Positions 1-64,000 of a DNA stretch of 64,000 nt are shown here, one piece after another. The notes under the pieces are model-generated. The model was given only the letters and a program-made list of their open reading frames with translations. It had not been told where the DNA came from and did no database searches. This stretch comes from Parietichytrium sp. I65-24A (lineage: Eukaryota; Sar; Bigyra; Thraustochytrida; Thraustochytriidae): positions 434,001-498,000 of the forward strand of contig BLSF01000025.1 in NCBI GenBank assembly GCA_012862575.1, in the 5' to 3' direction. Both the position numbers and the translations under genes were made by a program. Position 1 is the first letter of the stretch. Each line of letters begins with the position of its first letter.

Positions 1-1782
1 GATGGATCCGGCACCAAAACCAACTGCAAGTGCGAGCTCTTTGCTGCGCGTACTTAGCGCTGAGTTTACTGAGTAGCGGCTGCGCGTATCGGTAAGGTAC
101 TGAGTACTCGTACCTGGCCGCACTGGCACATCGATGTGTCGTTCGATGTGGCGCGGAACGAGTCAGCGACACTCGACCACTCACGGCACTGTGCCGTGTT
201 TTCGAACCAAAAGATATCGATTGGACCATTCCCTGCCATTTTTTTTCATGGATAGAATTCACTCTCAGCTCAACAAAGGTGTAGATTTCTTTCGTATGCA
301 CCGTGCGAACGTGAGCTCACCAACCAGGCCAGCTGGTTCGGGATCTCCAGGGAGAGAAAGAATGAATGAAAAAAAAGTCGAAACCCAAGATTTATTTTTT
401 CTCACAAATTGACACATGCACAGTTGGAAAGCACGCTAGAATAGAATTGCCACCTTTGCCATCTTCCCCTCCTCCTCCCCATTCTCCCCATCTTCCAATG
501 CAGTTCAAAACTCAAAACTCGCATACCAGAGGAAGTGAGAGTCATTCCAGCGATTGCCGAAGCAACTCTGTGAATCTATCCATCTACCTCGACTTCTCAC
601 TTTTGCGAAGAAATGCAATTTGCAAGATGGGCACGAGCCCCAATCCACGAAACCAACACTATCAGCGCACCTAACAAGTACGTTGAGCAGCCATGATGCG
701 TTTCGGGGACCACGGATACTGCTACCTGTCGCGGCGGTGGCCCCTGTCCACGACAAGACAACGTGCCACCAAACTAACACCTAGCTCTTAGCGCCACTTT
801 CCACTTTCATTTCACCTTCCAAGTCTCCTCTCCTCCCCTCGTTTCTCCCTTCCTCCTTCCTTCCTTCCTTCCTTCTTTCCCTCCTTCTTTCCCTCCTTCT
901 TTCTTCCTTTTCCTCTCTTCCTGCCATCTTTTCACCTTTTCACCTTTCCTCCCCGCCCCTGCCTGCGGCCATGCGAAATGCGAAATGCGAAAGACTTACG
1001 CGGATCACTGCAGAGATCTCTCTGTGGAGGACAGAAAAAAAGAAAATAGAAAACCCATCTGTTCTGCCAGAGTGTGAGGTGGCCTGTCTCGCATGCGAAT
1101 TCATTGATGTGCCAGGTTTACTCTTTACTGTTTATGCTGTTTACGTCTCGCCCTAACATAAGCCTTCCTTCCACTCTCCTCGACTAGCCGTGTTCACCCT
1201 CTCCCGCCCTGGGTCCACCTCGCGCCATTTTTGTCCTTCTCCCTGCACAAGCATGCAAAAGCCCGCCACCTCTACTCTCCTCTCTCCTTCGACTTGGGAG
1301 TCGCGCGCATTCTCTCTCCCCATTCATTCTCCCCTTGTGCAATCGTAAATCACTATAAGGTACCAGAGTGCCGACCACCTACGACCGGCGCTGCTTCGTA
1401 CACGCAAATGTAGAGAATTGGACCTCTTCCACATCCATTCGGAATCCCCTGGCGCCGTCCACGGTCGAGCGTGCACTTCCCTGCAGAAAATCTCAGCCTT
1501 TTTATGACGTGCTGATTTAGGAGTGAGGTGAAAAAAGGTCAGGAATCAGGCCCAAGCTAATCGTTCGTTCTATACTTCAACTATTTGTTACATCATGTAG
1601 TACCTAAACGACGGCAAGGCCAAAGACACCAACAACACTTGTGCACAGTACATCACCCAGGACGGCCAAACACACAAATCAGATCGAAACAAACCCAAAA
1701 CTACAGCTTGATGCAAGCAGAGAAGAACGAGAACAACTCTGAAACTCGCAACCAAGTCTCAAACTTGCCACACAGACCAAAG
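1..1782. other. Non-coding region upstream of the AP2 gene
   Basis: No convincing gene is seen; the open frames here are short, overlap one another and resemble no family I know. The region holds a polypyrimidine tract (listed separately) and a palindromic GTACT cluster at 96-114. The last part, about 1500-1782, is probably the promoter and leader of the AP2 gene. An in-frame extension without ATG runs back to 1585, and an in-frame ATG at 1711 has a poor context. Confidence 0.5.
815..960. repeat. Polypyrimidine tract with TTCC repeats
   Basis: About 145 bases are almost purely C and T on the + strand, with tandem CCTT/TTCC units around 850-910 followed by CTTTCCCTC variants. Such tracts can form triplex structures or act as promoter elements. 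Here it lies about 0.9 kb before the AP2 gene start, so any role is only a possibility. Confidence 0.8.
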
Positions 1783-2661
1783 ATGGAAAGCGCAGCACTG
1801 GCACAGCTCTTCGGGTCTCCGCGATCTCCGCGGTCCCCCATGAGCAACGCTTCGAACAACATGGGCTCTCTGGACAACTTTGACCTGCTCACGTCGCTCT
1901 CCTTCCTCGCGAACTCGAACGGAATCCCAAACTCTGGGGCTGCAGCGTCCTCCCCAAAGTCCGATTGTGGAGATGAAATCGCTTTCTCCTTCAAGCCAAC
2001 TCACAGCAACAACCACAACAACAGCAGCAACAGCATGTCCAAGAAGCGAAGCTTCAGCGAGCTGCTCGAAAGACACTCCAGCGCCAACAGCTTTGACACC
2101 GAGGTGAAGCGCATGAAACCAATGCAACATGCGCACTCGTTCTCTTCCATGCCTGCGGTTGAGGACACCTTCCGAGAGCTTCCAACCTCACTTGCGTCCT
2201 CGAGCTTGCTCAATCTTCTGCTCATGCAAAACGCACTCAAACTCTCGCAGACAAACAGCTCCGGCTCGCTTTATGACAACAACAGATTCTCATCCAACGC
2301 TAGCAGGAGGTCTTCCACAGTATCCACCACCTCTGTATATTCTTACGACCCCAACTCGGACTCTGAGTTTGGCACCATTGCACTTCCACACCCGCATGCA
2401 GATGTTCGCGACACCCGCCGGAAATCTGCGTACCGCGGTGTCATCTGGGACAAGAACAGCCGTGCATGGCGCGCAAAGCTCAGTGTCAAAGGCAAACTCA
2501 TGCATGTTGGCCTCTTCGAGGACGAGAAAGAAGCGGCCATTGCTTGGGACAAAAAGGCCATTGAAGTTCGCGGGCATAAGACGCGTCTCAACTTTCCAGA
2601 GCTTGTCTCTGATCTCTACAGGATCGAGCTGACGTCTCGCCGCATTCGCAAGCGCGGATAA
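1783..2661 (+). CDS. AP2/ERF-domain DNA-binding protein
   Basis: A 292-residue protein, probably a nuclear transcription factor. Residues about 214-272 form a single AP2 domain: it begins YRGVIWDKNSRAWRA, continues through an HVGLFEDEKEAAIAWD segment and ends in LNFPE, matching the YRGV, WxA, LGxF and AAxAYD landmarks of the family. The N-terminal two thirds is Ser/Asn/Pro-rich and probably disordered, with SPRSPRSP near the start and an RKRSFSELL-like basic-Ser patch (SKKRSFSELL). A basic tail (RRIRKRG) closes the protein. I chose the ATG at 1783 because its context, AAAG before ATGG, is strong; the in-frame ATG at 1711 has T at -3 and would add 24 residues. AP2 domains bind GC-rich DNA in plants, apicomplexans and algae, but the target here is unknown. 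It converges on the glucosyltransferase gene. Confidence 0.85.
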   Translation: MESAALAQLFGSPRSPRSPMSNASNNMGSLDNFDLLTSLSFLANSNGIPNSGAAASSPKSDCGDEIAFSFKPTHSNNHNNSSNSMSKKRSFSELLERHSSANSFDTEVKRMKPMQHAHSFSSMPAVEDTFRELPTSLASSSLLNLLLMQNALKLSQTNSSGSLYDNNRFSSNASRRSSTVSTTSVYSYDPNSDSEFGTIALPHPHADVRDTRRKSAYRGVIWDKNSRAWRAKLSVKGKLMHVGLFEDEKEAAIAWDKKAIEVRGHKTRLNFPELVSDLYRIELTSRRIRKRG

Positions 2662-3032
2662 ACGCCTGAACCGTGCGGGACCGGGGCCACTTCTTCCCCT
2701 TTCCATCAAAACTGAATGACCTGTGCTTGATTGTTATAACCAAAGACACTGTAGTAATATAAACACACACAAACCCTTGGAATATACGCTTTACACATAC
2801 ATTTGCTTCCTATTTTTTTTTTTGTTAATAGTTGTTTTGCCTTTCCTTTCTTTTGTATTGTTTGTGTTCTTGTCTGTCGGGTGGCATGTGCTATGATCTT
2901 CACGAAAAATAAAAAACAATGGAAAGAAAGAAAAGGAAATATGGCCCTTCTCCACTTTCGTTTCCTTTCTTCAAATCTTCTTTTCCGAGGCAAGAGCAAA
3001 CTTCAAGCATCTGAGCCTGTGAGGATATCTAT
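2662..3032. other. Convergent intergenic spacer
   Basis: The 371 bases separate the 3' ends of the AP2 gene (+) and the glucosyltransferase gene (-). The spacer is A/T-rich, with a T10 run near 2814 and an AATAAA-like stretch near 2907. It probably holds the polyadenylation signals of both genes. No gene is seen. Confidence 0.5.
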
Positions 3033-4934
3033 CTATTGCCTCCAGGTGTCACCGACAAAGACACTCAAAATGCGCTGCGCAGCAAGATCTGCCCCGGAAA
3101 GCGCTTGATTCTCCTCCTGGAGCAAAGCTTTTGCCTTTGACGCTCCTTCGCAAAGCTTTGAATGGTCTCTCGCGCAGCGGACAACAGCATCTGCAAGGTC
3201 TTTCGAAAATGTTTGACTCATGCGTTGAACATGAACCCCGGCCCCCAAGTCTTGCACCCGGGTTGCCCAGAGTGGCTGGTCAGTCCAAACCATGATCGGG
3301 ATCACCAACGAGGGTACTCCAAACTCCAACACCCTGGCCGTGGTTCCTGCCCCTCCGTGGTGCACTACAAGACTACACCGGGGAAACAGCTGTTCGTGGG
3401 GTACGTCCTTGATGACGAGAACATCCAGCCATGAGTTCTCGAGCTTGAAAAGACTAGCCTCCTCCTCCTCCAGCTTTGAGTCTACGATTATCACTTTGCG
3501 CAATTTTTCGTCTTGCAAAGCGGCGATGGTGGCTAAAACGGCGCTCATCACTCCAAGCTCCCTTGCAGGAACGCTCATCGAACCGAAATTGATACAAATA
3601 GGTTTGTTGGCCTGCGCGGGTTCATTTTTGATAAACTCCTCCAATGCTTCGAGTCCTCGGTATTCTCCAGCGGTGGAGTCATTTGGCGTGCACCAAAAAC
3701 CGGTAATGTCGCAGTTCACCGGCGCGTCGCTCGGCTTGGGAACGAGTGCCTTCGAATACGCACACAAGGTTGGCCCGTGCATCATCTGAGCCATGCGCTT
3801 TCCGCCCTTCAAAGGAGGCAGCTCTAGCACTTGTCTGCGGAACACCGTTTCAGGATTCTCCATTCTTTTACCGGTGCTTGGATCAACCAACGTTCCGCCC
3901 AGCGCTGCAAGCATGATACGAACTAAATTCACATACCAGCGCAAGAGGTTTATCAGGCCCAACCGCGATGTGGGCTGACCAGACGGGGAAAACTCTCTGG
4001 TGGGAAAATCTGGGGCGAACTTCACAACCCAGCAGGGGATTTCGAGCTTTTCTGCGATACTCAGACCAAAGCCACTTGTGACTGTCGTGGTGATAAGAAC
4101 GTCGCTACCAGTACAGGCTTCGTAGAATTTGTCACCTAAATCACCGTATAAAGTCGCGGCATGGTTCCTCAGAGAGCGAATGAGCTCGGAGATATGTTTT
4201 GCATACCTCCACTCCTTCCGCCCCAGACCGAGGCCGATCATCCCACAGTCGCGAAACTCCAAGCCATGTCTTTCAACGAGCTCTCTGTACTCAGAAACTG
4301 TGCAGATTGCAACCTTTGACCGCTGTGTCTTCTCCAAAGCAAGACCTAGGGCAACGAACGGCTGCACATCCCCGCGACTGCCGAGGGACAAGATGACTAC
4401 TTTCACCTTCGAGCTTGGTCCGTCCTTGGGTAAGCGTGGCTCTTTCAAACCCATAAAGTCCAAGTGGGGCGACGATACAAAGGAAAATTGGTTGCTAGAA
4501 TCTCCGTCACCGATGAGAAGCATCCAAGCTACGTTTGCCAGGACAATGAGGAGGGCACCAGATGACAGCGAGCTGTCGTGCAGGCGAGCAATCGTGGCAA
4601 CGGCAAGGATATTTCCGATGAGACCACCCCGTTTCACTCCACTGATCATCGCCGCTGCGTCCATCATGCTCAACAGGAAAAGAATCCAGCAAGCGGCGCA
4701 GTCTTCCAGCGCGGCCCACCACATTTCACTGCCCCTGCTACTCCTTGCCATCAACGACACTGCCGCAGGGGCCATGAGTGCGGCTAGTGCGCCAAGCGAC
4801 ACACATCTTCCCACGCACAACACCGTCTCCAGCGGTCGCGTAAGCTGCGCGCAGTCGGACCATCCCCGCTGCACCCTCTGGACACCTTTTCTGCTCAGGT
4901 ACAACGCACCAAGCAGCACTGTGGCGGAAGCCAT
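3033..4934 (-). CDS. Sterol 3-beta-glucosyltransferase-like GT1/GT28 enzyme
   Basis: A 633-residue membrane-associated glycosyltransferase. The first ~150 residues hold several hydrophobic stretches, unlike the soluble N-terminus of plant UGT80 or the GRAM/PH part of fungal Atg26. The catalytic part starts near residue 178 with VILSLGSRGDVQPFVALG, the donor/acceptor-binding N-lobe signature of sterol glucosyltransferases. Near residue 525 lies HHGGAGTTARVLEFGVP, followed by a WTDQPLWA segment, which together form the UDP-sugar-binding C-lobe. The family transfers glucose from UDP-glucose to the 3-hydroxyl of membrane sterols; the acceptor in this organism is inferred. The start is the ATG at 4934, whose -3 base is G and whose next codon is GCT. 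Upstream in-frame codons lack ATG. The membrane-rich N-terminus suggests an ER or endomembrane location. Confidence 0.85.
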   Translation of the reverse strand: MASATVLLGALYLSRKGVQRVQRGWSDCAQLTRPLETVLCVGRCVSLGALAALMAPAAVSLMARSSRGSEMWWAALEDCAACWILFLLSMMDAAAMISGVKRGGLIGNILAVATIARLHDSSLSSGALLIVLANVAWMLLIGDGDSSNQFSFVSSPHLDFMGLKEPRLPKDGPSSKVKVVILSLGSRGDVQPFVALGLALEKTQRSKVAICTVSEYRELVERHGLEFRDCGMIGLGLGRKEWRYAKHISELIRSLRNHAATLYGDLGDKFYEACTGSDVLITTTVTSGFGLSIAEKLEIPCWVVKFAPDFPTREFSPSGQPTSRLGLINLLRWYVNLVRIMLAALGGTLVDPSTGKRMENPETVFRRQVLELPPLKGGKRMAQMMHGPTLCAYSKALVPKPSDAPVNCDITGFWCTPNDSTAGEYRGLEALEEFIKNEPAQANKPICINFGSMSVPARELGVMSAVLATIAALQDEKLRKVIIVDSKLEEEEASLFKLENSWLDVLVIKDVPHEQLFPRCSLVVHHGGAGTTARVLEFGVPSLVIPIMVWTDQPLWATRVQDLGAGVHVQRMSQTFSKDLADAVVRCARDHSKLCEGASKAKALLQEENQALSGADLAAQRILSVFVGDTWRQ

Positions 4935-5497
4935 GGCCGCTTTCCCCCTCACCCCTCACTCCGCTCTTCGCCTGGGACACGGTCCTTGGCTGCGGCAAAG
5001 TCTGCGGAGCGTGTAGAGCGCCAATCAAGGGCGCGCTCAAGTTTTGAACTTTGGGGGGTTGGCGTTTCTGCTGTTTGGTCTCTCTTGCAGCTCTGTTGGG
5101 TCTCTCTCACGCTGACGCGCTGGGGATATTCTGGGGTCTCTCATTTTGAGATGTCAGGCAGAAGCCAGCACTGCCCTATGTATAGTTAAGACTCCGTTTT
5201 GTGTACACGTAATACTTGACGTACTCCGTATCAGGATCTTGGTGTTTGGAACCTTGGCGCGCCACGGCACTTTCAAGATGGTCGGTCTGAGATGCGAGAT
5301 CCAATCCCGCCCGGATCACGAGTTGAACAGCAAGAGTCGCTTGCAGCGAGTGAATGGCTAGGAGGACGATGGAGTTGGTGGACGTTTTCTTTTGATGGTT
5401 TGTGACCAATCCCAATGCAGATACAGCACGCACATGAAGGCAAGAGTCAAGTCATGTTTTCTTCAAAGATTAGTATAATTATAACAGCAGCTCAGAT
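4935..5497. other. Spacer between two minus-strand genes
   Basis: The 563 bases hold the promoter and leader of the glucosyltransferase gene and the 3' end of the ABC-transporter gene. Only short, unsupported open frames are present. No RNA gene or repeat is seen. Confidence 0.4.
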
Positions 5498-8074
5498 TCA
5501 GGCAGATGTCTCGCTGGTCCCGCTGGTCCCGAGGTTAAGCTCGCCCTGTGCTGTCGATCCAAAGTTGAGGATCGACTTGTCTAGAAAGTTTGCAAAAACA
5601 CCGTTTGACAGGTTGGCCAGTTCGCTGGTGCTTCCCTCTTCGACAATTTTGCCCTTTTCTAAGACTACGAGCCTATCCACGTGCCTAAAATTTGACAGCC
5701 GATGCGCTATTGTGATAATGGTCAATCTCTTGCCTGAGGCCTCGTAGAGTGCCTGGATAGCCTCCTGAACCTGGTACTGCGAGTCTTCATCGAGAGCTGC
5801 AGTAGCTTCATCCAAAATGAGAATTTTGGGGCGCGTCAGGATTGCTCGGGCGATGCAGAGCCTCTGCCGCTCGCCCCCGGACAGACTTGAGCCATCGTGC
5901 CCAATGTCGGTGTGCCACTGTTGCGGAAATCTATTCTTGTCAAAAAACAAATCCTCGCAACGCGCAATCCGAAGAGCAGAACGCATCTGCGCCTCCGCCT
6001 CCGGATCGTTCGGATTCTGGTGAGCCATGTTGGTTTCGGGGTTCATGACAAACATTCCGTACATGAGATTCTCCTTCACCGTTCTGTAAGGCAAGTAAAT
6101 GGACTGGGAAACTACAGCTATGCGGCGCCGCAGCCAAAGCGGGTTGAAGGCTTGAAGCGGGCGATTGGCAATGTAAACGCAACCCTCATCGGGGTCGTAC
6201 ATCCTCATGAGTAAAGAGATGAGCGTGGACTTCCCGCAGCCGCTCTCACCCAATACTCCAATGCGCTCTCCTTCTTGGACACTAAAAGAGGTCCCCTGCA
6301 GAACTTTCACCTGCTGGCGTGTCGGATAGGAAAAGTGGACGTTTTCAAACTTGACGGACCAGCTCAGGCTGCTGTCGTCCTCAGGCATGTCCTTGAGAGG
6401 TGGCTCGTCCAGCCCGATCTTTGGCTTGGAGTGCAAGAGGTCGTACATTTTCTCCGCAGAATCCAGAAGGCCGTTGTTGGAGACCAGGCTCTTGAACTGA
6501 TAATAAATTCGTCTTGCCGCGTCGAAGGCGAAGCTCGCGGATGAGGAAAACGTGGAAATATCAGATACATCCATCAATCCTCGAGACGCAAGCTTCCCTC
6601 CATACCACAACGGGAAAATCACTTCCAAACACTTGTCCAAAACGGTGTGCAGTATCTCAAATAAGCTGTATACAAGGTTGCCCCTGCCGCGGTATTTGCT
6701 TTTGCTCTTCAAACCTTGTGCAAAGATGGCCGTTTCCATTGGCTCGCGGGCAAAGCTACGAAGCGTTCTTATTCCTACAGGCTTCACTAAAATATTCCAA
6801 ATACTTCGCAAGTCTTCTGTGCTCGGGTTGCTCGTATTACTGACGAGACGGTCCTCGAAACTGTTGAGAACGTTGCTCAGCACGAGGCGCATTGGCAGCA
6901 AGACCGCCATCATAAGTGCCAGGCTCTTGCTCTTTGTCGTAAGCATGTAGCAAGTAGACGTCACGACTGACAAGTTCTGGAGTGTGTCGTTTGGCAACAT
7001 AAACAGCGAAAGGCAAACATGTGGGACGCCAGAGATCAAGGATCTTGACTCGTATGCATCGTTCTGCTCGAAAAAGGTGATATCCTGCGAGATAAGAGAC
7101 CTAAAAAGTTCTGTTTGGAGCTTGATGACAAACTTTTCGCTGCCCATGGACCGGACCTTGGTGCTCAAAAAGCCGCTCAACAATTCGAGTACCTCCAAAA
7201 CAAAGAGGGCTTTGATGGTTCCTCGCATCGTCACAGACCCTGGCGGTCGCGGATTCTCGCTTGCGGGCACGCCTTTTTTGGCAATTCGATCGTAGGCGAG
7301 CGCAATGACTCGATTCATATGATCCGCCTTGAGCGCGTAAACTGAACCCTCGAGCATCGCGAGAAGACCGCTCACGACCAGATAAGGTATCTGCGATTTT
7401 GCACGCTCAAAAAGAAGCAACGCCTTGACGATTTGATTAGATTTTCTTACGCGAATCGCTCGACGAGCCTTCTCCGCGACCTCAGAAAGAGCGTCGTCAA
7501 CAATTGCGCGATTCACTCCCCACGACTCTGCGCTCGTATAGATCTCTTTCTCAAAATCGAGCTGCCTCACGATCGTTGAGGCTTCCTGCGACCCCAAGTC
7601 GTGTGAGAGATCTCCTAGTCTCAGCAAATTCTTCGAGACACCTTCCGCGGCAACTTGCAGGCCAACGGCCACAATCGCGTCCTCCTTGCAAATGTCGGCC
7701 ACATTTGTGGTTGCCTCTAGGACAATGTCGACGTCAACGTCATCTCCGTCCTGCTTGAGGGACTCCCTAGCAAACTCCAGCACGCCTTCCAGACGGTCCT
7801 TGCGCTTGATGAGCTCCCTCTCCAAGTAACCCTTCTCCTCATCGTCCTCCTCGTTCTTGATCGCAGACTGCCGCACCAAGTAAGCGCTCAGCGCACCAAG
7901 AACTAGCATGATCTGTGGTCCGTTTCGCACAAGAAAGGCGTCATTCCCATGCGCCGCGTCGCCCTGCAGAATCTTCACGATAGCCCTGCGCTGCCGAGCC
8001 GAGGCTGCCCACGCGAGGGCCAGGCCCAGTGCGTAGCTAGCTGCCGTGCTAGCGCGCCATTTCGAGCTGCTCAT
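5498..8074 (-). CDS. Half-size ABC exporter (ABCB-like)
   Basis: An 858-residue ABC half-transporter with one membrane domain and one ATPase domain. Residues 1-65 contain two hydrophobic segments. Residues about 75-210 form a long acidic, helical, non-membrane region that typical ABCB half-transporters lack. The ABC membrane domain spans roughly residues 225-560. The nucleotide-binding domain carries Walker A GESGCGKST (near 610), Q-loop VVSQS, signature LSGGERQR (near 728), Walker B ILILDEATAALDE and the switch histidine in IAHRLS, so all catalytic motifs are intact. It would act as a dimer. The substrate cannot be told from sequence, although the domain resembles TAP/MDR-type exporters. The ATG at 8074 is the first in frame. 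Upstream, the open frame continues without ATG through a GATCTT-type repeat. Confidence 0.85.
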   Translation of the reverse strand: MSSSKWRASTAASYALGLALAWAASARQRRAIVKILQGDAAHGNDAFLVRNGPQIMLVLGALSAYLVRQSAIKNEEDDEEKGYLERELIKRKDRLEGVLEFARESLKQDGDDVDVDIVLEATTNVADICKEDAIVAVGLQVAAEGVSKNLLRLGDLSHDLGSQEASTIVRQLDFEKEIYTSAESWGVNRAIVDDALSEVAEKARRAIRVRKSNQIVKALLLFERAKSQIPYLVVSGLLAMLEGSVYALKADHMNRVIALAYDRIAKKGVPASENPRPPGSVTMRGTIKALFVLEVLELLSGFLSTKVRSMGSEKFVIKLQTELFRSLISQDITFFEQNDAYESRSLISGVPHVCLSLFMLPNDTLQNLSVVTSTCYMLTTKSKSLALMMAVLLPMRLVLSNVLNSFEDRLVSNTSNPSTEDLRSIWNILVKPVGIRTLRSFAREPMETAIFAQGLKSKSKYRGRGNLVYSLFEILHTVLDKCLEVIFPLWYGGKLASRGLMDVSDISTFSSSASFAFDAARRIYYQFKSLVSNNGLLDSAEKMYDLLHSKPKIGLDEPPLKDMPEDDSSLSWSVKFENVHFSYPTRQQVKVLQGTSFSVQEGERIGVLGESGCGKSTLISLLMRMYDPDEGCVYIANRPLQAFNPLWLRRRIAVVSQSIYLPYRTVKENLMYGMFVMNPETNMAHQNPNDPEAEAQMRSALRIARCEDLFFDKNRFPQQWHTDIGHDGSSLSGGERQRLCIARAILTRPKILILDEATAALDEDSQYQVQEAIQALYEASGKRLTIITIAHRLSNFRHVDRLVVLEKGKIVEEGSTSELANLSNGVFANFLDKSILNFGSTAQGELNLGTSGTSETSA

Positions 8075-8285
8075 CAAGCGCAAGCACCCGATACACCAAC
8101 ACCCGCAGACACCCACGAGGACGCACAAGATCAAGATCCAGATCAAGATCAAGATCAATCAACAACCCGCGCTAGCGCTGGTGATACCGCTGGCGACAGT
8201 GATAGCTCTTCTCTCCCCCTCTCCCGCGCACAGCTCTGGAAATGCACCGAAACCCACAACTCCTCCGCGAGAGCACGTCCGCGTA

Positions 8286-8305
8286 CTAACCTAACCTAAC
8301 CTAAC
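8286..8305. repeat. Interstitial CTAAC (TTAGG-type) repeat
   Basis: Four perfect tandem CTAAC units, equivalent to a TTAGG pentamer on the other strand, resemble a telomere-type repeat lying inside the chromosome. The tract is too short to prove a telomeric origin. Confidence 0.6.
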
Positions 8306-8419
8306 CTGCCTGCCTTGCTGCCTGGCTGCCACTCTTCAAAGAGGTTTGCTGGTGCCAACTCTCCGAGCTGCTCAAGTGTCTGTTTGAGACGTTTGAGCTG
8401 CGTGACACCAGTCGACGGA

Positions 8420-8490
8420 AGCCAATGGAATAATCCAATGGAATCCAAGGGAATGTTCCAATGGAATCCAATGGAATCCAATGTAAGCAG
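8420..8490. repeat. GGAATCCAAT satellite-like repeat
   Basis: Degenerate tandem copies of a 10-base unit GGAATCCAAT, with variants, occupy about 70 bases. The unit is built on GGAAT, as in some animal satellites, but this is a short local array and probably arose by slippage. Confidence 0.7.
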
Positions 8491-9514
8491 ACGGAAGCGA
8501 ATGGGATCTGGCACAAGTCCTCAGCAGTGGGCGCACTGATGCGCAGTCCCTGTCTCAGATCATCTGAGAGATGTCTCAGAGGCTCCTCGCTCTTATGTCC
8601 ATCACTGACAGTGAATACTTCTCGCTGCGACACACTCCCAGAACTCCCTAACATTCCCTAACTCCCATACATGGGGAATGAGGGATAGTACTCATTACCG
8701 GTCACTAGCACCGGGGCTCTCCAGCATACTGCAAAACGTACTCCCTCCGCCTACCGCTCAGTACTGGTGCTCTCTAGCTTGCTAGCTAGATGGCGCTACT
8801 AGAGCTGGTATGCTACGATGTGCTATCAGTGTAATAATGGAACGCGTTGAGCGCTCCGAAGCCTTCGCGAATCCAAGGGAAATTCACTCCCTCCCTACCG
8901 CCCTGCATAAGCGCTTCGTAGCGAATTTCCGAAGTTGACTTGAACAGTTCACTGATGTTCACTGTCGAAATTTGAAATTTTGGTTTGGCGAACAATGGCA
9001 GTGCAAGCAGAAGCCAGGGAAAGAAGCAAATGGCAGTAACTTTTATTCACTCTAAAGTCTCTAAAGTTCAAAATTCTCAAGGTCAAAGTCAAAAAGTTCA
9101 AACAAGATCAATCAAACAAGACATAACAAGACTAACAAGACATAACAAGACACGCAATGGTCGCTGTGACAGAAAATGCGTTCCGCTCTCGTGTGTATCT
9201 TAGGTATCTTAGGCTCAGACTATTAGATCACAATGCGACAACACTGTTCATACCATCATGATATCATGATGCACAGAATGCACAGAGCTTCACTGACTGT
9301 GGGGATACAGTTGGCGGGACGAGAGAGGGAGCCCGCAATAGAAAGGCGTCGAGACAAAAGGGGGCTTGGCGCGACGGGACAGTAGTCTGATTTTGATTTC
9401 AAGTCGAAATGCGACTGGGTTGACTATATCGCCCAAAGCGCAAAACTACCGGAGTGAACTCCACTTTTTGGTGAGAGCTCACACTTGCTTCAAGTGTTCG
9501 GCAGGCTGCAAACA

Positions 9515-11425
9515 ATGGGCGCTCTCAGCCCGTTCGACGTGGCTGTGATGGTGTTGTACTTTGTGGGCATGTTCGTGGTGTGCTTTGTAACCACTGTGCA
9601 CCAGGCAAGGGGTCAGAGAGGCAACAGCACTGACGGCTACTTCTTGGCCGACAGAAGTATTCCGTTCTGGGCCGTCGCCTTCTCCCTGTTTGCTTCGAAC
9701 ATCGGGTCTGAACACTTTATCGGACTTGCCGGCGGGGCGGCGAAAGACGGAATCGCGATTGCGTTTTACGAGCTTGGTGCCGTGCCATGTATCATGTTTC
9801 TTGGCTTTTTGTTCCTGCCGACATTCATGACTGCCAAGGTGGCCATCACGCCGGAGTATCTTGCTCTGAGGTACAACACACATTGCAAGCAACTGGTTAC
9901 GATTGTTTCGCTCTTGTTATACGGTTTTACGAAAGTGGCAAGCACCCTTTATGCTACTGAAGTCCTCGTCTCCGAGCTGTTCGAATTCAACGAATGGGCC
10001 GCCGTCATCTTGCTGCTGTTTCTCACGACGACCTACACCCTGCTCGGAGGCCTTGAAGTGGTCATTTATACCGAAGCGCTCCAAACTGTGATTCTTTTGG
10101 TCGGCGGGTTTGTTGTGCTGGGGTTCTCGCTTCACGAGTCTGGTGGTCTCGCAGAGGTGGACGCCTTCATGAATGGCACTTCCTACATGCACATGTTTCG
10201 AGCGCCAAACGACAGCGACTATCCAAGTGCAGGTATTTTGGGATACTACACTTTTTCCACTTGGTACTGGTGCATTGATCAAGTGATTGTCCAGAGAGGA
10301 CTCGCTGCAGCTAATGTTGCCCACGGGCAGGGAGGAACCGTCCTTGCATCTTTTCTCAAATTGATGCCGTTCTTTTTGATGGTGATCCCTGGTGTTTGCG
10401 CTCGAAAAATTATGTTTGACCGTGGGGTGATCAATGCAAACACGACTTTGGAGGAAGAGTATGACCTCTACACCCGCGCATATCCATGGCTTGTATCAGA
10501 GGTCGTTCCGCCGAACGCTCGAGGGTTCATCGTGTCTGCCATGCTCGCCGCAATGATGGGGCACCTCGCCAGTGTGTTCAACTCCGCGTCAAGTCTGGTG
10601 ACACTTGCGTTCTGGAAGCCCTTTCGCCCGCAAGCGACTCAAAGGGAGCTAGTGATTGTCGGCCGGGTCAGTGTGGCGGTCATCGGACTTATCTCCTTGG
10701 CTTGGGTGCCTCTGGTGCCTTTGTTGGGGACGACCTTCTTTCTCGTCATACAAGAACCTATTGCCTGCCTCGCGCCCCCGATGTTCTCGGTAGTCTTATG
10801 GGGTATGCTCACACCCGTTCCGACAGCTCTTGGCGCAACCGTTGGCCTCTGGGTTGGCGTTGTCCTTGGCGTTTTGGGTCTCGGTATCCGGATAGCTGAG
10901 GCGCTTGGGGCGCCACCCGTGGGAACTTTCACCCAAGTGCACTTTTTGTTCTTTGCGGCGATCAACTTTGCTGCAACGACGCTCGTGCTCTTCTTGGTTT
11001 CCCTTGTCCAACGAATCGTGTCACGGAAAAGTCGACTTGAATCATCTGCAAAGTTGCTCAACGAAGACGGTGAAGCAGATTTGCCCCCACAATCACTGTT
11101 ATTTCACTCCGGCGCCTTCATTTCCCTCATGCGAGAAAGCAAGCGCTCGCAGGCCTCTGAGCGGAATGTTGAGGACCTCCATGAGCTTGCATTGGATGAC
11201 ACTGGAATCGAGCTCCGTCACACGGTTTCCCTGTCACATGACGGAGGTTCTTTGACGGAGGGAGAATTGTCTGCACTCCATCCCAACGATGCTGCAGACG
11301 TTGTTGAGCAGTTCATTTGGGACGAAAAGGATGAGCGCCGTTGGCGCAAGCTACAAGTGGTGCTCTTCTGCTGTGGGGTTGCTGTGTTCGTTCCTTGGGT
11401 CTCTATCTTGATCATATTTGGGTGA
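9515..11425 (+). CDS. SGLT-type sodium/solute symporter (SLC5 family)
   Basis: A 636-residue polytopic plasma-membrane transporter. It starts with a short outside segment and a first membrane helix, then shows the SSS/SGLT landmarks: GYFLADRSIPFW, ASNIGSEHFIGLAGG, ITPEYLALRY, a TWYWCIDQVIVQR segment and FNSASSLVT (helix 8, where sodium is bound in SGLTs). VIQEPIACLAPP aligns with the sugar-binding Q457 region of human SGLT1, and the Gln is kept. A cytosolic loop of about 90 residues follows (Ser/Glu-rich), and the last residues form a final membrane helix, as in SGLTs. It probably takes up a hexose, myo-inositol or similar solute with sodium, which fits a marine heterotroph; the substrate is inferred. 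The ATG at 9515 has A at -3 and G at +4. Confidence 0.9.
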   Translation: MGALSPFDVAVMVLYFVGMFVVCFVTTVHQARGQRGNSTDGYFLADRSIPFWAVAFSLFASNIGSEHFIGLAGGAAKDGIAIAFYELGAVPCIMFLGFLFLPTFMTAKVAITPEYLALRYNTHCKQLVTIVSLLLYGFTKVASTLYATEVLVSELFEFNEWAAVILLLFLTTTYTLLGGLEVVIYTEALQTVILLVGGFVVLGFSLHESGGLAEVDAFMNGTSYMHMFRAPNDSDYPSAGILGYYTFSTWYWCIDQVIVQRGLAAANVAHGQGGTVLASFLKLMPFFLMVIPGVCARKIMFDRGVINANTTLEEEYDLYTRAYPWLVSEVVPPNARGFIVSAMLAAMMGHLASVFNSASSLVTLAFWKPFRPQATQRELVIVGRVSVAVIGLISLAWVPLVPLLGTTFFLVIQEPIACLAPPMFSVVLWGMLTPVPTALGATVGLWVGVVLGVLGLGIRIAEALGAPPVGTFTQVHFLFFAAINFAATTLVLFLVSLVQRIVSRKSRLESSAKLLNEDGEADLPPQSLLFHSGAFISLMRESKRSQASERNVEDLHELALDDTGIELRHTVSLSHDGGSLTEGELSALHPNDAADVVEQFIWDEKDERRWRKLQVVLFCCGVAVFVPWVSILIIFG

Positions 11426-12539
11426 TCAACCCACTTGTCCGCTTACTTGTCCGGTGAAGTATAGGAACCTACACAGGAACAAGGGGTCGGTCCCCTAAAA
11501 AAGAAAATTAGCCAAAGCTGTAGCTTCACATCATCTGATAGCTTCTGGTGCCTCTGATGTCGAGAATCTGCTGCTGTTCAAGCACACTTTTCCGGCAGTC
11601 AAAGTTTAGTGGCCAAGTGGGCGAAACATGACATGATGACCTTGTGGCAGCACCTTTTCTTGCCTCCTATTTCCATCTTTGACCCTGTGCCTATCCAATC
11701 TCTGCCAAAATAGCTGTGCTGGTACCTTTGCCAGGTGCAGTACTCGGGTACACACCTCATCTCAATTTCTGGCACACGCCAAACGGGTTCGTGGCCATGG
11801 TCCCTATCATGTCTGCTATATGTAGCAATTGGGCCCGCCAAAATATTTTGAGCGTGCGCCAATGAGTCATTCGCGATCTTGTGCAGAGTTGAGTTACCAC
11901 CCTTTCTTCAGTGAAGCAGCTTCCCAGCTTGGCTGCATGAGTCGGCGTTGCGCTGTAGTCTTTTCTGGAACTCCTTTAATGATGTTTTCCCGTTTCCTGG
12001 TCCTCCTCTCAACTCTGAAATTCTGGCCATGCGCCACACGAAAAATAAAAAAAAAGAGCTCTGTGGCATGAGCAACATGAGCACTGGTGTTCGCTCTTGC
12101 TACCTTGATACTATCCATCTACGGTAGGAGTAATTACCACAACAGCGACAAAAATCAGCACCAGCTTACGTGCACAGGTACTGGTCGCACTGCTATACGA
12201 AGAGCTATCTGCGGCTAGCTTGCCGTAGGTGGAGAGTTGGTGTGGTGTGCATTCTGCTCTGTTGGAGAGTAGTGAAAGACACTCAATAGTTTGCTTACCG
12301 ATTTGGTGGGATCTTCACTGCTCTCTTCCAAATTCCACCTCTTCTTCCAACAACCTGTCCTATGTGAATTGATTACCCACATTAGTAAGATCACATCCTC
12401 TCTCGTGCCTAAACTAAGCACTATCACTTCCCATAAGTAACCTAAGTCCAAGTCAGTATTGTCTCAGCTAGAACGCATTACCACAAAGGGGCCCTTCGCA
12501 GTGGTCGCTGGTCACACGCACGCACTCTCATTTCTCATT

Positions 12540-12600
12540 TCACTCACTCACTCACTCACTCACTCGCTCACTCGCTCTCTCTCACTCGCTCACAAATTCA
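12540..12600. repeat. CACT/CGCT microsatellite
   Basis: Tandem TCAC units with CGCT variants extend over about 60 bases on the + strand, followed by further CACT-rich sequence. Confidence 0.85.
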
Positions 12601-12810
12601 CTCACTTCACTCACCCACCCACGTTCTCCCTACCCCTTTCTACCCCTCCGCTACGACAGCCCTCCGAACGCTAGGCGCCGCTATTACGCCTCGCTACGCC
12701 CCCGCTACGAGTGGGACAATAGCGGTCGGTAGCGCGGGGTAGTGGGAGTAACTTGTTCGGTAAGAGAAGCAAAGGCGACTAGAAGGCACACCAAGAGCAG
12801 ACCAAGAGAT

Positions 12811-12820
12811 AGATAAATAG

Positions 12821-12859
<39 letters not shown>

Positions 12860-12860
12860 C
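12811..12860. repeat. GATA-GA compound microsatellite
   Basis: A run of GATA units passes directly into a pure GA run. It lies about 420 bases before the copper ATPase start, within a purine-rich tract. Confidence 0.9.
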
Positions 12861-13278
12861 GAAGGAAGAGACAAGGAAAGACAAAGAGAAAAAGAGAGAA
12901 AGAGAGCGCAAAGCCACAAAGGCCCAAAAGTGCGCGGGGCAAAGGGTCTTAAATTGGACGGAGAAGGGAGCCCAAATCAGGAGCGACAGAAGCCAGAGTC
13001 TCCAACAGTCTCCAACAGTCTCAAACAGTCTCATACAGTGGAGCAGACACACACAGAGAGAGAGAGAGAGAGCCCAGTCACGGTTGGCTTGGTCCAGTTT
13101 TAGACGGAGAAAGAAAGCAACGGAGCAACGGAAGAACGGAGGGCCCACCTGCGGCAACAAGCAAAAGAAGCAAAAGAAGCAAAGAAAGCAAAGGAAGCAG
13201 ACCGGGAGCACGTAGACGGATTCGTCCGCGTCACTGAGCTCAAGTGGCAGTGGGTCAGCGGGTCAGTGGGCAGTGGTG

Positions 13279-16200
13279 ATGGCGACGGGGATGGAGACGG
13301 AGGTGGTCCTCGCCGTGGACGGCATGATGTGTCAGACCAACTGCGGCGCCACCGTGCGGGGCGCCTTGTCCCGCGTTCCCGGCGTGTGGTCCGCGGCCGT
13401 GAGGTTCGACCAGTCCGCGGCTCTCGTGCGAGGGCCTGCGGTGGCCGCGGAGTTGGTGCAGTCGCTGGATGACGTGGGGTTCGACGCACAAGTAGTGGCA
13501 CCTGGCCCGCGACGCGACGCTCTGGTCCTTGCGCTGGCGCCGTTCGTGGAACCGTGCGGAAATGCTGCGGTGGTGCTGCGCGTGGAGGGCATGATGTGCC
13601 AGAAGAACTGCGGCTCCACGGTCGCCGCGGCGCTGCGCTCCACGCGCGGCGCGCAACGCGTGGTCGTGTGCTTTGCGCTGCAGGCCGCGCTCGTGCAGGG
13701 CACCGACGCCGCGCACGATCTCGTCGAGGCGGTCGAAGACGTGGGCTTTGACGCGGCGGTCGTGCAAGATGCGGAGGAAAGAGCGGAATTGACGCACCAG
13801 CTCGAAGAGTTCGCAAGATCCACACAGACTACCCCGAATGCGCCACAGATGCACACACAATCACAGGTACAGTCACAGGAGGTGTCGCAGGCACTGGCGG
13901 CTCTTTCGCCATCTGGAGCTGTGGCAGAGACACAATCATCGGTGTCGCCTAGGAGCTGCTCTAGCGAAGAAACCAGCTGTAGTAGCGCAGGGGCAGAGCG
14001 GGGCTTGCTGTCAGGTGAAATGAAAGATTTCGTGGAAATTACGCTTCAGAACCAGCAAAACGGCGCGCCTGTCGCCGGCGACAACAAGAGCCAGCGGCGC
14101 AAAGCGGAGATTGGCATCACCGGCATGACTTGCGCTTCCTGCGTCGCCAACGTGGAGCGCAACCTGCCGAAGGTGGATGGCGTGTTCGCCGTGGCCGTGG
14201 CACTTATCGCTGAAAAGGCCTCTGTGGAGTATGACAGCGCGAGAATATCCGGCGCGGAGATCGCGGAGGCGGTGGACCGGCTTGGGTACAAGGGCATCGT
14301 GATCGAGGACAACCTTCCGTGCGACGCAGTCACTCAGGGCGTGGGGTCCCTGAGTCTTTGCATCCGCAACCGTCGGTCGCAACGGGAAATGGAGGACCGT
14401 CTCTTGGTGCCTCTTATGGCTCTGGAAGGGGTTCTTTCAGTGAATTTCAATGAGGAAAACTCTACCCTGCGCATCCGCCACCTTAATGACAAGGTCGGCG
14501 CCCGCGACTTGTTCTTTTTCGCACAATCCTCTGGGTTTATCTGCGAGCTCGTTGGTGGCGCGGACGCATCCTCGAGCAAAACCGAAGATGGCTCAGCTTA
14601 CTTTCGGAGAATGTTCTTCGGCTCCTTATTCTTCACCATTCCGGTCGTTATTCTCAGCATGGTCTGTCCGCAAATCCCTCCAGTCATGGTTCATTTAAAT
14701 AAGCCCATGTTTTTGGGCATCGCATGGCACTCTTTTCTGCTCTGGGCGTTTGCCACCCCTGTGCAGTTTTATTTTGGTGCCCGATTCTTCGTAAACGCCT
14801 TCAAAGCTCTCAGCCACGGGAACGCCAACATGGACGTGCTGGTGGTGCTCGGAACCTCGGCCGCGTATTTGTACAGCGTACTCTCACTTCTGGTAACGAT
14901 CATCAAGCATGAACAGGCCAGGGAGGCGAGCTCCGACGCGCACTTCTTCGAAACTTCGGCCATGCTTATCACCTTCATTCTGTTGGGCAAGTACCTCGAA
15001 TCTGCTGCCCGCACAAGAACCGCGGATGCCCTCCACGCACTCATGGATCTGCAGGTGGACACTGCCATCCTCTGCCAGGAACCTAGCGTCGGCCCACAGG
15101 ACGAAGCCTCCGGCAGCTCTGACGGAGAAAGCGACAGCGAGAGCGAAACGAAGGGCAAGGAGATGCGCGTTAGCAAACCAAGCTCATTCGACAGCGAAGT
15201 TGTCATTGACCTTCGGCTCGTGCAGGTCGGCGACGTCCTCAAAGTGCTTCCCGGCCAGCGTGTGCCTGTGGACGGTGTAGTATTAAGCGGCTCCTCTGCC
15301 GTGGACGAGTCCATGCTCACCGGCGAGCCCGTGCCTGTGAATAAAACTGAGGGATCTGCGGTAACTGGCTGTACGGTGAACGGTCATGGCATGTTTTACA
15401 TGCGCGCTGAACGCGTTGGTACAGACACCGCCATCGCTCAGATTATGAAGTTGGTGGAAGATGCGCAGGCAACCAAGGCACCAATTCAAGAGTACGCGGA
15501 CCGCATTTCCAGAGTCTTTGTTCCAATGGTCGTCTTGCTTGCCGTCATCACCTGGGTGATGTGGTTTGTCTTGGTGTTCTACTGGCACCCAAAGTACTTG
15601 GAAGGGCTCAAGTTGAGCGAGCAGATTGTCTTCGCCTTCAAGTTTGGCGTAGCCGTATTGGTGATTTCGTGTCCTTGCGCTCTCGGACTTGCAACCCCAA
15701 CTGCTGTCATGGTGGCGACTGGAGTTGGAGCACAGCATGGTATCTTGATCAAGGGAGGCGACTCCATCGAGGCAGCCAGCAAAGTGACTGCCGTGGTTTT
15801 CGACAAGACCGGCACCATCACCAAGGGCAAGCCCACCGTCTCCAACATTCTGTGCTGCGGCCCTCTTTCCGAGTTTGATTTTCTGTCGGTCGTGGGAACA
15901 GCAGAAGGCGCAAGCGAGCACCCTGTTGCTAAGGCCGTCACAGCTTACGCAAAGGAAAACAACGCAAAGGTTGGCTCCCCGCCAAAAGAGTTTGAAGCTC
16001 TTCCTGGCCTCGGTATCGATGCCACGATGTCGGATGGGTCCCGACTAATCGTCGGAAATCGCAAGCTTATGAGACTCAACCAGGTCTCGATTCCCGCTGC
16101 GGCCGCGGATTTCATGTCTTCGAACGAAGAGCAGGGAACCGTGGTGCTCGCCGCGATTCAGACTGCAGGTTACTCCGGCTTCACCATCATTGGCGCAATT

Positions 16201-16965
16201 GCGGTGTGCGACCCAATCAACGACAATGCTAGTTACGTCGTGAGCACGCTCAAATTCATGGGAATCAAGGTGTACATGCTCTCTGGTGACAACGAAGTCA
16301 CGGCGCACGCTGTGGCTCGAGCCGTCGGAATATTGCCCAGCAACGTGTTCGCCAACTGCCTGCCGAAGCAGAAGAGTAGCCGCATTGCAAAGCTTCAAAA
16401 CACAGAGGTTGTAGCTATGGTCGGTGATGGCGTGAACGACGCCGCAGCGCTTACCTTGGCTGACCTCGGGGTGGGAATTGGAAGCGGAACCGAAATCGCA
16501 ATCAAGTCCGCCGACGTCGTCTTGATTAGGAGCAATTTGATGGACATTCCAGTACTCATTGATCTCTGCAAGCGCTCCATCTCCCGCATCAAGCTCAACT
16601 TCTTCTTCAGCTTTGCGTACAACACGTTGTGCATTCCACTTGCTGCTGGGCTTCTGTACCCTGCCTTCCACCTGCGCCTTCCTCCAGCACTGGCTGGTCT
16701 TTTGATGGCCATGTCCTCTGTCACGGTTGTGTGCAGCTCCCTTCTTCTCAAATATTACAAGCCTCCTCAAATGATGGATGTGGACTTTGACAGCAAAGTC
16801 CAGCCTCGCTTCGAGCGCTCTTTCTCGAGCACCTCGATTGCTGACGATGTTAGCGAGCTGAAAGCACCGAAATTTCGCGCCGGCAACTGGGCGCGAAAGG
16901 GTTACTCCAAGCTCACTTCGAAAGTCAGCAGTGACGACCAGCTTGCCCCATTGACTTGTGTGTAA
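13279..16965 (+). CDS. Copper-transporting P1B-type ATPase with atypical metal-binding domains
   Basis: A 1228-residue heavy-metal ATPase that pumps copper across a Golgi, vacuolar or plasma membrane. The N-terminus carries HMA-fold repeats. The first (residues ~8-75) and second (~97-165) have GMMCQTNCG and GMMCQKNCG, with three residues between the cysteines (C18/C22, C107/C111) instead of the usual two. The third has canonical GMTCASC (C285/C288). A fourth HMA-like repeat (~355-430) has no cysteine pair. A Ser/Gln-rich linker (~195-260) separates the repeats. The core is complete: [12 protein letters not shown] (CPC at ~798-800), the phosphorylated Asp in DKTGT (D842), SEHP (H881) and [10 protein letters not shown]. 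An acidic Ser-rich insert (~615-635) precedes the actuator TGEP motif. Eight membrane helices are expected. The ATG at 13279 follows two in-frame GTG codons. The stop codon overlaps an AATAAA. Confidence 0.95.
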
Positions 16966-17464
16966 TAAACCTTCACATTGTAAAATTGAATGACAAAGTA
17001 TGAACTATAAAAATCACCACTGAATGTTGTTGATAGTATTCTTCTGTGCAGAGTCGTGTGGTTGTAAAACATTCTGTGGATTCAGTACACATGGAGGTGT
17101 AGACTTTGGACTTTCTAATTCTATACGGAGGCGTGAATTTCCATAAACCGGAGGTGTCTGCAACAGAAGGAATGGTGCGCGCAAAATGATTGAAAAGTAG
17201 CCAAGCCATTGAAGAGCTTGAGGGGCAGAAGAACACGGGACGAATGGAAAAGCTAAATTGTATAACAATCAAATTTTAATAAATCAATGAAAAGTGTTCA
17301 GACAAAAAGACAACCTCGATCAGGTTTTCGTTCCTGCTGCAAGTAGCAGCACAGAGATGGATTGGGCAAAATAAAACAGGCACCACTGCAACTTTTTTTG
17401 AGCGCAAATATGAACAACGGTCGATCAAGACAGGGAGTGGCGTTTGTTGCGCGGCGAAGCAACA
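16966..17464. other. Convergent spacer, A/T-rich
   Basis: The 499 bases between the 3' ends of the copper ATPase (+) and bZIP-like (-) genes are A/T-rich and contain AATAAA motifs at 16964-16969 and near 17278. They probably hold both 3' untranslated regions. No gene is supported. Confidence 0.5.
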
Positions 17465-18892
17465 TTACTGCGAGAATGGAGATCCGCACGCGCCTTCGCT
17501 GGAATCATTACCGGAGGGCGAGCCACCGCTCATCATACCCACTGGCACGGCAGTCGCACCAGCACCAATGTTAAGGAGCTGCTCCATGGCACTCAGCTTG
17601 CTCTTCTTCACGTTGAGGTGCACGTCGATGTCGTCCGAGGAGATTGCCCCGGTCTTGACCATCTGGTTTTCCTCTACCAACATTCCTGCAAATTCCTTGG
17701 CGGTTCCAGCGACCAGCTGAATGAAGCGTTGCGACATGGCGCCACGGTCGTTGATAATCTCGCGAATGTCAATTGCGTTAATCATGTTGTATGAGCTTGG
17801 GAAGGAGAAGATCATGATAACTCTCGTACCCTCCTCGTCGTCCCAGATGACGTTGCCCTTGGCCACCAAAGACTTGACCCTGCTTTCCTTGCCAGAGATT
17901 GTTTCCTTTGGGCGAAGCGTGGTTGAGGTTGTTGCAACGCAGATAGCAGATGCCTGGCCAAAGTCTTCCAGAGGGAACCCGGATTTCCCACCTGCACGGC
18001 CTTCTGCGGTTCTCTTGGGAGGAGTCAGCGTTGACTTTGCCAGCAACTTGCGGAGACGGTTTACGACAAACACAACGTCTTGCTCTTCTGCGGCGCCGTC
18101 AAAGTCGTTGGTGAAGTGAACCACACGAGTGTTGACATCGGGCATCTTGCCGCTCACCGGCTTGAGTTTCAAGGTGCTGTTTTTGTACATTCGGCGCTGA
18201 GCCTCTTCCTTTGAGTAGGTCCTCCAGAATAGGTCGGCAACAACGTCAGCCTTGATGTCCTTGATCAAGCAGTCAAAGCGAATGCTCATGCGCAGGTTGT
18301 TGGGGTCAAAGCTGGAGGTGGTGGAGCCGTCAATGTTGTCGATACCTACTTTGTAGCTCATCTGCAGGTTTGCCAGAGGCCCAATGCTTGCGAAGGCTTG
18401 CGGGATCTTCATCCGGAGCCACTCCTCCTGGCTTTGAGAGACCATACTCATGAGGTAAGATTGGGCAGAGTCGGCGCCTTCTCTGTAGATGACCTCCTCA
18501 GTGGCATCCTCGCATGGTTTGGCGTCATAGAGATCGAGAAACCTGCCGATGAACCTCTTGTGCTCGTCAATCTGTGCGCGAAGCATGTCATTCTCCGTTG
18601 CGAGAAACATGTCCAATCCGCTCATTTCCTCGCGCTGCTCCAGCTCCAGCTCCTGGATCTTGTTGAGAAACTGCGCGCGCTCATCCTTGAGCAGCTCGTT
18701 CTCTTTGCGCAGCTGCACGAGCTCTCTCTTGCGTCGTGCCCTGGTCTCCAGGCTCAGCCCTTCCTCGATCGCCTTTTGCCGCTCATAAGGCGTCAAAGAG
18801 CAGTCGCGCTTGCGCTTGAGCGGGAAAGGGTCCTCCGCGGAAGGCGTGCTTGAAGGTGACATTCCCACGTGCTCCAGGATCTCGCCCCACAT
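17465..18892 (-). CDS. bZIP-like protein with a conserved-looking C-terminal domain
   Basis: A 475-residue probable nuclear protein. After a basic patch (PLKRKRD, a likely nuclear signal) at ~25-31 comes a bZIP-like stretch at ~45-120: basic residues around ETRARRKRELVQLRKENEL, then leucine heptads and an extended coiled coil. The usual bZIP core asparagine is not evident, so DNA binding is uncertain. Residues ~160-440 are globular, with alternating hydrophobic strands and helices. The length and pattern suggest a START-like or oomycete-type bZIP-associated domain, but I cannot identify it firmly. The tail is Gly/Ser-rich. The ATG at 18892 is the first in frame (an in-frame GTG lies just upstream), with G at -3. 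It converges on the copper ATPase gene; no functional link is shown. Confidence 0.75.
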   Translation of the reverse strand: MWGEILEHVGMSPSSTPSAEDPFPLKRKRDCSLTPYERQKAIEEGLSLETRARRKRELVQLRKENELLKDERAQFLNKIQELELEQREEMSGLDMFLATENDMLRAQIDEHKRFIGRFLDLYDAKPCEDATEEVIYREGADSAQSYLMSMVSQSQEEWLRMKIPQAFASIGPLANLQMSYKVGIDNIDGSTTSSFDPNNLRMSIRFDCLIKDIKADVVADLFWRTYSKEEAQRRMYKNSTLKLKPVSGKMPDVNTRVVHFTNDFDGAAEEQDVVFVVNRLRKLLAKSTLTPPKRTAEGRAGGKSGFPLEDFGQASAICVATTSTTLRPKETISGKESRVKSLVAKGNVIWDDEEGTRVIMIFSFPSSYNMINAIDIREIINDRGAMSQRFIQLVAGTAKEFAGMLVEENQMVKTGAISSDDIDVHLNVKKSKLSAMEQLLNIGAGATAVPVGMMSGGSPSGNDSSEGACGSPFSQ

Positions 18893-20420
18893 TCCACTCT
18901 CCACTTTTCACTATCGACTTTTCACTTTCCACAGCGGACCAAACACACAGACCGACGCTAACTCAACGCCGATTCAACAATGTTTCCGTCCTTCCGTCCT
19001 TCAAGGAATGCTGTGTCACCTTGCCTTGGCTGCTTTGTTCGCTTTGTACGCTACGAAAGCCGCCTTCAAGTTGTTCTACCTGGCACTCTGCTCTGCTCCT
19101 CTCTTCTCAGCACTGTGTGCTCTTGCTTTTCTACACAAGTATTGAAGGTCAAATCGGAGCAGTTGCAATCGAATGCAGTTGTTCTCAGTTCTCAGTACTC
19201 AGCACTCAGCACTCAGTATAATTGCAAATGCAACTCTGCGCGAAAGAGACGAACACGTTGTTGTTGTTGTTATTGTTATTGTTCTCGTTCGATTTCACTG
19301 TCTATTCAGTCTATTCTGTCTATTCAGTCAATTCACAGATCCGCAGTTGAGGGATTGCAAAGGATTGGATTGTCAGTGAATGCGCCACTCCTGCTGCCTC
19401 CCGCCACTCCCACGCCAATCGCTAGCCACCGCGCTACCACACGCAGCCCTACTCGCACGCATAGCTGCACGGTACCCCTTATTCTTAGCCCAAGACCAGC
19501 GAGAGACTACCATGGGGTAAGGAAATGGCTAAGTGCATGTCTGGGACCCGCTGCCTCTCTTCCCCGGGGGTAGTGGCGAATAGGCCCTGAATAGGGTTGA
19601 GGAGCTCCTATTAGGGATGTAGCGACTGGTAGTGCCTTGCATCGTATAGCCGTCGCGGGGTTGTGAGGGAACACGGGAGACGGAAAAATGGAAGACGGAA
19701 GAAGTTACTCACAGTGGCACAGGAAAGGAAAGCGACGCAGCAGCAGCTCTTCCTTCCGTTACTCACTGCCAGTACTCCTAGCGCATATAGCTTATCAAAT
19801 AACAGCCAAGCCTGCTCTTCTCAAGTCTGCCATTGGGCAAGTCAATCAATCAAGAAAGAATCAAAGAAAAAGTAAAGAAAATAAACAATTATTGACACAT
19901 TGTGGGGTGCATGTGTGTGTGTTCCCTTCTTTCCTCCCAAGACTTGTCTCCACTCTCGGCGTCATAGAGCACTGCTACTGTGTACTAGTAGCATGCATGC
20001 GCCTGTGAGAGCGACTAGGCCACCTGCTATGGCTGTCCTAGTGGTGCGGGTTGGCGCCAGTACACTCTCTGCCAGGAAGTAAGCTTACCCCTTCTGTGTA
20101 GAGAGAGAGAGATAGGGAGAGAGTCGGGACGAGTGAAAGTCGCCAAAAGAAGCAGCTCGTTCCAACTTTTTCCCATTTGATTTATTTCTCACTGTCAATC
20201 AATTGTTGAACAATCGATTTGAAAAGGACACGTATCTACTACGCGTTCCCTGCCAAAGTTCGGAGTTTTCGGAGCTCCTTGCATTGGCTTGCGCAGCTTC
20301 TCTAGCAAGAGTAGAACGCCGTACAGATTCCGAACCAGCTGGACCGGTTTTGTCGCTTCGATTAACTTGTTTTTGAACTCAACAGCAAGTTAAAACACAC
20401 ACATTTTGTCAGTCAGCCAT

Positions 20421-21574
20421 TCAGGACTCTGGTTGCAAAAGTTGGAAAGCGGTCTTGGATTCTGAAGGAGAAGACGGAGAAGCGGCGCTCCGGGAAAAGT
20501 GCACCGAAATGACTGGCATCAGACTACTTTTCTCGCTCCCAGAATTCAAGGACTGAGAGCGAGGCGATCTTGTGGTTGGAAAAAACAACACAAAAGATAG
20601 CACGACATAACAAAAGCCAGAATTCAGCAAATTGAGACCCGGGGGGATGATGCTTCATCCTCATCTTAACTTATTCTGTTATTTTATCCATGCTTGATTG
20701 ATTCTGATTTGTGCAGCTCCGAGAGGATTATAGAAAGAAACCTTGCAGAAGGACCACCTTCTCGGCGCAGAAAGCTGCCTGCGTGTCCATCTCGATCTCC
20801 ATCTTCATGTTCTTTGCTGTGCTGTGCTGTGATAGGATGGGTTGGGAGGGGGGTCCAGGGTACAACTGTTGCGACCCGACTGTGAAGAATTCTTGAACGA
20901 GGCGCGTCAACCAAGCGCAGAAAGTTTCATTTGCGGAAGAATCACTTGAAAGTCTGCAGCTCCTTTGGAAGAAAAGTCTGATCTTGAGAGTGACCGCCGC
21001 AATTTGCACTCCTCGCACATGCGAAGGAAGCTGCGCTAGATGGTGTAGGCTGCATCGTTGGAGACGTCCAAAAGTCACGGCATGAGCACCATCTTTTGTC
21101 TTCACCATCCGAATACTACAATACATGGTATTCTCACCGTCAGTAAACGTGTCTTGCTGAACGGCTCATCGAATCGAGTGGCGCAGGCAGCTAAGCGGCG
21201 AAAGAAAATAAAGCCCGGGTCGCGAGTATCCACGATAGAAACGCCCAGATCTTCGGAGCTCAAAACTGCCAGGGGTTCCCTTTTGTGTTGATCAGATCCG
21301 TGCACGATGCTGCTAATAGCAGGTGGGGTTGAAGTCGAGTCCAAACGCCCGTCAAGCAAACCCAGGTTGGAAGCACTTGCCATCACTTGCCACGAAACAG
21401 CTTCACGGTTAGCAACTTGATGTAAGTTCGCTCGCGATCTTTACCTGGCGAGTAACGGCAGCGCATGAGCCGACGCGGTTCGTTGGCGGTTGCAATCCGA
21501 AGCACGCCTCGCGAGCTTGCTTTTTGGATCCGGGCTGTATTGTATAACACCACTTGGCCAAAGCTTTCAATCAA
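20421..21574 (-). other. Possible intron-containing gene
   Basis: Three minus-strand open stretches follow one another: 21574-21452, about 21400-21138, and about 21125-20728. The first ends in CAG followed by GTAAAG, a consensus 5' splice site. About 50 bases later lie a GCTAAC branch-like motif and an AG after which the second stretch continues in frame (V-MASASNLG). The second ends before GTGAGA. The second peptide (around LSSEDLGVSIVDTRDP) looks protein-like but matches no family I know. There is no good ATG at the 5' end, and the third junction is unclear. Because most neighbours lack introns, this may be chance; RNA evidence would decide. Confidence 0.22.
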
Positions 21575-22644
21575 AATTCAATAAACCATTTGATTGATTG
21601 GAAAACGCAGTTAAATTAAATTAACGCAGTGGACGCCCGTCATTTTCCTCGCCACGTGGGTTTCGCATCACTTGCACTGAGAGAGAGAGAGCGGAAACTT
21701 CTGCTACTCAGGCTCAGTACAGTACTAACAGTTAGATCATTACTACCCGCTACCAACTGGCCTACTTGGATGGCGCAAGTCCACAATTTGCTTGCACGGT
21801 AAATGCTAACCAGCTCTTACTGCCGTAAACCCGCCTTACGCGTGCCCGCAGGGCGGAGTCTTAGTATTAGGGATAGTGGGCGGTGATGCGTAGGCTTATT
21901 GGGTAGTTGGTAGTAGAAGGTGCGAGTGCGAGCTGGAGATCTTTTGGACAGCACTGCACCCATGTCATTCTCTGCCAGTTCAACCTTAAGCGTATGCATT
22001 CATCTAGGCTATTCAATAATCTCTGCTTCTTTTAGGATGCGCCAACTCAGCCAGAGCGTTCCATCTTTCTTGATATTTTTTTTCAAACATTCATCTTAAT
22101 CTTAAAATCGAACAATAATAAAAAAACTTGTGTCCATGCCAAATCATCCAATACTTAAAGCTTACGCAGTGTGCATGATTTACTGATCCTGTATTTATTA
22201 AGAGTGATATTATCAAGAGGCGTTTCTTTCTCTCCTTCCCATTTCTACACACCTCTTCGGGCGGACGGAGATCGCCTGCATCTTCGTCTTCTGTGCTTCC
22301 AATTCTTCTTTCTTTACTGATAACTTAGAGATGGAGAAAGAAGTTGATGGTGATGAGGGCAGTGGGTGAGTGAGTGAGTGAGGGGCGTTTCTTTGTTTGC
22401 TTACCTCTTTCTCAATACCAAAAGGAGTGAATATTCTCATTTTCAAGATACTGTTTCGATTTGTGAAGAAAGTACCGGTACTGTTAGTTATTTAACTGCG
22501 ATCGAAGTTCCAATTCAGTTGGACGTGTGAAACCAAGCGCACCACTTGGGGCACTTGAGGGTGCAAGTTGAGCGCTTCTTCTTCGCTGTCAGCTCTGTGA
22601 AATTCTGTATCTCTCTGTACTATCTCTCTGTGAACATCTGTGAA

Positions 22645-22682
22645 CTATGTATAACTATGTATAACTATGTATAACTATGCAT
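22645..22682. repeat. TAACTATGTA decamer repeat
   Basis: About four tandem copies of a 10-base unit (ATGTATAACT), the last with one change, follow shorter TCTGTGAAC-type repeats. The array is local and non-coding. Confidence 0.8.
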
Positions 22683-23376
22683 AACGATGTGAGTCCTCGG
22701 AGTCATTGCGTTCCTCAAACGTATTCTTGTATGCACCACCCACGTGGGGTTTCTCTCGTTAAGCGAACCGGGTGTCGTGCTTATCCGTTACGATAGCAAT
22801 TTCCGAGTCCCAGATCCTAACCGGTTGCTTAACTGGACGGTTGGTGAGAGGTACTGATAAGACTGAGGTGTGATTCCAAGACATTCAACCATAATCAACC
22901 AATCAAATAAACAGACAAACAATCAATCAATCAAACAAACAAACAATTGATCTTGAATTCAACTGATAGACTATGAAAACAAAAATAATAATGACAAATA
23001 ATCAATCAAGCATTCAATCAAGCAATCAATCCACAATGTCCAATACAAAAGACAAAAGACAAAGAGACAGAGAGACTCTTCTCTTCTATTCGTGCATATC
23101 TATATTCATATCATGGACACATCCATCCTTGTCATCCTTGTGGCGAAAGCGTCGGGGCCAGAGGCGATCATGCACAGCGAGTAGAAGAGGTGTTGTGCTT
23201 GAGAGCCTCCACTTGCGCCCGAGCAGAGCCGCGCGCGGTAAATCGAGCCTGAGGTGTTCACGAAAGAGTTCATACAAAGTGCAGGGGCTGGTGGCAAGTG
23301 GCTCGCGACTCGCGACTGCCTGCTCCGGCCTGTCTCGGACTCAAATGACGCAAAGACGACGCAGGCGCACAGGTGT

Positions 23377-25566
23377 ATGAGCAAAATGCGGCGAAAAGAG
23401 CAAGATGCGCTCGCCCAAAAGCGGTTTGACCGCTTCTATCGAACTTTTACGAAAAGCAAGCCCGTGCAGAGGGCTCTCTCCGAAGGCTATTTGTCCACGA
23501 AGGAGCCTTTTCGAGCACTTCGGAGCTTGCGCAAGGATGTGGAGGAGCAGATACGCAAAGATGCCCTGCAAGCTGAGCAGAAGGCAGTGCAAGGGATTCC
23601 CGCCCAAATTGTCACTGTGGTCAGGCTTCAGTTGCCCAATGGTAAATGGCCAGAAGACTCGCCAGAATTGAGGCAGGCCATTGCTGGCCCATTTGGCATC
23701 CCTGACCCCCCGGAAGATATTCTCAAGTGGAAGTGGATCATCGCTTTGTGCCTGGCCTTTTTGAGAAGGTTTCCGGAGCATCATGCATTCACAGTCGGTG
23801 CGCACGACAAAGGGGCTTTCTACATCCCAGACGAGGTGCTTTTGGATGAAGCCAGGCGCAGACTGCCTCCTTTTGATATGACGTATGATGTCCCCGAGGA
23901 GCGCGTTCGCGAGGGTAAATGGAGAAGCCACTTGGACATGGAGATTGAGAAAAACGGATGCGTTGCGTTTCGGGACGAAGGCAATGGAAAAGAAAGTTTA
24001 ATCTGCTCTGCGGAGGAGAGCATACAAACTGCACAGGAGCGCGATGTGGAAGGCATTGAAAGAGTGGAGTGCATGCGGCAAAAAGACGTCGAAAAAGCCC
24101 TTTGGAGAGCCAATACCTTGCGGGAAATCGGAATGTCACGCCTCAGAAGCTCCACGGCTCTGGACTTTCGACATGGTCGACAAACTGCTATACTGAATGC
24201 AGCCAAGCCTCTGGAGCAAAGTTTACCTCTTTTCTCGGGTCTAGCGGATCAATTGGCTGCGGAAAATGACGCTCTCATGCGCGAAATTCTCACCACGTCC
24301 CATCCTGAGCACGAGGGCGATGGTGGCGAAAACAGTGTGACACTTGAAACACCGAAACATTCTCCAGAGCCGGTCAATCTTGAAGAACTGCAAATCGGCG
24401 ACGTCCGCGAGGAAACCAAAGTTGCGCTCCAAGAACTCTTACAGCGGGGCCCAGACCGCAAAGCCAAGGCTGAATTTATCGATGATCTCCTCGGCCAAGA
24501 AATATTACTCGCAGAAGAGTTTAAAAGAACACTTCGAAGCAAGGGCAAAGTTGAAACCAAGCAAGCTCTTGAGCACTGGGCCAAACCGCTCAGTGTTCAC
24601 TCAGAGGCAAGGAGGTTGAAAGAAGCAACGGCACCATACCCAAAGCCGGATTGGAACAGCGGCAAAACTGTTGCAAAACAAAATAGCGCTCGTATCGGAA
24701 CTAGAAAGAAGCGTGCGCAACGGCCTCTCCGTGAGCAAGAGCAAGCACTAGAGGCGGAGTCCGGGAGGCAAACTGATAGAATGGAGGACCCCCGTAAAGC
24801 TCTTCAAGTGAACGAGAAACTGTCATTTGCAGGTCGCCAAAGGGAAGCGCGACTAGCGATTGAGTGCGAGACGAAGCAAGAGCAAGTCGACCACTGCCTT
24901 CAAACACTATTACAACACCTGAATACGTATGACAAACTGCTCGACTCAATAAAAACCTCTCTGCCGACATGTGAAGAGGCATTCCGTACGGCCAAAACCC
25001 ACGTTCAGCGAAATCACGCCTTTGACACCATCACTGACGGTTTACTTCGCATTAGAAATGTTACCTGTAGCTTGGTGGAGGGGGTCCAAGCTTGGCGCGC
25101 AGCGCGAAATGAGTTGGAGCGCGTTAGACTGCCGGATAAGCACGAAATCGCTTTTCCGCTTTATTGGAATGGGCGCAACTTTCTTCTGGAGATTACTACT
25201 AATTTGGACTTTCTGAGTGCGTCTCAAGAATTGAAGCAGTGGTACGGGAAGGAAATGCCGCTCCTTCGTAATCCGTTTGTTCTTGCGGTTCCCGTGGAAA
25301 AAAGGCCCGAGTCACCGGTGAACGCAACGCGCAAGGTGATTGTAGACGGGCGACAAGTCACAGAGATTTCCAACGACCTCGCAGAAAAACGAAAGCTGCA
25401 AGTTGACCTATTCGAGGGCGCATGGGCTCAGATTGGATCTGGCCCGACATGGTGGCCCATTTGTACGCGTGACCAGTGGTTTCGGGTTCGAAACGCAGAG
25501 AAGCTCTTAATATCCGAATTGGCGGAGCAAAGAAGGTTTTCCGAACGAGTGAAACTTTGCCAATAG
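23377..25566 (+). CDS. Unrecognised 729-residue, coiled-coil-rich protein
   Basis: I do not recognise a family with confidence. The protein is highly charged and mostly helical, with long Lys/Glu/Arg-rich stretches (residues ~1-70, ~215-330, ~390-520) typical of coiled coils. One hydrophobic island at ~82-150 (LPNGKWPEDSPEL, then KWKWIIALCLAFLRRFPEHH) weakly recalls the Trp-rich C-terminal module of VIT/VWA5A and PARP4-type proteins, where an LQxxDGxW segment precedes WATALALAWL. No VIT or VWA domain is visible. There is no signal peptide. The frame is open 41 codons upstream without ATG. I start at the ATG at 23377 (MSKMRRKE), since the earlier codon is GTG; a first exon upstream cannot be excluded. 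It converges on the SYLF gene. Confidence 0.7.
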   Translation: MSKMRRKEQDALAQKRFDRFYRTFTKSKPVQRALSEGYLSTKEPFRALRSLRKDVEEQIRKDALQAEQKAVQGIPAQIVTVVRLQLPNGKWPEDSPELRQAIAGPFGIPDPPEDILKWKWIIALCLAFLRRFPEHHAFTVGAHDKGAFYIPDEVLLDEARRRLPPFDMTYDVPEERVREGKWRSHLDMEIEKNGCVAFRDEGNGKESLICSAEESIQTAQERDVEGIERVECMRQKDVEKALWRANTLREIGMSRLRSSTALDFRHGRQTAILNAAKPLEQSLPLFSGLADQLAAENDALMREILTTSHPEHEGDGGENSVTLETPKHSPEPVNLEELQIGDVREETKVALQELLQRGPDRKAKAEFIDDLLGQEILLAEEFKRTLRSKGKVETKQALEHWAKPLSVHSEARRLKEATAPYPKPDWNSGKTVAKQNSARIGTRKKRAQRPLREQEQALEAESGRQTDRMEDPRKALQVNEKLSFAGRQREARLAIECETKQEQVDHCLQTLLQHLNTYDKLLDSIKTSLPTCEEAFRTAKTHVQRNHAFDTITDGLLRIRNVTCSLVEGVQAWRAARNELERVRLPDKHEIAFPLYWNGRNFLLEITTNLDFLSASQELKQWYGKEMPLLRNPFVLAVPVEKRPESPVNATRKVIVDGRQVTEISNDLAEKRKLQVDLFEGAWAQIGSGPTWWPICTRDQWFRVRNAEKLLISELAEQRRFSERVKLCQ

Positions 25567-25827
25567 AAAACTCGAAAGCGCTTCCCGAGGCGCTCGAGAC
25601 TCTGGAATTTGTATTTACATCTCAAGACTTGTCCAGGACAGGCTCTTCGCAGATACAAAAAGCTTCTCTCACAGTCTCAATCAATCATCTCTTTGGAGGG
25701 GCGAAAACATCGAGGGAGAAGGTGTAGACGCGAGCGGTCCAGAATCAGACTAGACGATAATTCTTGTAATTACATTGAACTAAAGTTGGAAAGAAAGCAA
25801 ACAAGCCTACGAAGGAGATCAAGATTC

Positions 25828-26751
25828 TCAAATGTCCAAGCCGCTGCTTCCCGACCTCGCAAGAGCCACTGGAGCTGCTCCGCCTCCCCCGGCGGCTTCT
25901 CTAGAGCATGCAAATTTAAGCAGATCATACAGAGGCTTGGCAGCGTTTGGGCGCGGAACACTTCCCGACAGCAGATCCTTGGGATCATGATGCACGCCGT
26001 AAAATCGAAAGTTGACGTCCTTTCGCTGAGAAATGAGGGCCCCCTCTAGCGAAACGCCCGCAAAGAACCCTTTGGAGAACGAATAACTGAAACAAGGCGC
26101 CGCCCCGCAGTCCCCGAGGGTAAAGTTTGCCTCTCCTGTTCGCCCCATCGGCCCAGCTGCAACGGCGATTTGAGATCCAATTGAGATTTGGTTCCTGCCA
26201 GAGAACGCGTCCACCGCAGACTCTGTATTTAGCACTATCACGACGGTCGTGAGCTCTCCTCCGATTTGGGCACCCCACCCCACCCCGGCAAGGCCTACGG
26301 CGCTCGGCGCGGTCCACGAACCCTGTCTATCCTTGCCCACCACGATCCCAGTTCCGAAGCGGCCCGAGAAGAAAAACCCTGCTTTAAAGACCGTGAGGAA
26401 ACACAGCCCCTTTGCTTGTCGGAGAAGCATGGTCGGAATGTAGTCGTCCTTAACGAGCATTCTTTGCGTCTCATCGAAGAACAAGTTTTCCACCGATCTG
26501 CATGCTTTTGTAATCTCAACCGCCATAGAGAAGCTCAGCGGGCTTTGTAGAAAACGCGACTCTTCCATCACCTCCGCCTCCCTTTGCGAAATCGCCGCCT
26601 CGTCCGCGTCATCACGTTCATCCCAGGCCACATAGACAAACTCTTCTTCATCCTCGTTCTCCTCCCCTCCCACGAGAGCGCCGACGTCCACAAAGTCGGC
26701 ATCCAACAAGTTATCTCCATAGACCTCCTCGCCCTTGCTGCAGTCGCGCAT
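25828..26751 (-). CDS. SYLF (Ysc84-like) lipid/actin-binding protein
   Basis: A 307-residue protein whose residues ~105-285 form a SYLF domain: RQAKGLCFLTVFKAGFFFSG, then FGTGIVV, GSWTAPSAVGLAGVGWGAQIGG and a final SYSFSKGFFAGVSLEGALIS stretch. This follows the fold of yeast Ysc84/Lsb3 and human SH3YL1. In those proteins the domain binds phosphoinositides and actin at endocytic sites. Here no SH3, FYVE or PH partner domain follows; the last residues are Ala/Gly-rich. The N-terminal ~75 residues are strongly acidic (EENEDEEEF) and probably disordered. The ATG at 26751 is the first in frame; the frame is open for 22 further codons upstream without ATG. The 3' end lies only 261 bases from the end of the convergent + strand gene. 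Confidence 0.85.
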   Translation of the reverse strand: MRDCSKGEEVYGDNLLDADFVDVGALVGGEENEDEEEFVYVAWDERDDADEAAISQREAEVMEESRFLQSPLSFSMAVEITKACRSVENLFFDETQRMLVKDDYIPTMLLRQAKGLCFLTVFKAGFFFSGRFGTGIVVGKDRQGSWTAPSAVGLAGVGWGAQIGGELTTVVIVLNTESAVDAFSGRNQISIGSQIAVAAGPMGRTGEANFTLGDCGAAPCFSYSFSKGFFAGVSLEGALISQRKDVNFRFYGVHHDPKDLLSGSVPRPNAAKPLYDLLKFACSREAAGGGGAAPVALARSGSSGLDI

Positions 26752-27459
26752 GGCCGATCGCTCTTCCAAATGAGTTTCCCAAGCTCTCACCCCCGCAGTC
26801 CAAAGCCCAAAGCCCAAAGCCCCGACACGCCTGCAGAAGGCAGCTAGCTCTCTCGTGCACAGCGACCGCTCTACGCGTTCATCCCTCCGACAACAACGTC
26901 AACGCCAACGCCCAAAGAAGGATGGAATGGCCAAGTGCTTGCCGCCGCTTGCCAGTCGGTCGGTTAGAGCGAAGGCAGAGGACAGAAGAGAGAAGAGAGA
27001 AGAGAGCGCAAAGGACGTTGCTTCGAGGTTCTACATGGAGATGAGAGATGAGAGATGAGAGATGAGAGTGGGACGCCCTGCATGAGTGTGAGTAGCGTGA
27101 GTAGCGTTGAGCGATTATAGCTTTCGCTTAGGCAAGCTCAACGGAGCGAAGACTTGTCTTCGTTTGTCTACGAGTAGAAACGTGTGGAGATGGATAGATG
27201 GATAGATGGATAGATAGAGAGGGTCGTTGTTGCAGTGTGTCACGGTTGAAATGCAGGATGAAGATGATGAAGATGAAGACGAGGAGGAGATCGAGAGAAG
27301 AGGCGGGCCTTTGTCGTTGTTGTGTCGAAAGCTGCCGCGGGTGTTGTGGGTTAGTAGGAGCTTAGGTGAAAAGTGACAACGGGCAAAATTGGTTTAGTGT
27401 AGGCGAACAAACGGCCTTTCTAGAAAGAAACAGACGGCCGAATGCGAGGGTACTTTTAA
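26752..27459. other. Spacer with GA-type and GATG repeats
   Basis: The 708 bases hold the promoter and leader of the SYLF gene and the 3' flank of the NDK-like gene. Tandem GAGAAGA (26990-27005), GAGATGA (27037-27069), GATGGATA (27190-27222) and GATGAA (27260-27285) units give a purine-rich + strand. No gene is seen. Confidence 0.5.
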
Positions 27460-28458
27460 TTAGAGCTTGGATTTTTGGAGCTTTTTGATGGTTGCGGTGG
27501 AGTCCACATCTTCGAGCAAATCAAAAGCATTCCCGGTCTCCCCGTCGATTGTAACCGACTCGTTCGCCAGCAAACGGTCTAAAACTGATTTTGAGATTCC
27601 TGCCTCAAGGACAGCTTTGCCGAACGGGTCTTGTTCAACTTGTGCCTTGAGCCAGACGTTGCGCTCCCTCAAGCCTTCGATGGGGCCTGCGCTGGCGTGC
27701 ACGCCGTTTTTGCCCATGTCAGGCTTCTCGTTGAGTCCGAGAGATTCGTACTGGCTGAGGATCTTCGAGCGAAGCGAGCCGCTCGCTGCCTGAGTAGGGT
27801 CAGTCGCACCGATCACTTTCCCGCGAAAATCCTTCCAAGGGAGATCCTTCTCTGCAAACTTGACAGTGAAGTAGACTACTTTGGCGTCTGGACTCGTGTA
27901 CACCTGGCGCATCACGCCGTAAAACGCGTTGAGAACGAAGGCGTCCTCGCTCTCGATGAGCCCGACGTACGTACCTGGCGCAAGCTTCATCTTTGTCGAT
28001 TGCTTCCAAAGCCCGTCGATCTCATCGAAAGATAGGCCAGATTTCTCTTTGAGTTGTGCAAGGTTGAGAATCTTCCCACTCTCGATGAGACTATCCCAAG
28101 TTCCGGTCTTGAAAGTCTCCTCAAACTCCTTCTTCTTTTCGTCGGTGAGAGCCAGTTCGCTCGTGTCGGCCCTCATGGCAATCTTGGCGATATGCGCGTA
28201 ATGGTCATCGATGATCCCCTTCGCGTCAATGTCCTTTCCGGATATCTCTCCTTCAGTCAATATCTGCACCCCCTTTTCGGCCAAGAAAGACTTTACCAAC
28301 TTCTTCACGCTCTCGTTCACAGCATGCGGCTTGATGAACACCAACGCGTAGTTGAACACCTCTTCTTCAGACGGCTTTCCCGCCTCCACAGTGGCCTTCG
28401 CAGCGAGCTGTTTCTCCCCGCCAGGCCCGCCTTTCTCTGTGCCCACACAGCCTCCCAT
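27460..28458 (-). CDS. NDK-like protein with predicted N-terminal lipid anchor
   Basis: A 332-residue protein built on a nucleoside diphosphate kinase-like domain (residues ~33-265). It has ALVFIKPHAV (KPD in true NDKs), GATDPTQAASGSLRSK in place of GxTNPxxxxPGTIRG, and GVHASAGPIEGLRERNVWL, where the His aligns with the phospho-His of NDKs. An insertion of about 60 residues lies after the first strand. The active His, Lys and Arg are kept but several surrounding residues differ, so kinase activity is uncertain. The protein starts MGGCVG: Gly2 with Gly6, plus Cys4, fits N-myristoylation and palmitoylation, suggesting a membrane location. A helical tail follows the domain. The ATG at 28458 has A at -3 and G at +4; the frame is open upstream without ATG. 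Confidence 0.8.
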   Translation of the reverse strand: MGGCVGTEKGGPGGEKQLAAKATVEAGKPSEEEVFNYALVFIKPHAVNESVKKLVKSFLAEKGVQILTEGEISGKDIDAKGIIDDHYAHIAKIAMRADTSELALTDEKKKEFEETFKTGTWDSLIESGKILNLAQLKEKSGLSFDEIDGLWKQSTKMKLAPGTYVGLIESEDAFVLNAFYGVMRQVYTSPDAKVVYFTVKFAEKDLPWKDFRGKVIGATDPTQAASGSLRSKILSQYESLGLNEKPDMGKNGVHASAGPIEGLRERNVWLKAQVEQDPFGKAVLEAGISKSVLDRLLANESVTIDGETGNAFDLLEDVDSTATIKKLQKSKL

Positions 28459-30061
28459 CTTCACAATCAGCAAAACTTCTTTCCTCCCAAATCGCGCACT
28501 CCTCCGCGTACCCGAATGCACGCAGAACTGAAACCGCGAGTACACAACGCAACAGCAACGCGGACAGTGCGCTGTATTGCACACCTTCTTCTGTACTACT
28601 TGCTATTGCTTTTGCTATGCTAACTAATGCCTCTGTGCACACCTGGTGCTGCCTGGCGACACAAAGAGAGAGAGAGAAACAAACCGTTTCGCTGTGAGCG
28701 CATGCACGGGTATGCACGAGAATATGCACGAGAGTATGCACAAGAGTATGCACGCCCCTGAAGTACGTACGTATGCAGGTCTTATAGTTCCTGTTAGGTG
28801 CTCGCAGTTTCGGTGGTACTCGCTGTGGATCCTACCGGTATGTGGTAGTGGAGGAATAAGATTCCTTCACACACGTTTGGTCTTACCTGTTGTGGTAGAG
28901 AGTGGATAGGCGTCGCCCGTGGAACAAACTGCTGTTCTTCTGGACACGTAACATCGTGTAAGAAAGTGATTATGTGAAACATTAGGTCTATTGTTTGAGT
29001 GGTCTACGCTTCTTACTTTGCGATGAAAACATCTGCTTGCGAAATTCGAGTTGAAAAAAAACGCCGAACTTGAAGGGAGACACATGAGACGGTCATCTCT
29101 CAAGTCTCTCAAGAACCGGAACCAAATGCATTCGTTTGATCAGAACCAACCGTCGAGCTCCTGCAGACGGCACAGATGGAACCTGAGAACCCAATCCAGT
29201 CTGATCTGCTCGGAAGCGTTGATCAAAGCCTACAACGACGCGCATTCAGAGTCTAAGACCGACCGCACGGCTCACTCGATTTTCAGATCGAGACAAGCCA
29301 CCCCAGTTCGTGGTTCTCCAAACAGCACTCAGAGAACAACGAGCCCCAAAGGTGTTCTTCCCAGCCGAACAGAGAACTATTCATCAGAGGGAAAATCCAC
29401 AGCGGGGAGGGAAAAAATCCCAACTCTTACGATCAGATACCACAACCCATAGCCACTGGAGAAAATTTTTCCCACCTCGAGAAAACACTCATTCGCATAA
29501 CCTACCACACCCCTGGTGCACTACCCTCCATCTATTAACAATGCATCACCCGGGAAGTAGATAGAAGGGATTTCGTATCTTACACGAACCGGATGGTAGC
29601 CATCCTTAACGCTACGCTACTCACTTGACTCCTTTCATAGCGTTCCCCACTGCCAATCGCTAAGAATTAGATCAAGTTATTTCATTTCAATGGTGAGTGA
29701 GAATCTGTGAGAGATCAAGGACAACGAAAAGTGGCAAATAGAAAGTGGAAAGTTTGAAAAGTCTGAAAGCTCAAGTGTGTCAGTGGCAGTGGCAGCGAGA
29801 GCGAAGACGTCCACACTGTCGGCGCAGGCAAGACGTCGAGCATAGTTGAACGCAGTTGAACGTACTTGAACGTAGTTGAACGCGTTGGCGAAGGTCTGGC
29901 AGGTGATCTCTGGCGTCTGTCTGGTGTCTGTCTGGTGTCTGGTGTCTGTCTGGTGTCTGGTGTCTGGTGATCTCCCGTGTAAAGACAAGCGTGGGAGAGG
30001 GGTTTGGTTCAAGTTTGGTTTTAGGTTTGGTTTTGGTGTTGGTGTTGGTGTTGGTGGGAGA
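28459..30061. other. Divergent region with tandem repeats
   Basis: The region lies between the NDK-like (-) and Tudor-like (+) genes and holds both promoters. It contains a TATGCACGAGAA-type array (28705-28755), TTGAACG units (29845-29882), GTCTGGTGTCT units (29915-29970) and GGTTTG/GGTGTT units (30005-30055). The last three run almost to the Tudor gene start and are probably in its leader. A possible small gene lies at 29084-29452. Confidence 0.5.
29084..29452 (+). CDS. Doubtful small hypothetical protein
   Basis: The 122-residue open frame starts at ATG 29084 (MRRSSLKSL). It is Ser/Arg/Thr-rich and has a protein-like stretch, SSLICSEALIKAYNDAHSES, but no known domain, signal or membrane segment. 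It could be one exon of a longer gene or a chance frame in a repeat-rich region. I report it because its composition differs from the surrounding low-complexity sequence. Confidence 0.22.
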   Translation: MRRSSLKSLKNRNQMHSFDQNQPSSSCRRHRWNLRTQSSLICSEALIKAYNDAHSESKTDRTAHSIFRSRQATPVRGSPNSTQRTTSPKGVLPSRTENYSSEGKSTAGREKIPTLTIRYHNP

Positions 30062-31933
30062 ATGTCGTTCAATTGCACGACGCCAGTGCGCGGGAGCGCG
30101 AGCGCGGAGCGGTGGAAGACGCTCGATACGTGCGTGACGCCACCGCCACCGCAGATGCAGCATTTGAACAGCACAGTGAGCCCATGTGCAAAGGAGCCTG
30201 AGGAGCCTGTGGAGCAGCTCGTGATTGGCGACATTGTGGAGGTGGAGTCTCGCACGTGGCCGGGAATTAACAAGCCAGGAGGTGTCGGGAAGATCACGAA
30301 ATGCAATCCGAATGGCACGTACGACGTGAGCTACGTGCTCGGCGGAAGCGAAAAGCGCGTTGACAGGCAATTCATCCGCGCCACTGCATCTTTCATGCGC
30401 GTGCAGCAGCGCGCTGTCAAAGAGAGGGACTTCTTTATTCACTACGAGCAGAAGAAGACCACGAGACGCAGACACTCTTTCGAGACAGAGTCCGTGTCCA
30501 GCGACGGGAACTCGTCGCACAGAGCTGGCAGATGCATGCGCCGGGAGAGGTCGCCGAGTTCTAGCCGCGACTCTGTCTGCAGTGCGCAGGAAGTCATCAG
30601 GAGGCGAAAAGACCGTCACACCGAGGCCGAAAGGGAAGGCATAAAAGTTCGACTTCCGAATCCAAAGCTCGCGAGGCGTACTACCAGCGACTCCACCCCA
30701 AGATCGACCGCCAGCCTCAGAAGAATGGAGCGAGAGGCTGAAGAGGAGGAGGAAATGGACGAGCTTGAGCGAGCATGGTCTCGCCCACGGGTCCTACGCC
30801 CAGCACAGATGCCAACAGACTCCGAAGCACGAGATGCCGCCGCTGCAGAACGACGCCGTAGGATCATCATGCAGCTCCGGTCGGGCATTCCTGCCCCGCT
30901 GTGCCCGAGCCATGGTTCGGACTCTCCATCAAACGCAACGACCGACAAGAAACGTGCTGCCACCAACCCCGACGAGCTGGGACCGCATCGTGAAACCTTG
31001 CAAGTACCTTCCCACGCTGTAAGCGGTGACAGAAATAAGGTGGCTCAAGCAGAACCCTACGTTGATGCCACCACAAAACGTTCACAGCCGCCATCGTCCA
31101 GCACTTTGGATGACATGCAGGTGGTGTCCAAACCTGAAAAGGAGAATGTTGCTCCAGCTCAATCTCATCAAGTGACCCCCATCGTTTCGAAAGAGAAGAC
31201 AGTGACGCCAACCAAGAAAAGACCGACCGCGTCGGCAAGTCTTCAGGGCCCCAAGGTCGGTCCATCGAAGAAAAGGAAGGCCAAGCAACAAGTTGTAATC
31301 AGTGCAAATGCTACGACCGAGGCTGATTTAAATGGGATGGTTTCGAAAGTTCTTCGGCGCAAGCAGACACTTGATGCTGTGGAGGCAGCGGCTAGCAGCA
31401 TTGTAAAGGACTCTGACTTCGTACCTATGACAAAAGAAACTACATGCATTGTGCCGATCGCGCAAGAAACGTCACCTCGAAAGCGAGCTCGCCGCATGTT
31501 TGGTGGCGCAGTCGCCGCAGAGCTCGAACTCCAGCGCGTTGCAAGGGACGATCTTTCAAGGCGGTTTGCTGTCGAACACAATAAAACACACAAGGCGATG
31601 GTGGACGCCTTCTCTCAGGAGCTCTCGAGGGACAGTATGACATCATTCTCGAGACTAGAGGTGGCTTGCCTTGCAGTGAACAGGTTTTGGAGACCTGTTG
31701 GTGCACACAAACTTTCCCCAAGTGTACAACGAAGTCTGTATCGAGGCGTGGGAAGAAACTTTTTGCGGTTGCGCGATGCCATGTTGGAAAGGCAGGTCAT
31801 GGAGGCTAACATGTTGCAAGGTAAGCAAAAACGCGACCTGTTGCTGTCCTGCTCGTCAATAAATGATGAGTTAATTGAGGCGCACGGCCTATGCCCTCTT
31901 GTGGATGTAAAGTATCCGTTTCAGTATGAATGA
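30062..31933 (+). CDS. Tudor-like domain protein, probably chromatin-associated
   Basis: A 623-residue basic, largely disordered protein. Residues ~54-112 form a small beta-barrel, Tudor-like or agenet-type: GDIVEVESRTWPGINKPGG, then a GTYDVSYVLGGSEKRVD stretch. I know this WPGINKPGG form as a common module in stramenopile proteins, where it is thought to read histone or other methyl marks. The middle (~130-480) is rich in Arg/Lys/Ser/Pro and includes basic, nuclear-signal-like runs such as PSKKRKAKQQ and SPRKRARRM. The last ~130 residues are helical and look conserved (VACLAVNRFWRPVGAHK onward), but I cannot name the domain. The start is the ATG at 30062. The frame continues upstream through GT-rich repeats with no ATG, so that part is leader. 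It converges on the PTP gene. Confidence 0.75.
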   Translation: MSFNCTTPVRGSASAERWKTLDTCVTPPPPQMQHLNSTVSPCAKEPEEPVEQLVIGDIVEVESRTWPGINKPGGVGKITKCNPNGTYDVSYVLGGSEKRVDRQFIRATASFMRVQQRAVKERDFFIHYEQKKTTRRRHSFETESVSSDGNSSHRAGRCMRRERSPSSSRDSVCSAQEVIRRRKDRHTEAEREGIKVRLPNPKLARRTTSDSTPRSTASLRRMEREAEEEEEMDELERAWSRPRVLRPAQMPTDSEARDAAAAERRRRIIMQLRSGIPAPLCPSHGSDSPSNATTDKKRAATNPDELGPHRETLQVPSHAVSGDRNKVAQAEPYVDATTKRSQPPSSSTLDDMQVVSKPEKENVAPAQSHQVTPIVSKEKTVTPTKKRPTASASLQGPKVGPSKKRKAKQQVVISANATTEADLNGMVSKVLRRKQTLDAVEAAASSIVKDSDFVPMTKETTCIVPIAQETSPRKRARRMFGGAVAAELELQRVARDDLSRRFAVEHNKTHKAMVDAFSQELSRDSMTSFSRLEVACLAVNRFWRPVGAHKLSPSVQRSLYRGVGRNFLRLRDAMLERQVMEANMLQGKQKRDLLLSCSSINDELIEAHGLCPLVDVKYPFQYE

Positions 31934-32274
31934 CTTTTCTCCGGCGAAAGCTCCCACCATTTCAATTGACAGACATCATCAAAAAAAGATATAAAAGAAA
32001 AAAAAACGATAAGAAATGTAAAAGTCAATGTGATCTAGCACCGTACATGTACGTCCGTCAAGTGTAGTGTCACACACAAGTGTCAGTTCCTTTTATGATT
32101 TCGTATCATCAGTTCCAAACTTGAACAAACCGACAGGTCGCCGTGCAAAAAGCTCTGGGATGGCCAAGCCGCCCTTTCTGCTCTCTTCTGATCATTTAAT
32201 GAATTCCTTCAAAGGAAAGAAAATAAGGAAAACCGTAGACGACAAAGACAAGGAATATCAAGGTGCAAATAATT
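31934..32274. other. Convergent spacer
   Basis: The 341 bases between the ends of the Tudor-like gene (+) and the phosphatase gene (-) are A/T-rich, with an A-rich stretch at 31980-32010. They probably hold both 3' ends. No gene is seen. Confidence 0.45.
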
Positions 32275-33468
32275 TCAAGGCTTTTCCAGGTGATGCCGGT
32301 ATAAGTCAGAGTCCTTCATACTTGCAACGGACGGATCGGTCTGGCCGCCAGGGGAACCCGCCTCTAGCCGCTGCTCGAAGAGCACATAATACACAATTTG
32401 ATATATCATCACGTACTGCTCCAGGGTGACTACCATCCCAGGCCGCTGATTTCGAAGATTGGCGACAATCGCAGCAATGTTAAGCTTTTGCAGGTTTTCT
32501 GACCCATCAGTCTCCCCTTGCTTCACGACGCTGTTTATCCAATCCAGAATCACATCTATAGCAATGTAAGTACCCGTTCGCCCTACCCCAGCACTGCAGT
32601 GAACGAGTAACGGCCCACAGAAGGACCCTTCGCCCGCATGCTCCTTCCACCGGCTCATAAGGCTCCTTATGCACTTGTGTAAGTTCAGGTACAAGGCCAC
32701 ATTTTGAACACTCCCAAAATCGGGCCACGCAGTAAAGTGCAAGTGAAATGCAGAATGTGTGCTTCCGTCGCTGCTGGATATTTTCAGGTTTCTGATGACG
32801 ATGCCGTGTGCTGACTCTGTGAGATCTTTTTCCACGCACGTAACCACAAACTCGCCGTACCCCTCTTCTTCACCAACTTCCTCTGGAAAGTACGGGTCTG
32901 CTTTCGTTCTCGCCATACCGCCAGACGACTCTTTCCAGGGTGTCAGCATCGCGATGACTGGCACTTGTTTCTCAACGCACATGCGCCAAAAATCTGCCGT
33001 GGTGGTGACGAGGGGAGCCTGGGCTGCGATGTACTGTGGCGGGAACCGAGTTTCCAACAGGCCGCATTCCTCCTCGCTTGCCGTGTGAGCGGGCGCCTCG
33101 TATTTTGAGGCTGTGTGCACAATACTTGCGTTAACATAATCTTGCGGGCCGCCACGCAGACGGACTCTTCGATCGTCAAAGCAGACAATGTCCGTGTACC
33201 GATTCCGCTCCATCGTCTGCAAAGTGCGTGGGGTGACTCGCTCGTAGTAGCCCTCTTGGCTGGAAATACTCCTCTTCACGGCAGAATACTCCTGCTGAAA
33301 CCCGTTCGCAGCACGCTGCAACGACTGTGCGTGGTTTTTGAAGCCGTCCAAGTCCACGTGCTTGCCCACCTCTGCCATCGGGGGTATCAAATTGAGCCCT
33401 TTGACGCTAACACCGTCCATTGCGATCGCCCTCGGAATCGAATTAAACACGTTGCAGCAACTGAACAT
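32275..33468 (-). CDS. Classical (non-receptor) protein tyrosine phosphatase
   Basis: A 397-residue cytosolic tyrosine phosphatase with all class I landmarks. NRYTDIVCFDDRRVRL with DYVNASIV is the phosphotyrosine-recognition loop region. TAWPDFGS (near 248) carries the general-acid Asp. VHCSAGVGRTGTYIAID (near 285-300) has the catalytic Cys and Arg. QRPGMVVTLEQY is the Q-loop. It removes phosphate from phosphotyrosine in proteins; the partner kinase or substrate is unknown. About 100 residues precede the domain with no extra module. A short Lys/Pro tail follows. The ATG at 33468 gives MFSCCNVF; a second ATG 16 codons later would also keep the domain intact. Cys4/Cys5 could be acylated. Upstream lies a TA microsatellite with an assembly gap. 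Confidence 0.93.
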   Translation of the reverse strand: MFSCCNVFNSIPRAIAMDGVSVKGLNLIPPMAEVGKHVDLDGFKNHAQSLQRAANGFQQEYSAVKRSISSQEGYYERVTPRTLQTMERNRYTDIVCFDDRRVRLRGGPQDYVNASIVHTASKYEAPAHTASEEECGLLETRFPPQYIAAQAPLVTTTADFWRMCVEKQVPVIAMLTPWKESSGGMARTKADPYFPEEVGEEEGYGEFVVTCVEKDLTESAHGIVIRNLKISSSDGSTHSAFHLHFTAWPDFGSVQNVALYLNLHKCIRSLMSRWKEHAGEGSFCGPLLVHCSAGVGRTGTYIAIDVILDWINSVVKQGETDGSENLQKLNIAAIVANLRNQRPGMVVTLEQYVMIYQIVYYVLFEQRLEAGSPGGQTDPSVASMKDSDLYRHHLEKP

Positions 33469-33625
33469 CCCCTTATTTTGGGCTCCCAGCCTTCCAATTT
33501 TCCGCCTCGAGAACCCGTGTCCAGTTTCCCCAAGCACCGACTTCTTTTTCAAGAGATCCTACAAATTTTGCGCAATATAATGTATATAGTTCCTTCTCTT
33601 CTCCACCTTTCTGTCAAAGTATGCT

Positions 33626-33656
<31 letters not shown>

Positions 33657-35561
33657 TGTGTAGTATATATATATATATATNNNNNNNNNNNNNNNNNNNN
33701 NNNNNNNNNNNNNNNNNNNNNNNNNNNNNNNNNNNNNNNNNNNNNNNNNNNNNNNNNNNNNNNNNNNNNNNNNNNNNNNNNNNNNNNNNNNNNNNNNNNN
33801 NNNNNNNNNNNNNNATATATATATATATATATATATATATACTGTGTTCGAATATATATATATATATATATCCGCGCCTACTCGAGGTCCGCGCGCCTTT
33901 TCTTCCCCAAATCCCCGCAGTAAGTGAAGGATCTTTATGATACGCGTGGAGTACTCGCAGTCGTTTTGCGATGTACTTTTCCTCCCACGAAAGATGGAAA
34001 TCGGAAAAGGAAAAGATGGTATGGTGTGTTGTGGTGTGGGAATGTGTTCTCCTGTGTTCTCTTTGTTCCTCCTCTCTCTCTTCCTTCCTCTTCTCGATGC
34101 GCTGCGGACCGCGCTCCCTTGTCCCCAAGGATCGGACCGTGTACGATATCGGCCTTTTCTCCTTCCTTCTCCTCTTCGCTTCTTCCTCCTCACACTTTGG
34201 ACTTGTTGGAAGGAAGAAGACTGGCTGGTCAATTGAACGCTCTCCTCGCTAAGGGTTGCTAGCTTTTAGCATAGAGAAACTGCCAAAAGGTGCCTCTCTG
34301 CCACCAGACGCAGGCGCGCTAGGATACTCGATACGTGCGTCATACACCGGGTCGTGTATAGACTCTGCGCGTCCGTCCTTCTCCTGCTGAGGCCGCGGGA
34401 CTCCTTCTTTCTCCCTGGTGAGGCGCTAATGTATACTATAGAAGTGACACAACTGGCGCGAGCGAGTGTCCTCGAGGACCCCGGCTGACGTTGCGGGCAG
34501 GGCAGGTGGACCAGAGGCCGTAGGACTTGTTATCGAGGCGGTAGGCGAACTGCGAGGTTTCTTTTAAAATTGGCATTAATTGGCCCCCCCGGGGCCAGGA
34601 AGCGTTACGTGAAAGTGCCCTCCGTTACGCACAAAATGTTGCTGGGGGTCGATCTCGCTACCCAGAGCGGCATTCCCACCATACCTACTCCTACCGCCCT
34701 CCCTTAATGCAAACGCTAGCCAAGCGGCTGGTCTCTATACGCACCACCTAGTCTTTCCCGCTCTGGTTAACCTTCACGACTCTCAGCCGGCGTCCTACCA
34801 CCCACTCTAACAGCAAAAAGAATAACAAACAAACAAAGAAAAAAGAAAGGAAAAATTAAATATCCCTAGCCAACGCTACTGCAAACCTAACCGGCTCGAC
34901 CCACACCCGCTGTGAGGAGGGCGCCCGTCGAGGACACTTGGTCGGCAAATACATACGCATAGCTGCGTGTAGTGTGGAGCTAGGAGGCGCCGTAGGGTCC
35001 TTTGGAACTGGTACTAGCTGCCTCTAAGAAGGGGTTGCGCAGCGCGAGGGAACGAAGAGGAGGAGCAGTCAACCGCGAACGAAGGAGGAAGAGAGGAAAT
35101 ATATATATATATATATATATATAAGAGAGAGAGAGAGAGCGGCTTGTGTCCTCGCTGCAGCTGAGGGAAAAAGAGAGAGAGAGAGAGCAAATTCGGGAAA
35201 TTGGAAATTTGGAAAATTGGAAAATTGCAAGTGATTTGTTTTCGACTGCGAGAGGAGGGTCAACAAGTTGTTGATTGATGACTTGGTTTCCTTGATCTTA
35301 TATATATATATATCTTCAAAGGATTGAATACGCACCGACGGTTGGTTCCTTCATTGACGCTCGGTCGTCTGCTAAAGAAAGAGGGCTGAAGACAGCAGTG
35401 GAATGAGAGATTGAGGCGCTGGTGATTTTGTAGACGTTGAGGCGTGATTTTGTTTCGTTTGGGCGCCAAGGATCTGGGACGCTGGGCTTATATCAGATTC
35501 TGTTTGTCTTGTCTTTCGGGCGACACGTCCTGGGGCGCGTGAGATTTCTGGTGTTTGCAAG
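33469..35561. other. Divergent region with assembly gap and CTA/TAG-rich island
   Basis: The region holds the promoters of the phosphatase (-) and the CHD-like gene (+). It contains TA runs on both sides of an N gap (33630-33870), a CTA/TAG-rich island (34260-34800) with a palindromic GGCCCCCCGGGGCC-like stretch near 34583, an A-rich run (34815-34860), TA and GA runs (35098-35190), GGAAATT/GGAAAATT units (35197-35229) and a short TA run (35299-35314). No gene is supported; open frames that run through the Ns are meaningless. Confidence 0.5.
33681..33814. other. Assembly gap (134 N) in a TA microsatellite
   Basis: The run of N is flanked on both sides by long TA dinucleotide runs, each interrupted once by ACTGTGT (near 33655 and 33841). 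The sequence is therefore incomplete here and the true repeat length unknown. Confidence 0.98.
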
Positions 35562-36404
35562 ATGGGCAAGAAAAGGCGCTTTGAACCCTCGCCGGAGCTG
35601 CAGGACATGTTGCTGGAGCTAGGCGGATACTCTGCCAAAGAGCGCAGCAATTTAGATGACGGAGAGAAGAGCACAATGAAGACTAGCACGAAGCCAAGCT
35701 CCGACTCTGCTCAGGAGATGCTAGCACAGGCAGCGTTTTTGAAGAGGCAGGCAGACAAGGCGAATGAGTGGGACGCAAAGTGCTTGCTCTATGTGCGATC
35801 CGGACTACGATATTTAGAGTACGCCGCCGAGTCGGACGCGGATGATGACCAGAAGAAAAGCTGCCTGGGCGCTACCGCAAAGCTCTTGGAATACGCTGGT
35901 CACAAGTCTGCGTCCAAAGTGCGAGCCGCCGTCCAGTCGGAGGACGGGGTAGCTCTCAAGCAGTACGCTCACCTTGCCTACCTTGCCTATAGACTAGCAG
36001 CCATCGCCCGAATGCTGCAATTTAAATTAAAGTCAGAGAAGCTGAAACTGTTCTGGGACTCGTGCTTGAAGTACGAGGAGAAGAAAGCCAAAGCCGAGAC
36101 AGTTCGCAGAGCGAACGCCCAACCCGGAGCGATCTCCGCGCCTTTCAACATGAGCGAGAAAGATCGGCAACTAGCAGAGTCACATGTAACGCACGTGGTC
36201 ACGCAGGGCAACGACGCCCTTTTGGCGATGGAAGACCTTCGCTTGTCTGAAGTGCTCGTCAGTGACTTGAAGCGCTGCTCGGTCAAGTCCAGCCTTCGAA
36301 ATGTGAAGCGCATTCCGCATTTCGAGATTTTTGCGTGGGAGCGGTCAATGTCGGAGCTGGCCGATAGCATAAGAACGACCTTGGACAACCTAACGAACGG
36401 ATAA
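35562..36404 (+). CDS. AF4/FMR2 C-terminal homology (CHD)-like protein
   Basis: A 280-residue helical protein that resembles the C-terminal homology domain of AFF proteins. Residues ~52-170 match the CHD layout: AAFLKRQADKANEWDAKCLL (the LKHKAD...ALxYxxAxLxFIECG region), a YLAYRLAAIARMLQFKLK helix (the LCYRCxALLYWRMFRLKR helix), then the MSEKDRQLAESHVTHVVTQG helix, which corresponds to the RIHQMAANHVxITNxIL segment. In animals this TPR-like domain forms the dimer that scaffolds the super elongation complex. Here the long disordered AFF N-terminus is absent; only ~50 residues (MGKKRRFEPSPELQDML) precede the domain. A role in transcription elongation is inference. The ATG at 35562 has A at -3 and G at +4. 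Confidence 0.6.
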   Translation: MGKKRRFEPSPELQDMLLELGGYSAKERSNLDDGEKSTMKTSTKPSSDSAQEMLAQAAFLKRQADKANEWDAKCLLYVRSGLRYLEYAAESDADDDQKKSCLGATAKLLEYAGHKSASKVRAAVQSEDGVALKQYAHLAYLAYRLAAIARMLQFKLKSEKLKLFWDSCLKYEEKKAKAETVRRANAQPGAISAPFNMSEKDRQLAESHVTHVVTQGNDALLAMEDLRLSEVLVSDLKRCSVKSSLRNVKRIPHFEIFAWERSMSELADSIRTTLDNLTNG

Positions 36405-36960
36405 AGACCCTTGAGTGAGCTCGGGGCTCATCCGCCTTTTCTGTGGTGATTGTTAAATTTACTCTAAAAGTGCCTTGTTTTTTTTTAACCTTTTTTGTTC
36501 TCATTCTCTATCTTTTCTCCCCGTTGGCTTTGAGTCGTCGTTTGGCGCCAAGCCCTCCGTTCACACCAACTATCAAACCGAAAAAACACGCGAGAAGATC
36601 TCGAGGGAGGAGAGTCCCGCCAGGGCTTGCACTCCCCTCGACTCCCGAGTAATAATACGCCACAACTTCACCGTCAACCTATCATCCCGTCATTCATTCA
36701 TCAATCGCCAACCAACAGTGCCCTGCCGAGCCGGAGCAGTTAATCTCAATTAACGAAGCGAGGCCAGAAACACCCGCCGCGCCGCGAAAACAATGGGAAT
36801 TCGACCACCACCAAGCATCGTCGCTCGTCACGCGACATTCAGCAAGGACAACGCCGATATGAATGCAAGCGTGAACGTTGAACGTAAGCGACGGCCCCCG
36901 CCATCCCGCCATCCCGCCAACTCGCCATCCCGCCACCATGGGCAGAATGCCTCTGGCATC
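36405..36960. other. Convergent spacer
   Basis: The 556 bases lie between the CHD-like gene (+) and PSMG4 (-). T-rich sequence follows the CHD-like stop (36470-36500). Near PSMG4 lie CCGCCATC units (36897-36940). The open frames here are GC-driven and unsupported. Confidence 0.4.
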
Positions 36961-37356
36961 TCACGAAGAAGCTTCGCCCTCCACCGCTGCACTCTCCAAG
37001 CGCTGCAGCTCCTCCACAATGCGCTTCTCCACGCACCTCGCCAAGCCCAGGTCCGAGGCCACCAGCGAGCTGGACAAGTGCACGACGCGGCCCGTTCTAC
37101 GCGCCAGTCTCTGAGCCATCCCGTGCGACTCCTGCGCGGCTCCTTGCGCGCCATTGAACTCGCAGAGCGTGCTGGCGAGGGGCATCTGGCCGTCGAAACG
37201 AGACGCCATGCCGCTGACCAGACGCGGGAAGCTGGGGCTCGCGCTCCGCCGAGACACCCACGCGAGGACGCTGCCCTGCAAAGCGAACAGCTGCACGCTC
37301 GCCACCGCCTCTTCGCCGTCGCTCACTTCGAAGCGCACGATCTGCGTCGCCGTCAT
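36961..37356 (-). CDS. PSMG4: Proteasome assembly chaperone 4
   Basis: A 131-residue protein, the usual size of PSMG4/PAC4 (yeast Poc4 counterpart). It shows the family pattern: a strand pair leading to SVLAWVSRRSASPSFPRLV, a helix with MASRFDGQMPLASTL, then GMAQRLARRTGRVVHLSSSL and a C-terminal VEKRIVEELQRL helix. PSMG4 pairs with PSMG3 to guide assembly of the alpha ring of the 20S proteasome in the cytosol and leaves before maturation. The ATG at 37356 is preceded by CACC, an excellent context. It lies directly downstream of a GCTTGCTT repeat that must be in its leader. Identification rests on pattern recall; the GMAQRLARRTGRVV segment is the strongest evidence. Confidence 0.8.
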   Translation of the reverse strand: MTATQIVRFEVSDGEEAVASVQLFALQGSVLAWVSRRSASPSFPRLVSGMASRFDGQMPLASTLCEFNGAQGAAQESHGMAQRLARRTGRVVHLSSSLVASDLGLARCVEKRIVEELQRLESAAVEGEASS

Positions 37357-37376
37357 GGTGCGACTGGCCTGTGGTG

Positions 37377-37447
37377 TTTGCTTGCTTGCTTGTTATTGTT
37401 TGCTTGCTTGTTATTGTTTGCTTGCTTGCTCGCTTGCTCGCTTGCTC
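37377..37447. repeat. GCTTGCTTGTTATTGTTT minisatellite
   Basis: Two to three copies of an 18-base unit are followed by GCTTGCTC units. The array is 21 bases upstream of the PSMG4 start on the minus strand, so it probably sits in the 5' untranslated region. Confidence 0.85.
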
Positions 37448-37548
37448 TAGCCCTGGAAGTGATTTGATGTACTTGGCTTTGAGTGATTAGATTGATTAGA
37501 TTGATTAGATTTGGTTTCCTTACCAATGTCAACAGGATGGAATGGGGA

Positions 37549-37662
37549 TGGAGTTGGCTGGATCGAATTTTGGAGAATGCTTGACAGAAATGAAACTATG
37601 CATGCTTGAATGGAGTTGGCTGGATCGCGTTTCGAGAACTGCTTGACTGAAATGAAACTTTG
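37549..37662. repeat. Imperfect 52-base direct repeat
   Basis: Two copies (37549-37600 and 37611-37662) begin TGGAGTTGGCTGGATCG and end TGAAACTATG or TGAAACTTTG, with scattered differences (about 8) between them and a 10-base spacer. This is a local tandem duplication in non-coding DNA, probably not recent. Confidence 0.85.
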
Positions 37663-38516
37663 CGGCGCTTTGATTTTTGATTGCTCTGAGTTCGCATGAC
37701 ATTTTAAAGATGGTCGGCCAGCAGCCTCCTTTGCAGCGATTGGATGTATGTGATTTTCGCGTTGCTTTACTGTACTCAGTACTTTGCTCTTTTGTAAGTA
37801 TATGATCACGGGGCTTTGTTAACCATTGATTCGCTTCGAATTTCACGCATTTGGCGTCGTGCTTGTTCTTCTTTCAAAGGACACTATGAACCAGCCCAAG
37901 CGTCACTCATTTCAAGCCATCATGTCTTGGACTTTAAATTTTAAGTAGAGCCACGAGGTCTCGAGTGTAGCGCAAACAGATCCTATTGGAAGGCACGGAG
38001 CTTTCAATTTGGTAGTGGAAACGGAGACGATGGTTTTACGTTCCATTTCGCACCGCAACAGGAACGCTCGAATAGCACGAATTTGAATAAACCTTTCTCT
38101 GTATTCATCTAGTCTATTGAATTTTGGAATTGAGAAAAATCTGATACTGAAAATTGATGAAAGGCGAATGTACATGGGCTCGAAAGTTGACAAGCAAAGA
38201 CTATGGTATGAATGGAAAAGAAGGCTCTTCTCCAAGTAACGACGGCTTGCCCGCGGGGCAACAAATCCAGCCAAAGCGTAGCGAGGCGGGAACGTTTAGT
38301 TAAATCTAACGGGTCGTCAAAATCATTGACTCATAAATTTGGGAGGCACGCGAGTACCAAGATCAGGCGCGGCAGTCCGCTTTTGAACATACCTACGCGC
38401 GAAAATTTCATGTGGAAGGACTCCAGTGTGGTGATCAGGACTGTGGGATTGAGAAAGGCGGACGGAACGATGGCCATAAATATATATTTCTGCGCGAGCA
38501 GCCGCAGTCGGTACAT

Positions 38517-38873
38517 TTACAAAAACATCAAGTCCCCGTCAGCATCGTCCACTTTCAAAACATTTCCAGGGGCGGGCTGCCGGGCCCCCAGCTCGCCAAA
38601 CTCTGGAGCCGCAAACGTCGACGGCGCCAGCTCGTAAAAAAACTCTCCGCGTCGATCTACAGCCACGAAATCCGTCGCCGGAGACTGTTGCTGCTCCACC
38701 ACTTCCATCACAGCAATTTGAGGCTTCCTGCTCTCCTCCACGACATCTTCATGCAGCGCCGCAAAGTCCACCGCCCCGAGCGACCCCGACAGCCGCCGAA
38801 CGTGCCCTCCAAGCACCGATCTGCGCCGCATTCCGGACCCAATCACGCGGCAAACCGCAGCTTCGCACACCAT
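38517..38873 (-). CDS. Small hypothetical protein
   Basis: A 118-residue open frame with a balanced, protein-like composition, unlike the repeat-rich surroundings. It starts at ATG 38873 (MVCEAAVCRVIGSGMRRR). It has a helical middle (GAVDFAALHEDVVEESRK) and a mixed region (SPATDFVAVDRRGEFFYELAPS) and ends in an acidic DDADGDLMFL. I see no signal peptide, membrane segment or known domain. The opposite strand is also open here, so strand choice rests on composition. A second in-frame Met at residue 15 could be the start. Confidence 0.45.
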   Translation of the reverse strand: MVCEAAVCRVIGSGMRRRSVLGGHVRRLSGSLGAVDFAALHEDVVEESRKPQIAVMEVVEQQQSPATDFVAVDRRGEFFYELAPSTFAAPEFGELGARQPAPGNVLKVDDADGDLMFL

Positions 38874-40839
38874 CTTCTCCGCTCCACCTCAACCTACTGC
38901 GCAGCTTGGCAGCAACTCTTGTTCAAAGAATGAAATATATTACACCGCTGGCGCACTAAAGCAACAGGTCCGCGACGCACATGCACATACCACTCCCGAG
39001 GGTCCGCGCGTACTTTTCCGCGTATGCCACTGGCCTCGCTCGCTCTTTTTCTTTTTTTTGGTGCCGGTCTGCCTCTCTAATTCGCGGTTCGCAGGTCGCA
39101 ATTTGGGATCTGCCTCGCTCCTTATTTTAGACCCTTCCGAGCCTTCCAAACAACAAAATAGCAAATTAGCACTCTATGTTACCCTGAAAAACTCTCTCTC
39201 TTTTTTCATAACATCTTTTTTCGGCAAGTATGGGAGACCTAGCTGGTTCGTAGCCGGTGGGATAGCATGGCTCAAGTATCGTGTATGTGCAGTGAGCGGT
39301 GGAGATATAGTACAGGATTAGGTGGATGTGGCTTATGGATGAAAAAGGGCGACGGAGGAACAGCTGCCTACACTATCTGCTGATATGCTATTAGGGATTG
39401 GTTCCGACTACAGAGCCTTATGATTCCCTTCTACTTGTTAGTTAGCAAATCGGGCAAATGCGACTACGGCTTGGGAAGTCGCTGGTAGGGGACGGGAGTG
39501 AAACTCCTATCGTTAACGGTGGGTGGCCAGTATGGATTGTGAGGAGGCCCTCAGGGAGGAGTCAGGGAGGTGTAGGGAGACGCCGGGACAGCTGTTGGGT
39601 AGGATTAATTAAGCTTGTAGCTATGACTCCTCGCGGATTTCTTTTTTTAAAAATACCTAATAATATCTACATACTAGTAGTACCAGTATTTTAATTCTTC
39701 AAAAATCAGCACTTTTCATTTCAATCAATCAACTAACGTTACCAAGTTGTCGCGTTTTCTTCTCACTACTATGTTCAGTCAAGTGAGGAGTTCTGAATTG
39801 TTGTGAACTGAAATCTCACCCAAATTCCAAATACTTAATTCTAAATCCTGCTCTTTGAGTGAGTGAGTGAGTGAGTGTGTGAGTGAGTGAGTGAGGAGGC
39901 GAGTCAGGCGGCTCTCTGTTCCTCCCTTCACGGGTCCTCACAGTCCTCACACTCGAAGGCTCCTCCCTCTCAAAGCGCTCCTCACAGTCACTGAGCCCCA
40001 GTAGCTCTTCTGAGAGGCAAGCTCCCTTCAAGTGAAACCTTCCTCTCTTTCAGTTGTTTGAGTGTGAGTTTGAGTTGATTTCACAGCCAAATTGAAATTG
40101 CAATTGATTGAAACAGTTCGAAGATTCAGGGAGTCGTGGCTGGGATAGACGTTGGACACGAGCCTGAAGGAGGCGTCTCTGCAAGGATTTCATGGCGCCG
40201 AAAGGGCTGTCCATTTATTATATCAACGAACTTTGAGACGATATTTCGCTGCCTGGCCTCTTTGCTCGGTGATTGTCTCCTGAGCTCTTCCTGCTTTCTC
40301 CCCACGCAGACTCTCGTCTCGAGAAGGCCTCCCATGACGCAGCTCTCCGATAAAGTTATTAAATTTCACGTCACATAGCCGTCTAAGTGACGCAAGACCC
40401 AAAAGTGCGACAAGTGTACTGAAACGCAATCGTCCCGTATTACCAGACCCCGAACCTCGACGGGACGCTTTCCCTCTCTACTCTAATCGCTAGCACCCAA
40501 TACGGATCTTTTCCCTTGTCGAACAATGTCAATCAAACAACCGTCGGGACGATGCCCCGACTTTCACGGCACTTCAAGGCTCGCTCAAGAGTCTCCCCCA
40601 GAGAACACTTCTCTATTCCCCGGATGAAACCGCCAATTCGTTTCCCCAACTTTTTGCAATACCTTGCAACATTTGGCTCTATCTCGGCAAATAACACGGC
40701 ACTCACAATCAACAAGTAACGTGCACATACAGGACGCGAGTACCTGTGGGACTGTGGGACTGTTGGACTTTTGGACTGTGGGACTGTGGGACTGTGGGAC
40801 TGTGGGACTGTGGGGTAATAGCAGGAAGCAGGAAGCAAG
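38874..40839. other. 2-kb gene-poor region
   Basis: No gene is supported. The stretch includes a CTA/TAG-rich island (39220-39640), a GTGA microsatellite (39855-39895) and a CTGTGGGA array (40743-40816) that ends 24 bases before the CBS/TPR gene start. The right end is the promoter and leader of that gene. Confidence 0.5.
40743..40816. repeat. GGGACTGTGG minisatellite in the CBS/TPR leader
   Basis: About seven tandem copies of a 10-base unit (GGGACTGTGG), with TT variants in two copies, end just before the ATG at 40840. The array probably lies in the 5' untranslated region or core promoter. Confidence 0.9.
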
Positions 40840-42954
40840 ATGGAGCACGGTGCCGTGGTGGTGGAAGCGGGTTCGGCCGGCGGCATGAAAGTTCGTCATG
40901 CTGCCAAGATGCTGAGCGAGAAGCGATGTTCGTGCATGATCGTGGTGGAGAGCGCGAGCAGCGGGAGAGTGGCTGGCATCGTGACGGAGCAGGACCTCGT
41001 GCGCAAGGCTCTTGGGGCTGAGGATGGGGCGAACATGGGGCTCACAGTGACGGAGGTGATGACGGCCGACCCGGTGTGCTTGCGGTCGAAAGGACATGTG
41101 CAAAGTCACATCGATGAAGCCTTGGCGCTGATGGCGAAGCGGTCCTTTCGGCACGTGCCGTTTGTTGATGAGGTGGCCGGCACGTACGTTGGATGCATAG
41201 ATATCGTCGGGGCTATTGCCACTGGGAAAGCGCAGACTCTGGCGCATGCCTTGTCGCTTCCGGCAGGCAAGATTGTGAGGATTCAAGCGGCTTGCGCAGA
41301 GTCTTATGAGATGTTTTGCATCCGCTCAGCGAAGACCACCGCAAGAGAAGCTGCAGCTTTGATGAGGCAGTCGCACTTGAGCTCCCTCGTCGTTCTGGAC
41401 CATGATGGCCGCCTAGTAGGCATTGTGACAGAGAGCGACCTGCTACGAAAGGTGCTCGCCGCCGACACCATGGGCGACGACGAGGTGGAAAGCGTTCTCG
41501 TCACTGATATTATGACACGCAACCCATTCACAATCAGTGTGGACACAAAGTCTTTCGACGGACTTCATCAGATGATCTCCAGGTCATTTCGCCATCTCCC
41601 AGTCCAAGACTCCTCCGGTAGAGTCATCACAGTCTTGGACATTCTCACTCTTGTGAAAACGAGCTACACTACGCTCGAACAAGCTTCTTCGGTCGCTGAA
41701 GGTGTTATGGAGTCTAACCAAGCAATGCCTACCTCAGTCTGGAACACGCTCATCGGAGGAGAGGCCTCAGACGAGGTAGAGACACCTCAAATGGAAGGCG
41801 GAGTAGATGACAAGACCATCGAGGTGATTGACGATGACTGTGGAGATGCTTGCGATTCCAAAGCGCGTTCTTTGGACGCTAAACCGCCAACTCCTCGACC
41901 ATTACCCTCTGTTACTCCTAAGGCTGCGCAAGACGAGAAGCAAGGTGCGGCAGACGATAGCGTAGACGACGCGGAGCGCTTGGAGCTAGGAAAGCTTGGC
42001 GAGCTCGAGAAAGAAGCCGTGCAAAGTATCGTAAAAGGAGACTTTGCCAAGTCGGTAGAGCTCTTTACCCGCGCTGTGAAATTGATTACCAGGGATTCGT
42101 GGGTGCTTCACAAGGTACGGCTGTACACAAGACGTGGGAGCGTGTTTTCGTGCATGGGTCGCCTGAATGATGCCCTTCTAGACTTTGATAGAATCGAGCA
42201 GCTAGAGTCGTCTGCAAGACTGGAAGCCGCGCGTTGCGGAAAAGAGGAAGCGTTGCAAAACTTATTGCTTGAATCATCCGCAGGCATCTGCGAGATTCTC
42301 ATAGAGACGGCTCGGTACGAAGAGGCTGCTCGACGTATGCGGACCTCCTTGCCGCGGTTCAAGGCAGAGGAGTGCCTAGAACAACTGAGAGGCGAAAGAG
42401 ACAAGTTTAGAGATCTCGGGAAGGAACTATTTCTCAAGAAAGATTACCACGGGGCGGTGGTGGCTTACACAAACGCAACCCGCACTTTAAAAGCACAAAT
42501 GCAAACCGAGGCAAGCTTTGTGGACCTTGACGCAGACGTTAGCTCCGAAGACGCATTGCTGAAGCACTGCACACAAGACGCAAAGGAACTTTTGGCAATA
42601 TTGTACAGTAATCGTGCCGCATGTTATCAGCTTTTGCAGGACTACAAATACGCGCTGGAAGATGCTCAAAGAGCTGTTCAGATCGACCCACAGTATGAGA
42701 AGGCTTGGACAAGAGTTTGCCACTGCTTATATCAAACTGGGAAAAACAATCGCTGCGAAAAGGCAATCGAAGCGGCATTTGCTGCTCTGGGCAGCAAAAT
42801 GACATCTTCGACCAAGTCGGGTTTGGAAGAAATGCTGGGAAAGTTAGCCACACGTAAGGAAGAGTCGAAAGCAACTATGCAGAGTGCAATCAAGTCTCTC
42901 GGTAAGGCACTTTCCAGCTCCCTGCAGACTGAAAGCGAGCGCAAGGAGGACTAG
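40840..42954 (+). CDS. Four-CBS-domain protein fused to TPR repeats
   Basis: A 704-residue protein joining two Bateman modules to a TPR region. The CBS motifs are at ~17-66, ~72-128 (VTEVMTADPVCLRSK), ~160-215 (LVGIVTESDLLRKVL) and ~218-275 (VTDIMTRNPFTI). CBS pairs usually bind AMP, ATP or other adenosyl ligands and change shape with energy state. A disordered acidic/Pro linker (~285-375) follows. From ~385 to ~660 come TPR helices (AKSVELFTRAVKL, YSNRAACYQLLQDYKYALED, AVQIDPQYEKAWTRV), which bind proteins, often chaperones. In plants and fungi four-CBS proteins often carry a PB1 domain; here TPR takes that place. A ligand-controlled adaptor role is inferred. The ATG at 40840 has A at -3 and G at +4. 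It converges on the CRAL-TRIO/PH gene, 291 bases apart. Confidence 0.88.
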   Translation: MEHGAVVVEAGSAGGMKVRHAAKMLSEKRCSCMIVVESASSGRVAGIVTEQDLVRKALGAEDGANMGLTVTEVMTADPVCLRSKGHVQSHIDEALALMAKRSFRHVPFVDEVAGTYVGCIDIVGAIATGKAQTLAHALSLPAGKIVRIQAACAESYEMFCIRSAKTTAREAAALMRQSHLSSLVVLDHDGRLVGIVTESDLLRKVLAADTMGDDEVESVLVTDIMTRNPFTISVDTKSFDGLHQMISRSFRHLPVQDSSGRVITVLDILTLVKTSYTTLEQASSVAEGVMESNQAMPTSVWNTLIGGEASDEVETPQMEGGVDDKTIEVIDDDCGDACDSKARSLDAKPPTPRPLPSVTPKAAQDEKQGAADDSVDDAERLELGKLGELEKEAVQSIVKGDFAKSVELFTRAVKLITRDSWVLHKVRLYTRRGSVFSCMGRLNDALLDFDRIEQLESSARLEAARCGKEEALQNLLLESSAGICEILIETARYEEAARRMRTSLPRFKAEECLEQLRGERDKFRDLGKELFLKKDYHGAVVAYTNATRTLKAQMQTEASFVDLDADVSSEDALLKHCTQDAKELLAILYSNRAACYQLLQDYKYALEDAQRAVQIDPQYEKAWTRVCHCLYQTGKNNRCEKAIEAAFAALGSKMTSSTKSGLEEMLGKLATRKEESKATMQSAIKSLGKALSSSLQTESERKED

Positions 42955-43245
42955 CTGCTGAGAAGTTGACTAAAACAGTAAATCGGGTGAAATACAGCCG
43001 TGACATTATACATGTTAATGTGAGCTCGAAATGAGTTGCTTTTACTATTTTTTTCTTTTCTCGGACAAAGGATTTGATGCGAGAAAAATCGGACGGAGGT
43101 ATTGACAAAACGTGAAATATCCTTTTTTTTGGTCATGGTGGTCTCTCTTCTTTTATCAAGCTCTCGAATCGCGCTTCATTTCAACGCGGCCCCTCCTCCG
43201 TTCAATCTAAACTATTTCTTCAATCGGCTTTTACCTCTCTCCAAG

Positions 43246-45336
43246 TTAAAACAATTTAAACATGTGCATCACACGCTTCCGAATAATAGTGGCCATCGTT
43301 TCGGAATCTGGAAGTGGCTCCTCGTCCTCGCCTGGCTTGACGAGGATGTTTAGATCCATCGCCACATCCCAGAAATCTTGCGCGAGGCTTGTAAGCTGGT
43401 CCACGATCGTAGAGTTGGTACGGCCGAGTCGCTCCTCATCCTCCTCGGAGAGCGAGTGAATGACCGGAGGCTGAATTGGTGACGACAAGTCACTATTCTC
43501 CTCGTCGTCTTCATCGTCTTTGGCCGACCCATCCCGTCGCTTCTGCTCGCTTTCAACTGCAGATGTAATGTGCTTGAGCCAATCCTCGGCATCTTCCAAG
43601 GACTGTGCCTTGAAAATATAGGTGCGGCTTGGAGTTGTGACCGTGAACTCGCCTTCCTGCTTGCCAATGTCGCAACCTTTCACGCTCATGAGGTCGACTT
43701 TGCCTTTCAGCGAGGCACCGACGTTGGTGGGTAAATCGTTGTAGTAGTACAAGCTGTGTGTGGTGAGAACAAAGTATCGCTTTCGCCAACTCGAGTTGAA
43801 GGCGCCGCGCTTCTCTAGAAACCCCTTGTGCTGATGGTTCTCGTTTGACCGGTCCGAGACTGCTTCGACGTCCAAAGCGCAGATATCATTTTCCGCAGCG
43901 TTTGAAATCGCCTCCATCCAGCGTTTCGTGAGGCTAGAGACGGTTTCCTCGCCTTCCGCTCCATCGATTCGGATTGTATATACGCGGTATGGGGTGGTAA
44001 TGTTCAAGAGGCCGTCGCTGCCATCGCCGTGGGAGGTGGCTGGGCGGCAAGAAGAGATCATGTGGAGCTCGATCTTTCCGCGGGGAAGATGGCTTTCCTT
44101 CGTGGGGTATCCAGAAAAGTAAAAGAGCCCGTTTTGTGTGAGCACGAAATAGCGTTTTCTCCAGGCGGTGTTTCGGTTCCCTTGCTTGCTCATGAATCCT
44201 TGCATGAGCACGTCCTCTCCGTTGTAGATCATCTCACCGTCCTGTTCCAGCTCTTCTGCGTTACTAGCATCGCCCTCTCCATCTGCGTCGGGGATGGGCT
44301 TGGGGGGGTTCTTGTATCGAAGACCGCGGCTCAGGCTCACGCTCAGGCGGTTCATAAGCTTGGAGACCTTGCTCTTCTCCAGCTCTTGAAAATATTTCTC
44401 CAGGTCTTCTTCCTGTTTCTTGTGTGCAGCAACCATTTCAGGGTTGGACTTGCACGGGTTAGACGTAAAGTCGTGGTCTGCGATCTCGGGAGTGTCGATG
44501 AGCTCCTCGACGACCTGCTTGAGCGTGATGGTCTTGCTCTTGCCGCCGATCTGCTCTGGGAGGGATTCGATTGGAATACCGGTCTTCAGCATGGCTGGCA
44601 TGTAGCTGCTTTCTCCACTGAGAATCTTGATCTTGTGCTTGACGTCCGGGTCAACCCAAGGGCTGATGACCCTCCACACCATGCGGAAGCTCATAGGAGC
44701 GTTGATGAGAAAGAGATTCCAGAGAGAGTCCGGGTAGTAGTCTCCGGAGACGCGGAATAACGGCTGCAAGATGGAGCGCACCTTGGCCGTAAAGTGTTTC
44801 TTCACGGAGAGTCCCTGCAAGTCCAGGCAATAGATGTACTGGCACACGCGATATCCCAGGCGGTGGGAAATCTCGTGCTTCATCCGCACAAGCGCCTCGA
44901 GACACTGCGCGCGGTACAGGAGGACGGTCTCCTCGTCGTACTTTGTCAGCGCGTTGACCTCCAGCTCCGTCACGCGATCGAGGATGAACCAGTGGCCGTG
45001 GATGTCCTCCCCGGCCACGTGGCTGGGCCATGCCTTGTGGTAGATGTCATGCAGCGGGAGTCGCTTCTCTAGGATGGTATTGATGCCGTTCTTGCCGCGC
45101 CACTCATAGATGTCCGCGCATGTATCGGCGATGTCTTTGACGCGGTTGCTCCTCGTCCAGTACCCTCTAATCAGGTTCAAGTGCGTCTCATGATCGCACG
45201 AGTCCCACGCCTGGCTGGCGCCTTTCTTTCGCAGCCGCTCCTTCACATCATCAATCACTGCCTTCTCCTCCGTCGTGAACAAGATCGACCGCTCCTTCGC
45301 CAGCGACTCCTTCACGTACCCTTGCCACGCCGACAT
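43246..45336 (-). CDS. CRAL-TRIO (Sec14-like) protein with two PH domains
   Basis: A 696-residue lipid-linked protein. Residues ~20-90 form a CRAL-TRIO N-terminal helix bundle (a YWTRSNRV segment after a charged start). Residues ~95-275 form the Sec14 lipid-binding lobe (HWFILDRVTELEV, YIYCLDLQGLSVKK, YYPDSLWNLFLINAPMSFRM), which carries phosphatidylinositol or other lipids between membranes. Two PH domains follow: ~373-475 (MQGFMSKQGNRNTAWRKRYF) and ~500-602 (HKGFLEKRGAFNSSWRKRYF). Both keep the KxGxxxxxWRKRYF basic patch that binds phosphoinositides, and both keep the final Trp-containing helix. An acidic linker and a helical tail close it. The ATG at 45336 has G at -3. The protein probably works at phosphoinositide-rich membranes; the cargo lipid is unknown. 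Confidence 0.9.
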   Translation of the reverse strand: MSAWQGYVKESLAKERSILFTTEEKAVIDDVKERLRKKGASQAWDSCDHETHLNLIRGYWTRSNRVKDIADTCADIYEWRGKNGINTILEKRLPLHDIYHKAWPSHVAGEDIHGHWFILDRVTELEVNALTKYDEETVLLYRAQCLEALVRMKHEISHRLGYRVCQYIYCLDLQGLSVKKHFTAKVRSILQPLFRVSGDYYPDSLWNLFLINAPMSFRMVWRVISPWVDPDVKHKIKILSGESSYMPAMLKTGIPIESLPEQIGGKSKTITLKQVVEELIDTPEIADHDFTSNPCKSNPEMVAAHKKQEEDLEKYFQELEKSKVSKLMNRLSVSLSRGLRYKNPPKPIPDADGEGDASNAEELEQDGEMIYNGEDVLMQGFMSKQGNRNTAWRKRYFVLTQNGLFYFSGYPTKESHLPRGKIELHMISSCRPATSHGDGSDGLLNITTPYRVYTIRIDGAEGEETVSSLTKRWMEAISNAAENDICALDVEAVSDRSNENHQHKGFLEKRGAFNSSWRKRYFVLTTHSLYYYNDLPTNVGASLKGKVDLMSVKGCDIGKQEGEFTVTTPSRTYIFKAQSLEDAEDWLKHITSAVESEQKRRDGSAKDDEDDEENSDLSSPIQPPVIHSLSEEDEERLGRTNSTIVDQLTSLAQDFWDVAMDLNILVKPGEDEEPLPDSETMATIIRKRVMHMFKLF

Positions 45337-45964
45337 CCCCGCTTCCTCCACTCAACCCTGCGCCCCTTTCGCCCTTTTGACCTTTTGACCTTTCGCCCTT
45401 TGCGCACAGCGACACGGACGGATGTATAGAGGGATGGAAGGATGAGAGTTGGAGCGAGACCGACAAACTGAGCAAGCGCCGCAACAGAGCAGCACAGCAA
45501 AAGAGCAAAAGAGCAGCACAGCAAACGTACTCTGGTCACTCCCGACGCTCGTGCGAAGCAGACAGAGAGACAGAAAGACAGAGACAGAGACAGAGAGAGC
45601 GGAGACGCAGAGACTGTGTGCGAGCGCGAGAGCGAGAGTGAGAGAGAGACAGAGAGAGAGAGAGAGAGTCACACACACTGAGAGAGAAGTGAGTGAGTGA
45701 GAGAGGCATAGACTATGTATGAGAGAGAGAGAGAGAGCATGTGAGAGAGCAGTCACTCATCATCCAGTGTTATTCGTGCTGCTTAGAAAGTTATAAAGTC
45801 GGAAAGTTGAAAACAACGAAGGAGTTATATAACTTATTAGATATGCATGAGGTTATTAGCGAATGATGGCGCTACGTCCTTCTTTCTTTCGTCCTTTCTT
45901 TCTTCTTTTGTTTTGCGGTCTAAAATTAGGGGGAGCGAGTCCCTTTTTTGGGGCAACTTGGCAC

Positions 45965-46001
45965 AGTACTGGTACTCAGTACTCGGTACTAGTACTGTAC
46001 T
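45965..46001. repeat. GTACT palindrome cluster
   Basis: A 37-base tract built from AGTACT/GGTACT units reads nearly the same on both strands. It is the longest of several such motifs in the window, all of them in non-coding DNA. Confidence 0.85.
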
Positions 46002-46104
46002 GCCAGTCTCAAGCAAGGAAAGAAGGAAACATAAGGAAACCCAGATGATCTTACGCTTACTGCCAGCTCTTTTTTCGCTGCACAGTCTGCACAGCAGCCA
46101 ACCC

Positions 46105-46140
<36 letters not shown>

Positions 46141-46571
46141 TCTTTGCTGTTCCAAATCATCAATACAATCAATCAAAATCAACCAAACAATCAATGAAAA
46201 AAACAAACGGAAAAAAGAAAGGAATTACACTGGTACACACCTCCACCCTCCCACGTTCACTGTCAGTAAGATTATAATAGGTACATTTAGACCCCCTATG
46301 CAGTCCTAAAGGACTGCTAACATTCTCTATTATCGTCTATAGCGACAGTTGTGATTGCTACTGAGCTGTCAAAACTATGAATTGAAAGAGGCCAGAGTCA
46401 AAAGTTGAACAGCTGTGTTGGAAGAATTGTGCCTTCTGAGTTGTAGTTTTCGATTTTAATTCTGCGAGACGCCTCGGAGAATGGGCGAATGGAACTCATC
46501 CGAAGAGGAGGCTCAGTTCACCAATAATTAGAGTAATTCTAGTTGGGCCTTGCGTAAAACTTTGGAAGAAA

Positions 46572-47137
46572 TCAATCACACCATTGAAGCGCTTCAGACA
46601 CTTGATTCAATTTCAAGGTCAAGTTGAGAGACAATGCAACCGTCTTCCGCGTGGGTTGCCCGATACAGTGGCTGCGCCAGTCTCTAAGCATCTCATGTCC
46701 TCGTGACGATGGCTGGGGAGAATTTGCAGTGCCTGACTTTACAATCTTGAAGAACGACTTGCCTGTGAAGAAGGAGCAAAAGGTGTGCATAACACATCGA
46801 TGACCTTGATGGTATCGACTTGCACACAGCTGAGCCTCTGAGCGAGCGAAAAAAGCAACGTCATGGAGCAGTAATTCAGTTTGTTTGATTGAATGATGAG
46901 TGAGGAGGACTCCGGACTCGGAATCACGATACTGCACTAGCTGTCCACGCCCGTCTCACTGACATCCGCTGACGGTACCTTCCACAAATCGCGCAGAGTC
47001 AACAGCCTCAAAGCGAAAACGGGCACTCCTGGACTGTTCCTCCAGATGTGCATGGCTTGCAGCTGCTGCCTGGAAGCAATCTTGGTCAGGATACGCTGCA
47101 AAAGAGACCAAAACGCCGTGCGAGCAGACACATCCAT
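46572..47137 (-). other. Doubtful fragmented coding stretch
   Basis: Two minus-strand open frames abut: 47137-46937 (ATG start, MDVSARTAFWSLLQRIL) and 46937-46572. Both have protein-like composition (MHIWRNSPGVPVFALRLL in the first; FTGKSFFKIVKSGTANS in the second) but no recognised domain. The first holds GTACCG after an AAG, which could be a splice donor. This may be a small intron-containing gene, a decayed gene or chance. Confidence 0.18.
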
Positions 47138-47784
47138 GATCCCGTGATGTGTCAGACAGACTGTCAGCCAACTCGATCCCTCGCTCCCTGACCTGCTTTC
47201 GCAGCGTACTGTTACTCTGACCGTGAGTATGTCCCATTAAAGTAAATCACACCCATCGAGCGCGTTCGCATCTGTCTGTCAAACAAACAGAACAGAACAA
47301 AACAAAACAAAAGAAAGTTGTACAATTTACAGCAACGAATGCTTCGACCTTACATCTCCAGTCTTTGGTCTTTCCAAATTCCACATATCTTCGCTCCAAA
47401 TCATCTCTCCTTTCATGGAGCATTAGCCACTTAGCTCTACGCTAACATCCACCTCTACCATATGGCTACCCGTCTAGCTATCCATTGTACTATTCGGGCT
47501 GGTGTGCGCTTTAGCTACTAGCTGCAAGTAGTAGAAGTGTGTGCTCCGTATCGGGGCTAGCGGGCATTAGTCAAAGAGGTGGCGACGTGGCTAGCAACGA
47601 GTAGCGCTCTTGGATAGTTGGCTACGCTATGTGAAGTGTACAGTGCGCGTGCATTGTTCACATCCGAGTCGATTGCAAGTAAAAATTGCAAAAACTGTTG
47701 TGATGAAATTTGTTCCTGTTCTGATTTGAATTTCTGAATTTCTGATGAATCGCGAGAATGAACGAATCGTATTTCTGAAAACGA

Positions 47785-48532
47785 TTGCGAAGGTCCACCA
47801 AGTTTGGAGGAGTAAGAAGAAACAATGTTCTCAAGTGCAAATTGCGAAGTTCAAAAGCTCAAGATGACGGTAACGGTATTGGCGCGCTGTCTCCAAGTTC
47901 TCTCATTGGTCGACGGAGGGCACTAGTATGTGGGGACAATGCAAATGCAAAGCGGTGCGCTTGCTCTAAGCTTTCTTGCTCTGACGAAAGTCTCGATGCG
48001 CCGCTAAGTTATTCTCGCCTATGTTAAAGGGAGATTTCCACAACAGCAAGTGTGCGTTTCACCAAGGCAACTGCATACAAACAATACCAGATTGACATTT
48101 CCAAAAGCAGAGCAACTCTGCCGTCGTGTCCTAAATGTGGAAAGAAGGCGGTGTCCCGTGTCGTAAGCACCGCCCTCGAGGCGTTAACGTCGGTTCCAAA
48201 GTTTCATTATGTTTCCTCTTGAAATGCAACAGTTTTCAACACTATCTCTCTTCCCTGTATACGTAAAAGTTGTTTTTTTGTTGACTATTGGTTTCGCAGT
48301 CGCTTTCTTGCAAGATCGATTCGCTGGCAAGAGCTGGCTGCTAGAGAGTAGCTTTAGAAATTTGTCCGCCCGCCCAAGTCAAAAATGCTCAAAAGGCACG
48401 ACCGCATGCACACAATCTATAGACCACTATACTAGCAATTCCAGGAACCGGGAACCGGGTGAGGAGAACCAGCTTACACGTAGGCCAGAACTGGATGAGA
48501 TGGCACTGATGGCTTCGTCGTTCAGAAGATGA
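47785..48532 (+). pseudogene. Possible broken or intron-containing gene with a CPxC motif
   Basis: An open frame without ATG runs from 47785 to a TAA at 48025. The same frame is then open for 64 more codons, to a TGA at 48220, and includes LPSCPKCGKKAVSRVVSTAL, a half zinc-ribbon-like motif. Overlapping it, another frame starts at ATG 48209 (MFPLEMQQF) and runs to 48532; it has one likely membrane helix (VYVKVVFLLTIGFAVAFL). The region has coding-like composition. Either an intron removes the stop (TTCCACAACAG near 48045 could be an acceptor) or it is a decayed gene. No family is recognised. Confidence 0.22.
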
Positions 48533-48949
48533 CGTGAATTCCGAAGTCTGCGTTTAGATTTCGCTGTCAAGATCAAGACTCTCTTCCAGGCACAAATCCT
48601 CCCCGCCCAGTTTAATTCTAATTCACATTTTGCTCATAAACTTCAGTTTACATTTAAACCCTACCGGGAGATCTCTCGTGCTATACAAGTCAATATATAA
48701 TTCCAACACCTTCGGACTCTTAGTGCCCCGCATATGTACTCTCTAGGCCAAATCCATTTATCCATTTCTCTATCCACTCCCAGTAGGAACTTTCTTCCTA
48801 GGACCATCTATGCAAACAGCTACAAATATATACGCGAGACTTACGAAGAGCTACGAGTACGGGCGAAAAGCGTCCGCGGAAAGTGTTCCCGCGCAGAACC
48901 GTAGCGTCAATTATACAAACCTGGTAGTAGTACGTACGTACGTGCGGCG

Positions 48950-49017
48950 AACATCAGTATTAGTGTCAGTATCATTATCAGTTTCAGTATCCGTATCAGT
49001 ATCAGTATCAGTATCAG
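48950..49017. repeat. CAGTAT hexamer repeat in the REEP gene leader
   Basis: About ten CAGTAT or similar units end 33 bases before the REEP start codon. The frame is open through the array, but it would encode a Val-Ser repeat, so I regard it as 5' untranslated sequence. Confidence 0.85.
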
Positions 49018-49049
49018 AGTTTGGGCTTGAGACTTTGTTGCTGGAAAAG

Positions 49050-49574
49050 ATGGAGCAGGTAACGGAAGCGACGAGTGAGTTTGAGAAGGACTTGGAAAAG
49101 GTTGCATTTCTGCGAGTAGCGGAAGAGCGCACTGGTATTCCAAAGACAGTGGTGCTTGTGGTAAGCTCCCTCTCCGCCTTCGTGCTTCTGTATGTGACGA
49201 TTGGGCCAGGACTGCTGTGCAACTTGGTGGGGTTTGTTTACCCGGCGTACGCGAGCTTCAAGGCAATCGAGTCGGAGGATAAGGAGGATGACACGCAGTG
49301 GCTCACGTACTGGGTGGTGTACGCCGTGTTCAACATCGTGGAGACGTTTGCCGATGTGATCTTGTTTTGGTTCCCGTTCTACTATTCGCTCAAGTTTGGT
49401 TTCCTCATCTGGCTCTTCTTGCCAAACGTTCGTGGTGCGCAGTACATGTACACACACATCATCCTGCCGTTCTTTGTCAAGCAGGAGAAGAGGATCGACG
49501 AGCATATGGATAACCTCAAGTCCGCTGGCTCGGACGACGATGAAGAGGACGACGAGCCAAAGAAAGACAAGTAA
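49050..49574 (+). CDS. REEP/HVA22 (TB2/DP1) membrane-shaping protein
   Basis: A 174-residue ER protein, close in size to REEP5/6, Yop1 and HVA22. The family core is clear: LLCNLVGFVYPAYASFKAIE, then EDDTQWLTYWVVYAVFNIVE, FADVILFWFPFYYSLKFGFL and a LPNVRGAQYMYTHIILPFF segment. Hydrophobic hairpins wedge into the outer leaflet and curve ER tubules. Helical residues 1-35 carry an amphipathic lead (MEQVTEATSEFEKDLEKVAF), and the tail (SAGSDDDEEDDEPKKDK) is acidic and ends in Lys-x-Lys-like sequence. The frame extends back to an ATG at 48810 through the CAGTAT repeat. I choose the ATG at 49050 because it has the strong AAAGATGG context and gives the normal family length. Confidence 0.92.
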   Translation: MEQVTEATSEFEKDLEKVAFLRVAEERTGIPKTVVLVVSSLSAFVLLYVTIGPGLLCNLVGFVYPAYASFKAIESEDKEDDTQWLTYWVVYAVFNIVETFADVILFWFPFYYSLKFGFLIWLFLPNVRGAQYMYTHIILPFFVKQEKRIDEHMDNLKSAGSDDDEEDDEPKKDK

Positions 49575-50834
49575 GCGATCTCTTTCTCTCTCGGTATCCC
49601 GGTATCTGTCCCGCTGTTCTTCTTTTCAGGCTCTTCCGCAGGCGTATCTCGACAATCTCGACCTCTGCTTGGAGCTGACGATATGCCAGTACCGCAAAGG
49701 CAAAAGCAGATCTTTTTCACTATACACAAATTTACTATCTTTAGCACATGTTTTGTTTCGGCCAGACCTATGTGACGATTTCTTCCAAACTCTCCCTCGC
49801 TCTCAAGTAGAAAAGATTTTTTCGGGCACCGAATGGCCTGCTTTGATTGAGCTTGCTGTTTGCGGTCTGGGCTTGATATCTCTGATGAGCGGCCAATGAC
49901 GCCTCAGATTGCTTGGCACTTGAGGTAGGGCGTCGCTGAGCGATAAGACGGAAGGTTAGTTTTTTAGGTTTCTTAATTTTAAAGCGATGATTTGTCTTGC
50001 ACATTCCTGTGGTTTCAGTGTTCGACTCAAGCTGTCCAGATGAAAAGTTATACGTTAATTTGGTGTTCTATTTCTTTTTCATCGAACAAAGCCAAGATCA
50101 ATAAAGAATCGCTCAATCTGAGGCGATCATGATTGTTTCGTAGAGAGAGGTACTGAGTACTGGTACATTCATCACAACACGTCAATCGCTTAGTCCTTTT
50201 ACATAAGCGAACTCTAGCCAAGAAGCCAAACTGGCCACAAAATCTATTAGCGGACCAAGGAGAATTACGACCTCCCACACCCAACCAAACCAAGCAAGCG
50301 TGAGCGCAACGAACAAACGCCGGTAATATATTGGCGTCCATAACCATCTCTACCCCGTCCTCTACCACCCAAACTAACAGAAGCACATAGCAACCATCTA
50401 CCCACACCCACCGCTCCTACGCCACCCTACCCAAATTCCGTAGCACACTATCACACCGCAACCAGCCTAACCCCGCGCCTGCGTGTTAACAACCAGTAAT
50501 AACACCTACCTCCAACTTAAGGTATTTTAAAGAAGAACCGCAACCACTCACACTCACTCACTCACACCTTCCAAAGTGCGCAGAGTAAGCGATAACTCAT
50601 TACACAGAAAGACAGAAAGACAGAAAGAGTGCGCGCAGTAACGGCCGCTCGCTGGGCCGCGGAACCGGAACCCGGAACCCAGAAGTCACAAGTCAGGGCC
50701 TGGAACCGAAGAGCGAGGACCGGCGGCGGGTTCTTGCGCTCGTCAGTAGCTCGTGATCGTCGGCGAGTTGTTATTACGTTGAGTTGGTTTTGGACATTGG
50801 CTGATTTGGAAAATCTGCGACTTTAGTGCGGAAA
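49575..50834. other. Intergenic region with a C/A-skewed tract
   Basis: No gene is supported in these 1.26 kb. A GTACT palindrome lies at 50149-50166. From about 50255 to 50560 the + strand is rich in C and A and poor in G and T. The right end (50560-50834) is the promoter and leader of the PsuG/PfkB gene, with GAAAGACA units at 50607-50625. Confidence 0.45.
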
Positions 50835-52973
50835 ATGAGCTTGCGCGGGAGCTTGAGGGGATGGACGAGGGGCGCAGTGCTGTGGAAATGCGGTAATTCG
50901 AATGGAAGTCGCACACTGGGGACATCGGCAAATGGATTGTATTCACAGAAGCGTGAAAAGCATGATTTGAGGTTCCAGTACAGCGGCGAAGTGGCGGCTG
51001 CGCTGAGGAACAATGGCGCGATTGTCGCGCTCGAGTCGACCATCATCTCCCACGGAATGCCGTACCCGCAGAACCTTCAATGCGCGATGGAGGTGGAGGA
51101 CATTGTCAGGGAAAACGGAGCCACGCCTGCGACCATTGCGATCCTCGACGGCATCCCGCACATCGGACTTGAAGCTGCTGACATCGAGCGACTCGCAAGT
51201 ATGCCGTCCGATAAAGTGCGGAAATGCTCTCGCAGAGACCTTCCCGTCGCCATTTCGCAAGGCGAGTTTGGCGCTACGACGGTAGCCAGCACCATGATCC
51301 TTGCCAAGAGGGCGGGAATCAATGTCTTTGCGACCGGTGGCATCGGCGGGGTCCATAGAGGTGCCTTTGACGACTCTCTGGGACCACCGAGCTTGGACGT
51401 GAGCGCAGATTTGACCGAGCTTGGTCGAACAAACATGGCTGTCGTCTGCGCCGGAATCAAGTCCATTCTGGACATCCCGCGCACCCTGGAGTACCTCGAA
51501 ACCCAGGGCGTTTCGGTCATTACACTTGGGCAGAAGCGCTTCCCCTCCTTCTTCACCAGAGACTCTGGGGTTGACTCGCCATTTAGCGCTGAGAATGTTC
51601 ACGACATTGCCTCCATCTTGCATGCCAGCTCTTCCGTTCTGGAACTGGACTCCTCTGTGCTGGTGGCGGTCCCAAACCCAGACCCTATGGATGCGTCCCT
51701 GCATGACCAAGTCGTGGCACAGGCGCTCAAAGAGGCAGCTGCGCAAGGAATTACCGGAAAGCGAGCCACCCCCTTTCTGTTACAGCGTCTTGTAGAGTTG
51801 ACTGGAGGTTCCTCGCTGGAGTCAAACATCGCGCTGGTGAAGAACAATGCTCAGGTGGGCGCCAAGCTCGCTGTTCACTTTCAGCGCATTCGAAGCCAAG
51901 GCGTCGTCCTCAAAGGCTCTGAAAGCCCGAGAGCTGCCTTGCAACAGCACCACCAACCACGCAAGCTTCTTGTGGTTGGCGGCGCCGCGATCGATATCAT
52001 GGCTACACCACGCGAAGGCCCCGCATTTCACACTTCCAACCCTGGCAAGATTTACGAAGCCATGGGAGGAGTGGGGCGTAACATGGCCGAGTGCGTTGTA
52101 AATCTGCAAAAGTGGATCAAATCGAACGACAAGGGCTCTTACTCCCCCATGGAAGTGAGTATTCTGACAGCTGTCGGAAACGATTCTCGCGGCCGCAGCA
52201 TCCTGGACAACTGTCAAAGCCTTGGTATTGACACTTCCGCCGTCCGCATGTTTGAGGACGAGCGAACATCTACGTACTGCTCGATCACTGACGTGAGGGG
52301 CAATTTGTTGGTGTCCATCGCCGATATGGACATCTTTGACCTCCTCGCCTCCACGCAACTCCAAGAAGGGTTGGACGGCCATGAGCTTTTTGTGGTGGAC
52401 GGAAATATGCCGACTGCGATGGTGGAGAGAGTCGCAGGACTCGGTGCCAAATGCGGCGCAGCAGTCATCTTTGAGCCTGTCTCGGTTCCCAAAGCCCTGC
52501 GCGGCGTAGACGTGCTCAAGCAGTTTCACATTATCACCCCAAACCGGGACGAGTGCACCAGCATTGCTGAGAGCGTGAAGGGTTCTAAGCGCTATGCCGG
52601 CGGTTCCCCCGAGGAAGATGCGAGACTGGTGGCCATGGAGATGCACGTTCCCGGCCAGACCAAATACGTTTTGGTGACGATGGGCGAGGAGGGTGTCCTG
52701 GAGGTGGCGTCCCATGCAGACGGCTCCATTTCGGAGGTCATGCATCCTGCTACGCCGGTGCCCCCGGAGGTCATTGTTAGCACAAACGGCGCGGGAGACA
52801 CCTTTGCAGGGGCGCTCGCCTGGAGTCTTGTTCAACGCCGAACTGCCCCGACAATCCTCGAGGAGCTAAACGCGGGACTCAATTCGCACATCCGTCTGGC
52901 GATGGAGGCCTCTTCTGGAGCTCTGCTTACACAAGACGCGGTCCCGAAGGAGTTCCCGAAAGTGTCCATATAA
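50835..52973 (+). CDS. Bifunctional pseudouridine-5'-phosphate glycosidase / PfkB pseudouridine kinase
   Basis: A 712-residue fusion of the two enzymes that break down pseudouridine from RNA turnover. Residues ~50-345 are a PsuG (indigoidine synthase A-like) glycosidase: GAIVALESTIISHGMPYPQN, GATTVASTMILAKRAGIN, FATGGIGGVHRG and CAGIKSILDIPRTLEYLE, with the Lys expected in the active site. It cleaves the C-C glycosidic bond to give uracil and ribose 5-phosphate. Residues ~377-712 are a PfkB kinase: LVVGGAAIDIMATP, a TPNRDECT segment, and the anion hole with catalytic Asp in TNGAGDTFAGALA (~650). It would phosphorylate pseudouridine. The same fusion occurs in several animals. Residues 1-40 (MSLRGSLRGWTRGAVLW) are Arg/Ser-rich without acids, a likely mitochondrial presequence. 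The ATG at 50835 has A at -3. Confidence 0.93.
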   Translation: MSLRGSLRGWTRGAVLWKCGNSNGSRTLGTSANGLYSQKREKHDLRFQYSGEVAAALRNNGAIVALESTIISHGMPYPQNLQCAMEVEDIVRENGATPATIAILDGIPHIGLEAADIERLASMPSDKVRKCSRRDLPVAISQGEFGATTVASTMILAKRAGINVFATGGIGGVHRGAFDDSLGPPSLDVSADLTELGRTNMAVVCAGIKSILDIPRTLEYLETQGVSVITLGQKRFPSFFTRDSGVDSPFSAENVHDIASILHASSSVLELDSSVLVAVPNPDPMDASLHDQVVAQALKEAAAQGITGKRATPFLLQRLVELTGGSSLESNIALVKNNAQVGAKLAVHFQRIRSQGVVLKGSESPRAALQQHHQPRKLLVVGGAAIDIMATPREGPAFHTSNPGKIYEAMGGVGRNMAECVVNLQKWIKSNDKGSYSPMEVSILTAVGNDSRGRSILDNCQSLGIDTSAVRMFEDERTSTYCSITDVRGNLLVSIADMDIFDLLASTQLQEGLDGHELFVVDGNMPTAMVERVAGLGAKCGAAVIFEPVSVPKALRGVDVLKQFHIITPNRDECTSIAESVKGSKRYAGGSPEEDARLVAMEMHVPGQTKYVLVTMGEEGVLEVASHADGSISEVMHPATPVPPEVIVSTNGAGDTFAGALAWSLVQRRTAPTILEELNAGLNSHIRLAMEASSGALLTQDAVPKEFPKVSI

Positions 52974-54261
52974 CGAAGGAACGAACATACGCGAACTCTT
53001 CAGTAGCTCTGTTGTCTGTCATTTTTCTTTTTCTTAGAAAGATCAATCTGTCTCGTGGTTTCTTTTTTTCTTTATGCGTCTTTGTTTCTGTTCTGCAATC
53101 TTCGCTGCTTTCCCTTCGATCAGTCAAACCGATGTGCCGATTTATGGATGGGCAGGTTGACGAGAAATGCGATGAAAGGGGGGATCATCCGACGACCCAA
53201 ACCTGCAACCGTTTATGATGTGGCGTGTTGCAACATGAAACTTGTTGTCATTCGAAAAAGTACGAACGAATGATGCAAATAATAAGCGCCAATTCATTCA
53301 ACTGTCCCTCGAAAGCTTTAAACAAAGATTGGCCGATCTCTGTCTTGATTGATTGATTGATTGATTGCTATTTTAACTAATTTCGATCAAAACAATCACA
53401 ATCAGTTGATCCTCGTCCTTCCACAAATGATGTTCGATTGATTGGTGATTCTAACTAACAGTAAAAAACCTGAATCTGAATTCTGAATCTGAACGAAAAC
53501 AATCGGAGAAGAATCATTTGCATCTCTCTTACCATTTTAATTGAGACCATCTTACCCATAAGACTCAATCATCTTCACTATGCACATACTTAGTATAATC
53601 CGAAGGTGTCCCCGCGCACCCTGTCCTACGCTGATCCTTATTCAGCGCATAGAACCCAAACAACGCCACCCAAACCGATAGATGACCCTACGGGTCCCAA
53701 CACTGCCACGCAAAACAGTAGCCACTCTTATCACCCCATGAGGTTCGTGGTGCAGGCGGCCTTCGCCCTAACCCAAACGCACCGAACCCTACATCTTGAC
53801 TTTCAGTCATCATTTCCAACTCCTACCAAATCTTTAGTCAACGGCTATCCAGCAGCCCGGAGTTTCAATAGCGGGCGCAGACAGCCGCCAGTGTAGCAAC
53901 TTGTTCTCTCCCACACAGAGACAGAGACAGAGAGAGAGACGAGTAAAGAGACAGAGAGAGAGGACGGTAGAAAGAAGAAGGAGGGAGGACACCGGCGTGC
54001 ATCGCAAAACCGATCCGCCCCTCACAACAGGTCAGCACGGCGCTCGCGCCCTCTCACCCTGCGACAACTTTTCATTATCTCCATTCATCGTCTCTCAGTC
54101 GCCTCCTCTCACAAGCTCACAAACTGCACCTCTCTGCGCAGCGCGTGTGAATCGCAGCACGGAATCGGCCCCAGACACACACACACATACACTCACACGT
54201 CGCGGACGGACGAACACGGACGAACAGAAACGAACAGCGGCAGGGGTCCTCGTGGTGTGAG

Positions 54262-54287
54262 CGGCACATAGCGCAGTGGAAGAGCGC
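54262..54287 (+). other. tRNA 5'-half-like sequence with A-box
   Basis: CGGCACATAGCGCAGTGGAA and the following GAGCGC fit the 5' half of a tRNA: a 7-base acceptor strand, TA at positions 8-9, a D-stem pair GCGC/GCGC around an AGTGGAAGA loop (A-box). No anticodon arm, T-arm or B-box follows; the sequence passes straight into GTTT repeats. It is probably a truncated tRNA pseudogene or SINE-like head. Confidence 0.4.
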
Positions 54288-54288
54288 G

Positions 54289-54430
54289 TTGTTTGTTTGT
54301 TTGATTGTTTGTTTGTTTGTTTGTTTGTTTGTTTGTTTGACTGATTGATTCATTCATTGATTCATTCATACATTCATCCATTCGTTGATTCATTCATTCA
54401 TTGATCCATTCATTCATTCATTCATTCATT
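54289..54430. repeat. GTTT and CATT microsatellites
   Basis: A run of GTTT units (with one GATT change) is followed by degenerate ATTC/CATT units with GATT and CCATT variants. The pair ends just before GAAA units and the start codon of the complex I gene. Confidence 0.9.
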
Positions 54431-54462
54431 GAAAGTGAAAGAAAGAAAGAAAGAAAGCAAGA

Positions 54463-56091
54463 ATGACGCGGCAACACAAGATGCATAAGATGGCGAGGGC
54501 CACGACCGTCATGCAGCGGCGTCTGTTTGGCGCATTGACGAGCAAACCTTACCAGTTCGTCGCCCGTCCTTGGGAGCTGCGCAAGACGGACACAGTGGAC
54601 GCTTCGGACGGCATGGGCAGTTGGATCCAGGTGCACGCGAAGGGCGGCGAGGTTCTGCGCGTGAACCCTCGCGAGAACGACGAGATCAACGAGGAGTGGA
54701 TCCACGACAAGACGCGCTTCTCGTACGACGGGCTCAAGCGCCAGCGGCTCACCACGCCGCTCGTGCGCGGACCGGACGGCGCATGGGACGACAACATGTC
54801 CGGCGACTGGCGCGCCGCGTTCAAAACCGTGGCGCAGGCCGCCGCCACGTCGCGGGCCAAACGCGGCAAGGTGGACATTCGCGCGGTGTGCGGCAGCGGC
54901 ATCGACTTGTACTCGGCGGTGGCGTTTACGGACTTGGTGTACTCGCTGGACGGGCCCAACGTGGAGAGCCTGGGATCGCGCGGCAGCACGCTGGGCAGCG
55001 ACTTCCCGGCGCAGTACAGGTTCGGCACCGGCATCCTGGGCCTGGAGCAGGCAGATCTGTGCTTGCTTGTGGGAACCAACCTGCCGTACGAGGCGCCGCT
55101 GATCCAGGCGCGCCTGCGCAAGATGTTTCTGCGCGACTCGGTGGAGATCATGTCCGTGGGCCTCCCTCTGAACCTCACCTTCCCTGTCGCGCAGGCTGGC
55201 AATACTGCTGAAGTGCTGGCCAGCATCGCGGACGGCAAGCACCCGATCGCCGACAAGCTGCGCGCGGCCAAGCGTCCGGCCATCATCGTGGGCTCGCAGG
55301 TCATGGACCGCGAGGACGGCATGGCGGTCGCTGCTGCGCTCGAGTCCATCGCGGACCAGAGTGGTACCGTGCGCCAGTACAGCGAAGAAGGCGAGCTCGT
55401 CTGGAACGGTCTCAACATGCTGCACCACGCCGCCAACGACTGCGGCCTCCTGGAGCTTGGCCGCACCGTGCCCTTCTCGCAGACCGCCGACGACGGATCC
55501 GCCAAGGCCCCCGCCGACGTGCTCTACCTCTTCGACGTTGCCGCTCGCGATCTCCCAGTGTCAGTGGATGAGCTCATCGGCGAGAACACCTTTGTTATCG
55601 TGCAGGGCCACCACGGAGACGAGATCACCAGCCGCGCCGATGTGGTGCTTCCGGGAGGAGCCTTCACCGAGAAGGGAGGAGTGTATGTAAACTTTGAGGG
55701 CCGCCCGCAGAAGGCGCTCAACGCCGTCACACCGCCTTTGGACGCTCGGGAGGATTGGAAGATCTTCCGTGCCCTCTCTGAGGTCCTCGGCGGAGATATT
55801 TTGCCATACAGCACCGAGCCGGAGGTGCAGGCCCGCCTCGCACAGTTGCTGCCTTCCCTGACCCACCGCAACCGCGTCACTAAGGCTTCCACCCCTGTGC
55901 AGCTCCTCGGAAAGGAGGCCACCAAGCTTGGTGCCACTCTTGCGGGAAGCACCAAGATCCAACCAACCCCTTTCCGCCCTGCAGTATATGACTTTTACAT
56001 GGACGGCAATGCCATCGCTGGCTCATCCCAGATCATGGCCAAGTGCTCCCGCGAAGCCCCGAAGAGTAATTTTGTCGAGTTCAACTTTTAA
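54463..56091 (+). CDS. NDUFS1: Complex I 75-kDa subunit, molybdopterin-type domain only
   Basis: A 542-residue protein equal to the C-terminal two thirds of NDUFS1/Nad11. Alignment starts at residue ~24 with GALTSKPYQFVARPWELRKT, then GEVLRVNPRENDEINEEWI and DKTRFSYDGLKRQRLTTPL, just where this domain starts in full-length NDUFS1 (about residue 245 of the human protein). It continues to the family end: GHHGDEITSRADVVLPGGAF, TEKGGVYVNFEGRPQKAL. The first ~220 residues of the usual subunit, with the 2Fe-2S and 4Fe-4S ligands, are absent. Residues 1-23 (MTRQHKMHKMARATTVMQRR) are basic and lack acids, a likely mitochondrial presequence. The FeS half is probably encoded elsewhere. The ATG at 54463 is acceptable; the one at 54490 has a stronger context. 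An AATAAA lies 37 bases after the stop. Confidence 0.93.
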   Translation: MTRQHKMHKMARATTVMQRRLFGALTSKPYQFVARPWELRKTDTVDASDGMGSWIQVHAKGGEVLRVNPRENDEINEEWIHDKTRFSYDGLKRQRLTTPLVRGPDGAWDDNMSGDWRAAFKTVAQAAATSRAKRGKVDIRAVCGSGIDLYSAVAFTDLVYSLDGPNVESLGSRGSTLGSDFPAQYRFGTGILGLEQADLCLLVGTNLPYEAPLIQARLRKMFLRDSVEIMSVGLPLNLTFPVAQAGNTAEVLASIADGKHPIADKLRAAKRPAIIVGSQVMDREDGMAVAAALESIADQSGTVRQYSEEGELVWNGLNMLHHAANDCGLLELGRTVPFSQTADDGSAKAPADVLYLFDVAARDLPVSVDELIGENTFVIVQGHHGDEITSRADVVLPGGAFTEKGGVYVNFEGRPQKALNAVTPPLDAREDWKIFRALSEVLGGDILPYSTEPEVQARLAQLLPSLTHRNRVTKASTPVQLLGKEATKLGATLAGSTKIQPTPFRPAVYDFYMDGNAIAGSSQIMAKCSREAPKSNFVEFNF

Positions 56092-56827
56092 AACTTCACA
56101 CACACCCACACCAACATTTGCTAACCAAAATAAAAACAAAAGTGCTATCAAGTCGTCTTATTCATATACTTTTATTTTTACCCTTTTCTTCTTCACATTC
56201 GCTTCAAACGCATGGTGAAAGATGAAGGATGATGAAGTCATAAAACACAACAAGGACATCTCGTTTGGTGCCAATCAAAGTAAGGTGTTACTGGTACCGA
56301 TACCAGTAACTACCGTTAACTGAGCTACTTTCCAATATAGCCGTTCATGCACTTAACTTCGAGGTTCAAAGGTTTAACCTCAGAGGCCCAAGCTCAGCGC
56401 CGATGATCCTAACTGTCTCTGTCTCAGACACAGAGAGAGACATATCCGTCTGCCTTCTTTCCAAGTTAACGTTGTGAATCATTGACTGACGGACGGTGAC
56501 AGACCCGCAGATTGGCATTTTCACTCTCACATTCACTTGCACTTGCACTTCCATTGGATTGACCATTGTCCATTGGCCATTGACCATTGACCATTGACTG
56601 CTGACGACAAATCATCACAGTGCAATGCAAGGCAATGCAAGGCAATGTAATGCAATGCAATACAACACCAAGCAAGGCAAAGCAAGCCAGTACAATGCAA
56701 TGCAATACAAACACAACACAATCCAAGTCAGAATCAGAATCAGTCACCTGCCAGACCTTCCATCGCCGCCGGTGAGAGGCAGCAGAGGACTCAAGAGAGA
56801 GCAAAGAGAGAGGGAACGGTCGAGGCG
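56092..56827. other. Spacer with CCATTGA and CAATG repeats
   Basis: The stretch holds the 3' end of the complex I gene, an inverted repeat CTGGTACCGATACCAG (56291-56306), CCATTGA units (56568-56600) and GCAAT/CAATG units (56622-56710). The last 100 bases are the leader of the next gene. No gene is seen. Confidence 0.5.
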
Positions 56828-57508
56828 ATGGATCTGCGAGAGGTGCTGCAGCTGGTGGACAGCCTGACGCCTTCGCCACTGGAAAGCTGGTCCAACAAGG
56901 TCGCCGTGCCGTGCATGGCAGCGTGCGGGCTGTTCGCGGTGTACGTTGTTGCGGAGATAGTGAGCTGCGGCGTGCAGCGGCGGGTGCGATGGTCGCGGGC
57001 GGTCGTGTGGTGGTCGGCTTTGGCGCTGTTCCTGCTGAGGGCGGTGCTGGTGGAGAGGTTCGTGAGCGGCTGGCTGTACCTGATGCAGTTCGGGGAGACG
57101 TTCCCGTTTGCGACCACCCGCGTCAAAGTCACCGGGGCGCTCTTGGCGCAGATGATCGTGGCATTCTTGCATGTCTTTCACGCCGCCAGCCTGCGCCTGC
57201 GCAAAGCCGTGTTCGCCGCTTCCGTGCTGTCCATGGCCGTGGACACTGTGATCCTGGTCAAGCTGGACTTTATTGTGCAGTGCACGTATAGCGGCGCCTG
57301 CAGGGACGAGATTGGCGCAAGAGCGGAGTGGAACCTCGTCTTGTACATGGCCGCTATGTTTCTGCAAGTTTGGATCATGCAGATGAGTTGCTATAACATA
57401 AGTTTTTTCAGCTCAAAGGAAGAGTTCCCGCTGGAGTCGACGCCATACGAAACCATGTTGTTGCGGAGAGGGGCAGCGCTCGTGGACTTTGACGGCAAGC
57501 ATACCTAA
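56828..57508 (+). CDS. Multispanning membrane protein of unknown function
   Basis: A 226-residue integral membrane protein that I do not recognise. Five likely helices are visible: ~27-48 (VAVPCMAACGLFAVYVVAEI), ~58-75 (VVWWSALALFLLRAVLV), ~98-118 (GALLAQMIVAFLHVFHAA), ~123-145 (KAVFAASVLSMAVDTVILVK) and ~168-188 (WNLVLYMAAMFLQVWIMQM). The loop between the fourth and fifth has two Cys (CTYSGAC), possibly a disulphide. The tail has an FFSSKEEFPLESTPYETM stretch with a YETM that could act as a sorting signal. There is no cleavable signal peptide. The ATG at 56828 has G at -3 and G at +4. It follows the complex I gene on the same strand and converges on the CXXC gene. Confidence 0.75.
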   Translation: MDLREVLQLVDSLTPSPLESWSNKVAVPCMAACGLFAVYVVAEIVSCGVQRRVRWSRAVVWWSALALFLLRAVLVERFVSGWLYLMQFGETFPFATTRVKVTGALLAQMIVAFLHVFHAASLRLRKAVFAASVLSMAVDTVILVKLDFIVQCTYSGACRDEIGARAEWNLVLYMAAMFLQVWIMQMSCYNISFFSSKEEFPLESTPYETMLLRRGAALVDFDGKHT

Positions 57509-58049
57509 TGCAACAGCAACGACAACCACAAAGGTCAAATGAATGAACTCTACTATACTGTTCCTTCGGAGAACGGTTTTGCGAGCTGAAGCGCAGACGC
57601 GTGTGTACAAATGATTTTACAAAATAGACGGTAGAGAACCCGGGAAATAAGGATGTAGAAAAGGTGGTTGTTCCCAGAAGCATCATAATAATATTTATGG
57701 TATCTTTAGCTTACACGATTGATTTCGAGAGAGAAAGAATGAAATGAACCAGAACCAACAACAAAACGTTGGCCTACCAAACCCAGCTCTCTATCTTTGT
57801 GCTTCCGTTGCATAAAAAGGGCAATGCGTTAGCAGCATATTCGCCCGCACGGAGTAGATACTAACACACCCATTTCAGTTGAACCAGCCTCGTAAAAAAT
57901 TAGAATTTCTGATCGAGCAACTCGCCTCCAAACTACGGCAAGAGCATGCCTGACTGAAAGAGCTGCACGGTCCAGCTTGGACGACCAGACATGGTCTGCC
58001 GCACGGGCGTGCATCCCGCTCACTCAGCTCCCTTACCATTTACGTTTGC
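57509..58049. other. Convergent spacer
   Basis: The 541 bases lie between the membrane-protein gene (+) and the CXXC-like gene (-). They are A/T-rich around 57670-57720 and hold no repeat or gene that I can support. Confidence 0.4.
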
Positions 58050-59543
58050 TTACGGCGACGTAAAAGCCCGCTTCAGCATCTCCAAAGCCTTGTCTTCAGT
58101 CATTAAAGCTTTGCGCTGGCTCTTCAGAAAACGCTGCCGTTTCTCAATAATGTCAACGGGAACTACAGCAATGTCTTGCGATAAAGACGACTCTGCAGAG
58201 ATGCCGTTGAGCGCTTTCACAATGACGTCCTGGCTTTTCGTGTCGAAGACCGTCTGCGCAAATAAAATGAGCTGCTCGAGGCAGGGCAGCCTATTCTCGC
58301 AACTTCGCTTGCGCTTCTTCTTGTGCAGACAGTTTGTGCAGCTTCCGCACGCCTTGTGATTGCAAGTCTTGCAGTTGTTGCAACGTTTTCGGGTGCTGAT
58401 GGTAGCCCCTATGTTGACCACTCCAGAGCTGGACGCGCTTGCGACGCTGTCAGACCTTTTCAAGCCAGAAATCTCTTCATCAGATACTGAGTTGGAAGCC
58501 GAAGTATTGGAAATGTGCGAGGTTGTGCTCCCAGACCTCTCGTAGCGGCCCTTGCCGCCGGTGCTACTGCTCTTGCCATTGCCGCTTGCTAGTCCTTGTC
58601 TTTTTTTGAAAGGAGGGGACGCGCTTTCGCGCTGGCGAAAGTCAGTAATCTCTGCAGAGAGAGAATGTTTTTTGGACATGTGCTTGCCTCCGGAGGCGGA
58701 ATTGTCCGTGGAAGCCATGCGGTCACCAAGAACGCTGTTCAGGGACTCTAGCATTGCTTGCGAGTTTTGCCCTGACAGCAAGCTAGCTGCAAAGTTGAGT
58801 GCGCCGTGCCCATCTTGCCCAACGCCACCCAGCGAGGAGGATTTTCCCATGCTTCCCATGAGGAGGTTCGGAAACATGCTCTGCAAGTCAGCAGAGAGCG
58901 AGGAAGATGATCCCGGGCCAGAGCCGGAAGGTGGCGGGGGCAGAGGCAAGCTAAACTGTCCGTTAGTGCCAAGCGGAGACGCGGCTTTGTTTGAGCCAGC
59001 GGAGGCGTTTTGTGCGTTCAAGTGCTGCTGCAAGAGCGAGCTCAACGACATCATGTTCGGGGGTTGGTCTTGTTGCTCTGTCTTAACCCGGAACTCACGT
59101 GACTTGTTCCCGAAAGCGTTGCCCTCTCCAGACGATTCTCTGTTGCTGAGAGTGTTTCCGTGGACGCCCATGTTTTCGCTGCTCGAGCTTCCTCCCCAGG
59201 AAGCCGCAGTTTTGTTCGAGCCCAGCTTTTGCATGAGCTCGTGGAGTTGAGAATTGTCCACCATATTGCCGAAATTCTGAAAGGCGGGATCCATCCGGCC
59301 GGCCAGCAAAGAGCTCAGGGAGTTTCCCGTTTTGCCCCCCATACTTCCACTGCCATCAGAGTGGCTATTTGGTTCTGCGTTCTCGTTGGAGGATGCATTG
59401 TGCTGATGTTGTTGGTTTTGATTGGATAAACCAAGGAGGAGCGCAAAAGCGTTGGAGTCGCCCATCTGTTCGCCGGCTCTCTTTGAACTGTTGTTACTCT
59501 TGTGGTTGTTATATATGGAGGGCTCAAGATGTTTGTTCGCCAT
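58050..59543 (-). CDS. CXXC-like zinc-finger protein
   Basis: A 497-residue, probably nuclear protein. Residues 1-300 are Ser/Asn/Gly/Leu-rich and disordered, with repeats of [18 protein letters not shown] type that recall activation segments. A Ser-rich stretch (~335-375) leads to a compact Cys cluster at ~381-424: [20 protein letters not shown], then a basic KKKRKR run and CENRLPC. The eight Cys follow the order of a CXXC finger (CxxCxxC, CGxCxxC, then two C-terminal Cys), but the KFGG loop between the halves is replaced by a short basic run. CXXC fingers bind unmethylated CpG. The last ~75 residues form a helical tail ([20 protein letters not shown]). The ATG at 59543 is the first in frame; the frame is open upstream without ATG. 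Confidence 0.75.
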
Positions 59544-62500
59544 CAAAACGAAAGCAACAAGGCTTGAGGCTCGCTCAGTGAGAGCTCGGAGCAAGGAAAC
59601 TCAAGAGAATGGCTCCCGAGTTGGCCCAAATATGTGTACACGATTCGTCGGTCAAGAAGAGTGAATAGTTTGTGTGATTTGCGAGAGAGTCCCTGGCCCG
59701 GCCCAGCCGTCTCTATTCTTTATGCGACACGGACGCGAAAGAGTCTTTATGCAACTGCTGCCTGATGTGAATTCGCTAAGCCTCTCTGTTGAGCAAGAAA
59801 ACAGCGATTCGACCTCGTTCACGGACCACAGCACGTGCCGCTAGAAGAGATCTACAACAAGAGAAGTGAAATTTAGCTACCCACCAGGTCAGAACCCGCT
59901 ACAGCTCCAACTCAAGCGCCACGATCGATATCAGCCAAGGCTCCTCTAATTCCGACTATTCACCTCGGCCAACCAAAAGCCAAGACCGCCGCGACGGAGA
60001 ACTCGTTTTCCTCGGACAGGCACCAAACCAGCGACAGGCACCAGCTTGAACAGCCTACACCACGGCTTCCACAGATGCCACGACCCCGAAATAGTCAACC
60101 AGTCCCACAATTTGCATAAGCAGAATCGCTACCAACTTGAACGCCGATATCCCCGAGCGGTCCCCAACTTTAGCCACGCAAGATGTACACACACCCGCCA
60201 GGTCTTGTCCACAACCCGACGTATCTATCCTCGATGCCAGCACTCCCTTCGCTTCGCAAGTAAACAAACTATTCCACACCACGCAACCGAGTCCTCGACT
60301 GCCTCCACAGTCCCAGCGCTCCCCACGACACGCAGCGCGACCCCAAATATGCACGCGCACACGCCGCCGTATGCAGCCGTTCCTCAATGCTCAAGTACGC
60401 ACGTATGTATTCCGCTGCGCTGAGTATCTGAGTATATATATATACGCGCCGCTTTCGATCGTCTCTTCAGTTTCTTCAGTCTTTTTCCGAGTTCCGTCTT
60501 TTCTGTCCTTTCCGAGTCTTCCTCGGAGTCTCCACTAAGGTATATCTATCAAAACTCGATATGCTCCATGTATATCGATATATATATATGCTAATGTATG
60601 TATACATATGTGCATATATGCTTATAGGATGAGAAATTGTACGTGAATAATATATATGCACTTCGTGTACCGGTAGTACTAGAATACTTATATATGAGCT
60701 TACACCGTTCAACTTTGAGCCGCAACCGAGGCAACGTGACTCCTACTGTAAACCTTAATTATCCCTACATCGCCACTTGAAAACAGCCCATGCCATAGCA
60801 GTCACACAGTCCTTCATAGGACGGGACTCCGAACAACACCAAAACGCGCATAAGGGTAGGCTAGCAGCCACTAAGGGCTCCCGAAAGGGGCGACGGGATG
60901 TGAGGGACTTATTCTGGGGCACTCGAGAGGAGAGAGAAGGAGAGGAGTTTCCCCGAGAGGGGGACGCCTATGAGAGACAGTCCCTTCCGTTGCCTGCGAG
61001 CAGAGCCTGAGGTAGCCACCGACTCCATAAAACAATAAGAATCGTCCATAAGTTAACCTCTCTATAAGTTCTCACTCGACCGTTCCGCAATCCTACCGGC
61101 TTAGGCACAGCTAGTTGATGCATTGATGAATAGGAAGCGTCCCCTAGAAAGCATTTCGGAACTCCCGCCACAATCCGTCGGTGCCAGCGCTAGCGACTGT
61201 TAGAATTTCAGTTAGGATTTGGCAGGTTGAATGATGAATGGAATTTGGATGAGTCGGGCGAGTTGGGAGTTGGAACTGTGGGTTCGAGTACTGGTACTGA
61301 GTAACAACAGAGAGCGCTTATTTTTGCAGTCAGAGTTCAGAATTAGAATTAACTGTAAATTAGTTCAGAAGTTCAGAAAAGGAATTATTTCAATTTTAAA
61401 AAAATTAAAATTCAATTTGAGTGAAGAGCAGTCACATTAGAAGTACGTGTTCATCCTCACTTTGTCGACTCTGCCGCTACGTCTGCACGAGTGCTCCGTG
61501 CCGTGGCTGGAAAGCTAGAGATTGTCTTGAGAAAAAAGATAAAATAAAATAAAAAGAAACGTTCGCTGTTTAGAAACCAATTCTAATCTCGATTAAAGAA
61601 GAGCGCAATGCAAAGAAGATGGATGTTCATCGAATTGAGAAGGAGAACACACATGTGTTTTTCAAATCAAAATAATCAATCCAAAATGCAAGACCTCTGT
61701 CACTTCCCATCCCAAACAGTCTCCCAGTCAAGGACGAAACAACCGGGGATATCGACAACGCAAGACATGTGTGTTGTCGTTGTTGTAGTTTCATTCATGA
61801 ACACGCTGTTTCATCAGTCGCACACTGTCGTGTTATTTTCTTCAATGAATGACTGTGAAGGAAAGCAATCAATCAATCAATCAATCAAATGATTCATAAC
61901 AATTCAGTCTTTATCACTTCATCGGAGCGGAGAGGTTTTCAAAGTTTCGCCATCTTTGCTCGACCTCAGGTAATACTCACATAGATATCGCTAATCTCTC
62001 TCGCCTTTTGCGGTTGGGATCGCCGGAGAACCGATCCCATGAACAAACCATAGAAGACTGATTATTTGCTACCACCTGTCTAAACACTTGGGTCCTATAC
62101 GAGTACTATTAGATATCTTAGGAAAACCGGACAATGCCAGCGCTCTTGCCTCCTTCTGTTCGCACACTGTAGTGAAACCCTCTAAATGTACTCTAGTCTG
62201 TCCAGTTCCCGTTTTGACTGCTGTAGCCGCATCTGCCGCCTCACGCCCTTCTCTCTCTGTCTCTCTATCCCTCTGTCTCCACCGTCTCCTCTCCAGGACA
62301 AACTCATGCACACTCGGAATAATTGCCCATTTTGTTTCTGAATTCTGTAGTTTGTAAAAGTTCACTCCGAGCCCTTTTCTCGGAGCATCTGACTTGCACT
62401 TTTAACTGAATTCTGTACATCAATCCCTCAGAAACTAATATTCTTATAAGTAGCATTCGTCTTCGCATAAGGTTGTCTTTGATCGTCATGCAGCTACTCG

Positions 62501-63576
62501 TTCCTTCACTTTAAAATCAAGCATGAAGGTTTCGTTTCAGAAGCCTCAATCAAAAGCTTCAGAAGGCTCCTTTTTTCAGGGCTCTATCCCTATCCATTCT
62601 CTATATAGTATTAGGGTTCTGGGATGGTATCTTGCGTCTCTTGTATGTCGTGCTGACTGTGTGAGTCGGGGGAAACGGTCGGTAGGTAATTTGGCTAGTC
62701 CTGACTATGGGACTATTTCCCCTTGTACCGAGTTCTTGGTGGAGCGATCGGAAGATCCAATAGCAGCTTCATAGATTATACACTGGTAGTGACAACTGAC
62801 AGTGTCGGAGAGGAGCAGCGCACTTTTTCTCTTGTAGCAGGCGTCGGAACTCCGTTAGCAGCATCCTTACCGAACTGCTACGTTGGGTGCTCGTCGTTGA
62901 TCGTGTCCTGATTTCAATGAAGAGAGGGGAGAAGACTATTTACTGTCAACATTAAGGTTAAGTAAGGGGGAAAGATCTTCGGCAGTTCCGAATTTTAGCC
63001 TACCGAAATCTTAGGGAACGGTAAGTTCCAGCCTTCCCTTCTTCTCTAAAGGTGGGACACTGTGCCCCTCCTGCATCGTGCAAGGCGCCGAACTGCCGCT
63101 TAGTAGGCCTTAACGTGAGAGATTTCCCGAAGTCTCCTCTCGGGGAAACAAGGGAAACAGCGAGGAACTCCCACTTTGATGGGCTTGAGTGACACTCTTG
63201 AGTGGCTTGGAAGAAATGAAAATCAAATCGATCAAATCAAAATGTTCATGTTCTCTTCAGTGAAAAGAATGTGAAGAAAAAGATCGATGAAATTCAGAAG
63301 AGAATGAACAGGGTACTGGTAAAGTGATGTTGATAGAAATATTAACATTTCAAAATCAGTCACCCTCAATGAATTGAATCAGGCAACCAATGTTCATTTG
63401 AGATGAAGCAAGTGTGAAAGTGTTCCATTCATCCTATTTATTCATTCATCCATCCATCCATCACAGTTTCCATCGATCGCACACAAAGGCACACAAATGC
63501 TGCCACTTTGGAATGGAGCTCGGGGCAAATTGCGCCAAAACGTTGATGCGCGCGACGGGAGAACCGCCTTTAGAGT
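59544..63576. other. 4-kb gene-poor region
   Basis: No gene is supported. The CXXC gene leader is at the left. A C/A-skewed tract covers 59860-60400. TA runs lie at 60431-60443 and 60580-60590. CTA/TAG-rich islands cover 60720-61200 and 62590-63180. A GTACT motif lies at 61286-61304, CAAT units at 61867-61888 and CATC units at 63440-63462. The short open frames here are unsupported. Confidence 0.45.
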
Positions 63577-63903
63577 TCAGACTTCAGAAGAACAGCTTGA
63601 GGAGAGCTCGAACAACCGACTGACGCGTTTCTGCCTCTCCTGACAGTTCAATGGATCAAACGCGGTGCTACTTTTGGCGGCCAGCTCGCGGAATCCCGGG
63701 TTGAGAGAATCTGTGCGCTGGCTGCGCTGGCGGCCAAGCTTTTGCCTTTCGCAAAACTTTCGCAGTTGCTGCTTCTCCTCAAGAAACCCATGGAAAATGG
63801 CGTTTACCTGCCGCGCGCTCAGGCTGCTTGCTTGTCGCAGAACGCAACCTCGCACCATATCCTTCTTCCCTTGTGCCATAGATAACGAGCCATCGGAATT
63901 CAT
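63577..63903 (-). CDS. Small hypothetical protein, possibly partial
   Basis: A 108-residue basic, helical protein starting at ATG 63903 (MNSDGSLSMAQGKK). The middle (LSARQVNAIFHGFLEEKQQL) looks like an amphipathic helix pair, followed by RKFCERQKLGRQRSQR. The end is Ser-rich. I recognise no domain. Composition is protein-like in this frame. It lies at the window edge, so an upstream exon beyond 64000 cannot be excluded; the frame just upstream of the ATG has no other ATG before an in-frame stop or the window end that I could confirm. Confidence 0.4.
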   Translation of the reverse strand: MNSDGSLSMAQGKKDMVRGCVLRQASSLSARQVNAIFHGFLEEKQQLRKFCERQKLGRQRSQRTDSLNPGFRELAAKSSTAFDPLNCQERQKRVSRLFELSSSCSSEV

Positions 63904-64000
63904 CAAGGAGTTCTCATGGATCGGCGATCAAGCAGGCAAAGCAGTTGAGAATTGAAAAAAATAATTATGATACACGGATTGTAATCAGGAATAAGTAAAT

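Follow-up and report, generated by a model that had tools for sequence, protein, structure and literature searches.

A nuclear gene for the molybdopterin-type half of NDUFS1/Nad11 in the thraustochytrid Parietichytrium sp. I65-24A

Does a nuclear locus of Parietichytrium sp. I65-24A encode only part of the complex I subunit NDUFS1 (Nad11), and if so, where did the subunit break and where is the remainder encoded? The locus was analysed within a stretch of 64,000 nucleotides (contig BLSF01000025.1, here C25, positions 434,001 to 498,000 of the forward strand), referred to below as the window. The first-pass annotation had read it as a nuclear gene for the molybdopterin-type half of a split subunit, with the iron-sulfur (FeS) half left in mitochondrial DNA.

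A single open frame with the C-terminal domains of NDUFS1

The features of the gene are collected in Table 1. An in-frame TGA lies eight codons ahead of the ATG, so the frame cannot run further upstream without splicing. Pfam analysis of the 542-residue protein placed PF22151, PF00384 and PF09326 above their cut-offs, and the FeS modules PF13510, PF10588 and PF22117 were absent from it; this part of NDUFS1 is present as an open reading frame of its own, with the FeS modules not in cis. The protein has four scattered cysteines and no CxxC, and PF22151, the 4Fe-4S domain kept in the nuclear half, is nevertheless cysteine-free here.

In a search of solved structures the best match to an NDUFS1 chain had an E value of 1.3e-106, so chance resemblance is of no concern. 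Homology to full-length NDUFS1 extends from residues 21-23 of the query, in the best matches, to about residues 531-537, and the part covered is the C-terminal two-thirds of NDUFS1; a 695-residue full-length homologue (40% identity) aligned from its residue 199, at GALTSKPY. The AlphaFold2 model, built on an 18-sequence alignment, is of middling confidence (mean pLDDT 69.7, pTM 0.73, residues 1-33 under 50). When compared with the PDB using Foldseek, the predicted fold resembled NDUFS1 chains with E values down to 6.9e-41. By title, the best 50 matches were all complex I or supercomplex entries, with mitochondrial or alphaproteobacterial structures at ranks 1-47 and mycobacterial and Thermus structures at ranks 48-50.

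The gene lies on a nuclear contig, the GC content of the window being 51% compared with 32% for C141, the contig that carries mitochondrial genes (N excluded). With its open reading frame, its three Pfam domains and its place on C25, the earlier reading of a nuclear gene for this half alone was upheld. Likewise, the earlier statement that ferredoxin-type cysteine motifs are missing agrees both with the cysteine content of the protein and with a six-frame HMM scan of the whole window (filters off), in which nothing better than E=1.3 was found for the FeS half.

Other open frames were noted in the vicinity. The upstream neighbour (window 50826-52973, +) joins PF04227, which we take to be of the pseudouridine-5'-phosphate glycosidase type, and a pfkB kinase (PF00294) in one 715-residue frame. 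A 226-residue ORF (window 56828-57508, +) is hydrophobic by eye and had no Pfam match at E 0.01, and a 514-residue protein on the opposite strand (window 58050-59594, -) looks, by eye, mostly low-complexity and has a weak match, below the cut-off, to the CXXC zinc finger PF02008.

Table 1. Features of the NDUFS1/Nad11 locus, in window coordinates
Feature	Position	Strand	Basis
Gene for the molybdopterin-type (C-terminal) half of NDUFS1/Nad11, 542 aa, single open frame	54463..56091	+	ORF, Pfam, solved-structure matches
In-frame stop TGA, 5' of the ATG	54436..54438	+	No same-frame FeS exon
22-residue basic leader, probable mitochondrial presequence	54463..54528	+	6 K/R, 0 D/E
R-L-F immediately 5' of GALT, presumed R-3 type presequence cleavage motif	54520..54528	+	R-x-[FL] in 7/9 leaders
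PF22151 Fer4_NDSU1 domain, zero Cys	54577..54729 (residues 39-89)	+	Pfam and Cys count
PF00384 molybdopterin-oxidoreductase-like domain	54745..55785 (residues 95-441)	+	E 8e-72 and 3e-72
PF09326 NADH dehydrogenase G C-terminal domain	55921..56046 (residues 487-528)	+	Pfam, E 4.6e-07

The boundary, the leader and the shared clade

After the leader the protein continues with GALTSKPYQF, and in all four full-length proteins aligned C-P-V directly precedes GALT. The cysteine of this C-P-V is, we presume, a ligand of cluster N4, and the split therefore lies two residues past the last FeS ligand. The clean start at the domain junction proposed in the first-pass annotation was thus borne out, with GALTSKPY directly behind the leader and homology beginning at the same place; the leader, then put at about 23 residues, comes to 22 by our count.

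The best thirteen database matches (P0001-P0013) were also molybdopterin-half-only proteins (481-596 residues, 43-61% identity), and the first full-length NDUFS1 in the match list was P0014 (41% identity). Named among the thirteen were Hondaea fermentalgiana (P0005) and Aplanochytrium sp. PBS07 (P0012), both Labyrinthulomycetes (Bigyra), while for most of the relatives the label labyrinthulomycete rests on the tree and on mitochondrial traits. In a tree of 28 rows, the window protein and the thirteen relatives formed one group (14 of the 28 rows, support 100/100), such that the window half was placed with the halves of Hondaea and Aplanochytrium and separately from full-length NDUFS1; a six-row subgroup (window, P0001-P0004 and P0010) had support of 100/99. 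Because the half-protein is common to relatives from other sources, it is not an assembly accident.

These relatives also bear on the reading that the gene is not split at all, the FeS part being supplied by an exon further upstream or by trans-splicing, or the frame being a second, truncated copy of a gene whose full-length version was left unassembled. The assembly does have gaps (for example, a 134-N run at window 33681-33814) and our genome search works exon by exon, so that short exons could be missed. However, the GALT boundary was reached in 11 of the 13 relatives and the FeS part in none, P0001 and P0011 are labelled as complete ORFs of transcripts, and no FeS exon was detected in the window or in the genome. 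We therefore regard this reading as very improbable. Misreading of TGA (Trp) as the cause of the split was ruled out, as the gene is in nuclear DNA and has a leader.

Leaders of 18-67 residues were present in eight of the thirteen relatives. P0010 and P0012 start downstream of GALT. P0005, P0006 and P0009 have no leader, their first residue lying one or two positions ahead of GALT, perhaps through truncation of the gene models. Directly before GALT, seven of the nine leaders (window plus eight relatives; exceptions P0011 and P0013) carry R-x-[FL], a pattern that we take to be the R-3 presequence motif. Among 20,000 shuffles, the leaders with the motif averaged 0.26 of nine and never exceeded 4, bearing in mind that the relatives are not independent and that two leaders were trimmed. 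Given the motif at this position, removal of the presequence should produce a mature N-terminus at the domain boundary, and comparison of the leaders makes a presequence cut point conserved at this boundary probable. In a hydrophobic-moment test the amphipathicity of the window leader was not above that of its shuffles (19% reached the same value), nor was that of four relatives' leaders (15-76%).

Searches for the FeS half

Throughout the 42.5-Mb gapped assembly, PF00384 gave one match, which is this gene. Neither a second molybdopterin-like domain nor a full-length NDUFS1, whose presence the first-pass annotation had named as speaking against a split, was found by this search. PF10588 and PF13510 had no match at E 1e-3 in the whole assembly (the same searches were positive in 9 and 11 of 14 control genomes, respectively), and PF22117 gave three matches, all below the cut-off (best E 0.14; positive in 10 of 14 control genomes and above the cut-off in seven). 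A 206-residue FeS half used as query, which had no positive control of its own, returned nothing at E 10 in the assembly, and a DNA pattern for CDQGGEC, a motif found in 298 of the 300 proteins P0014-P0313, had zero matches there. NDUFV1 (PF01512), a core subunit of complex I with a nuclear gene, served as positive control and was found on contig C16.

Protein searches with the FeS half (best 120 of 8,000 scored proteins each) had no labyrinthulomycete among the matches listed, the named ones coming from bacteria, animals, plants, green and red algae and a glaucophyte ('Gloeoc'). The FeS half was not seen in any sequence identified here as labyrinthulomycete.

Some short database entries deserve separate mention. 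Of the 193 proteins P0121-P0313, 44 have 240 residues or fewer, and 12 of these (P0173, P0175, P0249, P0251, P0263, P0275, P0283, P0285, P0300, P0301, P0307 and P0311; 212-216 residues) stop 13 residues past CPVG, immediately before the place of a conserved Trp in full-length proteins. Judged from this position, the 12 'FeS-only' entries are probably nad11 sequences cut where TGA was read as a stop. FeS-only proteins with leaders (P0157, P0162, P0264, P0273 and P0282; 278-327 residues), three of the five in red algal records (Timspurckia, Rhodosorus) and P0162 labelled 'Gloeoc...', suggest further splits of NDUFS1. Caution is needed with both kinds of entry: those listed as '75 kDa subunit' in labyrinthulomycetes can be half-proteins, and outside this group a misread genetic code seems to lie behind some of the short 'FeS-only' ones.

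The mitochondrial contig C141 (39,303 bases) carries cox1, both rRNAs, 21 tRNAs, nad7, nad9, tatC, atp6 and ribosomal proteins. Its two PF00361 genes are taken here as nad2 and nad5; like cob, cox2, cox3, nad3, nad6, atp8 and atp9, they were identified by eye from the translations. Its rRNAs, tRNAs and named genes are all on one strand, and a stretch at 35.9-36.7 kb is tandemly repeated. TTA codons are lacking from six of the seven genes tested, each of which has 15-39 TTG, and the sole TTA is codon 383 of 394 in cob, 11 codons ahead of the TAA; such near-absence is expected if TTA is a stop. In Thraustochytrium aureum, TTA is described as a stop (PMC5203790), and the mtDNA as having one-strand polarity and one large repetitive region (PMC5910586). 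The traits of C141 fit labyrinthulomycete mtDNA. Viral contigs searched with Nad7 for a related mitogenome yielded no relative.

Nothing credible was found for the FeS half on C141, either by HMM searches with and without filters or by tblastn with E values up to 100, on a contig that contains a run of 5,116 N (22452-27567, between nad9/trnV and cox1). C141 is also a poor scaffold, with seven single-N joins, most of them beside duplicated sequence. Across the whole assembly PF00146 (nad1) had no match, PF00420 (nad4L) had two matches below the cut-off (best E 0.056), and, for nad4, PF00361 yielded one fragment only beyond the nad2 and nad5 reads, with none on C141. Because of the N run, and because nad1, nad4 and nad4L are missing too, the absence of the FeS half from C141 is uninformative. 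By their lengths, these three genes and a 0.7-kb FeS-only nad11 would fit in 5.1 kb, and most likely the run holds all four. Of the first-pass proposal of an FeS half left in mitochondrial DNA, the split and the identity of the moved half stood, while the FeS-only nad11 itself was not found on this gapped contig. Separately, a 78-codon piece on contig C12 (40069-40302), nad4-like by eye and in surroundings of 48% GC, may be a NUMT.

For comparison with a related mitogenome it is useful that full-length nad11 measures about 2.1 kb. The mitogenome of Schizochytrium TIO1101 contains 10 nad genes, none of its coding genes being longer than nad5 at 1,968 bp (PMC7799850). As nad1-7, 4L and 9 make nine, and as no gene exceeds 1,968 bp, the tenth is probably a nad11 shorter than full length; the source text names neither nad11 nor nad2. 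In a comparative study, nad11 was present in every stramenopile mitogenome compared (PMC5910586).

That the FeS half was not seen on C141 would equally follow if it, too, had been transferred to the nucleus and lay in an unassembled or intron-broken stretch. FeS-only proteins with leaders do exist in other algae (e.g. P0282 of Rhodosorus, on a 1.69-Mb contig), and Euglenozoa offer a precedent in the nuclear FeS part of NDUFS1 described in PMC10884005 and PMC12699882. However, no FeS exon rose above threshold in 42.5 Mb while NDUFV1 turned up at once, and the N run of C141 accounts for the four missing nad genes together. We consider nuclear coding of both halves unlikely; were it so, a stramenopile would have an NDUFS1 in two pieces, both encoded in the nucleus. 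Loss of the FeS half, or its replacement by an unrelated protein in an altered complex I, is extremely improbable: it draws on nothing but absence in a gapped assembly, whereas C141 and C16 carry other genes of complex I, and the FeS half bears clusters on the electron path.

A model for the fission and its relation to known nad11 splits

Taken together, we think it highly probable that nad11 was broken in a labyrinthulomycete ancestor, that its C-terminal half is now nuclear and imported, and that the FeS half is in mtDNA. The account starts from direct observations, namely the gene with its boundary and its leader motif, the clade shared with the relatives, and the failure to detect another NDUFS1 C-terminal half. 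In this model, the mitochondrial gene would have been broken just past the last cysteine of the FeS part, between CPV and GALTSKPY, and the molybdopterin-like half would have moved from mtDNA to the nucleus and acquired a presequence. After synthesis in the cytosol and import, matrix proteases would cleave between R-x-F and G, leaving a mature half that begins at the domain boundary (GALTSKPY) and that would dock on the separately made FeS half, so that NDUFS1 would be reconstituted in the arm of complex I. The FeS half, which presumably carries clusters N1b, N4 and N5, would most likely still be encoded in mtDNA, within the N run of C141. A more far-reaching version, in which all labyrinthulomycetes descend from one nad11 fission that fell immediately after the last N4 cysteine, with the presequence cut held at that residue by selection since then, seems to us to fall a little short of an even chance. 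If true, the imported half would have no extra N-terminal residues at its interface with the FeS half. Nuclear coding of both halves would be a bolder version still, and a less likely one.

This kind of split is already known, since nad11 splits have been published for brown algae, Nannochloropsis, diatoms and 'some' Bigyra. In the literature nad11 is described as divided between two ORFs in most stramenopiles, Chrysophyceae and Oomycetes being the exceptions (PMC6723347), with one fragment nuclear in several groups, including some Bigyra (PMC7194472). Both directions of transfer are on record (PMC3999925, PMC3423374, PMC7194472), in keeping with the earlier remark that split nad11 genes occur in some stramenopiles. 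In the open-licence literature we found no published account of the labyrinthulomycete molybdopterin half, its single clade or its cut motif; Sevcikova et al. 2016, cited by a review for 'some' Bigyra, may well describe the half.

The brown algae Pylaiella littoralis and Ectocarpus siliculosus show the same direction of transfer as the Parietichytrium gene, with the FeS half in mtDNA and the molybdopterin half nuclear (PMC3999925, PMC3423374), only the nuclear half having been seen in Parietichytrium. Their molybdopterin half is described as highly divergent (PMC3423374), whereas that of Parietichytrium is about 40-45% identical to full-length NDUFS1. In diatoms (33 of 39 Bacillariophyceae mtDNAs in PMC8987724) and dinotoms, nad11a and nad11b likewise separate at the FeS/molybdopterin domain boundary (PMC3423374, PMC8987724), but both halves stay in mtDNA, as stated for some of these species in PMC3423374. 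Nannochloropsis also has a split with one half nuclear, but in reverse, the FeS half being nuclear and the molybdopterin half in mtDNA (PMC3999925). Cafileria marina shares a split nad11 within Bigyra (PMC6723347, PMC7194472), but its 4Fe-4S domain remains on the N-terminal side, a situation described as unique (PMC6723347); in Parietichytrium this domain is on the molybdopterin side, which is the usual arrangement.

Outside stramenopiles, two polypeptides of Euglena gracilis (NDUFS1A and NDUFS1B) form NDUFS1 in a solved complex I, and so a two-piece NDUFS1 can work (PMC10884005). Unlike the present case, the Euglena split is further downstream, inside subdomain II, and both pieces are described as nuclear-encoded, the second being regarded in PMC12699882 as a newly recruited protein.

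Close counterparts are the Hondaea protein, listed as a 75 kDa subunit, and the Aplanochytrium protein with its start downstream of GALT, both of the same architecture and clade. To the published splits, the present analysis adds a single clade across the sampled labyrinthulomycetes and, from alignment of the leaders, a conserved probable cut motif at the boundary. As a nuclear example of the C-terminal half of split Nad11 in labyrinthulomycetes the locus is clear: its boundary is precise and its maturation site probable. For the repeated fissions of nad11 in stramenopiles it supplies detail from a lineage of Bigyra, and it suggests that, when a gene is transferred in pieces, the break can follow the edge of a cofactor domain with single-residue precision.
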